Origin: Eunapius fragilis
Taxonomy: Eukaryota; Porifera; Demospongiae; Spongillida; Spongillidae
Direction of reading: 5' to 3'
Assembly (NCBI GenBank): GCA_963681505.1
Contig: OY811980.1
Coordinates: forward strand, 5,978,626-6,042,625
Length of the DNA stretch: 64,000 nt
Position numbers and translations under genes: made by a program. A model generated the notes under the pieces. The model saw nothing but the letters and a program-made list of their open reading frames with translations, searched no databases and had not been told where the DNA came from. Below are positions 1-64,000 of this stretch, piece after piece (the first letter of the stretch is position 1; every line of letters starts with the position of its first letter).

Positions 1-619
1 CAAACGTTACACCATTCATGCATGATTTAGATCTTGCTTGCAGGAATGTGTTGATCAGTCACAACTGGATGATGCGTGCGTATGCTTGCTGCACTTATAA
101 CCATATAAGTACATCTACGAAGTCTTCTTGCACTGCCAAAGAACCCTATTATTTGGATGACCTCACTCCACTTCACTAATGCACCACTTTATGTACTCTA
201 AGAACCCAAATGTATCCCAAATCAGTGTAGTATGTCACTCCTCCCCACCTTTTGCTAATGGGTTGTTGCAACAAAAGGTACCAGCAAGTTACAATTTGGA
301 CACACAAAATGTGCTTACACTGGGCCCAATTATGTTCAAATATTTTTATGACTATGAGGTTACTTACAATGGTCAGTATTGCACTTGGATCATCTACAAT
401 GGTAATCAAGGTGATTTTGATCCACACCACATGCATGAATGGTGAGGCAGATTATTGTCATTTAGTGAGCATGTATGCATATATGCACTTGGCGTTCAAA
501 GGGTTAATGGCGCGTTCAAATCAGTTTTTGAAAGGTAGGTTTGCATTTTGATTCTATACCTGGTTTTAACCCAGTTGTTTTCTTCCAACGTTTAGCGATG
601 CATCGTTCGAGTAAAAAAA
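1..619. other. No gene recognised
   Basis: Two overlapping open frames of under 100 codons lie at 176-551 on both strands. Neither has a recognisable domain, signal peptide or splice context. I see no feature I can support here. Confidence 0.4.
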
Positions 620-808
620 ATAATGTAATAGTCCTATATTTAGCACAGAAAAAGCATATATGCCTTAGTCTAAGTGTGCTAAATATAGGGCTATTACATT
701 TTCCCTTCTGATAAAACTTGTTTCCTTGCTTTTTACACCAGTACACTATTTGCCTGCAAAACCTATATCCCACCAAGTTTCTCAGAGAGAATGTTTTTAT
801 TTACTTGT
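620..808. mobile_element. Truncated copy of hairpin (foldback) MITE
   Basis: The right arm is nearly identical to the right arm of the complete hairpin element at 9568-9860, including the loop-proximal 'gtgctaaatatag' and the distal end 'ttatttacttgt'. The left arm is lost except for about 25 bp beginning near 622 ('aatgtaatagtcctatat'). It is therefore a 5'-truncated member of the same family. Confidence 0.8.
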
Positions 809-988
809 AAGATCAAGGCTCAACAGGGCAGCGTAGTCAAGGTAGTTCGTTCTGACGACGTGCACCATCAAGCCACAATGGCTAGGTAAAAAAGCAGACA
901 CTCAACCCTCAACCTCAGACCCAGCTCCCAAGTCTTGTCAACGGACTGTACCACAACAACTTGCTGGAGATGAACCTGATCCTTGCAG

Positions 989-1090
989 ATTAGCGATACT
1001 GAAAAGCACCTGGATGAAGAAGTACATCATGAACGGATGATTCCAGAGCCTCGATATCCTCACCGTGTGAGAAGACCATCAGACCGCTAA
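989..1090 (+). pseudogene. 3'-terminal exon relic of integrase/pol-type gene
   Basis: A splice-acceptor-like 'ccttgcag' at 981-988 precedes an open stretch of 33 codons ending in TAA at 1088-1090. The C-terminus is basic and proline-rich (PEPRYPHRVRRPSDR). This resembles the tail of Ty3-type and GIN-type integrase polyproteins, which commonly end in RRPxR-type motifs. The upstream part of the frame is interrupted by stops. It is probably a decayed fragment separate from the integrase relic at 1500-2280, because it lies outside that element's termini. Confidence 0.4.
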
Positions 1091-1320
1091 GGACTTTAGA
1101 AGAGGGAGTGTTGTATAATGCAGTGACTATCTCCTGACTACATGCCCTATACAAATTGTGCGCTAAACTGTCTAAAATGAATATGGGGACATTGATCCCA
1201 GAGCGAAAGCGTGGATGCATGTGATTGAACGCCCAATACTGAAGCAGGCCAGGTGTTCCATATTATTTGTATGATCACTTGTAACATCAATTGATATCTA
1301 TTCTTTTTAAAATGGTTTGA

Positions 1321-3234
1321 GGCCTGTCACGAAAAATTTGGTCCGGGGAAAAAATCGGTCTGGCCGGACCAATTTTGGCGACCAAAAGTTGTCCGGCCGG
1401 ACCTAGAATGCGCCAAAATTTGTCCGGTAATCCAAAACTGGTCCGGGCACATAAACACCTTGAATACGTGGAGATTAATCTTATTCTATGGCTGTGAAAA
1501 TGGCTGATTCAAGTGAAGAGGGACATGCCAAAAGTGGGAACCTAGTAGAAGAAGCATATGAGTACTTGGTAAGAAATGTACCCGGTGGGTGCAAGAGTAG
1601 CACGCAAGTGATGCATATACAAAGAAATGCTCAGAATTTTTTTTTGTGAAAGGTATACTTTAAGAAGAAGAAGAAATGCAAGGTTTGTTCATTTCAATTT
1701 GGCTAATGCACACAATTGTGTCGTCCGCAAGTCATGGGTAGTGCTTTATTATAGACAATGGAAATAATATTTGTTGGAGTTTAAAAAGTTAGAGCAATGT
1801 TGTGGAAGTGAAGCGAACTTTGAGCAGGATCAGTGGACAGTTTATTTGGCCTGGAAAGGTCGAAGATGTGAATGACACGGTGAGACATGCAACTTAGACT
1901 TTTAGCTATAGAATCTATTAAGCCTACCTTAATAAATTTAACTACAGGGTTCCATATGTGACATTTGCCAGCATGCGAACCGGAAAAGCCTTCATACTGC
2001 CCTAGAACTGCACCCGGTCCAGTAAAGTCACCATGGAATCACATTGGCATTGATTTTGTTGGGCCACTTGTGAAGTCTAAGTCAGGAAATCACATCCTGA
2101 CTGTATTGATTTAAATTAAAAACAGTGCAATATAGGTGTATACGTGTTTTAAGTTATAGTACATACATGCACACTGATAATCTGATTCACTGTATTCTAT
2201 ATCCTTGCCGATTTTTATGTGAATGCATGGGTTTGCCCAAGATTATTACAGCAGACAATGGCACAGAGTTTAAAACGAATTGAAAAGCACCTAATTCCTC
2301 AGGGGAGTTGTGGGAGAGCAGTTTATGGTGCATAAACTTTACCATGACACGGGAATACTTTACATGTGATGTGTACATATGACCCACAGGGTCACCACAC
2401 ATCCTTTTCCTACATAAGGTTCCAGCTATATGCACAGGCAGTAAATAATGAAATAAACAAAACATTTCCATGTAATCAGGGAAATAGTAAATGCATGTTT
2501 ATGCTTACACATGAGGTGTTCTTTATAACGGAAGAAACAGCAACACTCATGTGCAGGGATATGTGAGAGAGAGGGGCGGGGGGCTCAGAGGGATGGGGGT
2601 GCTTTATCACTATGTACCCACACCACCCCCTTCCTCCTCTCCTTATACCTCCTCCTCCTTACCTCCTCTTGTTCCTCCTCCTCCCTTCACTTATTTGATG
2701 TATGCAGCATGGGGAAGTCATTACAGACAGAACTTCAACTATTCTTCTATGCATGCAGTTAGAGCAATACACTACTGGGCATTGATCACAAAATGACAAC
2801 AGCTTCGACATAAGCATTGCAAATTCACCATGTATTGCATCACATGCAGCATGTGTTTTATTCGAATTCGTATGTGCATCTTGTATGTATTCACTGAGCA
2901 TGCACCATGCATTTGTAATTTATATAATTCATCCCTCTCCCTTTATTACATTTGGTGCCTTGAAATAAACTTACAATTATAATATTGTAAATAGCATGCC
3001 AGACACATTGTCCTCCAGCTGAAGAAAAAAAGAGACTTTGGGTGTATAGTTACGAGTTACGACGATCTGAATAGCGGACCGTTTTTGGCAAGGCTAAACC
3101 ATTTTTGGCTGACAAATATGGTCTGGGCGGACTAATTTTGGCGTCCAATGGTGGTCAGGCCGGACTAATTTTGGCGATCAAAAGTGGTCCGCCCGGACCA
3201 CTTTTAGGTAGGACCACTTTTGCCATGACAGGCC
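1321..3234. mobile_element. Ginger-like DNA transposon relic (TGT termini, GGCC target duplication)
   Basis: The element body spans 1325-3230. The left end reads TGTCACGAAAAATTTGGTCC and the inverted right end reads TGTCATGGCAAAAGTGGTCC, giving an imperfect terminal inverted repeat of about 20 bp. GGCC flanks both sides (1321-1324 and 3231-3234), consistent with a 4 bp target-site duplication. Subterminal zones (1330-1450 and 3064-3220) are filled with inverted 'ggtccggccggacc' and 'aattttggcg' repeats. Inside lies a decayed integrase reading frame on the plus strand. Terminal inverted repeats, TGT ends, a 4 bp duplication and an internal Ty3-like integrase are, from memory, the features of Ginger DNA transposons. 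No LTRs are visible. Confidence 0.65.
1500..2280 (+). pseudogene. GIN/KRAB-A-like integrase pseudogene
   Basis: Pieces of a Ty3-type integrase occur in collinear order. The N-terminus starts at 1500-1502 (MADSSEEGHAKSG, EEAYEYL). The zinc-binding region near 1815-1878 reads KRTLSRISGQFIWPG. A plausible intron at 1879-1947 leads into a CDICQHANRKSLHT segment. A single-base deletion near 2007 shifts frame into the catalytic core (HIGIDFVGPLVKSKSGNHIL, 2039-2110). A later block near 2229-2280 reads GLPKIITADNGTEFKTN, where the D of 'ADNG' is a likely catalytic Asp. At least two frameshifts and in-frame stops show it is dead. Metazoan GIN genes are the closest families I know. Confidence 0.75.
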
Positions 3235-4197
3235 ATGTCCATAAGAGAATGACGTCACATACCCACTAATTAACCAAGTATGTTCCGCATCATTGGGGAA
3301 AATTCTTTGGGATTGGCGTAATATACATGCATGCGTAATATAAAAATGGTACTGAATATATAAGGGCTCAATTTGTCGTAGGAATCGCGATTCAAAAATC
3401 TCAGTCAAGAGGTAACAATTGATTATATAGGACGTTGTGCCACGTTATATAGCCGCATATATTAGTCGTTATGTACTAGTTTGCTTTTTTAATAGGCTAT
3501 TATAAGGACACAGAAACTCGTTCAGAGGCTTCCTGAATTTAAAGATATATGGCGTACAAACCACTTCGTTTCCACTGCCATCAAGCCATTTATATATATG
3601 GTAAGCGATGAAAAACTATTTGTTAAGACATATTTTAACGTTCGAGCGTTATGCGCCTATCATTATTACGTGAGACCCCCCCCCCCCCCCCCCCCCGGGG
3701 CGAAGTCAGGATTAGGTGGGATTTGACGGGTATTACTAATATGAGGAACGGAACGGAACGTTTGCTGAGCGTTCCGTTCCGTTCCGCATACTAAAATGCG
3801 GAACGTCTATGCAGTTTTTTTTAAGCCTACTCAAATAACCCAGTATGAGCCACATAGAATGGAGCTGATTAAATTTGTATGCGCTCCCTCCTCCCCTCCT
3901 CCTGCCTCCTGCTCGCTCCTCATCCCTCCTGCTACCTCATTTTAACTCTTCATCAGATACACATACATCACTTTGGGAAAGCAAGTATTATGTAGAATAT
4001 TAAATTTGACACACAACTTGCACAACCCAACCATGTATGCCATGGTGAAACTGTTGTATATTGCAAGGGGACATACATGTGTGCCATGGGATACAATATT
4101 TCTATAAAGACCCGTTTTACACATCAGGTCCTCAACTAATTCATAGATAAACTACTTAACTTGCCAAAAGTCGTTTGGGTTGGCTTGCTTACACAGC

Positions 4198-4860
4198 CAA
4201 TAAGTATCTGAGGAACAGTATGATCATGGCACACACGTGTGTCACGTTGCTAATCTGAGGAACAGTATGATCATGGCATACATGTGTGGTGCCCTCTTGC
4301 TAATCTGAGGAACAGTATGATCTTGGAATACATGTGTGGTGCCCTCTTGCTAATCTGAGGAACAGTATGACCTTGGCATACATGTATATCACGTGGCTAA
4401 TCTGAGGAACAGTATGATCTTGGCATACATGTGTGTCACGTGGCTAATCTGAGGAACAGTATGATCATGGCATACATGTGTGATGCCCTCTTGCTAATCT
4501 GAGGAACAGTATGATCATGGCATACATGTGTGTCACGTGGCTAATCTGAGGAACAGTATGATCCTAGCATATATGTGTGGTACCCTTTGCTAATCTGAGG
4601 AACAGTATGATCTTGGCATCACATTGCTAATCTGAGAAACAGTGTGATTATGACATACATGTGTGGTGCCCTCTTGCTAATCTGAGGAACAGTATGATCA
4701 TGGCACACATGTGTGTCACGTTGCTAATCTGAGGAACAGTATGATCATGGCATAAATGTGTGTCGTTGCTAATCTGAGGAACAGTATGATCATGACATAC
4801 ATGTGTGTCACGTTGCTAATTGGTGGAACAGTATGATCTTGGCATATGTGTGTGTGTCAC
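4198..4860. repeat. Minisatellite, ~48 bp unit, left foldback arm
   Basis: About 14 imperfect copies share the core 'aatctgaggaacagtatgat' followed by 'catggcatacatgtgtg' and either 'tcacgt' or 'gtgccctc'. Two unit subtypes alternate. The inverse complement array is at 5285-5640. Confidence 0.9.
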
Positions 4861-5284
4861 ATAACTGTGAAGAATTTAATTGCTGTACCATTTGCAAAAT
4901 TTAATGTTTAGCAAATTACACAAGAAGTGAATGTATGAGTAAACCTTAGTTTTGTATCAAAGAATTGCAGACAGGACAGAACAATTTCTCTTCTCTTTGA
5001 TTCCATGCACTCTTAGGTTGCAGCTACACACACCTCCCCATGATACCATTCATGACAGGTGCTGCAACATATCATGGTAATTTCAGAAAGCTTTGGTAAC
5101 CTGCAAGTGAGTAAACTTTAACCATTTACCTGGAATTGACTTTGAATCATTGACGTCATTTCAGATTAAACACAGGAAAACACGTAAAACTCCTCTGCCT
5201 AAGGTTCACTATGATAGGGATCATACGTTCACTTCTAGTGTAATTTGCTAAACTTTAGATTTTGCAAATGGTACAGCAATTAAA

Positions 5285-5640
5285 TTCTCCACAGTTATGT
5301 GACACACATATGCCATGATCATACTGTTCCTCAGATTAGACAAGAGGGCATCACACATGTATGCCATGATCATACTGCTCCTCAGATTAGCAGCGTGACA
5401 CACATATATGCCATGATCATACTGTTCCTCAGATTAGAAAGAGGGCACCACACATGTATGCCATGATCATACTCAGATTAGCGACGTGAATGTGACACAC
5501 ATGCATGTATGTCATGATTATACTGTTCTTCAGATTAGCAACGTGACACACATGTATGCCATGATCATGCTGTTCCTCAGATTAGCAACGTGACACACAT
5601 GTGTGCCATGATCATACTGTTCTTCAGATACTTATTGGCT
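5285..5640. repeat. Minisatellite, ~48 bp unit, right foldback arm
   Basis: About seven imperfect copies of the inverse complement of the 4198-4860 unit, recognised by 'atcatactgttcctcagatt'. The copy number is half that of the left arm, so the arms have expanded or contracted independently. Confidence 0.9.
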
Positions 5641-5914
5641 GTGTACACAAGCCAACCCTTAACGACTTTTGGCAAGTTAAGTTGTTTATCTATGAATGTG
5701 TATCTTCACATTTTTAGTTGAGGACATGATGTGTAAAAAGAGTCTATAAAGAAATATGGTATCCCATGGCACACATATATGTCCCCTTGCAAATTTACAA
5801 CAGTATCACCATGGCATACATGATACTACATAATACTTGCTTTAGCTGCATCCCCAAAGTGATGTATGTGTATCTGATGAGGAGTTAAAAGGAGGGAGAG
5901 GGAGGAAAGGGAGG

Positions 5915-5971
5915 AGGAGGAGGAGGAGGAGGAGGAGGAGGAGGAGGAGGAGGAGGAGGAGGAGGAGGAGG
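5915..5971. repeat. (GGA)n trinucleotide repeat
   Basis: A run of 'gga' triplets inside the right arm of the foldback element. The corresponding left-arm position (3890-3930) has only short degenerate cct triplets. Confidence 0.9.
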
Positions 5972-6957
5972 GAGGTGGGGGGGAGAAGGGAACGCATACA
6001 AATTTAATCAGCTCCATTCTATGTGGTTCATACTGGATCATTTGAGTAGAAAAAAACTGTATAGACGTCCCGCATTTTAGTATGCGGAACGGAACGTTCC
6101 GCAAAAGTTCCGTTCCGTTCCTCATATTAGTAACACCCAGATTTGACGCGTGAATATCCTTACTGAGCAACACATTTGACCATAGTCGGGCACGCATTTG
6201 ACCTTTTATCAGACCACGTAGTTTAGACATTTGACCGGTTATTAACCCCCAACCAGGGGCAGTTTGCTTTAATAAAGGTCAAATCCCTCCCAATGTCCCT
6301 GGGGGGGGGGGGGGGTCTCACGTAACAATGCGCTTGCTTTAATAAAGGTCAAATCCCTCCCAATGCCCCGGGGGGAGGGGGGGGGGGGGGGGTCTCACGT
6401 AACAATGATATAGGCGCATTAATGAATGTTTCAGGCGGCTATATACATGCATTTTTCACAGTTCTATTCATCACCTGTCAACAATGTACATACGTGAACG
6501 GAAATTCAGAAGATAAATTCAATTCAATTGTACACATATGTAAAACTGATATGAACTCTCATGCAGCAAAAACTTTAAGTGTATGCGCAATAGCAAAGGC
6601 AATTCAACTGCATCAATCCGCTTTGCGGTCAATGAATTTGGTCGGTGAATAGGGATCACTGTACTAACTGATTACATTCATAGAACACAGTGGGGCTAGA
6701 TTCGATTTGCCTTTGCTAGTTCGGAAACACCGTACGTTTCAAGGACATGTATGTCGGCAATGTCGCTTTAAATCTCATTTGGATGTTGAGTGCTTGCACG
6801 CAGTCAGTGCATTGTGTACGTGAATTGTTAGGCCAAGCGTTCGCAAATGAAGGCAAAGCTTTAAATAAATGCAATAATACAAGATGAAATGTAATCGACG
6901 CAGCGAAATGTGGCCTAACGTACATTTTTCATGTTTTCAAATATTCTAAGACATTCT

Positions 6958-7090
6958 TATGTCCTCTATAACTTCTTCCTTCCGCTCAGGAAATTAGTGT
7001 GTCCATCATGGAATGGCAGTGGCCTGAATTTTTTGTTATGCGTACATTTCACTTGCACGCATCAACTTTGATGCTCCTTCCTAGTAATCT
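6958..7090. repeat. Dispersed repeat, copy A
   Basis: The stretch runs from 'atgtcctctata' through 'gtccatcatgga' to 'caactttgatgctcc'. It matches 43497-43630 over roughly 130 bp with scattered differences. There is no coding capacity. The rest of 6420-7926 shows no gene I can support. Confidence 0.75.
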
Positions 7091-7926
7091 TTAGGCCCCT
7101 TTTTACTACAATATCAAGTTCAAAAAAAAAAATCAAATGTTATGGAGTAATGTGCCAAAATTGTAATAACCTACTTAATAAATATATATGATCCTGAATC
7201 TCAATAACTTTATGCAAGTTAAGTAACTTACTATTAAAATCGTTTACTGTAAGTACTGATTGGTCCACCTCATGTCATATCTTAGAAAACGTCACTGATT
7301 TAAATTATGGGGGAAAATAAACTTGCATTACAAATATTTACCTGTCATTGTATTTTATATTAAGTGGTAACTATACTCAAGCTTTTGCCATCATATCCAC
7401 CCTGAATACAAGTGTGTTAGTGGGAGCATTATTTCTGTGTGTTTGTTTGTGCATGTGTTTCTGTGCGTTTGTTGTGCATGTGTGCATATTTATGTATTTT
7501 TGTGCATTGTGTGTGTATGTATGTGAACGACAGACCCACGTGTAGCAAATCACTATCAATGGTTATAAAAATGATCTAAATACAAGTCTATTATTTGAAT
7601 AAATTCACGATTGATTATTTCCTTAATTCTCCTAGTTTGCTTATGTAATGAGCTGGTGTATTATATGTATACTATCATGGAATAGGTTTACATCAGATCT
7701 GTAAGCAAAGAATTCAGTTGGAGTAGCTTGTGAGCATGCAATTGGCACATTGTTATGCATATTGGCGTAAGACATAGTTGCAGTATATTAACTGCAATTC
7801 AATTGCAACAGCATACAACATATGCATAGGCAGGGAAGGAATACATCAGCTAGCATTTTACCCCTACTTATGTAATACATTTTTGCTAATTCCAAACATT
7901 AATTTCGGATTCACATTTCCCCACAG

Positions 7927-10900
7927 TACCTGGAGCACCATTCAGTTTTGCCGCCACTGTGCTCAACTCTACGGCCATCTTTGTCTCTTGGACACCCCCA
8001 TCTGTCACTAATGGCACCATCATGAAATATGACTTCTTTTATGCTAACAGTACGGATTGCTTTAATGGTACAAATCAATCCATCATTACTGTGCCAGACC
8101 AGACAGCATTCAATATCACACTCATTGATTTGCTGGCATACACAAACTACTCATTGTGTGTGCAAGCTGTATCTGAGGCTGGTCCTGGGAACTTCACTTC
8201 CATCACTGTCACAACATATCCAGACATTTCTTCTCCTCCAACTGGTTTTAACTTCACATCTTTCAATTCTACGTCCACCATTCTAACATGGTGGTATCCA
8301 ACCACTCCAAGAGGTCTCATACAAGGATACCTAATTGTCTACAATGCATCAGTGATGGAAATCATGGAGAACATTACAATATCAACTACTGACATGGGGA
8401 TACAGAATTATACCATCCATGGCCTGACACCACACTCAGTGTACAACATTTCTGTGAGGGCTTATAGTTTTCATCCTGGTATGAATGGTCCGCTGTACGG
8501 AGAGTACTCTGCGCTAATTATTAGCACTGCAGACGGCTGTGAGTAGTGTGATGCATGCACACATGCACGTGATGGGTGCTTTGCAAAACATTGGTAGTTC
8601 TCTGTTGCCTCCAAAGATATGTGTGCTGCCCAGCAAAATCACTGTATTGGGATTATACTTTTATCACTACAACAATTGTAGATTATTTAAATCAATATGT
8701 CTTTGCAACCTGACGGCACTTTTTGTTTAGATCTCTTAAAACTCTTGCTATGGAAACTTATTGTAGTTCTCAAGATATTATTGTTGTTATTAATAACATA
8801 TTTTCAGGTACAAGTGGTTGTGTGATTACGTAACATACACTTTTTATACTGACAAATTTATAACCACAAAAGGATGATTCTGCTAGACTCTGCGCCACAT
8901 GAAAAATACAATAACCACACGCTCACGATTATCGAGTGCTAGTTTCGTGAAATCAAATATGATCTATTTATGCATGATGAGTACTACATAAGAATACATT
9001 TTAAATTTATACAAAAATGCTTGGTATAATATCAATACAATATCGGAAGTCTCGCTAGAGACTTCCATATAGGTTTTGACCCCGACTATGAATTTAATTA
9101 AAATCACGCGACCCTACCGTAGCTTCGCTCCCGACGATCGGATCGTCTAACTTGTTGCGGCAATCGATCTAGAAGTCAAAACTGAGTAGTTTCGTTTTTG
9201 TTTCACGTCGTAGAACCGCGTGGTTGTCGAGAACGAAAAATACTGCCGTCCTCGTACCCCTTCCAAAAATAATGGGCGGGTCGTCTGCTTCTGCTTCATC
9301 TTCTTCTTCTTCTTCTTCTTGAGAACTCATAACTCGGGACAGGAACACTTTTAAGCAATGAAAATTGCACCAATAGCTTTAGAATTTGCTGGAGGACTCG
9401 CTTTCATGCAAAAACGCCTAAAAGCCTACATACGGTCTTACCAATTCTAATTAAGCAAAGGTACCTAGAAAATTTTCACAATACGTCTGGATGGAATTAA
9501 ATCGGTTAAATGAAAGGGGGGAAACCTGCGATGCAACAGTGATTTGGGTGTTAAAAAAATTAAGGAAACAAGTAAATTAAAACATTCTCTCTGAGAAAGT
9601 TGGTGGGATATAGGTTTTTCAGGCAAATAGTATACTGGTGTAAAAAGCAAGGAAACAAGTTTCATCAGAAGGGAAAATGTAATAGTTCTATATTTAGCAC
9701 AGAAACAGCATATGCCTTAGTCGAAGTGTGCTAAATATAGGACTATTACATTTTCCCTTCTGATGAAACTTGTTTCCTTGCTTTTTATACCAGTATACTA
9801 TTTGCCTGAAAAACCTATATCCCACCAACTTTCTCAGAGAGAATGTTTTTATTTACTTGTGGAGCCAGGCCAGCCAATCATATGAATGCGTAATTACAGT
9901 GTGAAGTAGCTAGCAAAATGTTGCTGTCCGCACCATGTTGTACAACGTTTTGTGAGTGCTGCACAGCGGTTGCTTAGAAGTCCCAATCTGTCACAAATGG
10001 CAATGCCATCGTCATCCTTTAAGACTGCTTTACACTTAACAGTGCTAAATGCATTGAGGGTATAAGTCCATCAGGCTAGATATGTTAAAACACATTGATT
10101 TGCTGGTATATACTGATTTGCAAGCATCAGCTGGGATCTTCTCTTCAATGCCTATATCAGAACACCTGATATCCAGATCTCGCTCCTCCAACAGCTTTTA
10201 GTGCCACATGTTTAAACTCTATATCCATCACTTTAACATAGAGATATCCAGCATCACAATGTCCCATACATAATACAATAGCAACTACTAACACAGGGGT
10301 ACAGAATTATACCATCTGTGGCCTGACACCCTGCACAGTGTACAACATTTCTGTGAGGACATATAATTTCATCCTGGTCTACTGTATGGAGAGCACTCTA
10401 AGTAATTGTTCATTTTTAGTGCATCACACATCCATGAGTGGTGTGGTGCATGCACACATATGGTACATGCATCAACTATATTATACAGTTCATCAGCACA
10501 AATGTGCACACTTGCCTATCAACAGTTGTAGTGGGTGCCTTCTTCTGAATATTATAATGGTTTGTATTACACCAGGATTCAACATTTTCATGAATCCTCT
10601 TGTTATATCTAGGTATATCTCAATGAATATTAAAGTAGTAAAGAGATTATGTCGTACTTTAATGTATAACTTTCTCTGTGCATTTCCACAGTACCCTCAA
10701 TGCCGCTAAACTTCCAGCTCTCTGCAGTCACATCCAGTGTCCTTAGGGCCAACTGGACACCTCCATCCTCACCCAATGGGATTGTGACAGGCTACACAGT
10801 GTACTGCACAGTATCACAGAACCAGACCTATCCTGAACAGGTGCCAACTGGTGCTTCTACCTATACTGTCTTCAATGAGACCAGTCAGACTTCTGTATAC

Positions 10901-11962
10901 CTGAGTGGCCTTCTTCCATTCACATTCTACCAGTGTTATGTCACTGCTAACACTAGTGCTGGTGAAGGAAATCCCTCAGATACCAACACTACACAAACCA
11001 ATCAGGCAGGTAAGTATCAAGTATTTTGTACATTTACACACATTATTGATATTACAGTTCATACAGTACTCTCCTAACTGCATAGGGCAGCCAACAGATA
11101 TGTAAAAATAGGGTGGGGGACTAGGGAATGGTAAGGGAAAATGGTCCTGAATGTTCCATTTCCACTATGTTCCTGTTTTCTTAATCCCTAATTTTAAATA
11201 CCCCAAGACTTTATGGCAATTTTCCTTGCAGTTCCATCACTACCTCTGAACATCTCTCTGTCTTCCATTGCTGCCTCACCATCGCAGCTGTCTGCTAGTT
11301 GGTCTGTACCCATACCTAGGAATGGTATCATCACTGGTTACTCTGTGTACTGTAACACTTCTGCTAATCAAACATATCCAGAGCAAATGATTGGATCAAA
11401 TGTTCCCACCATTAGATCTGTAGTGAATGGGACAACACTGGCTGCTACACTGACTGGACTAAGTCCATACACACAATATAGTTGTTATATAGCTGCTAAT
11501 ACATCAGTGGGACAGGGGAGCCCTTCAGCTATACTCACAGCTCTAAGTGCTCAGTCAGGTAACTTGTATTCTTGCTTTAAATTACATGTAAATCCATGCT
11601 AGGGCATTGCTCACGCTCATATGTATTAATATTATGTTACAACTGATCAATCAAGATTTATTCATTTTCAGTTCCATCATCACCTCAGAACTTCTCTCTG
11701 TCTCCTGTTGCTGGTTCACCATCTCAGCTGTCTGCTAGTTGGTCTGTACCCATACCTAGGAATGGTATCATCACTGGTTACTCTGTGTACTGTAACACTT
11801 CTGCTAATCAAACATATCCAGAGCAAATGATTGGATCAAATGTTCCCACCATTAGATCTGTAGTGAATGGGACAACACTGGCTGCTACACTGACTGGACT
11901 AAGTCCATACACACAATATAGTTGTTATATAACTGCTAATACATCAGTGGGACAGGGGAGCA
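7927..11962 (+). CDS. Fibronectin type III repeat protein (partial, five FN3 domains)
   Basis: The four exons 7927-8538, 10692-11009, 11232-11558 and 11672-about 11962 each start after a good acceptor in the phase 1 typical of shuffled FN3 modules. The first exon encodes two FN3 domains and the others one each. FN3 signatures include 'FVSWTPP', 'TVYCTVS', 'LTGLSPYTQYSCYI' and 'NTSAGEG'. Dense N-x-S/T sequons suggest a glycosylated extracellular region. I find no start codon, signal peptide, membrane segment or stop belonging to it. The last exon loses homology at 11962, where its near-identical sister exon continues, so its 3' end is truncated. It may be the middle of a larger receptor or adhesion protein, or a decaying duplicate. 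Confidence 0.75.
9050..9330. other. Possible MITE-like insertion with (TTC)n
   Basis: This part of the large FN3 intron differs in texture from its surroundings. It has several CpG-rich blocks (for example 'cccgacgatcggatcgtc') and a short (ttc)n run near 9300-9320. I could not define termini, so the element call is weak. Confidence 0.25.
9568..9860. mobile_element. Complete hairpin (foldback) MITE
   Basis: Two arms of about 130 bp (9568-9699 and 9728-9860) are almost perfect inverse complements around a loop of about 28 bp. The outer ends are 'acaagtaaat' and 'atttacttgt'. It sits in the large intron of the FN3 gene. It has no coding capacity and must rely on another element for movement. 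A truncated sister is at 620-808, and a related hairpin at 20219-20523 shares the motifs 'aaggaaacaag' and 'gtgctaaat'. Confidence 0.9.
9985..10400 (+). pseudogene. Degenerate duplicate FN3 exon
   Basis: This stretch aligns collinearly with the two-domain exon at 7980-8510. Shared landmarks are 'ccatctgtcac', 'aacagtgctaa', 'attgatttgctgg', 'cagaattataccatc', 'ggcctgacacc' and 'gtgtacaacatttctgtgag'. Indels and stops break the frame throughout. It is an old exon duplication within the FN3 gene that has decayed inside the intron. Confidence 0.8.
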
Positions 11963-12212
11963 TTATTAACTTCACGGCTACCTGTAATTGCATTACCAAA
12001 TATTTCCAAGTACATTTTTACATCCATGTGATCTGTAATGAGAGGTTGCTAAATATAAAATTTTGAACGAGGGTATAGAACTATGAATGCATGCATGCTC
12101 GCATTTTCCAATTCAAGGTCGGTATGTCACGGAGGAAACCAATGAGACGCTCGATCCCGCCATCTTACGCTACTACAATGAGTGAATCTGTTTATTGGTG
12201 TTAACTGAATAG

Positions 12213-12486
12213 CCCCGTTTCCAATCCCTTCCGTATAATTTCTATGTTTCTACTCAGTAATGCATTCTCGTCACATCTCAAGTTACTGACAGCACTGTTG
12301 CCTGTAGTGGTATGTATTTTAATGTACGTTGATCTGATCAGTCTGAGATTTATTGTATTCCCTGAGCCTCGTGGGTATGTAACTGTACGAGCGCGTCTGG
12401 GGTCTCGTACGCAGACCCATGTTCTGCGTTTGAATACATCATCGCTACGTAACAGTATACGCTGTGACGAGGGTCTGGAAACGAGA
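12213..12486. mobile_element. Possible small MITE
   Basis: A weak inverted end pair, 'ccccgtttccaatcc' at the left and 'ggtctggaaacgag' at the right, brackets about 270 bp containing internal 'gtctcgtacgcagaccc'. The ends match at about 11 of 14 positions. No target duplication was identified. Confidence 0.35.
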
Positions 12487-12613
12487 CTAATAAATATACA
12501 GCCAGCCATCTTTCTGTTCGCGATGGTAACAGAAAGAAATTGAGGTAAGACCGCATTTATTTCAATTAATTAATGAACGAATAGCACACGCATAAAACGT
12601 CTCTTATAAGACT

Positions 12614-15600
12614 ATGATACTTGCGTGGTCCCTCGGATGGTTTCTACTGCTTGAAGGTGTTAGGTGCAGTCACTTCAGAGGAGGCACATCATCTTGGAAA
12701 TACAATGCAAATATCAATGAGGTAATAACGAGAGGGTATATTATAAACATAACATGTGCATGCAAGAACTTTATAGCCAATTCATTTTAGTCCATTCTAG
12801 ATGTGATTAGTTTCATATCTCCCTCGCACCACCCGCGTAAATATATAGATATTGATACCTCTGTCAACACGCAATACAGTGTACTGGCTACACTTCAGGA
12901 GTGTTGGCTCTAACACTCCTGAGCGGTTACTACTACACCCCAGGGGGTGTCATTTTTAAGCATGCGTACGAACAAGTGAGCTGCGGTAACGCCTTTTTTT
13001 TAACAGTGTATACCCATTGTTCTAATAAAATTTAGTACCGCTTTTAACCTGCTCTGAACATAGGTATATAAAACACTTTCGTTGTACATGACAAAGGCTT
13101 TGAAACCAGCTTAGTGCGTTTTTTTTTTTTTTTTTTTTTTTTTTTCAAGGAATATGGCGGTAGCTAATTCCTTCATGGCTTTTCTACATTGCTGGGACAT
13201 GGCACACTTACAAGTTACACGCGATAGAGCCATATAGGGATGATTTCCACCTCCGCATAAATTTGCGCGCATCGTTGCCACGCATGCATGCATATCATGC
13301 AATGCATTCATGTGTATGCACGAATGCGTAATCATTATAAGAGACATGCTCTCGTGCATTCATGCATGGCCTGACGTCAAAACACAGTACTATGAATTCG
13401 AATACGTGGCATGGCATGGTGCATGATAACAACTCGACACCAGAGACGCCAATAGTATAAGAGAACAATATTTATATAACTACATGCACATGTGCTGCAC
13501 ATATGCGCACATGCGCACAACAGGGGATTAAAAGGTCAGACCAGCTGCTGCGTGCAAGCGCCAGTTTGGGATACAACGTGTTTACAATATCCAGCAGTAT
13601 ACTAACTTTTAATGCTGCATGACGTATATGTGATATAGGGACATGCTCGTGCGTTAACCCAAATACCAATCTCGAAACTTGAAAATCTGCTCATCCGCCA
13701 GTACGGTAAGTATCAATTGTTAACATGTTCTCCCTCCTTGAGATAAGCCGTGGTTACATCAGGAGCAGCGACCGACATAGAAATATGGGAAACGTCGATC
13801 TCGCTTATAGGGTACCGTGACATCTGCATATTCCTCATTGAGCTGGGGCAGCCGCTCGGCATGCACGCGCAACATTACGACCATAACTAAAGTTTGTTGA
13901 CCCACAGTTCTTGACCGGCGGCCACAGCCACGTCTTCATCGGACGGGTTTGTTCAATCTCACAGCCCTTCTCTGGTCATTAGATATGTCCGCGGTTCTGT
14001 GTATCTATATATTCATCGTCCTCAAAATTCGTACCATGTACCCATACAGATCCACCTGTCAGGTGATGTCACCACTTTATATCTTGCGGCCTATCAAAAT
14101 GACAACAATCCGACGACGACAAGACATCGAGTATACGCTGGTCCAAAATTCTGTCGATATTTTTGCTCTTTACCACTTAATACAAAACGGGCCTCCTTGG
14201 CACTCCTCCTCTCGATACCACTGGATTTTTCAACCATGCAAAACCAGATCTCCCGGCTGCCTCAAAATTAAGAATCCTGTGAACATTTCCATTGTACGTC
14301 AGAAGGGACATTTCAGTTGGTAGATACAAGTTGAAAACCTTGATAATAATATGTATTAACACAATAATAACCCGCCCGCCCACATCCATTTCGAATAAGG
14401 CGCTTAACCAGAAACTGAACATTTTATTGGATTTGCCTAATAGATAAAGTAATTCGCAAAACCATTAGCGTAGCTTGGTTGCGTAGAGCTCCAACAGGTC
14501 TTTTCTTGTAGAAAAACATGCAGGAAGGAGGTCGAAAAACTCATACTAATACCATTTGCATGGAACATGGTTCAGACCAGCTGAAGACTCGGCATTCTGC
14601 ATGCATGTTCTGTAGGTTCTTTAGACATATCCGAATGCAACTTGACACAAATGTACATATATAATTTGTCGCGTCATGCATAACGTCCCCGCCCTATTGA
14701 CCAGCTAGCAGTCACGAATTAGCTTAATTCCAACAGCAGCATAATTATAATACATCTGCTTATATAAATGTAGATAAACCTCTTCTTGTACTGTCAATAT
14801 TCTCTCATCCCATATTGAAATGTTGGCCCATGCAGCATGCTCATGTTGGTTCAATTTGATAATTGAGGGTTTATATGTTTATGTGCAACAGACCTTTCCA
14901 TTGTGAATGACCTTGCATATAAGATAGGCGTAGGATGTACGTCTGCCTCACCCAGCATGCATGTGTACCTTGGAATTATGGCAAATCCAATCAAACCTTT
15001 ATTATGCATGCCAAACCATTTTATGCACATTTAACAGCGGTACTTCAAGTATTTTCCGTACTAGGCAGAATATTAGCGCATGCATTATAACTTAAATCAA
15101 ATAAATATTTCACATTTAGGTCGAAATTATCCGTCGAACCTTCTGGATCAGCCTACATTACCTTGTCCACAGCTGTGGTGGGGAAGACATATATGGCCCC
15201 ACATTTACATTCGCTAATTGTAATGGAACATGTACTTCTGGACAACATTACTTGGATTGTACTGATAGCAGCACGTCACTAAATTGGATCACTGAAGAAA
15301 GAAAGTTGTATTACACTCTTTCATCCAATCTGGAAGGCTGGTATGCATTTATAACCCCACATAATTTGCTTACACGACATATGTATGTTAACCCTTGCTA
15401 TACATGTTATTTGATGTATCTATCTGCATGAACAATAACTCTTTATATACATGCGTGCTAGGTTCTCTGGTTGCTGCTGGATTTATTGGGGCTCTTGGGA
15501 TCTGAAAGTATATGTGGATATTACCAAAAAGCATCCTGAGGCAGTGAATACCTCACCTATATCACTTTTGCTGCCATTAATTCGAATACAGTATGGCTGC

Positions 15601-15799
15601 AACCAGGATATAATTAGTATACCGGGTAAGTGTCGGAATTAGTACATTCTGGTTTTTGTTTTTTCTAAAAGCGATACCGTAACTTGCAGTTGCAGATGCT
15701 GATGGTGACATAATTAAGTGCAGGTGGGCTCTGGAAAGTAAGCAGGAATGTGGTGGTGTGTGCCAAATGCTTTCGCCTGGTATCCTAGATCCTTTGCAG
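12614..15799 (+). CDS. Secreted extracellular protein, 5' part (signal peptide plus Cys-rich region)
   Basis: Four exons join in consistent phase: 12614-12721, 15120-15340, 15462-15625 and 15690-15799. Exon 1 starts at ATG 12614 and encodes a signal peptide (MILAWSLGWFLLLEGVRC), then SHFRGGTSSW. Exons 2-4 give a Cys/Trp-rich segment with 'GPTFTFANCNGTC', 'IRIQYGCNQ' and 'VADADGDIIKCRW' followed by 'ECGGVC'. I recall a similar arrangement (HFRGGT start, later DADGD-CRW-ECGGVC) in extracellular proteins of sponges and some other animals, usually followed by further adhesion domains. No exon is recognised after the donor at 15800, so the gene is incomplete or truncated here. Function is unknown. 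The 2.4 kb first intron holds a poly-T tract at 13120-13145 and nothing coding that I can support. Confidence 0.65.
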
Positions 15800-17280
15800 G
15801 TAAATAATATATGACTCAAAGATAAAAGGTTTCGCCATTGCATCGCGATTATGGCTCTATGTAGTGTGATTGAAAAACACACACTAATAGGGTGTTATGC
15901 ATGCAAGATGAATATGTAATATATATAGTATGTCCACGAAAATTGTGTCTCATTTATAACATGTTTTTAAAATGGTTGGAATTGCTATTAAACTTTATTA
16001 AGCATAATACATTACAATAATATACACCCACTTTCTTTTATTTTATTTTTTTAATTGTATAATAATAATAATAATAATAAACATACATATATACATGAAA
16101 AAGTCATTACAAAATGAAATTATAAACATACGATACATACATAGATCACAAATTTTATTTTTCACTTGCTCTTTTAATCGCTATTAGAATAATTAAAACT
16201 ATTGACTTCATATCAAACCAATTCTCTATGAAAGGATGTATTACAATGGCAATGTCCCTTACAATCCTAAAGCATCATTTAGAGATGCCAACTGTCCCAC
16301 ATCGTAATAGCAACAAGCAATCATACGGCTGCATGAGATTCTCCTTTAATCTTAAACACGTTTCCAAATGCAAGGAGCTGTATGTTTAACAAAATGTGAC
16401 CTCAAATGTGAGTCGGATCCATAACAACATTTAAATTGATCACATGTATTAATGAATGGCATTCAGTTTTTTTTTTGTCCAATGTCTATATAGCAACCTC
16501 TGGAGGCTCTAAGTGCGGAACGATGTTTATGTAATTTATTATTGTAATAATAATAATTGGTACAGTTCATGACAATTTCAATATATATTTTTTATATTTT
16601 TATATTTTTTTTAATAATGCAGGTAATAATAAAGTTACAAGAGAATACATGAAAGGAATAAATGCACATACAGAACTACATTATCAGGACCTACGTTAGT
16701 AGGTCCTATGTAGGATTTGAAGTGTGATGAATACGATTAGCAAAACACCAGATTCCACTATTGCCGTTGCACCGTAGAATCAGTTGGACTTTAGCGAGCG
16801 TATTTGGATACAGCCAACAATTACCTACAATGTAATAAAACTGCCGACGCTTAGAAAGCTCAGACAACAGAGATAACGCTCTCTCGTTCCCACACTCGAA
16901 CCTGAAAAAAAGTTTCTCCATCTTCTTCTTCTTCTTCCGGATCTGATAAGATAAGATTTGCTCGGATAAGAGGTTTATTGCATTGCATCTTTGTCACGAT
17001 TGATGTATAATGTTAGCCGTTATGCGGAAGCACTAGAACCAACAAGTTAGAAACTTATTGTCAAGTTAGATTTGTTTTATTATGTTAGTAGCGAGAGTTA
17101 TGCTTGACACAAATTTCAATCTCTAGCAAACTTAGTTTTGTTAGTATAGCCCACAACAGATTTTATCGGCCTTTGGAAGACATTAAAGTGGGCGGGAACG
17201 TGTGGTTGAACACGTTCTATATTTCATATAGTGCATGCGCTACAGTTACTATTCAATTGTTGTCACGGTTGTATACCAAA
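15800..17280. other. AT-rich intergenic stretch
   Basis: The region is AT-rich with an (aat)n run near 16060-16080 and poly-T/poly-A patches. A minus-strand open frame of 71 codons at 16706-16921 (start MEKLFFRFECGNER) ends next to a short perfect hairpin 'aggacctac...gtaggtcct' at 16688-16709. I recognise no family, and it may be a first exon or chance. Confidence 0.35.
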
Positions 17281-17311
17281 AGCTTGATGTGTCTGGTTTG
17301 TTTTCTTCAAA

Positions 17312-17809
17312 ATGCCGTCACGTCGATCGCGATGAGAAAAGAATCGTGCAAAGAAGATCGCAAAGTTAAATGATGACTGTTGTGTTGGCGAGTCGCAAGA
17401 TATTGAGGAGCGTGACAGTTTTCAAGAAGCGCATGAAAAAAAGAAGACTTGCGACAGGAAGCGCTACAAAGCCGATCCTGAGAGTAAGAAGGATAGCATG
17501 AAGGCCCAATACTGGTTTGATCCGGAAAGTAAGAAGGAGACCGCTAAGGCCCAATACTGCCTTGATCCGGAAAGTAAGAAGGATAGCGCGAAGGCCCAAT
17601 ACTGCCTTGATCCGGAAAGTAAGGAGACCGCTAAGGCCCAATACTGGCTTGATCCGGAAAGAAAGAAGGATAGCGTGAAGGCCTACTATGATCAAAATCG
17701 AGAACTGATTTTAGCCTCCAAACAAGATCAATATCAGGCAAATCCAAAAGCCAAGAGAGATATCTCTATTAGGATAAACAGCTGCAGGAAAAGAAATACT
17801 ATGAGGTAG
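17312..17809 (+). pseudogene. Degenerate repeat-protein relic with 'YxxDPExKK' repeats
   Basis: The ATG at 17312 gives MPSRRSR and then a TGA. The same frame reopens and runs to 17809. It contains four to five tandem units of about 14 residues of the form KAQY-(W/C)-x-DPESKK, then AYYDQNRELILASKQDQY and a basic tail. Lys-rich Y...NPE.KK repeats of this kind are familiar from sponge and cnidarian genomes near mobile elements, such as Helitron or Maverick cargo. That association is from memory. The early stop argues for a relic, although initiation at a downstream Met is possible. Confidence 0.5.
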
Positions 17810-17999
17810 GAGTGTTTGCAATGTTTAAATTGAATGCAATATGCATGGGACCGATGTATTGTATCGTGTGCGTGTGTTCGTCTGCGAGATAGGAAAACGA
17901 ATAACGCCAGATCAATTTGCATTGGAGTATATGCTTGCCAGCTTTGATACTCTCTGAGGGGATTTTTATACCACATTCACACTACATGTCTGTGAATGT

Positions 18000-19050
18000 T
18001 GACTATTATATTTTTACAAGGATAAAACCACATGCCTGTCAATGGATACCATATATGGTGGCCCAGCATGTGTCTTTTTAAAACCTTGCCATACAGGATG
18101 TAGCATCTATGGCTGCTAATCCCTAGGTTCTATGTGTAAACAATATTTTATCTTACAGCTGTACAGTCTATAAAACCACATGCCTGCCATATTTGGTGGC
18201 CCAGTATGTGTCATAGCTTCTATGGCTGCTAAAACATGCAGGACCATGATGATCTCTAATTTTCAGCTGGAACCTATTACATGCACCTCTCGTAAGAGCT
18301 ATCTATCTGCCTTGCTTTGCAGGACTAACTAACTTCCTGCATGATTCCATGTGTGGTGTCCCAGCATGTGGTCTTAAACTTTGACACATATACTGTGGCT
18401 GCAAACCTGAACATGGAGCAATCCTTCCCTGGGTTCTCCAGTACATCATCTGGAACCAATTACAGCTCTTTTAAGAGCTGTCACTCTGACTAAGAGATGT
18501 ATGCTTTGCAGGATTATCAAATGGCAAATGGGGTTGCAGCTGTGACCTTGACAGCATGTAAATTAATGGATCTGTAGGCCCTAACCCTGGAATATGAGTT
18601 CACACAATTATAAGTTGTACTTAACTCACAATCCAATCCTTACATCAGTTGGTGTACGTTCTCTATACAAAACTGCTCTTAAAAATAGGCTTGCCTCCCT
18701 CCCATGTATGTGTTCATGTCTAACATGTTTCTCTGTGTCAACATTTATCCTGCAACTTTGCATTCATAAAACCACAAGCCTGCCCCTTCCTCCATATATG
18801 GTGGCACAGTGTGTGGTCTAAAACCTAGCTTGCTAAAACATGCACATGGACCACCAATCATCCTCCATGATGTTCTCCTGTTTTCAGCTGGAACCAGTTA
18901 CCTATTACATGCAGCTCTTTTCTAACAGTTTCAATTTGGATAAGCGATTTATGTTTTGCAGGACTAACTAACTTCCTGCATGATTCCATGTATGGTGTCC
19001 CAGCATGTGGTCTTAACATCTCTATGGCTGCAAACCTGAACATTCCTGTG
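18000..19050. repeat. Diffuse tandem duplications
   Basis: Several imperfect repeats recur at intervals of roughly 150-600 bp. One contains 'aaccacatgcctgcc' with 'tggtggcccagcatgtg' (around 18030, 18180 and 18775). Another contains 'gcaggactaactaacttcctg' with 'gattccatg' (18320 and 18958). No coding frame follows the repeats. Confidence 0.6.
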
Positions 19051-19346
19051 TTCTCAAGTACATCATTGTAATTTATATATTTTTACCCATGCACAAGTTA
19101 AAGTGGCAGCAACCCTAGGCCTCTCTCTACACATGATTGTGTGCAGTTTCACATATATCAGCAAATACTAGCCATTTGAAATGCAGGCCGTCTTAATTCA
19201 GCCCCACCCCCACCACCACATATATAGTTGGTTTGTTCAACACATTTATTATGGGAGGCCGTTCCAATAATTTAATCCTTCCCTCGTATTAGATCAGTTT
19301 TGGTTTATATAAAGCAACTTTTCTCACTCACTCTTTACTTTAAGAT

Positions 19347-19878
19347 ATGGAAGAGGTATGCATGTGTACATAGGATTTGCATGCATGGCATTATATCTAT
19401 ATAATATATATTATTACCCTTGTAGGTCACAGCAGAAGAAGCTGAGAATCTGTTTGCTGTTGACTCGGGTGAGGAGGGCCCTCCCTACTCTCCAATACCG
19501 GTCCTGGTCCCTGCTCCGGTCCTCCAGCTCCGCCACTGCCCCCAGCTCGGCTGCACCCACCTGTGCCACTGCTGGCCCCTGCTCTGCTTGCCCCAGATCC
19601 GCCGCTGGCCCCAGCTCCGCTGCTCCCACCTGCGCCACTGCTGGCCCCTGCTCTGCTGGCTCCAGCTCCGCCACTGCTCCACTGGCCTCAGCTCCGCCAC
19701 TGCCCCCAGCTCCACCTGCGCCACTGCTGGCCCCTGCTCCGCTGGCCCACGCTCTGCTTGCCCCAGCTCCACCGCTGGCCCCTGCTCTGCTGCTCCCACC
19801 TGCGCCACCGCTGGCCCCAGCCCCATGGGGAATATGGCCCCATCCGTACTGGGGGCCTCCCGGAGCTCGGCCATATAG
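19347..19878 (+). CDS. Possible two-exon gene with GC-rich minisatellite ORF
   Basis: ATGGAAGAG at 19347-19355 is followed by a donor (gtatgc). An acceptor at 19421-19425 precedes a frame reading VTAEEAENLFAVDSGEEGPP, which stays open through a 48-54 bp GC-rich tandem repeat to TAG at 19876-19878, giving 153 codons. The acidic start looks like real coding sequence. The repeat part reads as Cys/Leu/Arg/Pro low complexity, and all three frames are open, so the true frame after about 19500 is doubtful. Another frame ends in a more protein-like 'RPYRRRRGRGRGG' tail. Function is unknown. Confidence 0.3.
19540..19830. repeat. GC-rich minisatellite
   Basis: Imperfect units built from 'gctcccacctgcgccactgc' plus 'tggcccctgctctgctgg' and 'ccccagctccgccactgc' repeat five to six times. 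The stretch is markedly more GC-rich than its surroundings. Confidence 0.85.
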
Positions 19879-20218
19879 AAGGCGGCGAGGAAGGGGGAGG
19901 GGTGGACTTCACCTTGTGTCGAAAAATACGTATATTTATTATAAATTTATAATTACAACTAATGTTTTTTGAATGATATATAGCAGGGCTACCGTTTGCG
20001 CCGTATCGATCTTCCGACCAAGTTAAGACAGTTTAGTTAAGAGCATGCATGTGATTGCGCAGGGATGAATACTTCCTCGCCATGCGAAGTAATCTTGCAT
20101 TACACGGCACAATTATTCAATACATGTATCTCTGATATAATACATGTTTATAATTTTAGCTTATTACCACAGGTTGATCCCGGCTTACATGTACAGCGCC
20201 TAGCATAAAAATGTGTGA

Positions 20219-20523
20219 AACAAGATATAAAAATTTAATGAAAATAAAATTGGTGATGTAGGATTTGTAGACAGCAATTGAGTAAAAAGAAAGGAAACAA
20301 GGAATTACGGATATTAGGCATTCATTTAATTATAAATATTACAGACCTACATTATTTAGCAAATCTACCTCCTTGAAATTCTGTGCTAAATGTAGGTCTG
20401 TAATATTTATAATTAAATGAATGCCTAATATCCGTAATTCCTTGTTTCCTTTCTTTTTACTCAATTGCTGTCTACAAATCCTACATCACCAATTTTATTT
20501 TCATTAAATTTTTATATCTTGTT
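20219..20523. mobile_element. Second hairpin (foldback) MITE
   Basis: Two inverse-complement arms of about 135 bp meet around a loop of about 35 bp near 20350-20385. The outer ends are 'aacaagatataaaaattt' and 'aaatttttatatcttgtt'. Short motifs shared with the 9568-9860 element suggest one family or a common parent. Confidence 0.9.
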
Positions 20524-21052
20524 ATATTACATGTAATAGAACCTATTAGAAGGGTGCTTTGGGACTCCTTACTCATTGTAAAAGACTACATGTACTCTGG
20601 TGGTAGAGCAACCAAAACCTTTTGGCTCTTTCTATCAAGGCCACACAGTATGTCCAGTGTCTGCTTAAAATTGTAGTAGTTCTTTTGTGCAACTCATTGA
20701 ATATAAATACTCAGTAAAGGTAAAGCACCAAGATTTATGTACAGAGTGCACGATTCCATTCTTCTGCACTTGATGGACGAGAGTGGAAGCCAACAGAAGA
20801 ATAGGGCTTGCCAGAGTACAATCTATAAACAATGCATATTCCATGGTGGCTAAGAGTTGCATACACCCCCCGTAAACTTACATGTATGGCATCAATTATT
20901 ACATCCTTAGGAGAACATACATCAGCTGTAGACTGACAAGTACCTCTAAATTGTATGATATTTACACACTAAAATTTTACTTGCACAATCTCCTTGTGAA
21001 GAACTTTGATCTTCATCTTCCATACAACATGCATCGCTTGACATGTACATTT

Positions 21053-21349
21053 TTAAGTGGCTGCCAGTAGTATGAGTAGTCTTGCCTTCCTCATTGCGTA
21101 TACACCATTTGGCAGCACATTTATGATTGTGTATGGCCCAAGAAATCTTTCAGTCAGTTTTCCACCCCTGACCTTTTTACAGGAGAAGTTTCTCAGCAAT
21201 ACCAACTGGTCACACTGAAATTGGCCTGGTTTGCAGTGCTTTTTGTCGTATGCTTCTTTCTGCCTCAACTGTGCAGCGATAATGTTGCCTTTGGCCTCTT
21301 CCAATAAAAATAAATAATGGCGCGTTTCAGGCATTTTACAAAGGAACAT
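21053..21349 (-). pseudogene. Integrase C-terminal (GPY/F-type) fragment
   Basis: An open frame of 98 codons reads LLEEAKGNIIAAQLRQKEAY, DKKHCKPGQF, then LVLLRNFSCKKVRGGKL and RFLGPYTIINVLPNGVY. This is the SH3-like C-terminal domain with the GPY/F motif found in Ty3-type and GIN-type integrases. No catalytic core is attached on either side, so it is a fragment. It is the same broad family as the relic at 1500-2280 but from the other end of the protein. Confidence 0.7.
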
Positions 21350-21632
21350 TTTTGTTTTTTCGAGAGCAAGCTGTGGGGTGGAGAGGCTAATGACTCCTTA
21401 GAAAATGGTGGCGGATGGGAATTATACGCATTTTTTCACTGAAACACGTTCTTACTTGTTTGCCCGCAACCAATGCACTGTGACAAGTAAGACTCTTTGC
21501 TTACTGAGATAGAAACGAAAATAACTAGTTTTCGAAGCCAGTGCCTTATATGAATAATAAACATCTTGAATATGACAGCAAACGTATTAATATTAATAAT
21601 ATGCACACATCAATATAAATGGATCTGGAATG

Positions 21633-21635
<3 letters not shown>

Positions 21636-21720
<85 letters not shown>
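21636..21720. repeat. (CA)n microsatellite
   Basis: About 42 CA dinucleotides with two interruptions, ending just 14 bp before the 3' end of the minus-strand VHL gene. Confidence 0.95.
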
Positions 21721-21723
<3 letters not shown>

Positions 21724-21733
21724 GTGTACACGT

Positions 21734-22279
21734 TTACAGAGACAAGTCAGACAACGTTTTGTATCCCCTGCCTTTGACGAGTTTTCTCTTAGTATCCTTT
21801 ACAAACTTCTCTGTTAGGCTAGGGGGCGTGGTCGAATCAAATTCCAACAATCGCCTAACGCACCATTGTGGAAGAGGTAACAGGCAAACATCACTTTCCT
21901 TCAATTGTTCCACAAGGCTGACGTTACGTGTTTGGTGTATAGACAGGCGCACCGCCGCTAGACATTTATGAAACAGTGACGTTTCCTCTGCTGTTATAAC
22001 AGCGTGCACGTTCCTCGCCTCTGGAAAGAGAACGTCTTGTTTGTTCACCTTCATCAGCGAGAAGAGCCCCGTGTCGCATTCAACACAAACCCATGGATGT
22101 GTAACGTACGTCTGCTGCTGGTACGAGGTGCCCGGGCGAAGGTAATTGTACCAAACAGGATCTCCATTATAGTTGAGCCAGAGTACTGCCACTGTTTGGT
22201 TGCTTACGTTCTCAAAGGTGACATACGTGCTCTGACTGCTGGTCAGTGATTTGTTCGGCTTGTCGGACTGCACTTCCAT
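21734..22279 (-). CDS. VHL: VHL-like protein, copy 1 (intronless)
   Basis: The single exon encodes 181 residues. The beta domain (about 18-95) contains 'VAVLWLNYNGDP', matching the human WLNFDGEP strand. Aligning to human VHL, hydroxyproline-pocket residues correspond to W34 (W88), Y44 (Y98), T57 (S111), H61 (H115) and W63 (W117); the position of human H110 is Gln. The alpha domain follows: 'TSLFHKCLAAVR' matches the elongin-C-binding BC-box (L102 and C106 for human L158 and C162). VHL is the substrate receptor of a cullin-2 E3 ligase that recognises hydroxylated HIF-alpha. Human VHL has three coding exons, and this copy has none interrupted. It is head to head with copy 2, 132 bp away. Assignment rests on recalled human sequence, but the domain pattern is strong. 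Confidence 0.85.
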   Translation of the reverse strand: MEVQSDKPNKSLTSSQSTYVTFENVSNQTVAVLWLNYNGDPVWYNYLRPGTSYQQQTYVTHPWVCVECDTGLFSLMKVNKQDVLFPEARNVHAVITAEETSLFHKCLAAVRLSIHQTRNVSLVEQLKESDVCLLPLPQWCVRRLLEFDSTTPPSLTEKFVKDTKRKLVKGRGYKTLSDLSL

Positions 22280-22411
22280 ATGAAACTAGTCGTTAATTAA
22301 ATGCACATTAAGTCACGTGATTGCGAACACATACTGAGATGGAATGTTATACAGAAGGGCGTGGCACGAATATGCATTCGTGATCCCCGAAGTCACGAAC
22401 AACGGCAAAGG
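22280..22411. promoter_or_regulatory. Shared divergent promoter of the two VHL genes
   Basis: Only 132 bp separates the two start codons. The interval contains 'gtcacgtgat' at 22313-22322, a palindromic CACGTG E-box that also contains the hypoxia-response core ACGTG on both strands, and 'ggcgtggcacg' near 22359, which carries another RCGTG core. Whether these are used is unknown. The short head-to-head spacing makes bidirectional transcription likely. Confidence 0.5.
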
Positions 22412-22990
22412 ATGCCGTCAAAATCAAATGGCAATGGACCGGACAGATCGCTCAACAGCAATCTAGATGCAAAGATCACCTTTCATAACGCAAGCGACCA
22501 AAGCGTAGCGGTACTTTGGCTCAACTTTGACGGAGATCCGGTATGGCACCACCAACTCCTACCTCGATGTACGTACACACAGCCCACGTACGTTAATCAC
22601 GCATGGGTTTGCGTCGAATGCGACACAGGACTCTTCTCCCTGATGAGGATGAACAACAAGCACGTACTCGTCGCAGAAGCGAACCAGCTACACGCTGTAA
22701 TAACAGCAGAGGAAACCTCATTATTTCAGCAATGTCTTGCGGCGGTACGCATATCTTTACACCAAGCACGTAATGTTAGTCTTGTGGAACAGTTGGAGAA
22801 AAGCGATGTTAGCAAACTGCCTCTTCCACAAACGTGCATTGAGCAATTGTTGGAACTTGATTCAATCTCGCCAAGGCACATAGTAGAAAGGTATGTGAGG
22901 AATCTTAAGAATCAATTGAAAACTGTTCCATTAAAAGATTGGAATCAGACTTTGATGCAGCAAGGAAGAGAATTTTTTGATATTGGTTGA
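22412..22990 (+). CDS. VHL: VHL-like protein, copy 2 (intronless)
   Basis: From the ATG at 22412 the single exon encodes 192 residues. The frame is open back to 22301, but that extension has no counterpart in copy 1, so the internal Met (MPSKSNGNG) is preferred. The beta domain has 'VAVLWLNFDGDP'. Aligned to the human hydroxyproline pocket, W36, H63 and W65 are kept, S111 is Thr, and Tyr98 is replaced by His (H46). The BC-box reads 'TSLFQQCLAAVR', and the alpha domain continues to a terminal 'GREFFDIG'. It is clearly paralogous to copy 1, sharing long blocks such as WVCVECDTGLFSLM, but has diverged in the N-terminus and C-terminal tail. The altered pocket suggests changed or lost HIF-type substrate recognition. 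Confidence 0.85.
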   Translation: MPSKSNGNGPDRSLNSNLDAKITFHNASDQSVAVLWLNFDGDPVWHHQLLPRCTYTQPTYVNHAWVCVECDTGLFSLMRMNNKHVLVAEANQLHAVITAEETSLFQQCLAAVRISLHQARNVSLVEQLEKSDVSKLPLPQTCIEQLLELDSISPRHIVERYVRNLKNQLKTVPLKDWNQTLMQQGREFFDIG

Positions 22991-23733
22991 ATGATGCATT
23001 ACGTAGCGGCGCGGTGCATGTGAATGTGCTGAGTGTGCATGTATGTATTGTCAATCTCTGTATTTGTGGTGCTGCTGTATATATTTCTTCACTTGTAAGC
23101 ACCTCTCCATTGTATGTATGCCCCATGTATTTCATATTGTGCGTTGGCTTTTTTTAATGCATGCTTTCATCCAGTACAATTGTCATTGTATTTGTCTACT
23201 AGTGTTTTTGTTCGCCTATACACAATAGTGTGATGGCGATATTGCTTGTCACTGATGTACTCTCAAACACCCCCGATCCACCCACCCCGCACTCGGCTGA
23301 TCAAATTAATTGTTTTGAGAGGAGTACGATTATATATATTATATATTGTAATCGTATACCTACCGACGCGAGTGACTTTTTTAATGACTTCATCATACTG
23401 CAGGATTTCTATATATATATGGACTTACTCTCGTAGGTTCCGATATACGCTCGTCCATAGAACTACATCTGATTCAATCCAATTCGGAATCGGCGAAAAG
23501 TTTCTATGAACAAAGAAAATATTCGTACACGTCATAACTAAGTTGTCAGTACAGGGCAACAATTGCTAGCCTGTATTACTACTAGAATTGTTAATGCTTA
23601 TTATGCTTAGCGCCGCATTTGTGTATCAATTGTGCATTTTGAAGGAGAATTGGCCGTTTTACAAGGACTATTAATAATAGTTGGTTTTTCCTATTGCTTG
23701 AGTCGCTTGGCTTTCGACCTACAGAACAACATA

Positions 23734-23805
23734 GCCGTGATCGTCTAGTGGTTAGGACATTGCGTTGTGGCCGCAATAACCCAGGTTCGAATCCTGGTTA
23801 CGGCA
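23734..23805 (+). tRNA. tRNA-His (GTG anticodon)
   Basis: A 72-nt cloverleaf. The acceptor stem is GCCGTGA with TTACGGC (one G-T pair) plus discriminator A. The D-arm contains 'GTCTAGTGGTTAGGAC'. The anticodon stem TTGCG/CGCAA encloses the loop TTGTGGC with anticodon GTG. The T-arm is CAGG-TTCGAAT-CCTG. There is no intron. Both internal polymerase III boxes are intact: the A box around 'TCGTCTAGTGG' and the B box GGTTCGAATCC at 23784-23794. Confidence 0.95.
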
Positions 23806-23817
23806 TCTTTAAAATTC

Positions 23818-23831
23818 TTTTTTTTTTTTTT
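23818..23831 (+). terminator. RNA polymerase III terminator
   Basis: A run of 14 T residues begins 13 bp after the mature 3' end of the tRNA-His, the standard stop signal for polymerase III. Confidence 0.85.
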
Positions 23832-24195
23832 GTTCCAATCCTGCATGTCAGGCCAGACCACGCCCCCTCATGTACGCATGACTACCATATACAAACCAAG
23901 CTCGAGGTACACTGTGTACAGTGAGTGAGAAGATGCGTGCTGTACTGATTATGTGCCGTGCGGCACTGGCCGGCTGGCCATTGGCAGCCTGATTTTCAAG
24001 ATGCACAATCCTATAATTTTTGCTTTCTCGTACCCCAGCATCTTTTCTAAGTGACTACTGAAATTGAGTGTTGTGGGTGTATCTTTAACTTTGGACATTT
24101 CTGGTTCAGTTCTAATATGTTGCGGTGATACAATACCGATGACGTCATGGTGTGTATTCATTTTAAAATAAAGCACACCGCTATATAATAGTACG

Positions 24196-27100
24196 ATGGA
24201 GGCAGTCGTGTCTACAGCTTCTGCCACTATGCTACTGTTCTATGGTACCTACGTAGTGATGGCACACGGTATCGCATTAGTCTTTGGGTGTGTGAGACAC
24301 CTTGTGCACACAAATTCACCGAATTATTGATTTGTTCTCATGCCCAACCAGCAAAAGGTGGCTTCACTCATGGCTGAAAGGAAATGCTACCGCAGGCGAC
24401 CACCTTCCTGGTGTTTCCATCATTAAGGTTGGCGTACTAACTTTTTACATGTAAGGCAAAGGACGGTTGGAATGCCGTGGGGCCTGGGGACGCGACTACG
24501 TGATTAAATTCATCGACGTCATGCTATCAACAACAAATCAATAATCGAAATTAACTGGTAAAAAATAATTGTCTCACTGGAGCTGATTTGTTTCACTGCC
24601 ATATGGTTATCAACTTGTAATGGCAAACTATTCATTAACACGAATCTGCTATCAATGTCTTTACAGTTCTGATTGTAATAAGGTCTGGTCCTCTGACTGT
24701 ATTCATGTACTGGATGAAAATTTGCGAATATATATTTTTTCTCTCCCCATAGCCAATTGTTGGCTTTGATATTAATCTGAAAATAAATCTGGAGACCTTC
24801 TTTCAGCTGTCATATTCCAAGGTTAGGCCAAGGGCCAAGTGTTTTTTTAAAATTATATAAAGCAGTCTACCATCAAATAACAATGCAGAATGTTTATACC
24901 CTTATCTTGCTATACATAGTCCCTATTGTTCTATTCCATCACTTGACATTTCATATTTTTCAAAACACTATTGTGCTCTAAATGCAGTGTAGCCCAGGTA
25001 CAGCATGCTTTTGTTTGACCAAACCCATTAGGGGAAACCTACAAATAGGCCCACCATGTTAAGTATACCTAGATCTGCATGGTAATGAATATTTTAGAAG
25101 TCCCAAGTTAAAGCAAAGGCTTCACTTATTTGTAGTGCATGTGGTCATCCTGTCTTCCTGGTTTGGTTTTCTCCTGCCTTGTAGTATGAGCTGCTCATCT
25201 GCATTGCCAAGTCCAACAATGATCCTGCTGAATCCTGTGTGAGGGAGCTGATGGACCAGTACCCTCACACTGATGCCAAGGTATTTGTTGGTGAGTGAGC
25301 AGGCAGTGGTAGTGAGGCTGTATGATGGGATGGAGTGATGGTGAGGCTGTAGGATAGGATAGTGATGGTGAGGCTGTATGATGGGATGGAGTGATGGTGA
25401 GGCTGTAGGATAGGATGGAGTGATGGTGAGGCTGTATGATGGGATGGAGTGATGGCGAGGCTGTATGATGGGATGGAGTGATGGTGAGGCTGTATGATGG
25501 GATGGAGTGTGTATGATGCAATGGAGTGATAATATGATGGGATGGAGGTAGTGTATGTGTACAGTGTGTTGTATAGTGGCACTAGCATTATTGTGCATGC
25601 AATTGAAATTACTTTCAGCGCAATTTCACTGTAAAAAAATATTGTGCCCATCCAAATAGGAGGAGAGATGGTGGGTGTGAACCCAAAGATTAACAACATG
25701 ATGCCAGCATATAGGCAAGCACAATATGACCTTATTTGGATTTGTGACAGTGGGATAGCAGGTACATGTATCTTAAAATGACGAATTTGTATCTCATTTA
25801 ATTTGTATCTCCTCCATTTGCCTGTGACTATGACTATTCTGACTGCTTGTATCTAACACCTGTTCATCATGTGACTACCTCAATGTGGTGCCTGTTCATC
25901 ATGTGACTACCTCAATGTGGTGCCTGTTCATCATGTGACTACCTCAATGTGGTGCCTGTTCATCATGTGACTACCTCAATGTGGTGCCTGTTCATCATGT
26001 GACTACCTCAATGTGGTGCCTGTTCATCATGTGACTACCTCAATGTGGTGTCTGTTCATCATGTGACTACCTCAATGTGGTGCCTGTTCGCCTTTCAGCT
26101 CTTCCCAATACTCTGCTTGAATTAATATCCCACATTGGTAGTCCCGATGTTGCATTAGTCCATCAGGTGCCTCTGTGTGGGTGTGTGAATCAATGTGATG
26201 TGTGGGTGTGTGCATCAGTGTGATGTGTGGGTGTGTGCTTCAATGTGATCTGTGGGTGTGTGCATCAGTGTGATCTGTGGGTGTGTGTATTAGTGTAATG
26301 TGTGGGTGTGTGCCAGTGTGATGTGTGGGTGTGTGCATCAGTATGATCTGGGGGTGTGTGCATTAGTGTAATGTGTGGGTGTGTGCATTAGTGTAATGTG
26401 TGGGTGTGCATCAGTGTGATGTGGGTGTGTGCATTAGTGTAATGTGTGGGTGTGCATCAGTGTGATGTGTGGGTGTGCATCAGTGTGATGTGTGGGTGTG
26501 CATCAGTGTGATGTGTGGGCGTGCATCAGTGTGATGTGTGGGCGTGCATCAGTGTGATGTGTGGGTGTGCATCAGTGTGATGTGTGGGTGTGCATCAGTG
26601 TGATGTGTGGGCGTGCATCAGTGTGATGTGTGGGCGTGCATCAGTGTGATGTGTGGGCATGCATCAGTGTGATGTGTGGGTGTGCATTAGTGTAATGTAT
26701 GGGTGTGTGCATCAGTGTGATGTGTGGGTGTGCATCAGTGTGATGTGTGGGTGTGTGCATCAGTGTGATGTGTGGGTGTGCATCAGTGTGATGTGTGGGC
26801 ATGCATCAGTGTGATGTGTGTGGGTGTGTGAATTAGTGTGATGTGTAAGTGCATCATCAGTGTGTTTGTAAATCATAAAAGATTAACTTATTGTATACTT
26901 CCAATTATGCACAGCTCCCCTACGTTGGTCCGACTGGAGACAGCTTTGCCTCACTCCTGGACAAGGTAGTAGTGCTGCTGTGGTGGTGGGGGGTGGGGCT
27001 AGATTTCATTTCTTTTTTTCCTTTCAGGTGTACTTTGGCACCCAACATTCGCGTGTGTACCTTGTGGCAAACTACTTTGGTCAGAACTGTGCCAATGGGA

Positions 27101-30100
27101 TGTCTTGGCTCATCAGGAAGGTGGCCCTGGAGTCAGTGGGAGGTCTGGGCGCCTTCTCTGAGTACTTAGCTGAAGACTTCACCATTGGCAAAGCCCTCTG
27201 GACCAGGTAGGTGGTGGGCATGAAGTGGAAAGTGGAGTCCAATTTTAGCTCTACGTGCGGATATGTACATTAGTGTTGAGAGTTTCAAAGCTCGTATTTT
27301 TTAATGCATAATATACTAGGCATCTACTGCACGGTATGTTTGTACACCGCTGTGTAAAGGAAACAATTTTTTTTTTTGCGTTTCACTGTTTGAGCATTCT
27401 AGCAATATTTCACATTGTATAAGTCCTTACCTGTTTGGGCCTGAAGCTCTGAAAGCCTAACTCCTTTATCTCCCCTTAAAAGCCTAACTCCTTTATCTCC
27501 CCTTAAAAGCCTAACTCCTTTATCTCCCCTTAAAAGCCTAACTAACTCCTTTATCTCCCCTTAAAAGCCTAACTCCTTTATCTCCCCTTAAAAGCCTAAC
27601 TCCTTTATCTCCCCTTAAAAGCCTAACTCCTTTATCTCCCCTTAAAAGCCTAACTCCTTTATCTCCCCTTAAAAGCCTAACTCCTTTATCTCCCCTTTAT
27701 CTCCCCTTAAAAGCCTAACTCCTTTATCTCCCCTTTATCTCCCCTTAAAAGCCTAACTCCTTTATCTCCCCTTTATCTCCCCTTAAAAGCCTAACCCCTT
27801 TATCTCCCCTTAAAAGCCTAACTCCTTTATCTCCCCTTTATCTCCCCTTAAAAGCCTAACTCCTTTATCTCCCCTTTATCTCCATTTAAAAGCCTAACTC
27901 CTTTATCTCCCCTTTATCTCCCCTTAAAAGCCTAACTCCTTTATCTCCCCTTTATCTCCCCTTAAAAGCCTAACTCCTTTATCTCCCCTTTATCTCCCCT
28001 TAAAAGCCTAACTCCTTTATCTCCCCTTAAAAGCCTAACTCCTTTATCTCCCCTTAAAAGCCTAACTCCTTTATCTCCCCTTAAAAGCCTAACTCCTTTA
28101 TCTCCCCTTAAAAGCCTAACTCCTTTATCTCCCCTTAAAAGCCTAACTCCTTTATCTCCCCTTAAAAGCCTAACTCCTTTATCTCCCCTTAAAAGCCTCA
28201 CTCCTTTATCTCCCCTTAAAAGCCTAACTCCTTTATCTCCCCTTAAAAGCCTAACTCCTTTATCTCCCCTTAAAAGCCTCACTCCTTTATCTCCCCTTAA
28301 AAGCCTAACTCCTTTATCTCCCCTTAAAAGCCTAACTCCTTTATCTCCCCTTAATAGCCTGACTCCTACCAGCTCATCATGGTGGAGGTACTAAGTGTGT
28401 ACTTGGCAATGCACAAAACGTACCTCGCAGTAGATGTCCGGTACATTGGACATTTTTAATGATGCTGCTGTAAAGATGTCACCCTGGGTGTCCAAAGACT
28501 CCCCCCACCAAAGTGGACATATTTTCTCTCAACAGGCGGTGGAAGCTAGCCATGAGCACCCTACCTGCCCTGCAGAATGGAGGGGGTAGGACCTTGGGCT
28601 CATACCAGGCACGTGTAGTCAGGTGAGGCTCTCCTTGCATTGCGGGAGGGGATTAAAGGCATCAAGTTACTTGGCTTTGGGATGGATGTGTGTACCTGTG
28701 GCTATATGTGGTACCTGTGCATGTGGCCATGAGAAGGGTGAATTGATGGTGAATTTCTAAATGTTATTTCTTGCACCAGGACATTTTTTCAACTAATACA
28801 ATACTCCTCCCCCTCCATCCACCTCCCTCCTCTCTCCCCTCCCCTTCCCCTCCTCTCTCCCCTCCCCTTCCCCTCCTCTCTCCCCTCCCCTTCCCCTCCT
28901 CTCTCCCCTCCCCTTCCCCTCCTCTCTCCCCTCCCCTTCCCCTCCTCTCTCCCCTCCCCTTCCCCTCCTCTCTCCCCTCCCCTTCCCCTCCTCTCTCCCC
29001 TCCCCTTCTCCCCCTCCTCTCTCCCCTCCCCTTCTCCCCCTCTTCTCCTCCTCCTCCCCTCCTCCCCCTCCCTCCCTCCCCTCCATCCTCTTCCCCCTCC
29101 TCCCTCACCCTTCCTCTCTCCCTTCTCCCTCCCCCCCCCTCCTCCTCCCCTCCCTCCTCTCCCTTCCCCTCCCCCCTCTCCCCACCTCATTCTTCCAGGT
29201 GGGGAAGGCTGCGTGCCACAATGATGCCTTGGCCGGGACTCCTGGAGCCCTTCACTGAGTGCCTTGTGCTAGGGCTGCTTGCCTCTGTGGCCGCCTCCCA
29301 CCTCTTTGGTGTAGGCGTGGCTTGGTTTTTCGTTGTTCACGTGGGGGTGTGGCTCTGCTGTGACCTCCTCCTCCTGACGATTGTCGAGGTAATGTGTGAT
29401 AAGATGTGTGCAGGAAAGATTGAGGGGTGTGGAGAGAAAGAGGTGGGGTTAGGTGCAGTTATGATGTGGGTGGGAAGGGGTGAGGTTTCAAGGGAGGAGG
29501 AGGGGGGGGGGGTACAGTGTGAATCTTGTATAAGTCCCCTTGGGATTGTTCACACCACATGTTTTGAATAGCTATAAGCAAAGGCGTAGCGTATCAAAGT
29601 AGTGCTGTATAGATATGTGCGTGTGCCCCTTCTCGTCCTCATCAGTATGATTTATGATGTCTCATTAATCCTTGACCACAATGATGGTAGCGTAAGGAGT
29701 CGAGTTCACTACGGCCCCACATGTGAAGAAGGCTTTTCCTGTTCAGTTTAGACATCATGTCTGCCTTTATAGACTTCTATTGGTGGAATTCTTGTTCAGA
29801 ACTCTGCCTTATCAGCTATTGCAGTAGGGTGCAACAATAGTATAATTCAATCAGAGTGTTTTTAATGTATACTGGTGCATAAAGTGGGTGTGGCCTAGCC
29901 TGTTAGGTTCGGCCTTTGGCAACCCTTGGAAGGGGGGACAGTTGGGGGCGTGTGGGGTGATGGGGGAGGGATGTAGTCAGAGCTACCCTGATATAATGAA
30001 GTGGCCATAAGTAGGGCGTGTGAGGGGATTTGTGACTGGCAGCTCGTGTTTGCAGGGCAGGATGGTGGGACCACTATGGAAGGTGCTGCTTGCATGGGCA

Positions 30101-30217
30101 GTCAGTGAGCTGTGGACTATTCCGCTGTTTGTGGCTGGAATCTGGAGCAGAGAAGTGGTGTGGCGGGGGGCGAGGTACAGGTTATGCCTTGGAGGAAAAG
30201 CTGTAAAGCTTGACTGA
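24196..30217 (+). CDS. UGCG: Ceramide glucosyltransferase (glucosylceramide synthase)
   Basis: Eleven exons join in perfect phase to 393 residues (human 394): 24196-24287, 24352-24427, 24753-24821, 25185-25290, 25660-25761, 26099-26166, 26915-26965, 27028-27206, 28536-28622, 29199-29388 and 30056-30217. The family transfers glucose from UDP-glucose to ceramide on the cytosolic Golgi face, the first step to glycosphingolipids. An N-terminal membrane segment precedes 'LPGVSIIKP' and '[15 protein letters not shown]'. Family motifs include '[13 protein letters not shown]', '[10 protein letters not shown]' (D2), '[10 protein letters not shown]' (D3) and 'QARVVRW' (Q/RxxRW, across exons 9-10). The His of 'GTQHSR' matches human H193. 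The animal D1 stretch QDHDD is here KSNND, so only its last Asp is kept. Two hydrophobic C-terminal segments lie in exons 10-11. Most introns are filled by minisatellites. Confidence 0.93.
25306..25540. repeat. Minisatellite in UGCG intron 4
   Basis: About eight copies of a 28-29 bp unit ('gtgatggtgaggctgtatga' plus 'tgggatgga'), starting within 20 bp of the splice donor. Confidence 0.9.
25859..26092. repeat. 32 bp minisatellite in UGCG intron 5
   Basis: About seven nearly perfect copies of 'cctgttcatcatgtgactac' plus 'ctcaatgtggtg'. The last copy runs to within 10 bp of the exon 6 acceptor. Such homogeneity points to recent expansion. Confidence 0.92.
26170..26865. repeat. Minisatellite in UGCG intron 6
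   Basis: About 30 copies of a 22-24 bp unit built on 'gtgtgggtgtgcatcagtgtgat', starting only a few bases after the donor at 26167, whose own sequence resembles the unit. Confidence 0.9.
27445..28370. repeat. 27 bp minisatellite in UGCG intron 8
   Basis: More than 30 copies of 'aaaagcctaactcctttatc' plus 'tcccctt'. A longer subtype in the middle (27690-28000) duplicates 'tttatctcccc' within the unit, so two unit lengths coexist as blocks. The minus-strand open frame through it is a consequence of the unit being a multiple of three. Confidence 0.93.
28800..29190. repeat. CT-rich polypyrimidine tract in UGCG intron 9
   Basis: About 390 bp of almost pure C/T with an 18 bp quasi-repeat ('ctctctcccctccccttccc'), reaching the exon 10 acceptor at 29198. 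It functions, at least in part, as an extremely long polypyrimidine tract. Confidence 0.92.
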
Positions 30218-30879
30218 TTGCTGTGAACATGTCCATGTTTTGTTTTTTTAATTTTATTTTATTGTTACATAAAAATGTGTGCTTCTTAGCCGTTGAATTC
30301 CTGGGGGCTTTGGGGGGAAAAGAAGCTCAGTACTGTTTCTCCCGTCTTTGCCTGTCCATGCACCAAAACAACACGTAGAATCATCTAAAAAGTCAACGCT
30401 TGATAGAGTACCCATGTACAGGCTGTATACATTTTGATACAGACATTTTACATCCTGTACCAGAATGTAGGTGCTCAACCACTTGTAGAATCAATTTTTG
30501 ATTTTTTACCTGTGAACCTTGCCTGGTTAGATCCTCTGCCAGAGCCATTATGCCGAGGTCCTTCACCTCCGTAGCTTGACGTATAGTGGTTTAATTAGGT
30601 TTCTTCTTATGGCAAACTTGTATTGCAAACTTAATATCATCCTTGTCTGGTCTAACACCAGACCCATAATGATGAGATCACTGGTGCCGGCTACTGGAGA
30701 TTAACATATAATTCTTCTTGTTTATGATAATAATTATGAATAATGATGTAGATTAATTTTAATAATGTGTTTCAAAATCATTGTTCAAAGTAATAAATAA
30801 ATGCAACACAAGGTCAGAAAATAGAACCCCAGTGTCAAATTCAGTTTCGAGGGCTACCTAGGCTAGCCTAGCAAGATGG

Positions 30880-31145
30880 CTCTTGCGTATAAATCAGCCT
30901 GTCCGTGTTTTTTAACGACGAAAATGATACTTCGCCATAATATATGGGACAAATTGTGTCAAGTTTATTAAAATGTTCTCCGTTTGAATCTTTATCTTAA
31001 ATGCGTTCAATTGGATAAACGGTATTCCCCAATACTTCATCGGGCCATGCCTACAATAAAGTAATTAAGGTTCTGGAACAAATAAAGAGCGTTACCTCTA
31101 GGCGTTCAAAGCTGAAATATCTTTTCTGCAGGATTGTTCAATGGG
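30880..31145. mobile_element. Relic related to an arm of the 46.1 kb foldback element
   Basis: Collinear short matches to 46135-46350 are visible: 'cgaaaatg.tacttcg', 'gtttgaatc..tat', 'aaagagcgttacc.c.aggcgttcaaa' and 'tatcttttctgcag'. It ends about 110 bp upstream of the gene starting at 31256. It is degenerate, and no opposite arm was found nearby. Confidence 0.5.
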
Positions 31146-31255
31146 ACGCGGCTTGCCTAATCATTATAAAAATAATGTGCTGGGGACGAGACAGGCGGGG
31201 CTTGTCGCGTGAATTATTGTGCACCCATAGCAACGGCTGGTGAAAAAGCCAGCCC

Positions 31256-32178
31256 ATGGCTTCCAGTGCGGGAGCTACGAAAGGAAGCTCTCCTTTAGTT
31301 AGCATCAGAGATGGCGCGTCCGCGGAACGACCCTTGGCGGAGGCACTGGCAGACACAGCAACTGTGCCAAAAAAGGAGGGGGTGTTTCCCACGCTCAGAA
31401 AGACGGAGCGATTCTCTGCTTACCATCCAATGATTCCAAAGAGGTACATACCCGCATGGCAGGTGGACATGAAGAACAGGAAATTGATTATCAAGGTACG
31501 ATATAAATGGATGTCGAATTCATACGTGCTTGGAAATGGTCCACTGATGCACAAGGCCCGTGGGAGCAGTTGTGAGCCCGGGGTAACAGCATTTTGGGGC
31601 TACTGTTTTGCCATAACACGATACAATTTAGGACCACGAGGCCTCCAATTATACCTTGAGGCCGCTTACCCCCTCTCTCACCGGCCCTGTCCATGCAGCA
31701 TTGCTGCATGCATCATCATCATCATATAGCCTTGCATGGGTACGACGTTCAGTTCTTGCCGTAGATTTTACAAAACATGATCATCCGTTTGTACAGAACT
31801 GTCAGGCTGCTGAAAATCAATCCTGGGTTGGACACGTAAGCTACTTCTGGGAGGGCAGAGGTAAGCAATGCGCTGAGCAGATGTTCTAGCTGACATTCTT
31901 CGTCTTCCACAGAGAGGTTAAGTGCCACTAAGACAAGTGTGTATAGCTCAGTGATAGGCTATACCAGGTCCTTTCACAGGAACAGTTCGCCGTTCTCAAG
32001 ATACAATAGTGCTTTAGTGACGATGAACTCGTAGAGTCCCACCAAGACTTATGTTTTTTTTTTTTTTTTTTTTGTTTTTTTTTTTGTTTGTTTGTTCGTA
32101 TTGTATACAGGTAAATATAGAAGAAGATATATTATAGTATTGAAAACTTTTATTATATACTATACAGGATTTCTATGA
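31256..32178 (+). CDS. Small three-exon gene of unknown function
   Basis: Exons 31256-31495, 31797-31860 and 32168-32178 join in phase to 104 residues. Exon 1 begins MASSAGATKGSS and contains 'VPKKEGVFPTLRKTERFSAY' and 'IPKRYIPAWQVDMKNRKLII'. Exon 2 is Trp/aromatic-rich ('SWVGHVSYFWEGR'). Exon 3 adds only three codons and the stop. There is no signal peptide or membrane segment. The compact layout is reminiscent of small cytoskeletal or ciliary proteins, but I do not recognise the family. The tiny last exon is the least certain part. It lies tail to tail with the adaptor gene ending at 32418. Confidence 0.5.
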
Positions 32179-32417
32179 AGCGTGAATCTCGGTATGACTC
32201 TAAGCTATTGCAGATAGTTATTGAGTTGCGCGAATTAAAATCATACAACTGCTCGGTTTCGTACATGTATAAGCTTGTGCCAATCTTCAGTTGCCATTTA
32301 AAGATTTTGCAAATATATTTGTTGGAACCGGAAAGTACATACGTTAACTGGTCAGCAAATTAAGAGAGTGCATAAAGGAATCATATTACAACCTAAATTT
32401 ATAGTCACTGTTCTGCA

Positions 32418-33637
32418 TTACTGTACAAAGTGATTATCAAACCCTGATGTTGACTGGTGATTAGGGCTTTTGATATTTTTGGACAAGCCACTGAAAGGTG
32501 TCTTTACAAAGGAATCTTCAAACATGGATTTTTGTCCTGATGCTGGGGACTCTAATGACTGGAAATTGTCTTCAAATGAGTTAAAAATTAGGGACACTTG
32601 GAATTTGTCTTCAAAAGACAGAGTTTGGTGAGTGTCTCCTGTCAGAAAGGGGTCAGAAGATGGCGACACAAAGCTATCCTCAAATGTGTGGTGAGTCAAT
32701 AATGTGGGGTCTGTTGCATCAGCTGGCACATTTGGGCTTGGTTGGGGTGGGGGCAGGAAATTGTCTTCAAACGGGCCTGCCGAGGCATGGGCTCTTTCAG
32801 AAGGCTGGGAACCAGAATGGAGAGGTAGGTCACCTTTCAGTGACAACGAGCTGGGATCGTACGGCTGAGTGTCCTTAACCTGGTCTGGCTTTGGTGCTGG
32901 CACAATGCTATCATCAAAGGCAGCTTCCCAATCTCTGCCAGGAGGACATGGTTCACTGATTGCACTCTTTGCAGGACCAGAATTAGGGTTTGGAGCGAGT
33001 TTGATGCCTCCCTCTCCCTCCTGGTCTGTGCTGCTACTCCCTGCTCTGCTGCCAGTATTCTTCCCATCCTTGGCTGCCTCATTTTCCACGGTTGTGGAAG
33101 CCAGACTACTGCCACTAACACCGGCCGCTCTGTTTTGAATGTTTGGACCCTGGAAGCCATCTTGGTCGGGGGGGCTTGCTATGGAAAACTGGATTGCCTG
33201 GATGGTCAGTGCTGGTGAAGGCTGTGCCATGCGTTGAGCATTCTGCGGACTAGGGGTTAACAGCACAGAGCTGTATGAGGGGTTGGGGAGCACCACAGAT
33301 GTCCATGATGTCCGTGAGGCTACCGAGCCAGCGCTGAGGGGAGTTTGGTTAGGACTGACTGGAGACTGGTAGGTGATCGGTGCGAGAGGGGAAGACTGCC
33401 ATTTTGGGGCAAATACTTCTTCTTGTGAGGGTGGTGAAACAACACTCACGTTTGCATACTGCGCGTAGCTTGCGATGGTGGGACCCGCATATCCAGGAGC
33501 ACTGGTAGCATGCCGCGGTGGGGAGAGGTGAGAGAACATATCCACACCAGCAGCAGTGTGAGCAGAAGCTGTGTATCCCCTTTGATCTCCACTCCGCTGG
33601 TCCTGTTGGGTCATGGATGTACACCAGTTCACTCCAT

Positions 33638-33668
<31 letters not shown>

Positions 33669-36600
33669 GGGCATGCACACCTACCGGACTGTACATAGTT
33701 GCCCGTCTGGATAGACTAGCCACTTCCTTCTGTTGGTCCTGAAAGTGAAGAAGGAACTTGTCTTTATTCATGTATTTGGTAATCCAACAAAATCCCTGCC
33801 TATTATGTCTGGTCCCCAGGTTATCTAATACTATAATTTCCATCGTACGTACGTACGTCCGTACGTACGTACGTCCGTACGTACGTACGTCCGCGTAACT
33901 CATTTATATACTCGGCCTAGCGTATTGGTTGCTAGGTATGTACGCGTACCTAGCTACCAATAGGAACGACCAGCTCCCACACAAAAGGCGGTCGCAATGA
34001 CAGCTGGTTTCCACTTCACATTGAATATCTAAATTTTTTCAATATTTCTTGAATTCAAAGTGGAGGGGAGGGGGGGAACTACATACGCTATTGTGGTTCA
34101 CTCTCAAGTCTCATCTTACAGGCCGAGAACATGTATAGTTACTATCTGAAATTGCGCGGGCATATGCATGTTACAGAGGTTGCGTAGTAACCGTATGTTA
34201 GAACAGGTGATAGATTATATATGCAACATTTGGTAAAACAGCCGGTAAAAAAAGAGGAGCTAGGAGGTAGACCAACTGTTCATCTGGCAAATGAATAGCG
34301 AGACAAATAACAGCGAGACGAATAATCAACCCGTGATTTTTCACGGGGACACGCTAGTTCAATCATATCTACTGACAGTGCTTACCGGGATGCACATAGA
34401 AGACCTCCTAGATGGTCTGGGAATCTGAAAAAACAGGACAAGTATATTATTTTTTTAGCCCTCCACTGATCACTATAACTGGACACCAAAACACTTACGG
34501 CACTTGTTCCTTCAACAGATGTCTTCTTTCTCCTCATTACACCAGCGGCAGCTAATCCAGCCTGAGCAGAAAATAAAAATCAATACCCAACCTACTCTCA
34601 TTGATTTTCAGACATATTAATAGCTATAGGCATGCGCCCCTCCTCCCCCAACATTTAATGAAGTGTATAAACGAATATTGACACAATGACATTCAAGGAC
34701 GACTGGAATGGAATGTACAAGACTGTGCAAGAAATGATATACTTTTTAAATGCAACGTGTACAATACCCACAAAGGCTGCAGTAACCAATGATGCCAAAC
34801 TTCCTGCTGGAAAAAAACAATTTGGGACCATAAGCTGATACAATGTGGGGCTGTTGCAGGACTATAAACATATCATTTACTTCACAATTGGAAGGTAAAC
34901 TGAGCAGCTAGCACTGTGTCATATTATATTCAGATCACATTTCTTACCTCAAGAGTACCATTTGTAGCAGCAGTTGGATGAGTCCCTAAAAGACCATAAG
35001 AACCATAAAATACCACCATCTTCAACACCCACCCCAATACATGAAATCTAGCTTGTAAATTTCTGTGTTACACATCTCTGAGATCAGGCTCACCTAACAT
35101 AACATTTGCATAAGTGGGGGGCTCATCCAATTTTTGCACCTGTTCGTTCAGTCTCTGTTTGGCCTTCACTATTTTGAAGGCAAGTTGAAAGAGTTCTTGA
35201 GACGAATGCACAAATGAAATAGCCTGAACGTGAAAGTAAATGTAATAAATAATCAAACGTAAGTTTGAACAATCTGGTCAGCTAAAATAAATTAAAGCTC
35301 AATCATACAGGATGAAATTTAGACTTATCAACCCCCAGGGCATTTAAAAAGATATTAATATTAGAGGGACCAGGGAGAGTGTTAGTGCACATGCAATAAG
35401 CCACTTCTCCAGATTTTAAAATTTTATGCGTCTCATAGCTACTACTTTTAAATACTGACCTGGTGGTGCAGTTAGATGAAACTAGCAACAGTTCACACAA
35501 TTATTTGTCCTTACTGTCATTTGTTCAGCCTGAAAGCCATGTAGCCTGAGACCCCTGTCTTTGGTCCGGATGACAATACCAAATGTAGTGACCATCTCCG
35601 GATCATGGCACACATACGTCACCCTTTCAATTGGTGCCTCTAAAATTGCAAACTGGTCATGAAAAATAATAATGTCATAATTAAAACACTGAAAGCAGGT
35701 GCAGCCCCATTGTAATATTCTGAACATGTTACCTGGTAACTAAGTTTGCAGTGGGTAAGGTGATAAATGTTCCACTCATCTAACATAACGAGCATTTTAA
35801 AAATGTCAGTCCTTTCATTGTTATTATAGCTGTTATCCTTGCACAACACTTAAATGTATTTTCTTTGGTCCATAATTTTGTTGTCTACACTTTGGGTCTT
35901 GTATAATTGATACAATGCACTTGTCCATTGAAATATCAGTGGAATAGTTCCCTGTAAATTTTTTCATGTGGATTGCCAGTTTCAGTATTGACCAAAGGTG
36001 ATGCATTGTAGTTCAATGCTGGACCAGGTAATGTACTGTCAATGCCTAACCCAATGTACCACATAGCGATCAAATTGTGATGTGTGGGGGAAACTGAAAA
36101 AGACAATGATATAGCACTGAGAAGTAACCCATTACTGCAACCCCACTGCAGAGGCACTGTAAAGACAATAATTTTGGTGCACACTGAAATGTGGCTCATT
36201 CCTATATGCAGCAAAAATGACCGATTAATTTTGTATACCATTACATTTTAATAGCACTAGGCATTATATCAGTTAATTTTCCATCCCAGATTTTATCATG
36301 TAAATATACAGAGATGAGAAAAAAGTAACCGGCATAATTATACAGGACAGTTATGATGAAAAGGAAGTCAATCCCGTGCACACCTGTGACATCAATAGAA
36401 GAGTAAGATACTTGGCCACTATACACACAGGCATTTTGTCTGTAATACACGCTCCAAATGACCTGTTTAAATTGAAGCGGCCAATATAGCTTACTTTCGT
36501 TGGGCCACCAAAAACAGATATCCCTTTCAGTTTAAGGCATATTATCACAAGCGGCTGTTTACTCTCTGAAGTCAGGTTTGATACTCTGAGAAATTTCAAA

Positions 36601-37013
36601 CTCTCCGCTGTATCATCTTTGGCATCAGTGATTGTCAACGACCCTAAGAACTTAAGGACAAGAGGGGGGAGGGGGGGGAGGGGAGGGAGGGAGGGATATG
36701 AAATATAGCAGCAAATTTGGCGCGGAAGTTTAATCCTTTGGCATTACCTTAGCTTTATACTGCTTTCCGATCATGTACTCCTTCGCGACCTTGCGAACTG
36801 AAATTTAGATGGATTGAAGAGCGGTCGCTTACATGTAAACTGTATTTAAAAAGTGGGTGGGGCTGCAAGCGCAAGCCCACTAACCACACTACAACACAGA
36901 ATGCAACCATCCTTGCAGGGGAGAAAAGGAAAAGTCTTTTCAGGCTTTTACTTTTAGCTGATTGAAAAAGTAAAGGACGTCGAATTACCTTCCGGAGGGT
37001 TTTGAGTAGCCAT
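32418..37013 (-). CDS. PTB-domain endocytic adaptor with FxDxF motif array
   Basis: Eleven exons join in phase to 637 residues. In transcript order they are 37013-36989, 36797-36748, 36650-36495, 35652-35515, 35223-35094, 34985-34948, 34803-34768, 34561-34499, 34424-34386, 33738-33685 and 33602-32418. Residues about 10-155 form a PTB domain ('FLGSLTITDAKDD', 'ILEAPIERVTYVCHDPEMV', 'LRLHGFQAEQMT', C-terminal helix 'ELFQLAFKIVKAKQRLNEQ'), followed by a PPTY WW-binding motif. The last exon is Ser/Pro-rich. It carries five FxDxF motifs encoded at 32757-32771 (FEDNF), 32670-32684 (FEDSF), 32601-32615 (FEDKF), 32562-32576 (FEDNF) and 32508-32522 (FEDSF), plus FDNHF three residues before the stop. 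FxDxF binds the AP-2 alpha-appendage, so a clathrin cargo adaptor of the Dab/ARH/GULP kind is inferred. The exact orthologue is unclear. Confidence 0.8.
33841..33895. repeat. (GTAC)n-type repeat in adaptor intron
   Basis: Alternating 'cgtacgtacgt' and 'ccgtacgtacgt' units form a self-complementary repeat. Just beyond, 33920-33961 contains a hairpin with arms 'gctaggta' and 'tacctagc' flanked by 'attggt' and 'accaat'. Confidence 0.85.
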
Positions 37014-37083
37014 CGTTCAGTCACGTGCTTCAAATTTTTGGGTCACGTGAATATTTGCGCCGTTTGCATGTTCCAAGCGTATA
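37014..37083. promoter_or_regulatory. 70 bp divergent promoter, adaptor and PI3K regulatory subunit
   Basis: The ATG of the minus-strand adaptor (37013) and the proposed first ATG of the PI3K gene (37084) are 70 bp apart. The gap contains two copies of TCACGTG (37021-37027 and 37043-37049), each preceded by G. These are E-boxes of the USF/MITF-TFE type. No TATA box is visible. Joint regulation is inferred from spacing alone. The assignment of the first PI3K exon is itself moderately uncertain. Confidence 0.5.
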
Positions 37084-38131
37084 ATGATGGCAGGTGAGTA
37101 TTGAATGTAAAGTTATTTATGTACGTGAAGCACACGCCATTGTTACTAACAGTGTGCTACTTAATATGTTGTAGCTTAAACCAGTTATCATGTGTTAATG
37201 AATGGTGGTTGTACTACTACATTGCATACACAAGGTTCTGTCATGTGCTATGTCCGAAATTAGCACAGTGAACGCACCCACACACTTCACCCTCACTACG
37301 GGTAGCCAGGTCTTATCTCTGAAACTTAGTACTTAGCCCCGTGTTCGCGACATTCGATACACCTCAATTTACCAATTGGGTCTCCGTTGTCCATGATTGC
37401 TTGCCTGTGCATTGCACAGCCTTCTGTTGGCAAGTATGGTACTAGAGAACACGTAGTGTGACAGTCATGTAAGTAGACACACGCCCACCCAGCGTTTGCC
37501 ATCCCACTCCGAGCTGTTTTTAATTAAAAAGCACCCCCCCCCATCCTCGCCTCGCCACCATCGCCACCACTAGTGTATCCTCCTAACACGGTGAACGCTC
37601 GTGTAAGAAAATACTTAGACTTGTCTTTAGGCTTTGTTGTCCTTAGGACATCAGACGGTACTTTTTGCAGAGACTTGAATACTGCGCATAGGTACAAACA
37701 TGCACTCGCGCTTTCCATAGCAACGGGTCACGTACGGCGTACGTACGATATATAGATAGTTTTCAGTACGGGACGTATAGCTTCGTGGTGGGGACGGTTA
37801 GCTGCTATCAGTTCGGAGGCATCTCGTCTTACGTGTGCCATCTCTCTCCCTCTCACCCTCCCTCCATCCCTTCCCCTCTTTCCCCCTTCCATCCCCTCCC
37901 TCCCCTTACACCCCCCTCCTTTCTCCCCCTCCCCCAGGTGACCCTCTCAGGCACAGTGGCATGGCAGGTAAGAGGTTTGTACTTACCAAGTGACATTATG
38001 TGTCATTTGTTTTATTGTTTGTTTTCAGTGTGATTATATGTCTGTGTGTATGTTGTGGGCATGTGTGTGTTAAGTAGTGATTGCTTGCTGTCCTTTGGGA
38101 ATAATCTGCTATGTGATTTGCGCATTGTTTT

Positions 38132-38193
<62 letters not shown>

Positions 38194-41100
38194 GTCACTT
38201 GTTACTTGTCATTTATGTCGTTGGGGGGGTGGAGGGAGGCACCTGTGCTGTATTAACTAGGGCCCATGTTTTATGATCATCCCATGCCAAAAAAAAAAAA
38301 ATTTGGGAGGGGGTGGGGGGAGTTGATGGGGAAATTGTTACCAGTGCTAGATATAGTCCTTCGTTGTCGAACATGACATTACAATATTAGACACGCAGTC
38401 CAAGTGTTTGTACTGTTGTCACACTAGCTTGCTCCCCAGGTTGGGAATATGAATTGCAACCTTTGTTTGTGTTCCTTCATCTGGGGCCCATATCTGTATT
38501 TGTAGGAATCAACTGCTGGTCCACTTCCTGTACTTCATGTGGTCAGGGTAATTAGATTGGGCCTTTATGCAATCACACAGCAGCCCTGTTTAGGGGGCAG
38601 GGCCTCAGGGATGTGTCCTGTAGGAGGCGGGGCTTCAGGGGTGTGTCTGGTGGGGGGGGGGGCACAGCCTATAATCTTTGGTTGACAAGTACCTAAATAA
38701 AGTAACTCTAGAGAGTGGTAATCTTAGGGTTAAGGCCCATCAGTATGATGACACCCATAGGGTCGACCAAGTCATCTTCGGATCTCACCCAGCACTCTGA
38801 AAAGATTTGGGGGGGGGGGGGGGGTGAATTTTGTTGGACAATCACAGCCTTCTCACACATCCTGTATATCCAGCACCATTACTGTACTTTTAATGGCTTG
38901 TGTTTTGCAACTCTTGAGGGGTTAATTGCATATCTCTCCCCCATCTCTGTCATTCATTTCCTTGTTAGGTTATGTGGTTTTATACCAGATGTGTGTGTGT
39001 GTGTGTGTGTGTTGTACAGGCCATGTGCTCTGTCATAATCAACCCTGTTGTTGTGCATATGTACATGTAGGGGCATAGTGACACCTTGTACACACGGGTG
39101 TGCACCTAAGGACATAGGGGAACACTGGTGTGTAGCTAGGGGGTATAGGGGAACACTGGTGTGTAGCTAGGGGCAAAAGGGGAACACTGGTGTGTACCTA
39201 GGGACATATGGGAACACTGGTGTGTAGCTAGGGGGCATAGGGGAACACTTGTTTGTATCTAGCTAGGGGCATAGGGGAACACTGGTGTGTACCTAGGGAC
39301 ATAGGGGAACACTGGTGTGTAGCTAGGGGGCATAGGGGAACACTTGTTTGTATCTAGCTAGGGGCATAGGGGAACACTGGTGTGTACCTAGGGGCATAGG
39401 AAACACTGGTGCATGCCTTGGTTTGATTGCCCTACATTCCCATTGCTTAGGGCCACCTGTCGTTCCTCCAAGGGAAAGAGATAGGGACAGTAGTAGCAGC
39501 ATCAGTTTGTCACAGTCATCTCACACTCTTTATTCTTCATCCTCGTCAGCATTTAATGTGCCAGGCAGACCAACCTGTGAGTTGTTGTGAGGTAACGTAT
39601 GCAGTGACATACATTGTTATGATTCACGGCAAAATTTTTATCACGTTTGTATACATATAAAGATGCTGTCAGTTGCAGAATGATTAACAGTATCGGCTTC
39701 CTATTGTCAAACACACCACACCATGTATAGAATTTATTAATTTTTTACTTACATCCCCTCTCTGTATTGATCATATAAAGGGCATCACCTCTTGGGGGGG
39801 GGGGGGGGGGGTGGTTCAATATCCTTCTGTAGGAGTGTGCGAATCACCTGGAGGGGTACTGTTGCTATTGATTTGTCCTGTTTGTTACTTTTACTTAACT
39901 TGTTGCGAAGATATTGCTGTGAAAAGTGCGTGCACTGATTTGGTGCTAATGATTTAGGACACAGTGTGCCTAAGTTATTGGTGTGAAATGACCGGGAAAT
40001 GTACAATTACTTTGCACAGCTGTATCAGATTATATAAAAATAAATAAACAGAACAAATCACAGTCGGTCCAGGACTCCTTTACATACATACCAAATTTAG
40101 GGAACACCCAGGACTATGGAAAGATATATCCCAAAGGGGTAATGTCTGTAACAGTCTGTGTACGGTAGGAAGTGGAACTAACGTAGGGAAGAAATCCTAG
40201 CGTAGAGGAAGAGGTGTGGCATGGTGTGTTGCAAATAGGAGACCGAAACAGTTAATCCAGAGAGCATTTTTTATGCTTAGAGATATATAAATGAGACAAA
40301 GTTCTGTCTTAAACTGTTCCTTACATGCATGCACATACATATCTCCACACACTGCCTCTCCCCATACACTGTCCCTTTCCCCAACTACCCGTTCACCCAC
40401 ACACTGCCTCTCTCCCCAACTACCCCTGTTCACACACAGAACTGCCTCTCTCCCCAACTACCCCTGTTCACCCACACACTGCCTCTCCAACTACCTCTGT
40501 TCATCCACACGCTGCCTCACCCCTGTTCACCCACACACTGCCTCTCTCCCCAGCTACCCTGTTCACCCACACTGCCTCTCCTCAACTACCCCTGTTCACA
40601 CACACACTCCTCTCTCCCCAACTACTCGTTCATACACACACTGTCTCTCTCCCCAACTACCCCTGTTCACCCACACACTGCACCCCTGTTCACCCACACA
40701 CTGCACCCCTGTTCACCCACACACTCCTCTCTTTCCAACTACCCGTTCACCCACACACTGCACCCCTGTTCACCCACACACTCCTCTCTCCCCAACTACC
40801 CCTGTTCACACACACACTCCTCTCTCCCACTACCCCTGTTCACCCCACACACTGCCTCTCTCCCCAACTACCCCTGTTCACACACACACTCCTCTCTCCC
40901 ACTACCCCTGTTCACCCCACACACTGCCTCTCTCCCCAACTACCCCTGTTCACCCACACACTGCCTCTCTCCCCAACTTCACTGTGCATGTATGCACAGT
41001 AGTCTACCGGTGAAGGTATCCTCCCCACCAAATAAGATTCACAGGATTAAGTAATACTAATGAGCATTGAAAAGCAAACACATACTGGGCCCCAAACCCA

Positions 41101-44100
41101 GATGGAGGTGCTTACAGCATTCCCCTCAAGCCCCTAGAATTTTTTATGGGTACTTGTGGCTTTGTGTTATGGGGAATTGAATACCAGGGAATGTACATTC
41201 GTACTGTGCTAACATACCTGCTGGAATATTAACGTGTTGTCGATAACGTTGAGGTAAAAACTATAGTTTTTAACAGCACACACGTTCATTGAAGTGGCAC
41301 CCCCTTATTTGTAGTGTTAAGCAACCCACTGCATATTGGAGCTGTTTATATAAAGTAGTTTAGCTTTGCTACTTAAGTCACAACTCTAAAGGTGATGGTG
41401 TAACACTGAATTTTATCAAAATTCTAGTATGATATCAGTAAACCACTGAAAATATAATTGGATTCATTGAGTTGCGTGCAACATTGTTGTTATTAAGCAT
41501 CATTTTAATTAATTAGTACCGTCCTATAATCTTATCTATTTTGACTGTTGAGAGCAAAACCTCATTGCTGGCTTCCACATTCTGAAAGCAGTGCACCTAT
41601 TTAAATATCTGCCATGTCTGTGAGCTGTATGTGTGTAAATGTCTTCTATTGCTTTGGCCAATATACTAACATTGACCCTATTGTGATGTCAGCCTTCAAT
41701 CTTCATTACCAACCTCTTACCTCATACCCTACTTAACATTCTGTTATTAAATGAATTCTGCTATTATTGTTGATCTCAAAATTTGACAATGGTACTGGAG
41801 GTCTCACTGTGTGGACTTGTATGTCTTCACTCGGGTGAACCTTAAGCAGTTGCACCTCAAAATTAGCCTTGGCACTGTATACATAAGGTATGTGTCTAAA
41901 CATAGACACTTAAGCCTTCATACCCTATGGAGGAGGTGGTCTTGACACCACAAGCTGTTCTCTTTTGGGAGCTGTTTGTGCTTTGCTTGTTGGAAATCAG
42001 CATTTTTATTCAGCAGTGCTTGTAGTGAATGTGTCTGATTTCTTTACTGAGTGGGAGTATATTCAGATGTCATTAGGGGTTATTGGTTACGTTGTATAAG
42101 TTTCCTGGCACTGGAGTGGCACCTAAGAAATTGTAGTTTTGGGATTGAACAGAATGGTATAAAGTTTTCTGGCCAGTGATGGACTATAGGCAGATGCAAG
42201 CCATGGTGCTGTAAGCTGTTTGTTCATACAAAGGAAGAAAAAAAAAAACTCCAAAAGTTGTTAATTAGGTCGCAGGTTATTATATCTCTTGGTTGATTTT
42301 CACCTCTGGGCAAATTCTAAGTGTTTTACTGTTTACCATGGTTTCCGTGTACTCATTTCTTTTTCATCTTTCCTTATTCCTTTTACATCTGCAGTGCAAA
42401 GGCAGAGTACTGATCCTAGTCGTAAGTTATCAGAGCCTCAGTGATAGTGCGGTTGTAGTGTATCTTGTGTGGTAGTTGCTTGAGGTGGGTGTGGTCAGGC
42501 CATGGTCTACAATAGTACTGTGATGTTGAGCCTAACCATGTGAACTGCATTGCTGGTACAAACTGCTAATATATTCCTAGCTTTGTTGAATAGTTCCAAG
42601 TTGTCTTGGAGAAATTCAGCGTGACTGCCTGGTTCATGCATGGATTAGTATGCATACATTATGTGGGAACTTAGTACATATGCATATAAATCTGGTTCCT
42701 AGAGGAAAAACAGTTAACTCTGATGCATGCTTTCAACTTGCCAGTACACAGACATTGGGTAGTATGGTTATAGAAGCCAACTGAACTGTCCAGGAATGCA
42801 GAGCATCTAGGCCTCCAGATGGCAGGAGTTAATAATGTTCTGTTACATCACTCATCAGCGTAGAAGTAATGTTCAGTTGTAGTGTAAGCCACAGCAGTTG
42901 AGACGTGTGTCTGTGGTATAAGTGATGGTACAGGTGATGGTACAGGGGTGGAGTTAGGTGATGGTACAGGGATGAAGTTTAGGTGATGGTACAGGGGTGG
43001 AGTTAGGTGATGGTACAGGGGTGGAGTTAGGTGATGGTACAGGGATGAAGTTTAGGTGATGGTACAGGGGTGGAGTTAGGTGATGGTACAGGGGTGGAGT
43101 TAGGTGATGGTACAGGGGTGGAGTTTAGGTGATGGTACAGGGATGAAGTTTAGGTGATGGTACAGGGATGGAGTTAGGTGATGGTACAGGGGTGGAGTTA
43201 GGTGATGGTACAGGGATGGAGTTTGGTGATGGTACAGGGATGGAGTTAGGTGATGGTACAGGGGTGGAGTTAGGTGATGGTACAGGGATAGAGTTAGGTG
43301 ATGGTACAGGGGTGGAGTTAGGTGATGGTACAGGGATGGAGTTTGGTGATGGTACAGGGATGGAGTTAGGTGTTGGTACAGGGGTGGAGTTAGGTGGCAT
43401 GGTGGTCACCTCATTGTAGTTTACTATCAAACCCATATATATATATATATGTGATCGAGGCAGACCTAGCACATATTTCATATTCTAACAGAAACTTATG
43501 TCCTCTACAAATTCTTTCTTACGCACTGGGGATAAGTCTGTCCATCATGGAGTTACAGTGGCCTGAATTTTTAATTACATGTGCATTTTTTTAATTGCAT
43601 GCGTCAACTTTGATGCTCCATCCTGAAATTTTTTTATAATATGCGCTGGATAGATCCCTTTTTCACTGACTCGACCCCATATATTATTTTTCAGCATCAT
43701 CCTTCACACCACCACCACCTCTACCCGAGCGCCCTGTGAGGAGCAGAAGGCTAACAGGAGCTACTCCCACTCAAGGACCCAGCAGCAGGCTGGCCAATGT
43801 CTCTCCAACGCCTGGTGGGTCGACCAGTGACTACATCCAGACCCCACCCCTTCAGCCTTCACAACGCACGGCCCCTCCTCACAAGACCAGTGGCCAGAAC
43901 CTGGAGGAACAGGACTGGTATTGGGGCAGTGTTTCTAAGTAAGGATTTGTTTTTAACCCTTCTAACACTGTAGGGTTCTTTTTTTTTTTTAAGAGGTGGG
44001 TAGGTGAGGGGGCAATATTCAAGAGGGGGTAGGAGAGTAAGGTGAGGGGGGCAATATTCAAGAGGGGGTAGGAGAGTAAGGTGAGGGGGGCAATATTCAA

Positions 44101-44926
44101 GAGGGGGTAGGAGAGTAAGGTGAGGGGGGCAATATTCAAGAGGGGGTAGGAGAGTAAGGTGAAGGGGGCAATATTCAAGAGGGGGTAGGAGAGTGAGGTG
44201 AGGGGGGCAATATTCAAGAGGGGGTAGGAGAGTAAGGTGAGGGGGGGGTAATATTCAAGAGGGGTAGGAGAGTAAGGTGAGGGGGACAATATTCAAGAGG
44301 GGGTAGGAGAGTGAGGTGAGGGGGGCAATATTCAAGAGGGGGTAGGAGAGTGAGGTGAGGGGGACAATATTCAAGAGGGGGTAGGAGAGTAAGGTGAAGG
44401 GGGCAATATTCAAGAGGGGGTAGGAGAGTAAGGTGAGGGGGGCAATATCTTGCGCATGTAATTATTGGTTCAAAGCTTGCTCATACGATGTATGGGTTAC
44501 CAACCATCCAGGGAAGATGTCACTTATCACATGAAGGATGCACCTGAGGGGTCTTTCCTTGTCAGAGATGCAGCCAGGGTATCTGGTTACTACACCCTTA
44601 CTCTAAAGTGAGTTGAACTGTGTTTACTGAATTATGATGCTTAGTGGTTACATGGTAATGCGTGCGTGTATTATTATGAAGCAATCACTGAAACAAAAAA
44701 TAGTTCTGTCAATGTGTGTTTATTTCCTATGTAGGAAAGGTGGTGTCAACCGTCTGATTCGAATCATTCATCGAGATGGTCTGTATGGATTTGCTGAGCC
44801 TCTGGAGTATAATTCGGTTGTGGATCTGATCAATTACTATCGAGAGAACACCATGGCACCTTATAGTCCAAAACTGGATATCACATTGGTAAAGGGGCTG
44901 TCCAGGCGTGAGCTGCTGGGCCAAGT

Positions 44927-45006
<80 letters not shown>

Positions 45007-48000
45007 ATACAATGAAATTTTAAATTCCAAAATTTTCAAGATCTGGTCTTGGTAAATTAATTCCATTTAGTGGGATCTTCAGGAATGCTGAAAAAAATCT
45101 CCCCAGTTGAGTTGTGCATAAGTCATGTGTATATTCTGTCTATGTAGCAAGACCAAGATGAGAATACTGAGGAGATGGTGTTGGAGAGTCTGAAGGACAT
45201 TGAGAAGCAGCTAAGAGAAAAAAATCGAAAGTACAATGAGCTGCAACAACAGTGTAGTACAACGAACGAGGTGAGTGAAGGGTAGGGAGGGGGTGTCTCC
45301 CTATGAAGGGTAGGGAGGGGGTGTCTCCCTGTGAAGGGTAGGGAGGGGGTATCTCCCTATGAAGGGTAGGGAGGGGTATCTTCCTATGAAGGGTAGGGAG
45401 GGGGTATCTCCCTATAAAGGACAGGGAGGGGGTATCTCCCTATGAAGGGTAGGGAGGGGGTATCTCACTATGAAGGGTAAGGAGGGGGTATCTCCCTATG
45501 AAGGGTAGGGAGGGGGTATCTCCCTATGAAGGGTAGGGAGGGGGTATCTCACTATGAAGGGTAAGGAGGGGGTATCTCACTATGAAGGGTAGGGAGGGGG
45601 TATCTCCCTATAAAGGACAGGGAGGGGGTATCTCACTATGAAGGGTAGGGAGGGGGTATCTCACTATGAAGGGCAGGGAGGGGGTATCTCACTATGAAGG
45701 GCAGGGAGGGTCCCTATGAAGGGCAGGGAGGGTCCCTATGAAGGGCAGGGAGGGGGTATCTCACAGTGAAGGGCAGGGAGGTATCTCACAGTGAAGGGCA
45801 GGGGTTCCATAAAGATCAGCAGATATGTCTTTATAGGAAATCAAAGCTTTGAGATTGAACCTTGAAGCCCAGAAATCAGTGGTGACCATAATGGAAGAAC
45901 ATGCAGCTGATCAGGAAAAGTACCATCCCGATGTTACTGGACAAGAGCGAACTGCGTGAGTGTGCCACTGTGTGGAAAGCATCTCATAGACAGCTACAGG
46001 GTTATAAAATAAAGGGGTGTAATATACTTGCCCAGCTGTATTTTTTAAACAAATGGTAGACGCTAAAGTCCCGTTGCTTAACTCCATTAGCTAGTGTGAA
46101 CAACCCAAAGCAATTTGAAGCATGTGGGACAGTTCACACGAAAATGTCGTATCGTGATATATAATTTCAATGCTCTTTGTTTGAATCGCTATAACTTCCG
46201 AATGATTAAAGCTACCGGGGTACTATTTGCAGCAAATCCTACCACACCATTTCTCTATGGCATATTTTATTTCTGTCCCTTTGGTCCTCTCCGTATGGCA
46301 CATACAAAGGACGTTACCCCCAGGGGTTCAAAACTTAAATACCCTTCTACAAGTGGGACCCAATCGCTTCAAAATCAGTACATACATATAAGTGTCCTGT
46401 CGCTATTGATTCGTCCTGTTCAATAATTTTTACTCTATCCATTGTGAAGATATAGCTGTGTGAAGTGCGTGCACATTTTCCCGCTTGATTCCTGCCAATG
46501 ATTTAGACGAATTGTGTCCTATCAAATGGGTATTGAAAGCATACCATTGCAACTGCGATTGTTTGAGCTTAGCTGATAGCCTGAATTGCATGAGCACAAA
46601 TAGCTTCCATTGGTGTTGGTGCACACTTGCAAACAGTTTCCATTTAGCAGTGAACATTCGTTGATATCTAAGGTGGAATATGTTACAACCAGTGTTGATG
46701 CAAATATGTGGGCTCACCAATGCAAGTGCTGTTATCTGATGCAAGCATGTAGCCAGAAGAAGTACATGAGCATAAATGGCTTCCATTGGTGTTGGGCGCA
46801 ATTTCCATTTTGCTGCATTCATCGATATCTGCATCATGCAGAACCATTTTAATGTGTGGGAGACAGATGTGTAAATCATTGGCAGGAATCAAGCGGGAAA
46901 ATGTGCACGCACTTCACACAGCTATATCTTCACAATGGATAGAGTAAAAATTATCGAACAGGACGAATCAGGACACTTATATGTATGTACTGATTTTGAA
47001 GTGATTGGGTCTCCCTTGTAGAAGGGTATTTAAGTTTTGAACCCCTGGGGGTAGCGCCCTTTGTATGTGCCATACTGAGAGGACCAAAGGGACAGAAATA
47101 AAATATGCCATAGAGAAATGGTGTGAATGAATGTGTTGCAGATAATAATTTGGTGGCATTAATGGTTCGGAAGTTATAGTGATACGACATTTTCGTGTGA
47201 GCTGTCCCTGTTTGATGAAATAATTTTTATTAATTTGCCGTTAAAATGTGTACCCAATGCACAACAGTTATTTGTACCATCATCCACACATACTGTTACA
47301 ACCACGTAGCTGACAAAATATACATCGATAACCACGCCTCTTTAAAATATATATTTTTAGCCTCATGCAGAATTTCGAGTTGCTGAAGCGGAGGACAAAG
47401 GCGCAGAAAGATCAGTTACAGGAAATTCAAGATTGTGTTCGAAGAAAAGAGATTGACAAAAATTTTAAGGAGTCTGATGTCAACAACCTCAAACCAGAGA
47501 TTAAACAGCTCCAATCAGAAAAGGGCAGCAAGATGAGGTTTGTGCTGGAGTGAAGCCGAATTAATACACACAAACAAAATCCGACAGTACTATTGTCATG
47601 ATAAAAGCCATTACTGAAACAGTGTCTCAAGGCGTGTGGTAAATTTAATCCAGATGTTATAAGCCTGTGTATCCTAAGGACAATGTGGTTTAATGTTCAC
47701 CTACCTCCCTCTCTTTCTTTCTCAAACCCCCCCCCCCCCCCCCCCCCCCTCAATCTCGCACATTCACTCTCTCAGATGGCTGAACCAGCGTGGGTGGGAC
47801 CAGAGTCGTCTCAACGACATCTTAGAGGCAGTCGATGAAGATGGGAACCAGGACGAAGCCCTATATGCTACCTACGCCATGCTGCACACCTACAGGGACG
47901 AGTAAGGGACCCTCCTCCCTAAACCTTTGACCCTCCTCCCTAAACCTTAGTCATCTGGTGTGGGAGGAAGTGGGGCAGTGATTGTCCTGAAAGGGCACGT

Positions 48001-48702
48001 CCCATTTGCATGTGTAATATACTTTGTAAGGATACATGAGTTTTGTATCAGGGATACTACAAATTACAAGAGCGAACATTCCATGCAAACAGTCTGCAAT
48101 GATCGGATGGGGGGGGGGGGTCTCTTAAGAATATCATAGATTCTTTCTTAACTCCAAAACTGTCCCACAACTTAGGGATGTCTTTGTTAATGCCGTATCA
48201 GATACTCAAACAAAAAGATGCTGTAGTCTAAAGCACTCCCTCACACCTCTCGCGAGGCATGATTTTTATTGGATCACTCACCTCATTTGTATCCAGTCCC
48301 TAAAATAAAGCTTTGGAGCTTGGCCTATTGCCATTTTAAACCAAACTCTTGCAAAGTCCTTTAAAGAGGTTTGTAATTGCATTCGATACACCCACCACCA
48401 CACCCCCAATAGGGCTGACTACCAGAAGATATCAGAAGCCATCCAGCAGCGCAGCAAGAAGCCCAGGAGCCTCCCACCTCCTCCTCCCCTTCCTGCCTCT
48501 CCGAGCTGGACCTCAGAGTTGGAGTCCACCTTAGTACGACACCCCCCTGGGGGTAAGAGTACGACCAGACTGCTGCCTCAGCCTCCCCCAAGATCACTGT
48601 CTCAGGAGGCCCCACCAGATGAGGTACTACTTCAAGGATATGTGTGTGTCTTTCTCCATCTTCCTCCACTCCCTTGGCTTCTTCTGCACTTGCATGTACA
48701 AG

Positions 48703-48797
<95 letters not shown>

Positions 48798-50915
48798 ATC
48801 TCTCTCTCTCTGTAGCCATCACAACCATTTGCGATGCTGAACTACAGACAGCTTAGCCTCCCACCAACGTTGCCACATTTTGACCAGGAGACATGGCTGT
48901 GCTCTGACATCACGTATGTACTCTTGACTATGCATGGAGCAGTGTGTGTGGGTGTGTGTGTGTGTGCATGTACATGTATATGTGTATTCTGTAGCTATGT
49001 GTACATGTACCTCACGAAGCAGTGTTTTCTAAATGTGTGTCAGTTACATGATATTCAGAAAAGTGGAGCAATAGCAGTGTATTGTGCCTTCCCATTTTGG
49101 TTCCTAATGTGTTGGCGTATTGATTTGGTAAAAGCCCTGCATTGGTACATGTATGTGTACCCATAATTAGAGTTATACCGTGTGTGTTCCTTGCACAAGC
49201 TATGTACAGGGGGTGGGCTGTATACAGGAGGTGGGCTGTATACAGGAGGTGGGCTGTATACAGGGGGTGGGCTGTATACAGGAGGTGGGCTGTATGCAGA
49301 AGGTGGGCTGTATACAGGAGGTGGGCTGTATACAGGAGGTGGGCTGTATACAGGAGGTAGGCTGTATACAGGAGGTAGGCTGTATACAGGAGGTGGGCTG
49401 TATACAGGAGGTGGGCTGTATACAGGAGGTGGGCTGTATACAGGAGGTGGGCTGTATGCAGGAGGTGGGCTGTATACAGGAGGTGGGCTGTATGCAGAAG
49501 GTGGGCTGTATACAGAAGGTGGGCTGTATACAGGAGGTGGGCTGTGTACAGGAGGTGGCTGTATACAGGAGGTGGGCTGTATACAGGAGGTGGGCTGTAT
49601 ACAGGAGGTGGGCTGTATACAGGAGGTGGGCTGTATACAGGAGGTGGGCTGTGTACAGGAGGTGGGCTGTATACAGGAGGTGGGCTGTATACAGGAGGTG
49701 GGCTGTATACAGGAGGTGGGCTGTATACAGGAGGGGGGCTGTATACAGGAGGTGGGCTGTATACAGGAGGTGGGCTGTATACAGGAGGTGGGCTGTATAC
49801 AGGAGGTGGGCTGTATACAGGAGGTGGGCTGTATACAGGAGGTGGGCTGTATACAGGAGGTGGGCTGTATACAGGAGGTGGGCTGTGTACAGGAGGTGGG
49901 CTGTGTACAGGAGGTGGGCTGTATGCAGGAGGTGGGCTGTATACAGGAGGTGGGCTGTATACAGGAGGTGGGCTGTATGCAGGAGGTGGGCTGTATACAG
50001 AAGGTGGGCTGTATACAGGAGGTGGGCTGTATACAGGAGGTGGGCTGTATACAGGAGGTGGGCTGTATACAGGAGGTGGGCTGTGTACAGGAGGTGGGCT
50101 GTATACAGGAGGTGGGCTGTATACAGGAGATGGGCTATATACAGGAGGTGGGCTGTATACAGGAGGTGGGCTGTATACAGGAGGTGGGCTTTATACAGAA
50201 GGTGGGCTGTATAGAGATGGTGTAGTGCACGTTCAGGGGTGTAAGGTTGCTCATGGTTTCACTTATGCTACTAAATGAAAACATGAGCAGAATGTTAAGT
50301 GCTCAAATTTTTGGAAGCACTTATCACTTCTACTAGATTTCTCATGTAGCTGTGTACTAAGGGTTTGTATGCAAAGCCTACAATGGAGGGAGACTGACAC
50401 ATGAAATGAAAGGTACAGTAGCCGTTTTGGGGAAATTAAAGGAACTGAATTTTGTTCCATACAGCCCACCCAAATTCCCATAACAGAAACACACTGACAG
50501 TCTGACAGTGCACTCATGCTGTTTAGTAGTGTATGGCTCAAATCTATGGCACATAGTTTGGCAAATTAATGTGGAACTTGGTGTCCTTTGCTAACATGAT
50601 TAACCCCTAACATGTTTATTTAAATTGTAGATATGTTATTAAGTATCACTTTCAGCTTGGACCTAACAATATGCTTGTTAGTATTTTTTTTCATGAACAG
50701 TTTGGAGAGGGGTGGGTATGTGTGTGGGCATGTATCGTTCACCTAGTGCGTCGATCAGACTGGATCCTCTGTGCTTTAGGCGTGAACAGTCGAAGAGCTT
50801 GCTTGACAATAAACCTGATGGTACATTCCTGGTCCGTCCCAAGGAGAACTACAATAATGAGCTGCCTACCACCACCCAAGAGCCAATCCACTGCTATACC
50901 ATCGACATCATGTAA

Positions 50916-50966
<51 letters not shown>

Positions 50967-51466
50967 ATGGGTGTATATACGTGTGTGATGTAATGAGCAT
51001 TTTTAAAATGTGTGGGTTATTTAAAAAATTTCACACTGTTGGTCATTAAAACTTGAAAGAATAGTATTTTAGGGAATACATGCACGTGTTCGTATTGATA
51101 ACAGCCTGTCAAAGTTTTTTTAATTTTTAAATTCATGTGTTAGTTATACATACATGTACATATTACCAGTGATCTCATATTACTTCCCTCCTCCCCCATG
51201 TATTATAATGTTTTGAGGTGTGGCTTATGGGTGTGGCATTCTTCATCATATCTTTATGTTGTGTCATATCTTTTTATAGCGATGATGGCAAGTTTAAACG
51301 CATTCCCGTGTTCAGAGGTCCTGGTGGTGGCTTTGGGTTTGCCGCTCCATTCGAGTTTGACTCATTGCTGACATTGGTGCTCTACTATTCGGTCAATACA
51401 CTTGAGAAGCACAACCCTGGACTGTTAAGAGCTGCACTCAAGATCCCAGCATGCCCCAGGCGATGA
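37084..51466 (+). CDS. PI3-kinase class IA regulatory subunit, short (p55-like) architecture
   Basis: Exons 6-16 are secure: 43695-43938, 44512-44607, 44735-44924, 45148-45270, 45837-45955, 47361-47537, 47776-47901, 48413-48623, 48816-48913, 50780-50911 and 51280-51466. Upstream exons 37084-37093, 37938-37967, 38506-38547, 39451-39576 and 42395-42421 are phase-compatible but less certain. The total is 645 residues. Domains are a proline/serine-rich N-terminus without SH3 or RhoGAP; nSH2 (about 154-255: 'DWYWGSVS', 'GSFLVRDA', 'YGFAEPLEYNSVVDLINYYR'); an iSH2 coiled coil (about 256-437) that would bind p110; and cSH2 ('GTFLVRPKEN', 'GFGFAAPFEFDSLLTLVLYY'). Both FLVR arginines are present. Unusually, a linker of about 70 residues rich in proline (PPPPPLP, HPPGG, QPPP) separates iSH2 and cSH2. 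Confidence 0.9.
38134..38191. repeat. (GT)n microsatellite
   Basis: About 28 GT dinucleotides in an intron of the PI3K regulatory gene. Confidence 0.95.
39068..39412. repeat. Minisatellite in PI3K intron
   Basis: About nine imperfect units of roughly 31-42 bp built on 'gggcataggggaacactggt' plus 'gtgtacctag'. It ends just before exon 4 at 39451. Confidence 0.88.
39818..39965. mobile_element. Relic of the 46.1 kb foldback family
   Basis: Collinear similarity to 46345-46505 is clear: 'atatccttctgtag', 'ctattgattt.tcctgtt', 'ttgcgaagatat.gctgtg', 'aagtgcgtgcac' and 'caatgatttag'. It is a single-arm fragment in a neighbouring intron of the same gene. Confidence 0.65.
40330..40980. repeat. Minisatellite in PI3K intron
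   Basis: About 18 degenerate units of 31-37 bp containing 'ctccccaactacccctgttc' and 'acccacacactgcct'. All three plus-strand frames stay open across it because stop codons are rare in the unit. I regard none as a gene. Confidence 0.92.
42925..43396. repeat. 24 bp minisatellite in PI3K intron
   Basis: About 20 copies of 'ggtgatggtacaggggtgga' plus 'gtta', with variants 'gggatgaagttta' and 'gggatggagtttg' intermixed. The unit length of 24 keeps frames open on both strands, giving artefactual peptides. Confidence 0.93.
43497..43630. repeat. Dispersed repeat, copy B
   Basis: Same family as 6958-7090. Shared blocks include 'atgtcctcta', 'gtccatcatggag', 'cagtggcctgaattttt' and 'gcgtcaactttgatgctcc'. 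It lies in the intron just before PI3K exon 6. Confidence 0.75.
43990..44446. repeat. 39 bp minisatellite in PI3K intron
   Basis: About 12 copies of 'ggggcaatattcaagagggg' plus 'gtaggagagtaaggtgagg', very homogeneous. It lies between the two exons encoding the first half of nSH2. Confidence 0.93.
44928..45005. repeat. (GT)n beginning at a splice donor
   Basis: About 38 GT dinucleotides start four bases after the exon end at 44924. The donor reads gtaagt and runs straight into the array. Confidence 0.95.
45275..45800. repeat. 28 bp minisatellite in PI3K intron
   Basis: About 18 units of 'gaagggtagggagggggtat' plus 'ctccctat' begin within 10 bp of the donor at 45271. The first unit overlaps the donor context 'gtgagtgaagggtaggg'. 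Confidence 0.92.
46126..47208. mobile_element. Foldback element carrying EGF exons, inside PI3K intron
   Basis: The left arm (46126-about 46505) and right arm (about 46875-47208) are inverse complements, with scattered differences and small indels. The ends 'gggacagttcacacgaaaat' and its partner 'attttcgtgtgagctgtccc' mark the termini. TGT flanks both sides (46123-46125 and 47209-47211), a possible 3 bp target duplication. The interior of about 370 bp encodes EGF exons on the minus strand. Related single-arm relics are at 39818-39965 and 30880-31145, so the arms belong to a dispersed family. Confidence 0.85.
46545..46828 (-). pseudogene. Two EGF-CA exons carried by the foldback element
   Basis: Exon A (46828-46718, 111 nt) and exon B (46667-46545, 123 nt) are separated by a 50-nt intron with GTGAGC donor and CCTTAG acceptor. 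Both are symmetric phase 1-1 exons with no stops. Exon B encodes DINECSLLNGNCLQVC then TNTNGSYLCSCNSGY and a final Cys, with all six EGF cysteines and the calcium-binding D-I-N-E pattern. Its own donor GTATGC follows. Exon A begins DIDECSKMEIAP and keeps NTNGSHLCSC but lacks cysteines 2 and 3. No start, stop or signal peptide is present, so this is a captured gene fragment rather than a whole gene. Confidence 0.85.
48710..48794. repeat. (CT)n forming a polypyrimidine tract
   Basis: About 42 CT dinucleotides lie 21 bp before the acceptor of the exon at 48816, with further CT-rich sequence between. The microsatellite appears to be the polypyrimidine tract. Confidence 0.95.
49202..50215. repeat. 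18 bp minisatellite, ~56 copies
   Basis: About 1 kb of 'tgggctgtatacaggagg' with point variants such as tgtgtacag, tatgcag and agaagg. It lies in the intron before the cSH2 exons. The 18 bp unit leaves all three plus frames open, producing long artefactual ORFs. Confidence 0.95.
50918..50964. repeat. (GT)n near splice donor
   Basis: About 23 GT dinucleotides, starting six bases after the donor at 50912. Confidence 0.93.
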
Positions 51467-51503
51467 TTAGAACAGCATGAGCCATTTGTTTGTGTATTTG
51501 TGT

Positions 51504-51538
<35 letters not shown>

Positions 51539-51860
51539 ACCAATGTGTTTATGTTCAGGTGTCCCGTTATGTGCGTGTATTTTTCGTCGTTTTGATCATG
51601 CACTTTGTGTGCAAATATTAAAAAAGCAACAGGGAAAAATGCATTATTGGTTAAATTGGCAGAGCATGACATCTTGTCTTGATAATCGGTGCTCCGTTTG
51701 TCACTGGCAGGTGGTGCACGGATGACCGTTATTCATAGTAATCTCGTTATGTTTGGTGCCTATTCACAGCCTGCAGCTATTTCTACGGGTGCCGTCCTCT
51801 ATGTTTGTTAGAAATAAAGTCCTAGGCACGCCCACCCGCTAGTTAAACAGGGTTTGCGCA

Positions 51861-54800
51861 ATGGTTGACTTGCTGTTCAGAACTGCATTACTACTTGCAG
51901 TACAAGGTTAGAAAAGCGCCTCGCATGTGTCACATATACCTGTATGCATGATGCGTTCTGAATTGCTCTATTGAAGGGTTGGTAGCTCGATCTGATGGAC
52001 TAGCGGAAAAGAGTACTCCGCCTCCGGAGCCTGCCTCGACCTACGCCTATGGCGATTTCTTAAGCGACTCAATGCAGTCAGCCCCACCCACTTTTAGTTA
52101 TTTCGATATGAACGGAGACAATCTTAATTCAACTCCAACGAGTTCTAGAATCTTTTTGTCTGATGACATGAGTCCAACTCCAACCAGTTCTGAAATCTTT
52201 TTGTCTCCAACTCCAACCAGTTCTGGAATCTTTTTGTCTGATGACATGAGTCCAACTCCAACCAGTTCTGGAATCTTTTTGTCTGATGACATGAGTCCAA
52301 CTCCAACCAGTTCTGGAATCTTTTTGTCTGATGACATGAGTCCAACTCCAACCAGTTCTGAAATGTTTTTGTCTTCAACTCCAACCAGTTCTGGAATCTT
52401 TTTGTCTGATGACATGAGTCCAACTCCAACCAGTTCTGGAATCTTTTCGTCTGATGACATGAGTCCAACTCCAACCAGTTCTGGAATCTTTTTGTCTGAT
52501 GACATGAGTCCAACTCCAACCAGTTCTGGAATGTTTTTGTCTCCAACTCCAACCAGTTCTGGAATCTTTTTGTCTGATGACATGAGTCCAACTCCAACCA
52601 GTTCTGGAATGTTTTTGTCTCCAACTACAACCAGTTCTGGAATCTTTTTGTCTGATGACATGAGTCCAACTCCAACCAGTTCTGGAATCTTTTCGTCTGA
52701 TGACATGAGTCCAACTCCAACCAGTTCTGGAATCTTTTTGTCTGATGACATGAGTCCAACTCCAACCAGTTCTGGAATGTTTTTGTCTGATAACATGAGT
52801 CCAACTCCAACCAGTTCTGGAATCTTTTTGTCTGATGACATGAGTCCAACTCCAACCAGTTCTGAAATCTTTTTGTCTCCAACTACAACCAGTTCTGGAA
52901 TCTTTTTGTCTGATGACATGAGTCCAACTCCAACCAGTTCTGGAATCTTTTCGTCTGATGACATGAGCCCAACTCCAACCAGTTCTGGAATCTTTTTGTC
53001 TGATGACATGAGTCCAACTCCAACCAGTTCTGGAATGTTTTTGTCTCCAACTACAACCAGTTCTGGAATCTTTTTGTCTGATGACATGAGTCCAACTCCA
53101 ACCAGTTCTGAAATCTTTTTGTCTGATGACATGAGTCCAACTCCAACCAGTTCTGAAATCTTTTTGTCTGATGACATGAGTCCAATTCCAACCAGTTCTG
53201 AAATCTTTTTGTCTCCAACTCCAACCAGTTCTGGAATCTTTTTGTCTGATGACATGAGTCCAACTCCAACCAGTTCTGAAATCTTTTTGTCTGATGACAT
53301 GAGTCCAATTCCAACCAGTTCTGGCTTTTTGTCTCCAACTCCAACCAGTTCTGAAATCTTTTTGTCTGATGACATGAGTCCAATTCCAACCAGTTCTGGC
53401 TTTTTGTCTCCAACTCCAACCAGTTCTGGAATCATTTTGTCCAACGACATGAGTCCAACTCCAGCCAGTTCTGAAAGTTTTTTGTCTGATGTTTTCGACA
53501 TTTCTACCATAATTCAGTTTACAGTTAACAGTTTTAAACCAACTCCGACAACTGTGGACTATGGTTCATCAGTGGATACCATCTTATCCATGTCAACAGT
53601 CACACCACCCATGCATTTTACTGACACTTACGATTTGCCATCTCCCCAGGTAACACTAATGTACAACACAGCTACCATCACTCCACTGAGCACACCTCCT
53701 AACTTACAAACATCATTTGTTGCATTCTCTGGTGATTTATCATCACCATCCATGTTGGACACTGCCACATCTATACCAGCAGGAAGTTTTGCATCATCAT
53801 CTGCACCAAACGCAAGTGCCCAGGCTTATGCCTCATCATCAGATGGTAGATCCTCACCAATACCATTGCCTTCACTTATAGAAAGTTCACCCTCACCTCT
53901 GTTGTCTAGTTCTGTGCCAAACATGTTATCTGCTTCCATCCAACCAACTTTGCCATCCTTATTTACAGGAAATGTTACAAGTTCTATTCCAACACTAGTC
54001 ACAACATCATCTTTAAAAGCTAGCTCACCATTCATTTCTGCACAAGGCACATATAATATGTCTACTTCAGGGATATCCACTCCTTATATGTCAGTTACAC
54101 CCCCTACATCAACTACACCCTTTACAACCTCTACATCAACTACACCCCCTATGTCATCATCTACACCCTTCACAACCTCTACATCAACTACATCCTTTAC
54201 AACCTCTACATCAACTACACCCCCTATGTCATCAACTACACCCTTTACAACCTCTACATCAATTACACCCCCTATGTCATCAACTACACCCTTTACAACC
54301 TCTACATCAACTACACCTCCTACATCAACTACATCCTCTATGCCAACTCCAGGGACATCTACTTCTAAACTTTTCATACAAATTACGGGAGTTCTTGGAG
54401 GAATCCTTGTCATAGCAATATGTATAATATTAGCACTGTCGATAGTTATAGTCATGGGACGGAAAAAGGCCAAAAAATCCAAGAGGTAGGCTCTAAATAG
54501 GATGGGTGGGGGGGTGGCAAACAGCCTTAATCATGTGCCCATTCCCCTTCAGGCAGGACGCTGATCCTTATGAGCTCCCATTGGTGCAGCGCAGGCTTGA
54601 ACCTCCTCCTTCTGTGCAAAGTAAGAGAGAGTGATAGTTATACAACAAGCTAGCTCATGTGCAGTAACCTTACTTACAATCACACCATCTACATACGTTT
54701 CACACCACATAATAACTAATGATCGAATAGTTAATGCCAGTGCTTAGTGGAGGTTGGTTTCATAGTATGGTCTTCCGCACAAGGTAATTCCAGGTGGAGA

Positions 54801-55444
54801 GAGTTGGGGTACTGGTGGCATTAAGACCAGTACAGAGATATACAAAGTGACCTTACCTTCCCTACAGATGGCAGCGACCAGGCCTATGAGACCATGTTTG
54901 ACGATGACGAGATCATGGGCGAGCAGTCAATGCCGTGGTTTGACCCCAAGTATGCAGGCTCAGATGTGGTACGCAACCCCCCCCCCCCCCCCCAGTCATA
55001 ATGCCCCTCAGTGCCACGCACACTTACACACACACACACACCTGTACCATTCTTTCTTTTCCCCTTCATGTAAGAATGATGATGACAGAGCCACTACCAT
55101 CACTGGAGGGTCCAGTGAGCCTGTAATGGCTACGGTTGACGGAAATGTTCCAAAGAGACACTCGCTGGACACCACACTTGTGACTGCACTAGACCACGAT
55201 GAATACTTGGAACAGTATAAACAATCTACTCCACTGCAGCCAGGTTGGTTACAGATTGCAGGTCCACAAAATATAAGTGTGCATTAATTTTTAAAAAAGC
55301 ACTATTAATTTTTTTTTCCTTTCAGGTGAGCGACCTATAGAGTACGAGATATTCCTCAAGCCTGATGACAAAAGAGAAACAATATCAAGACCATCAATCA
55401 GTAGCTATTGGGATAATAGCAGTAACAGTAGGGGCCATCAGTGA
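51861..55444 (+). CDS. Mucin-like single-pass membrane protein with YxxM-containing tail
   Basis: Six exons join in phase to 1003 residues: 51861-51906, 51977-54485, 54553-54620, 54868-54968, 55075-55243 and 55326-55444. Exon 1 encodes a signal peptide (MVDLLFRTALLLAVQG). The ectodomain has about 450 residues of 15- and 11-residue repeats (SDDMSPTPTSSGIFL and SPTPTSSGIFL), then Ser/Thr-rich sequence with a second repeat (TTPFTTSTSTTPPMSS), so heavy O-glycosylation is expected. One membrane helix (about 815-838, 'GVLGGILVIAICIILALSIV') is followed by 'GRKKAKKSKR'. The tail of about 165 residues has tyrosines in YELP, YETM (p85-SH2 consensus YxxM), YLEQ and YEIF contexts, plus acidic clusters. 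I know no named family. It starts 395 bp after the PI3K regulatory gene, on the same strand. Confidence 0.8.
52130..53480 (+). repeat. Coding 45/33 bp minisatellite in mucin-like gene
   Basis: About 33 units. The full unit is 45 bp and a shorter one lacks 12 bp (the DDMS codons). All length changes are multiples of three, so the frame is preserved. The antisense strand also stays open (470 codons), a by-product of unit composition. Confidence 0.93.
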
Positions 55445-55502
55445 CCCATCCAACCATTCTCTATCATTCACTTCACCAGACACCAATTTGTATGCGTGCA
55501 TG

Positions 55503-55567
<65 letters not shown>

Positions 55568-56181
55568 ATGTGTCCAGCAAATCTACAATCATAATTGTAT
55601 GAATTTTAAAAAGATACTACTTCTTACACGTTATACAGTACTATACACACATAGTTGGGTGGGGAAAAAAAGTCATCACTTCTATAAATCTAACAACACA
55701 CGGTGCGTTGGCTAAATAATTTTCAACGAGTAGCAAAAATAATGGTACCTCACGTTCCACAACATTCATTTCAGTGACTCCAGTCATATATCTTCACCAG
55801 AGACAACAAAAAAAAAAAAAAGAATCAGAATAATCATTGGATTGTAGCTTAAACACCAACCTGGGAACCTGCGTATTTTCGCGCGCTACATTTTAAAGGT
55901 GTATGGCCGGCCACACCTTTAGAGCGAACCGCTTAGAGTTCGGGGGCGGTGTTCTTTACGCAAGCAAAAGGGTTGAGCGTGCCTGGGCCGGGGGTTAACC
56001 CCAGTGCTAGGTGCTTCGGTACGGTTGTAGTCACCAAAACACTGCATTCCGCGACCGCAAAACGAGTCCACATTCCCACTTTCTGTCATGCGCGTGAGAA
56101 ATCACACAACACGATGGCACAAACAATTTTGTAAAGGTACACTCTAAATAGAAGCAGTCATATACACTAGTCGAATAGGGA
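55445..56181. other. Convergent 3' intergenic stretch
   Basis: Contains a (GT)n array at 55508-55566, an A-run at 55808-55821 and an imperfect palindrome 'aaaggtgtatggccggccac' around 55897-55922. No gene is recognised. The mucin-like gene and calreticulin end tail to tail here. Confidence 0.5.
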
Positions 56182-56303
56182 TCACAGCTCTTCCTTTTGT
56201 GTTCCCTCTCCCTGCAAAACAACGGGATGACTGACATTAAAAAAATCATGATGCACTGAAAATGCATACCTCATGGTCATGACCATCATCATCATCATCA
56301 TGG

Positions 56304-56340
<37 letters not shown>

Positions 56341-58129
56341 TGCCGTCATCTTTAGACTTTGCAGCCTCCTCAGCCTTCCTTTTGGCCTCTTCCTCCTCTC
56401 TCTGTTTGTCATCAAGCTAAGCAGGATATGGTGGTTAAGAACCCCCACACATACAAGGACACCAGTACCTTTCTCTTCATCTCCTTCTCGGCATCCTTGG
56501 TCTGACCCCATGTCTCAGTACCAAACGTCTCAGCATAATCCACATCATCAGTGATGAGAACATTGTCAAAGATTGTGCCAGATTTCACCTAGTGTCGGCA
56601 GGTCATGAATGTAAACAAGACACTTGCTGACAGTATTGGGCCCTGCTAGCTAACCTGCCAAAGATCAAACCCAATGGCACCAAAGTCATCATAACTGTAC
56701 AGCCCATCGTCAGGTTGGTAATCTGGGTTAGGAACTTGAGGATGAACCCAGACACCTTTGTAGCTGGGATTGTCCACCTCCTTTGGCTTCCATTCACCCT
56801 GCAAAATGGCATTAAGCAAATAAATAAGTAAACAGCATTACAAACTAAATAAACATAACTGAGATAACCATGTAGTACCCAACAAAAACTAACAGAATGT
56901 TCTACTTTATTGACATCCTGGTCAGCTCACCTTGTATGCTGGGTTGGGAACATTTGGGGGCTCCCACTCTCCATCAGTATCATCATCCCAATCTTCAGGC
57001 TTCTTGGCATCTGGGTCAGGTATGTACTCAGGCTTGTCCCAGTCCTTCAAAGACAAAGGCACCATGAATAATATAGGTACTCCCTCCTCCCCCTTCACCA
57101 CTTACAGCAGGCTTGGTATCACTTGGGTCATCAATCTTGGCTCTGTCATCCCAGTCACTTGGTTTTGATGCTGCTGGATCTGGGATGGTCTTTGCTGGGA
57201 GAAAGTCGAAGTCGCTTTCCAGGCTTCCACTTTCAACTTTACTGTTATCAATCTTGACTTCATAGGTTTTGTCAGGGCGAACAATGAGGGTGTACAAGTG
57301 AGTGTATTCATCGTCCTAGAAGGATTGGCAGGTCATTGAATGTTAGGGGAAACGCTAAACGGATGATTATCACCTTGCATCTGATATCTTTCTTGACTAG
57401 CAGGTTCTTTCCCTTGTAATTAAAGATGACGTGAACCTTCTTGGTCCCAGGCCCACAAATGTCAGGACCTGATTGCGTCCGACGATGGATTGGGATAGGT
57501 CAAAACACGATTAAGATTGCTATTCGACGGTTAGAATACCGTAAACTAACCGAACATGATGTTGTACGGAGACTCGCCGTGGAGATCCTTCTTATCCACA
57601 GTACTGGGGAGAAGCTACGCAAAAGATAATAAGACATTCATAGTTAGCATCTGGCGCTCAGGTGAATCACCACCTTCAGTGTTTACCTTCACATAGCCAC
57701 CGCCACAGTCTATGCTTTGTTCGTGTTTAACGGTGAACTGGACAACGAAAGTCTTTCCTTCGTTTGAGAACTTGTCAAACCCGGCACTCAAAGCGTAGAA
57801 GCGTGCATCCTGGCTCGTCTTGATACCTGTAAAGTGTCATTATGAAGCTACCGCCCTCTTTTATTTTTTTGAAGGGTCACACTTCACCTTTGTCCTTATC
57901 TGCATCTCCGTAGAACTTCCCCGCTGACCAGGCGAACTCTCCAAAATCGGACTTGTGCTTCGATTGTACCCATCTGTCCTTCCAAGCCGCTGCAAACCAT
58001 GCAAGAACTATGTTAATCCACCCATGTGTTAATGACAACTTTACCATCTTCAAAAGTTTCCTTGAAGTAAATGGTTGGCTCTGCCAATGCAACGGCAAGT
58101 AACGCTAGCAAGACGACTACCCTCTCCAT
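56182..58129 (-). CDS. CALR: Calreticulin
   Basis: Eleven exons join in phase to 416 residues (human 417): 58129-58045, 57989-57888, 57826-57687, 57614-57551, 57468-57374, 57315-57106, 57044-56931, 56798-56655, 56588-56469, 56416-56270 and 56211-56182. The ER lectin-like chaperone and calcium store protein is recognised by a signal peptide ([16 protein letters not shown]), '[19 protein letters not shown]', '[14 protein letters not shown]', '[20 protein letters not shown]' and the P-domain with its repeated '[13 protein letters not shown]' and '[15 protein letters not shown]' motifs. The C-domain has a poly-Asp/His tract encoded by an (ATC)n microsatellite in exon 10. The protein ends in KEEL, a variant of the KDEL retrieval signal. 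Low-affinity calcium binding by the acidic tail is known for the family. Confidence 0.97.
56279..56340 (-). repeat. Coding (GAT)n microsatellite in calreticulin C-domain
   Basis: Triplets of 'atc' and 'atg' on the plus strand encode Asp and His runs on the minus strand. The tract length probably varies between alleles and would alter the calcium-binding tail. Confidence 0.9.
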
Positions 58130-58175
58130 CTTAGACCAACAGAACACCCCAGAGTGGTGCACGAGGGCTTTTATT

Positions 58176-58185
58176 GCGCATGCGC
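58176..58185. promoter_or_regulatory. NRF-1-like palindrome in calreticulin promoter
   Basis: The perfect palindrome GCGCATGCGC lies about 47 bp upstream of the calreticulin ATG and matches the core of the NRF-1 consensus. An A/T-rich 'AATAAAAG' on the minus strand follows it, towards the gene. Confidence 0.5.
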
Positions 58186-58199
58186 TTGTATCGAACAAT

Positions 58200-58218
58200 C
58201 GTGGAGGAATATGATTGG
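58200..58218 (-). promoter_or_regulatory. ER stress response element (ERSE) upstream of calreticulin
   Basis: On the minus strand the sequence is CCAAT-CATATTCCT-CCACG, an exact match to the ERSE consensus CCAAT-N9-CCACG, 71 bp upstream of the start codon and in the same orientation. In vertebrates NF-Y binds the CCAAT half and ATF6 or XBP1 the CCACG half, inducing ER chaperones including calreticulin under unfolded-protein stress. Confidence 0.8.
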
Positions 58219-58483
58219 TCCAACTTTTGGCAATGCATTACATCATCAGTCACTTTTTGAGCAGTTTGAAAAGTGGGTGTTGTGGTTTTGCGCGGTATTC
58301 CATGTATACCATATCGCCAGCACCAGACATAGAAGCCATGCTTCCTGCTTTGCGACTTGCACCACCCTGCAGTAGGGGATAACAAGTTGCTGGTCACCAA
58401 CAGCATAATCTCTTAAGCTTTGGATGTAAACACCATGCAAATTATGGAGGGGTGGGGTTTCATAGGGGCACTTGCCTCTACAC

Positions 58484-58485
58484 TC

Positions 58486-58561
<76 letters not shown>

Positions 58562-58562
58562 A
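58484..58562. repeat. (CT)n(CA)n compound microsatellite
   Basis: About 28 CT dinucleotides switch directly to a (CA)n stretch, between calreticulin and XPB. Confidence 0.95.
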
Positions 58563-59001
58563 CACACATACATGCACACACATATGTACACACAAACATA
58601 CACAATGTTAACCATGTGTTGATTCTACATCTGGGCATGTAAAATGACTACTTGTACTAGGAGAGATAGATGTGGTATATTGCAGTGCATCTTTCCACCA
58701 TTATATACAGCCCTCACTGAGAATATGTGTTTGCACAGTGTGCAAGTGTGAAATGATTACAGGAGGAGACTTATATACATGTATGGATGAGTGTGGGACT
58801 AAGGGGATTTAGATACCTAGTTATGAATGAGTACACTAGATATGAATGAGTATGGAACTGGGGAATGAGTATGGAACTGGGAGCTTAATATGTAAATTTG
58901 GGGATAAAGCATTCCAATGCACATGTAGGTCGATGAGAAAACACGAAAGGGAATGCTTTGGCAACAGGTACGGAGCAAGGTGACCAGGGAAAGCTCGCCT
59001 C

Positions 59002-59825
59002 TCAATCTGTCCTCACCTGTGCTTTGCCAGATGCTCCCACTAGACCACTTTCCTCCTCAGCATCTGCATCTGATGCTGCCAGAACCTTTTACGGGGGACA
59101 CACTGTAGTTACTGTATGAACTCTCAGCAACCCCCTTCCCCTCTCCACAATATCCTCCCCACCCCCTTCTTTCCCTCCCTCTCTCCCTCCCTCTATCCCT
59201 GTCTCCCTCCCTCTCCCCTCTCTCTCTCCCTCCCTCTCCCCCCTCTCTCTCCCTCCCTCTTTCCCTCTCTCCATCCCTCCCTCCCTCTATCTCTCTCTCC
59301 CTCCCTCTATCCCTCCCTCTATTCCTCTCTCTATCCTCTCTCCCTCCCTATATTCCTCCCTCCCTCTCTCCCTCCCTCCCTCTTTCCCTCCCTCCCTCTA
59401 TTCCTCCCTCTATTCCTCTCTCTCCCTCCCTCTATCCTCCCTCCCTCCCTCTATTCCTCCCTCCCTCTCTCCCTCCCTCCCTCTTTCCCTCCCTCCCTCT
59501 ATCCCTCCCTCTATTCCTCTCTCTCCCTCCCTCTATCCTCCCTCCCTCCCTCCCTCCCTCCCTCTTTCCCTCCCTCTCTCTCCCCTGCCCACCTTTTGCA
59601 GTAGCTCTGCTTGCTCCTTCTTGGTGGAGTATGCCAGATCTGGCTCCTGGTAGGGGTACATACAACACCATTGTAAAGGGAAGGTTGGGGAGGAAGTGGG
59701 AGAACTGTGTTTGGTGTGGGGGAGCGGACTTACTTCCTCCAAGCCAGTCAGTTTGGTCACAACCTGTAGGGGTTAATGGAATATCAATGCCAAAAAGAGG
59801 GACACAAAAATCAGCCTAACTGACA

Positions 59826-59884
<59 letters not shown>

Positions 59885-60248
59885 GCACACACACCCCTCC
59901 TCTGCCTCACCTTAAAGCTGTACCCTTGGTTCACCAGAAACCTCTGTCTCTTTGTGGAGAAATGCATGTCTTCTGTATCCTGCAGGGGAGGGAAGGAGGT
60001 GGAGGGGATGGGGGTGCGCTGAACTCATGGATACATAGACATTAACAAACCTGAGACACCAGTGAGTAGAAGAATGCGTTATATTCTTCAGCTACAGAGT
60101 CTGGGATGGTGGATGGTGACAGTGTGATGGGCAAATGATGAATGAGGAGGGGGTGAAGTGGTAGGGATATGGGATGGGTGATGGTGTGGAGGTGGAACAA
60201 TGCACTCACCTTTCTTGGCTCTTAGTATTCTGCCCAACCTCTGGGCTT

Positions 60249-60326
<78 letters not shown>

Positions 60327-61919
60327 TGTGTGTGTGTGTGTGTTTGAATGAATAGGGACATCCAATGGGATGTACAAAGCAGGGCACATTGGGGTACATG
60401 TATCTCACCACACAACCCACTCATCCGTCAACCAACCCACCCCCTTTGGTGAACCTGTGTCCACGACCATAACCCCTACAGACGTAGACAAGTTACCCAC
60501 CCATACGTAGACCCACCCCATATGTAGACAAGTTACCAGCTCCTCCATCCTTAGACAAGGCCATACCTGTCTCCTGGAGCCCCCATGCGCCGATATTTGG
60601 ATGAGCACATTAGCATCTGGTAGGTCAAAAGAATTGTCACCAACCTAAGAGTGGGTGGAGTCAAAACAATTTAATGTAGTGGTGTGAGTGTAGTAATGAG
60701 GGTGAGTGTAGTGATGAGGGTGTGAGTGTAGTGATGAGGGTGTGAGGGTAGTGATGAGGGTGTGAGGGTAGTGATGAGGGTGTGAGGGTAGTGATGAGGG
60801 TGTGAGGGTAGTGATGAGGGTGTGAGGGTAGTGATGAGGGTGTGAGGGTAGTGATGAGGGTGTGAGGGTAGTGATGAGGGTGTGAGGGTAGTGATGAGGG
60901 TGTGAGGGTAGTGATGAGGGTGTGAGGGTAGTGATGAGGGTGTGAGTGTAGTGATGAGGGTGAGGGTAGTGATGAGGGGTGAGTGTAGTGATGAGGGTAG
61001 TGATGAGGGTGTGAGGGTAGCGATGAGGGTGAGAGTAGTGATGAGGGTGAGGGTAGTGATGAGGGTGTGAGGGTAGTGATGAGGTTAGTGATGAGGGTGT
61101 GAGTGTAGTGATGAGTGTAGTGATGAGGGTCTGAGGGTAGTGATGAGGGTGAGAGTAGTGATGAGGGTGAGGTAGTGATGAGGGTGTGAGTGTAGTGATG
61201 AGGGTGTGAGTGTAGTGATGAGGGTGTGAGGGTAGTGATGAGGGTGTGAGTGTAGTTATGAGGGTGTGATGTGTGTGTAGTGACGAGTGTGAGGTCAAGG
61301 GATTATCAGTTACAGCTAATATGTATGTAAGCTGTCTTATCTGCACAACCTACATACCCCACAGGTGAGGATGAACATTGGGAGGAGCCATTCATCAGCA
61401 TGCAGGCAACTAAGCAGCCAACACACATGCACAAACCAATGTACTTACAATAGATGAAATGTGTTAGAGGTGTACCATAATAACCATATCAAAAGAAGGA
61501 ATAGTTCTATGAGCAAGTCTTATCTTTTATTGAATTAGGTTAGCCAAACACTTCAAATGTGAACCTAACCAGACAGGCATGTGCCAGATTAATGGTTTAA
61601 ACATGACAGGGAAAGTGCACGTATATAGTCCTCCCCAGTGACCACATCATCACAACCAAACAGCTCAGATGAAGAACTGGACTAAAGAAGGTTACCTTCG
61701 ATATGAAGATGGTGCTTAGTTGTGGATTGTGCACAAAGTTCTGCAGTACTTTCATTCTCTCACTCTGAACTGTCTGGCCATCAATGAAAGGCCTACACAA
61801 AACGTTTTGGGGAGGAAATTGGGAGGAAATGCCATCCATCCATCTGTTGTTAGACTGAGTACTCACCATACATACAAATACATGCACACACAATGCGCAC
61901 AAACACACACACACACACA

Positions 61920-61957
<38 letters not shown>

Positions 61958-62138
61958 TTAAGGGCTGTAGCATAGCTTCTAAGAGCAAATACAACGTCTG
62001 AGAAAATAATGATTTTGTCATTACGTCTGCATGGTATAAAAGATGGTACATTTCCAGGGGTCATAAGAGAATAACAGTGTTTGTCAATAACCTTTCATGG
62101 TAACGCATCAGAAACTAGAGTGGAAGAATGCAGAACGG

Positions 62139-62175
<37 letters not shown>

Positions 62176-64000
62176 ATACATATGGCAAAGGTAAATTTGA
62201 AACTGAAAGTGATAGGGATGAGTGAAATAGGAGGGATCGAAGAGGGGTGGGAGGCAGGGAACGATGGAGGAGGGAGGAGAGATGGGAGGGAGGAGAGATG
62301 GGAGGGAGGAGGGATGGGAGGGAGGAGGGATGGGAGGAGGAGGGAGAGGGATGGGAGGGAGGAGGGATGGGAGGAGGAGGGATGGGAGGGAGGAGGGATG
62401 GGAGGGAGGAGGGATGGGAGGGAGGAGGGATGAGGGATGGGAGGGAGGAGGGATGGGAGGGATGAGGGATGGGAGGGAGGAGGGATGGGAGGGAGGAGGG
62501 ATGGGAGGAGGAGGGAGGAGGGATGGGAGGGAGGAGAGATGGGAGGGAAGAGGGATGGGAGGGAGGAGAGATGGGAGGGAGGAGGGATGGGAGGAGGAGG
62601 GAGGAGGGATGGGAGGAGGAGGGAGGAGAGATGGGAGGGAAGAGGGATGGGAGGGAGGAGGGATGGGAGGGAGGGAGGAGGGAGGAGGGATGGGAGGGAG
62701 GAGGGATGGGAGGGAGGAGGGAGGAGGGATGGGAGGGAGGAGGGATGGGAGGGAGGAGGGATGGGAGGGAGGAGGGATGGGAGGGAGGGTGGAGGGAGGG
62801 GTAAACATGGGAAGGGAGGGGTAAACAGATATGGGAAGGGAGGAGTAAGAAGATCACAAACACGAACTTGGAAGACATGACAGGGGATATGGTGATACAG
62901 CCACAAGACATAATAATATATTATATTTACAGTCTCACTACCTGGCAAGCTCTGAACTTGTTAGGATTCATCACATAGAGAAGCTATACACAAGAAGAAC
63001 ACAGCAAAATGTTATGAGATTTTAAACAATTTTAAGTCCTATTGTCACCTAGTAATTATAAATTAGCAAGTACCTGTATAGGTACCTGTATGATGGTAAT
63101 TGAAGCATCCTTATATAAAGGACCTTATCAATAGCCAATAATTATGGGGCAGTGTTCCAGCATTATCACCCATATGGGCAGTACCTTTTAAAATATCTAG
63201 GACAAGCAAAAAGAAAAATGGTAACGCTCACATTTAAATATGGCTAATTAAAAGTTCGGTGCCATATAAGCCCACGATGGATAGTTTAATTCTTGATGCG
63301 TAATGATAGTTAACTTTGCACGTCACAGAAACTGACATGGTGATTATGCTGGACATTGTCCCATATACTTTTGTCACCATCAACCTCTCAAATTAATATC
63401 AGGTACAACACCTTTCGCTTTCTGGACTGAATCTGAAGGTACTCTTGGTAGAACTCAGGGGACATAGGACACCAGACCTATATACAAGTGAGTGTGGTCA
63501 TGTATGTGTGTTAAAGTGCGTATCGTGTGCACAGAGACTGCAAGATTATTATGCAGCCACACAATGTTTTGTATTAATGCACAAACCTGCACCCCACCAC
63601 CACCTCCACCTCCACCACCTCATTTCCACCACCTCATTTCCACCCTCCTCCTCCACCACCTCCCAAACACATGTTGCATGCAAACTGTGGGTTCTAAATT
63701 CATTGTGCTCCCACAATATTGTACCCTAAGTGTATATGATGGTTTAGTCCCATGACCCCTTGGGGAGGGAGGGACTTGGCCTCACTACACTGGTCATATC
63801 CTCATCTTGTCCACAAAGGCTCCTCCCTCCCATTCTCACCTACTATCATTTAGCCTTGTGTGCATCTCTCTAAATAATGCTCACCTCGGCACACTGGACT
63901 CTGGCAATGAAGCCCAGATTCTGCAGCTCCATCCAGTTGGCCTCGTACAGCTTTGGACCAATCAGAAAGTTGAGGTCCTGTATCTTGTCATCTTCCCTGA
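59002..64000 (-). CDS. ERCC3: TFIIH helicase XPB, C-terminal part (5' end outside window)
   Basis: Minus-strand exons: 64000(partial)-63885, 63477-63412, 62983-62942, 62114-62092 (a 23-nt micro-exon), 62026-61955, 61792-61696, 60644-60567, 60249-60210, 60100-60051, 59979-59911, 59763-59734, 59646-59593 and 59085-59002. All phases agree. XPB is the 3'-5' DNA translocase of TFIIH, used in promoter opening and nucleotide excision repair. Recognised segments include '[19 protein letters not shown]', '[18 protein letters not shown]', '[14 protein letters not shown]', '[10 protein letters not shown]', '[15 protein letters not shown]' with '[13 protein letters not shown]' (helicase motif VI, QRLGR), '[14 protein letters not shown]' and '[16 protein letters not shown]'. 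The tail is shorter than human, ending soon after '[12 protein letters not shown]' by read-through into TGA at 59002-59004. A further 3' exon cannot be excluded. Confidence 0.93.
59150..59580. repeat. (CCCT)n/(CT)-rich tract in last XPB intron
   Basis: About 430 bp of C/T-only sequence built from 'ctccctccctctatcc' units with larger duplicated blocks (for example 59400-59470 matches 59500-59560). On the gene's own strand it is a purine tract. Confidence 0.93.
59826..59892. repeat. (CA)n microsatellite
   Basis: About 32 CA dinucleotides in an XPB intron, starting 17 bp downstream (gene sense) of the donor after the exon 59979-59911. Confidence 0.95.
60252..60342. repeat. (GT)n abutting an XPB splice acceptor
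   Basis: About 45 GT dinucleotides on the plus strand. In gene sense this is (CA)n running directly into the acceptor 'cacacag' of the exon 60249-60210, leaving almost no conventional polypyrimidine tract. Confidence 0.95.
60665..61285. repeat. 20 bp minisatellite in XPB intron
   Basis: About 30 units of 'gtgagggtagtgatgagggt' with sub-deletions in the right half (60960-61180). Confidence 0.93.
61902..61953. repeat. (CA)n abutting an XPB splice donor
   Basis: In gene sense the donor after the exon 62026-61955 is gtgtgtgtgtg, the first units of the array itself. Confidence 0.93.
62141..62174. repeat. (GT)n microsatellite
   Basis: About 17 GT dinucleotides, 27 bp upstream (gene sense) of the 23-nt XPB micro-exon. 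Confidence 0.93.
62240..62800. repeat. 16 bp purine minisatellite in XPB intron
   Basis: About 33 units of 'gggagggaggagggat' with longer composites containing 'aggaggagggagg'. Nearly pure purine on the plus strand (C/T in gene sense). All frames are open and should be ignored as genes. Confidence 0.94.

Follow-up and report, generated by a model that had tools for sequence, protein, structure and literature searches.

A foldback DNA element at 46126-47208 of the window (the whole 64,000-nt stretch that was analysed, C10:5978626-6042625) carries a 324-nt copy of part of an EGF-array gene, placed exactly at the centre of its hairpin. The copied piece comprises two phase 1-1 EGF exons and the intron between them, and its donor lies ~850 kb away on the same contig (C10). 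The element fits a single-copy Pack-TIR, a class known in animals; the interest of this one is its EGF cargo. The cargo was probably captured in place, by break repair or template switching, in an element residing inside an intron of the PI3K p85-like host gene. The features of the element and its host gene are listed below.

45837..45955, plus strand: host exon, PI3K p85-like inter-SH2 region, preceding the element-bearing intron
46122..46125, plus strand: candidate left target-site duplication ATGT, imperfect (right side TGTT), from flank comparison
46126-47208: foldback DNA element, whole, with inverted-repeat arms
46126..46528, plus strand: left arm as far as the inner breakpoint (403 nt), ending in the 28 bp GGGACAGTTCACACGAAAATGTCGTATC, from inverted-repeat comparison
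46519..46528, plus strand: left junction CTATCAAATG, made up of element sequence and agreeing with the donor at 8 of 10 letters; AATG recurs at the right junction
46529..46852, minus strand: 324-nt segment captured from the donor, C10:5175223-5175560 (L009:4724-5061, 338 nt), from alignment
46545..46667, minus strand: EGF_CA exon B, phase 1-1, 123 nt, with six cysteines and a donor site of its own, GTATGC
46668..46717, minus strand: captured GT-AG intron, 50 nt (52 nt in the donor), from alignment
46718..46828, minus strand: EGF exon A, phase 1-1, 111 nt, has lost cysteines 2 and 3 and retains its splice sites
46853..47208, minus strand: right arm, from inverted-repeat comparison; AA at 46851-46852 is common to donor and element
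47361..47537, plus strand: next host exon, p85-like inter-SH2 region

A first-pass annotation of the window had described a foldback, Pack-type element, and this description was borne out when the two arms were compared. Three inverted-repeat blocks were recovered: 46126-46153/47181-47208 (96% complementary), 46185-46399/46969-47183 (89%) and 46407-46508/46869-46970 (98%). Overall, 314 of 340 aligned arm bases (92%) were identical, a likeness far beyond chance. The flanks of the cargo include the 28-bp ends, which are matched across the family; for a Pack-TIR, each flank has to cover at least 10 bp of the terminal inverted repeats (Tan et al. 2021). Likeness was 96% within the inner 120 aligned arm bases and 90% beyond them. 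Reading this contrast as arm homogenisation left by the capture was considered and rejected, the same contrast being present in L029 (98/88) and L047 (97/89), two family copies without cargo.

The genome (a 219-Mb assembly in 24 contigs) was searched with the cargo alone, and the best 40 of 69 candidates were scored. The best match elsewhere was C10:5175213-5175560 (462 bits, 89% with gaps counted); the next best reached 132 bits at 72%, leaving a unique best parent among the candidates scored. The donor EGF gene that the first-pass annotation had proposed to look for therefore exists, the copied part being C10:5175223-5175560. Over the captured 324 nt, intron included, 305 of 321 aligned bases were identical (95.0%), with 20 gap columns. 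Parental identity for a Pack-TIR is set at 90% or more by BLAT; the values here are 89% by blastn with gaps counted and 95.0% of aligned bases. The copy has 96% of the length of its parent (324 versus 338 nt), within the 80-120% range used for the class.

The donor locus (L009, 10 kb) contains 21 EGF exons recognised by a regular expression that includes the splice sites. Of these, 16 measure 123 nt, and 49-327 nt separate neighbouring recognised exons. The captured exons are neighbours in this array, being copies of L009:4915-5037 and L009:4740-4862. The direction of copying was from gene to element, since the donor exons belong to a long array of similar exons that has no arms. To exclude segmental duplication, the Pack-TIR criteria require that no TE lie in the 100 bp flanking the parent. 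Comparison of the family arms with the 10-kb donor locus returned seven matches, 15-20 nt in length (best E 0.035), in a screen that covered the family arms only. Because the intron was kept in the copy, where its 50 nt align to the 52-nt donor intron, capture took place at the DNA level and not through spliced RNA; the cargo is not a retrocopy. Elsewhere in the array, two adjoining EGF exons (L009:7418-7540 and 7592-7714) are identical in sequence, which points to recent conversion or tandem duplication of exons.

The two splice-ready, phase 1-1 exons and the 50-nt GT-AG intron reported earlier were confirmed in coordinates and splice sites, with AG preceding and GT following each exon. Exon B (translation INECSLLNGNCLQVCTNTNGSYLCSCNSGYQLSSNNRSCN) had been credited with all six cysteines and its own donor site; it retains both and scored 40.2 bits against Pfam EGF_CA (cut-off 27). 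Exon A scored 18.2 bits, under the cut-off. Its loss of two cysteines, also noted earlier, is accounted for by deletions of 4 and 11 nt relative to the donor (cysteines 2 and 3), and a 3-nt insertion is present as well; the frame is kept. Exon B differs from the donor by four synonymous changes and one replacement change. Selection on the cargo is not claimed, these changes being too few and not separated into those of the copy and those of the donor.

The hairpin centre of the window copy was aligned with those of 13 relatives. In six of the 13, ATCAAATG occupies the centre in the same orientation, four (L026, L029, L036 and L047) read its reverse complement, and three (L041, L048 and L050) have a variant. 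The centre in relatives such as L034 reads TGTCCTATCAAATGTATGGGAGG. In the window copy, the sequence across the junctions is ...TGTCCTATCAAATG/GGTATTGAAAG ... CCATTTTAA/TGTGTGGGAG..., with a slash at each junction. With the empty relatives as reference, the 324-nt insert splits the hairpin centre exactly, no element sequence is missing from the window copy relative to these relatives, and AATG stands on both sides of the insert. Strictly taken, the left junction is blunt; its 8-of-10 match to the donor is reached at 23 of 19,982 donor-locus positions. At the right junction, AA (46851-46852) is common to donor and element.

The following course of events would explain all of these features and is the probable one. 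A palindromic foldback copy would already have been present in the p85-like intron when a break or a stalled fork arose at its hairpin centre. Repair would then have copied ~338 bp from the EGF-array gene lying 850 kb off on that chromosome, and rejoining into the element would have produced the single-copy Pack-TIR. The element would thus have come first and the cargo second, through template switching or gap-filling repair in place. The same-chromosome donor, microhomology, internal breakpoints and small gap are marks of single-copy Pack-TIRs as described by Tan et al. 2021 (PMC8277862). Against in-place capture stand the donor distance of 850 kb, the blunt left junction and the imperfect target duplication.

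Alternatively, the cargo could have been captured elsewhere by fork stalling and template switching, the loaded element then transposing into the p85-like intron. In its favour, the element ends are intact and a partial target duplication (ATGT/TGT) is visible, and in the same study the donors of multicopy, transposed cases are distant (PMC8277862). This course is unlikely, however: the target duplication is imperfect, the frames scanned contain no family transposase (see below), and one loaded copy was seen among the sampled loci, a count that rests on the best 40 of 1187 whole-element candidates and the best 40 of 69 cargo candidates. In-place filling is favoured over capture followed by transposition because loaded copies number just one so far and the element has lost none of its sequence.

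Dispersal of the arms, which the first-pass annotation had asserted from relics within the window, was borne out across the assembly, so that the arms do not occur only here. A pattern search with the terminal 28 bp (up to 3 mismatches) returned 68 forward and 90 reverse matches; the reversed control pattern returned zero in the same search. With the whole element as query, a DNA search yielded 1187 first-look candidates, and the best 40 of these were scored. The family sample, which is not a census, comprised 52 loci (L025-L076): 40 short copies and single arms (L025-L064), 10 large relatives and two more. The short copies measured are ~650-800 bp long, with two arms that join at a spacer-poor centre. 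In one family copy, L054 (C16:1216200-1218500), 37-nt blocks recur every 40 nt within the arms on both sides. Two relics of family arms lie in the window itself.

39818..40098, strand not assigned: relic of a family arm, matching many family copies
31074..31141, strand not assigned: weaker relic of a family arm, best match 79% over 67 nt at 31075-31141

The first of these extends a relic previously placed at 39818-39965. The second had been placed at 30880-31145; a match to the family arm was recovered there, but it is weaker, and all matches found fall inside 30965-31141. At 3650-3730, 47 nt at 83% and 56 nt at 80% match the first kb of L074, possibly a further relic.

The large relatives (6.1-9.3 kb; for example C8:2657882-2665865) have the 28-bp end type of the family, and many lie within TA repeats. 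Nine of the 10 were delimited at both ends, at 6.1-8.7 kb. Self-comparison of four revealed three giant palindromes, L066, L067 and L072, whose arms measure 1.9-2.8 kb and are 91-99% alike; the fourth, L074 (9.3 kb), ends in 466-nt arms at 99% and contains more inverted repeats internally. No transposase or other Pfam match at E 0.01 was obtained in six frames of L074 (1000-9002), and none was obtained in three plus-strand frames of L066 or in one frame plus one open frame of L072. The foldback copy in the window is apparently non-autonomous.

Flanking 4-mers were identical in 10 of the 15 copies with placed ends, eight being ATAT and two AATT (L025 and L067); the ATAT flanks lie mostly in TA repeats and are uninformative as target duplications. 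The window copy has the non-identical flanks ATGT/TGTT. Target-site duplications are marked on individual cases in Tan et al. 2021 (PMC8277862), outside the Pack-TIR criteria listed there. In L067 (C1:864800-872400), the 15 bases beyond each end are perfect reverse complements (ttataactattaatt / aattaatagttataa), which suggests a palindromic target with AATT at its centre.

The host gene is read from the plus strand, and the cargo exons are antisense to it. For the p85-like host peptide, the best of the 38 relatives listed was eukprot Em0779g2a (79% identity over 57% of the query), the 'Em' of which presumably denotes Ephydatia muelleri gene models. E. muelleri is a freshwater sponge (Spongillida), and from this one hit the source of the window is probably a demosponge. 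The host exon ends at 45955 after two codon bases, and the intron is therefore of phase 2. Being antisense in a phase-2 intron, the cargo exons are unable to join the p85-like transcript, and even a flipped phase 1-1 exon would break the frame there. They probably have no function at this site. Two minisatellites were also observed nearby, one just ahead of the SH2 exon (44002-44448, 39-nt units) and one between p85-like exons (45276-45781, 28-nt units). An array of fibronectin type III-like exons was seen by eye from open frames at 7890-12066.

The first-pass annotation had further proposed that the family could serve as a physical vehicle in the shuffling of EGF exons, and had suggested testing whether its copies share the EGF cargo. 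The cargo was found in 0 of the 52 other family loci fetched (L025-L076, a sample), and beyond the window copy the proposal is unsupported. In its strong form, under which the family actively delivers 1-1 EGF exons to the introns of extracellular genes, it draws on the symmetric 1-1 exons with intact splice sites, on a complete EGF_CA domain in exon B and on the dispersal of the family. It draws also on the expectation that a fragment would hold two complete exons at just 5% of positions. This figure was obtained by sliding a 339-nt window along the donor array (4861 positions), where at least one complete splice-ready EGF exon was contained in 75% of windows and two in 5%. A single captured 1-1 module accordingly needs no special targeting, since 75% of donor windows already hold one; the capture of two complete exons was somewhat lucky.

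Further points stand against the vehicle. The host intron is antisense and of phase 2, and exon A has decayed. When a library of the short copies was compared with eight EGF loci, a single 19-nt match was returned, at the outer end of the L031 cut-out; these loci overlap and represent three places, all on C10, among EGF clusters that were also listed on C1, C2, C4, C5, C16, C17 and more of C10. The strong form is accordingly very improbable. It is likewise highly doubtful that foldback elements repeatedly captured 1-1 EGF exons and delivered some of them to extracellular genes by sense insertion into phase-1 introns. As far as the sequence can tell, nothing speaks for onward passing or for use of the captured exons.

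Other inserts were encountered among the family copies. At least 80 nt uncovered by the family library lies between family-matching stretches in 12 of 40 loci (L025-L064), and two of these 12 flagged inserts were searched. The L061 insert is a repeat with 43 genome matches besides itself, and the L049 insert has five partial matches besides itself at 74-77%. In the split copies, the L075 insert is a repeat present in several other loci of the sample, and the L076 insert is repetitive (73 matches, two of them its own locus). From these nucleotide matches, none of the four looks like gene cargo.

An ordinary nested or overlapping EGF gene, whose intron has inverted repeats by chance, would account for the intact splice sites and was rejected as extremely improbable, for the family centre flanks the insert on both sides, a donor of 95.0% identity lies on the same contig, and a six-frame regular-expression scan of the window (six-cysteine spacing or a D/N-I/V-D/N-EC start) recovered no other EGF-like exon beyond the arms, its one other match, at 2845-2958 on the plus strand, being without that start. 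Misassembly of donor sequence into the element, which has no direct support, is equally remote, since differences from the donor at 16 of 321 aligned bases, together with several indels, mark an independent, aged copy.

Shuffling of phase 1-1 modules has mostly been deduced from its end products. In one genome-scale study, insertion of exons into introns accounts for <10% of high-confidence domain gains, and direct examples of mechanism are reported to be still rare (PMC2926785). In the present element, the donor, the carrier and the junctions of a capture can all be read, and acceptor, intron and donor sites are intact in a mobile element; it is a clear snapshot of the first step of exon shuffling. 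An array gene of mostly 123-nt exons, with introns often of ~50 nt, easily yields splice-ready units (3 in 4 windows), and EGF-array genes thereby offer modular exons to any process that captures fragments. The idea of a vehicle can now be tested by scans of this and related genomes.

Pack-TIRs have already been described in animals, and gap filling was proposed for most single-copy cases (Tan et al. 2021, PMC8277862). Of those single-copy cases, 59.8% are reported with a same-chromosome donor and 67.6% with microhomology, along with small gaps and internal breakpoints (PMC8277862). The element in the window is similar in being a TIR element with a short host segment, a same-chromosome donor, microhomology, an internal breakpoint and an intron kept in the copy. 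It differs in its cargo of two phase 1-1 EGF exons and in a donor 850 kb off, where 56.9% of the reported cases lie ≤15 kb from theirs; the median captured size given is 224 bp, against 324 here (PMC8277862). The terms EGF, sponge and Amphimedon are absent from the main text of that paper, in which foldback papers are cited (PMC8277862). The Pack-TYPE elements of plants are likewise TIR elements with gene fragments, but of other superfamilies (PMC8903248). A soybean CACTA element also captured gene fragments, in a plant and in another superfamily, and the title of its report refers to novel exon combinations made by splicing (PMC1947982).

Among the open-access literature matches listed, no paper was titled for a transposon carrying EGF exons. 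The FB element of Drosophila is presumably a foldback element. Ssk-FB4, an FB4 Pack-TIR of Drosophila, resembles the element in the window in having captured host gene sequence and in a 2-bp AA microhomology at one breakpoint, whereas it is multicopy, transcribed and probably functional (PMC8277862).
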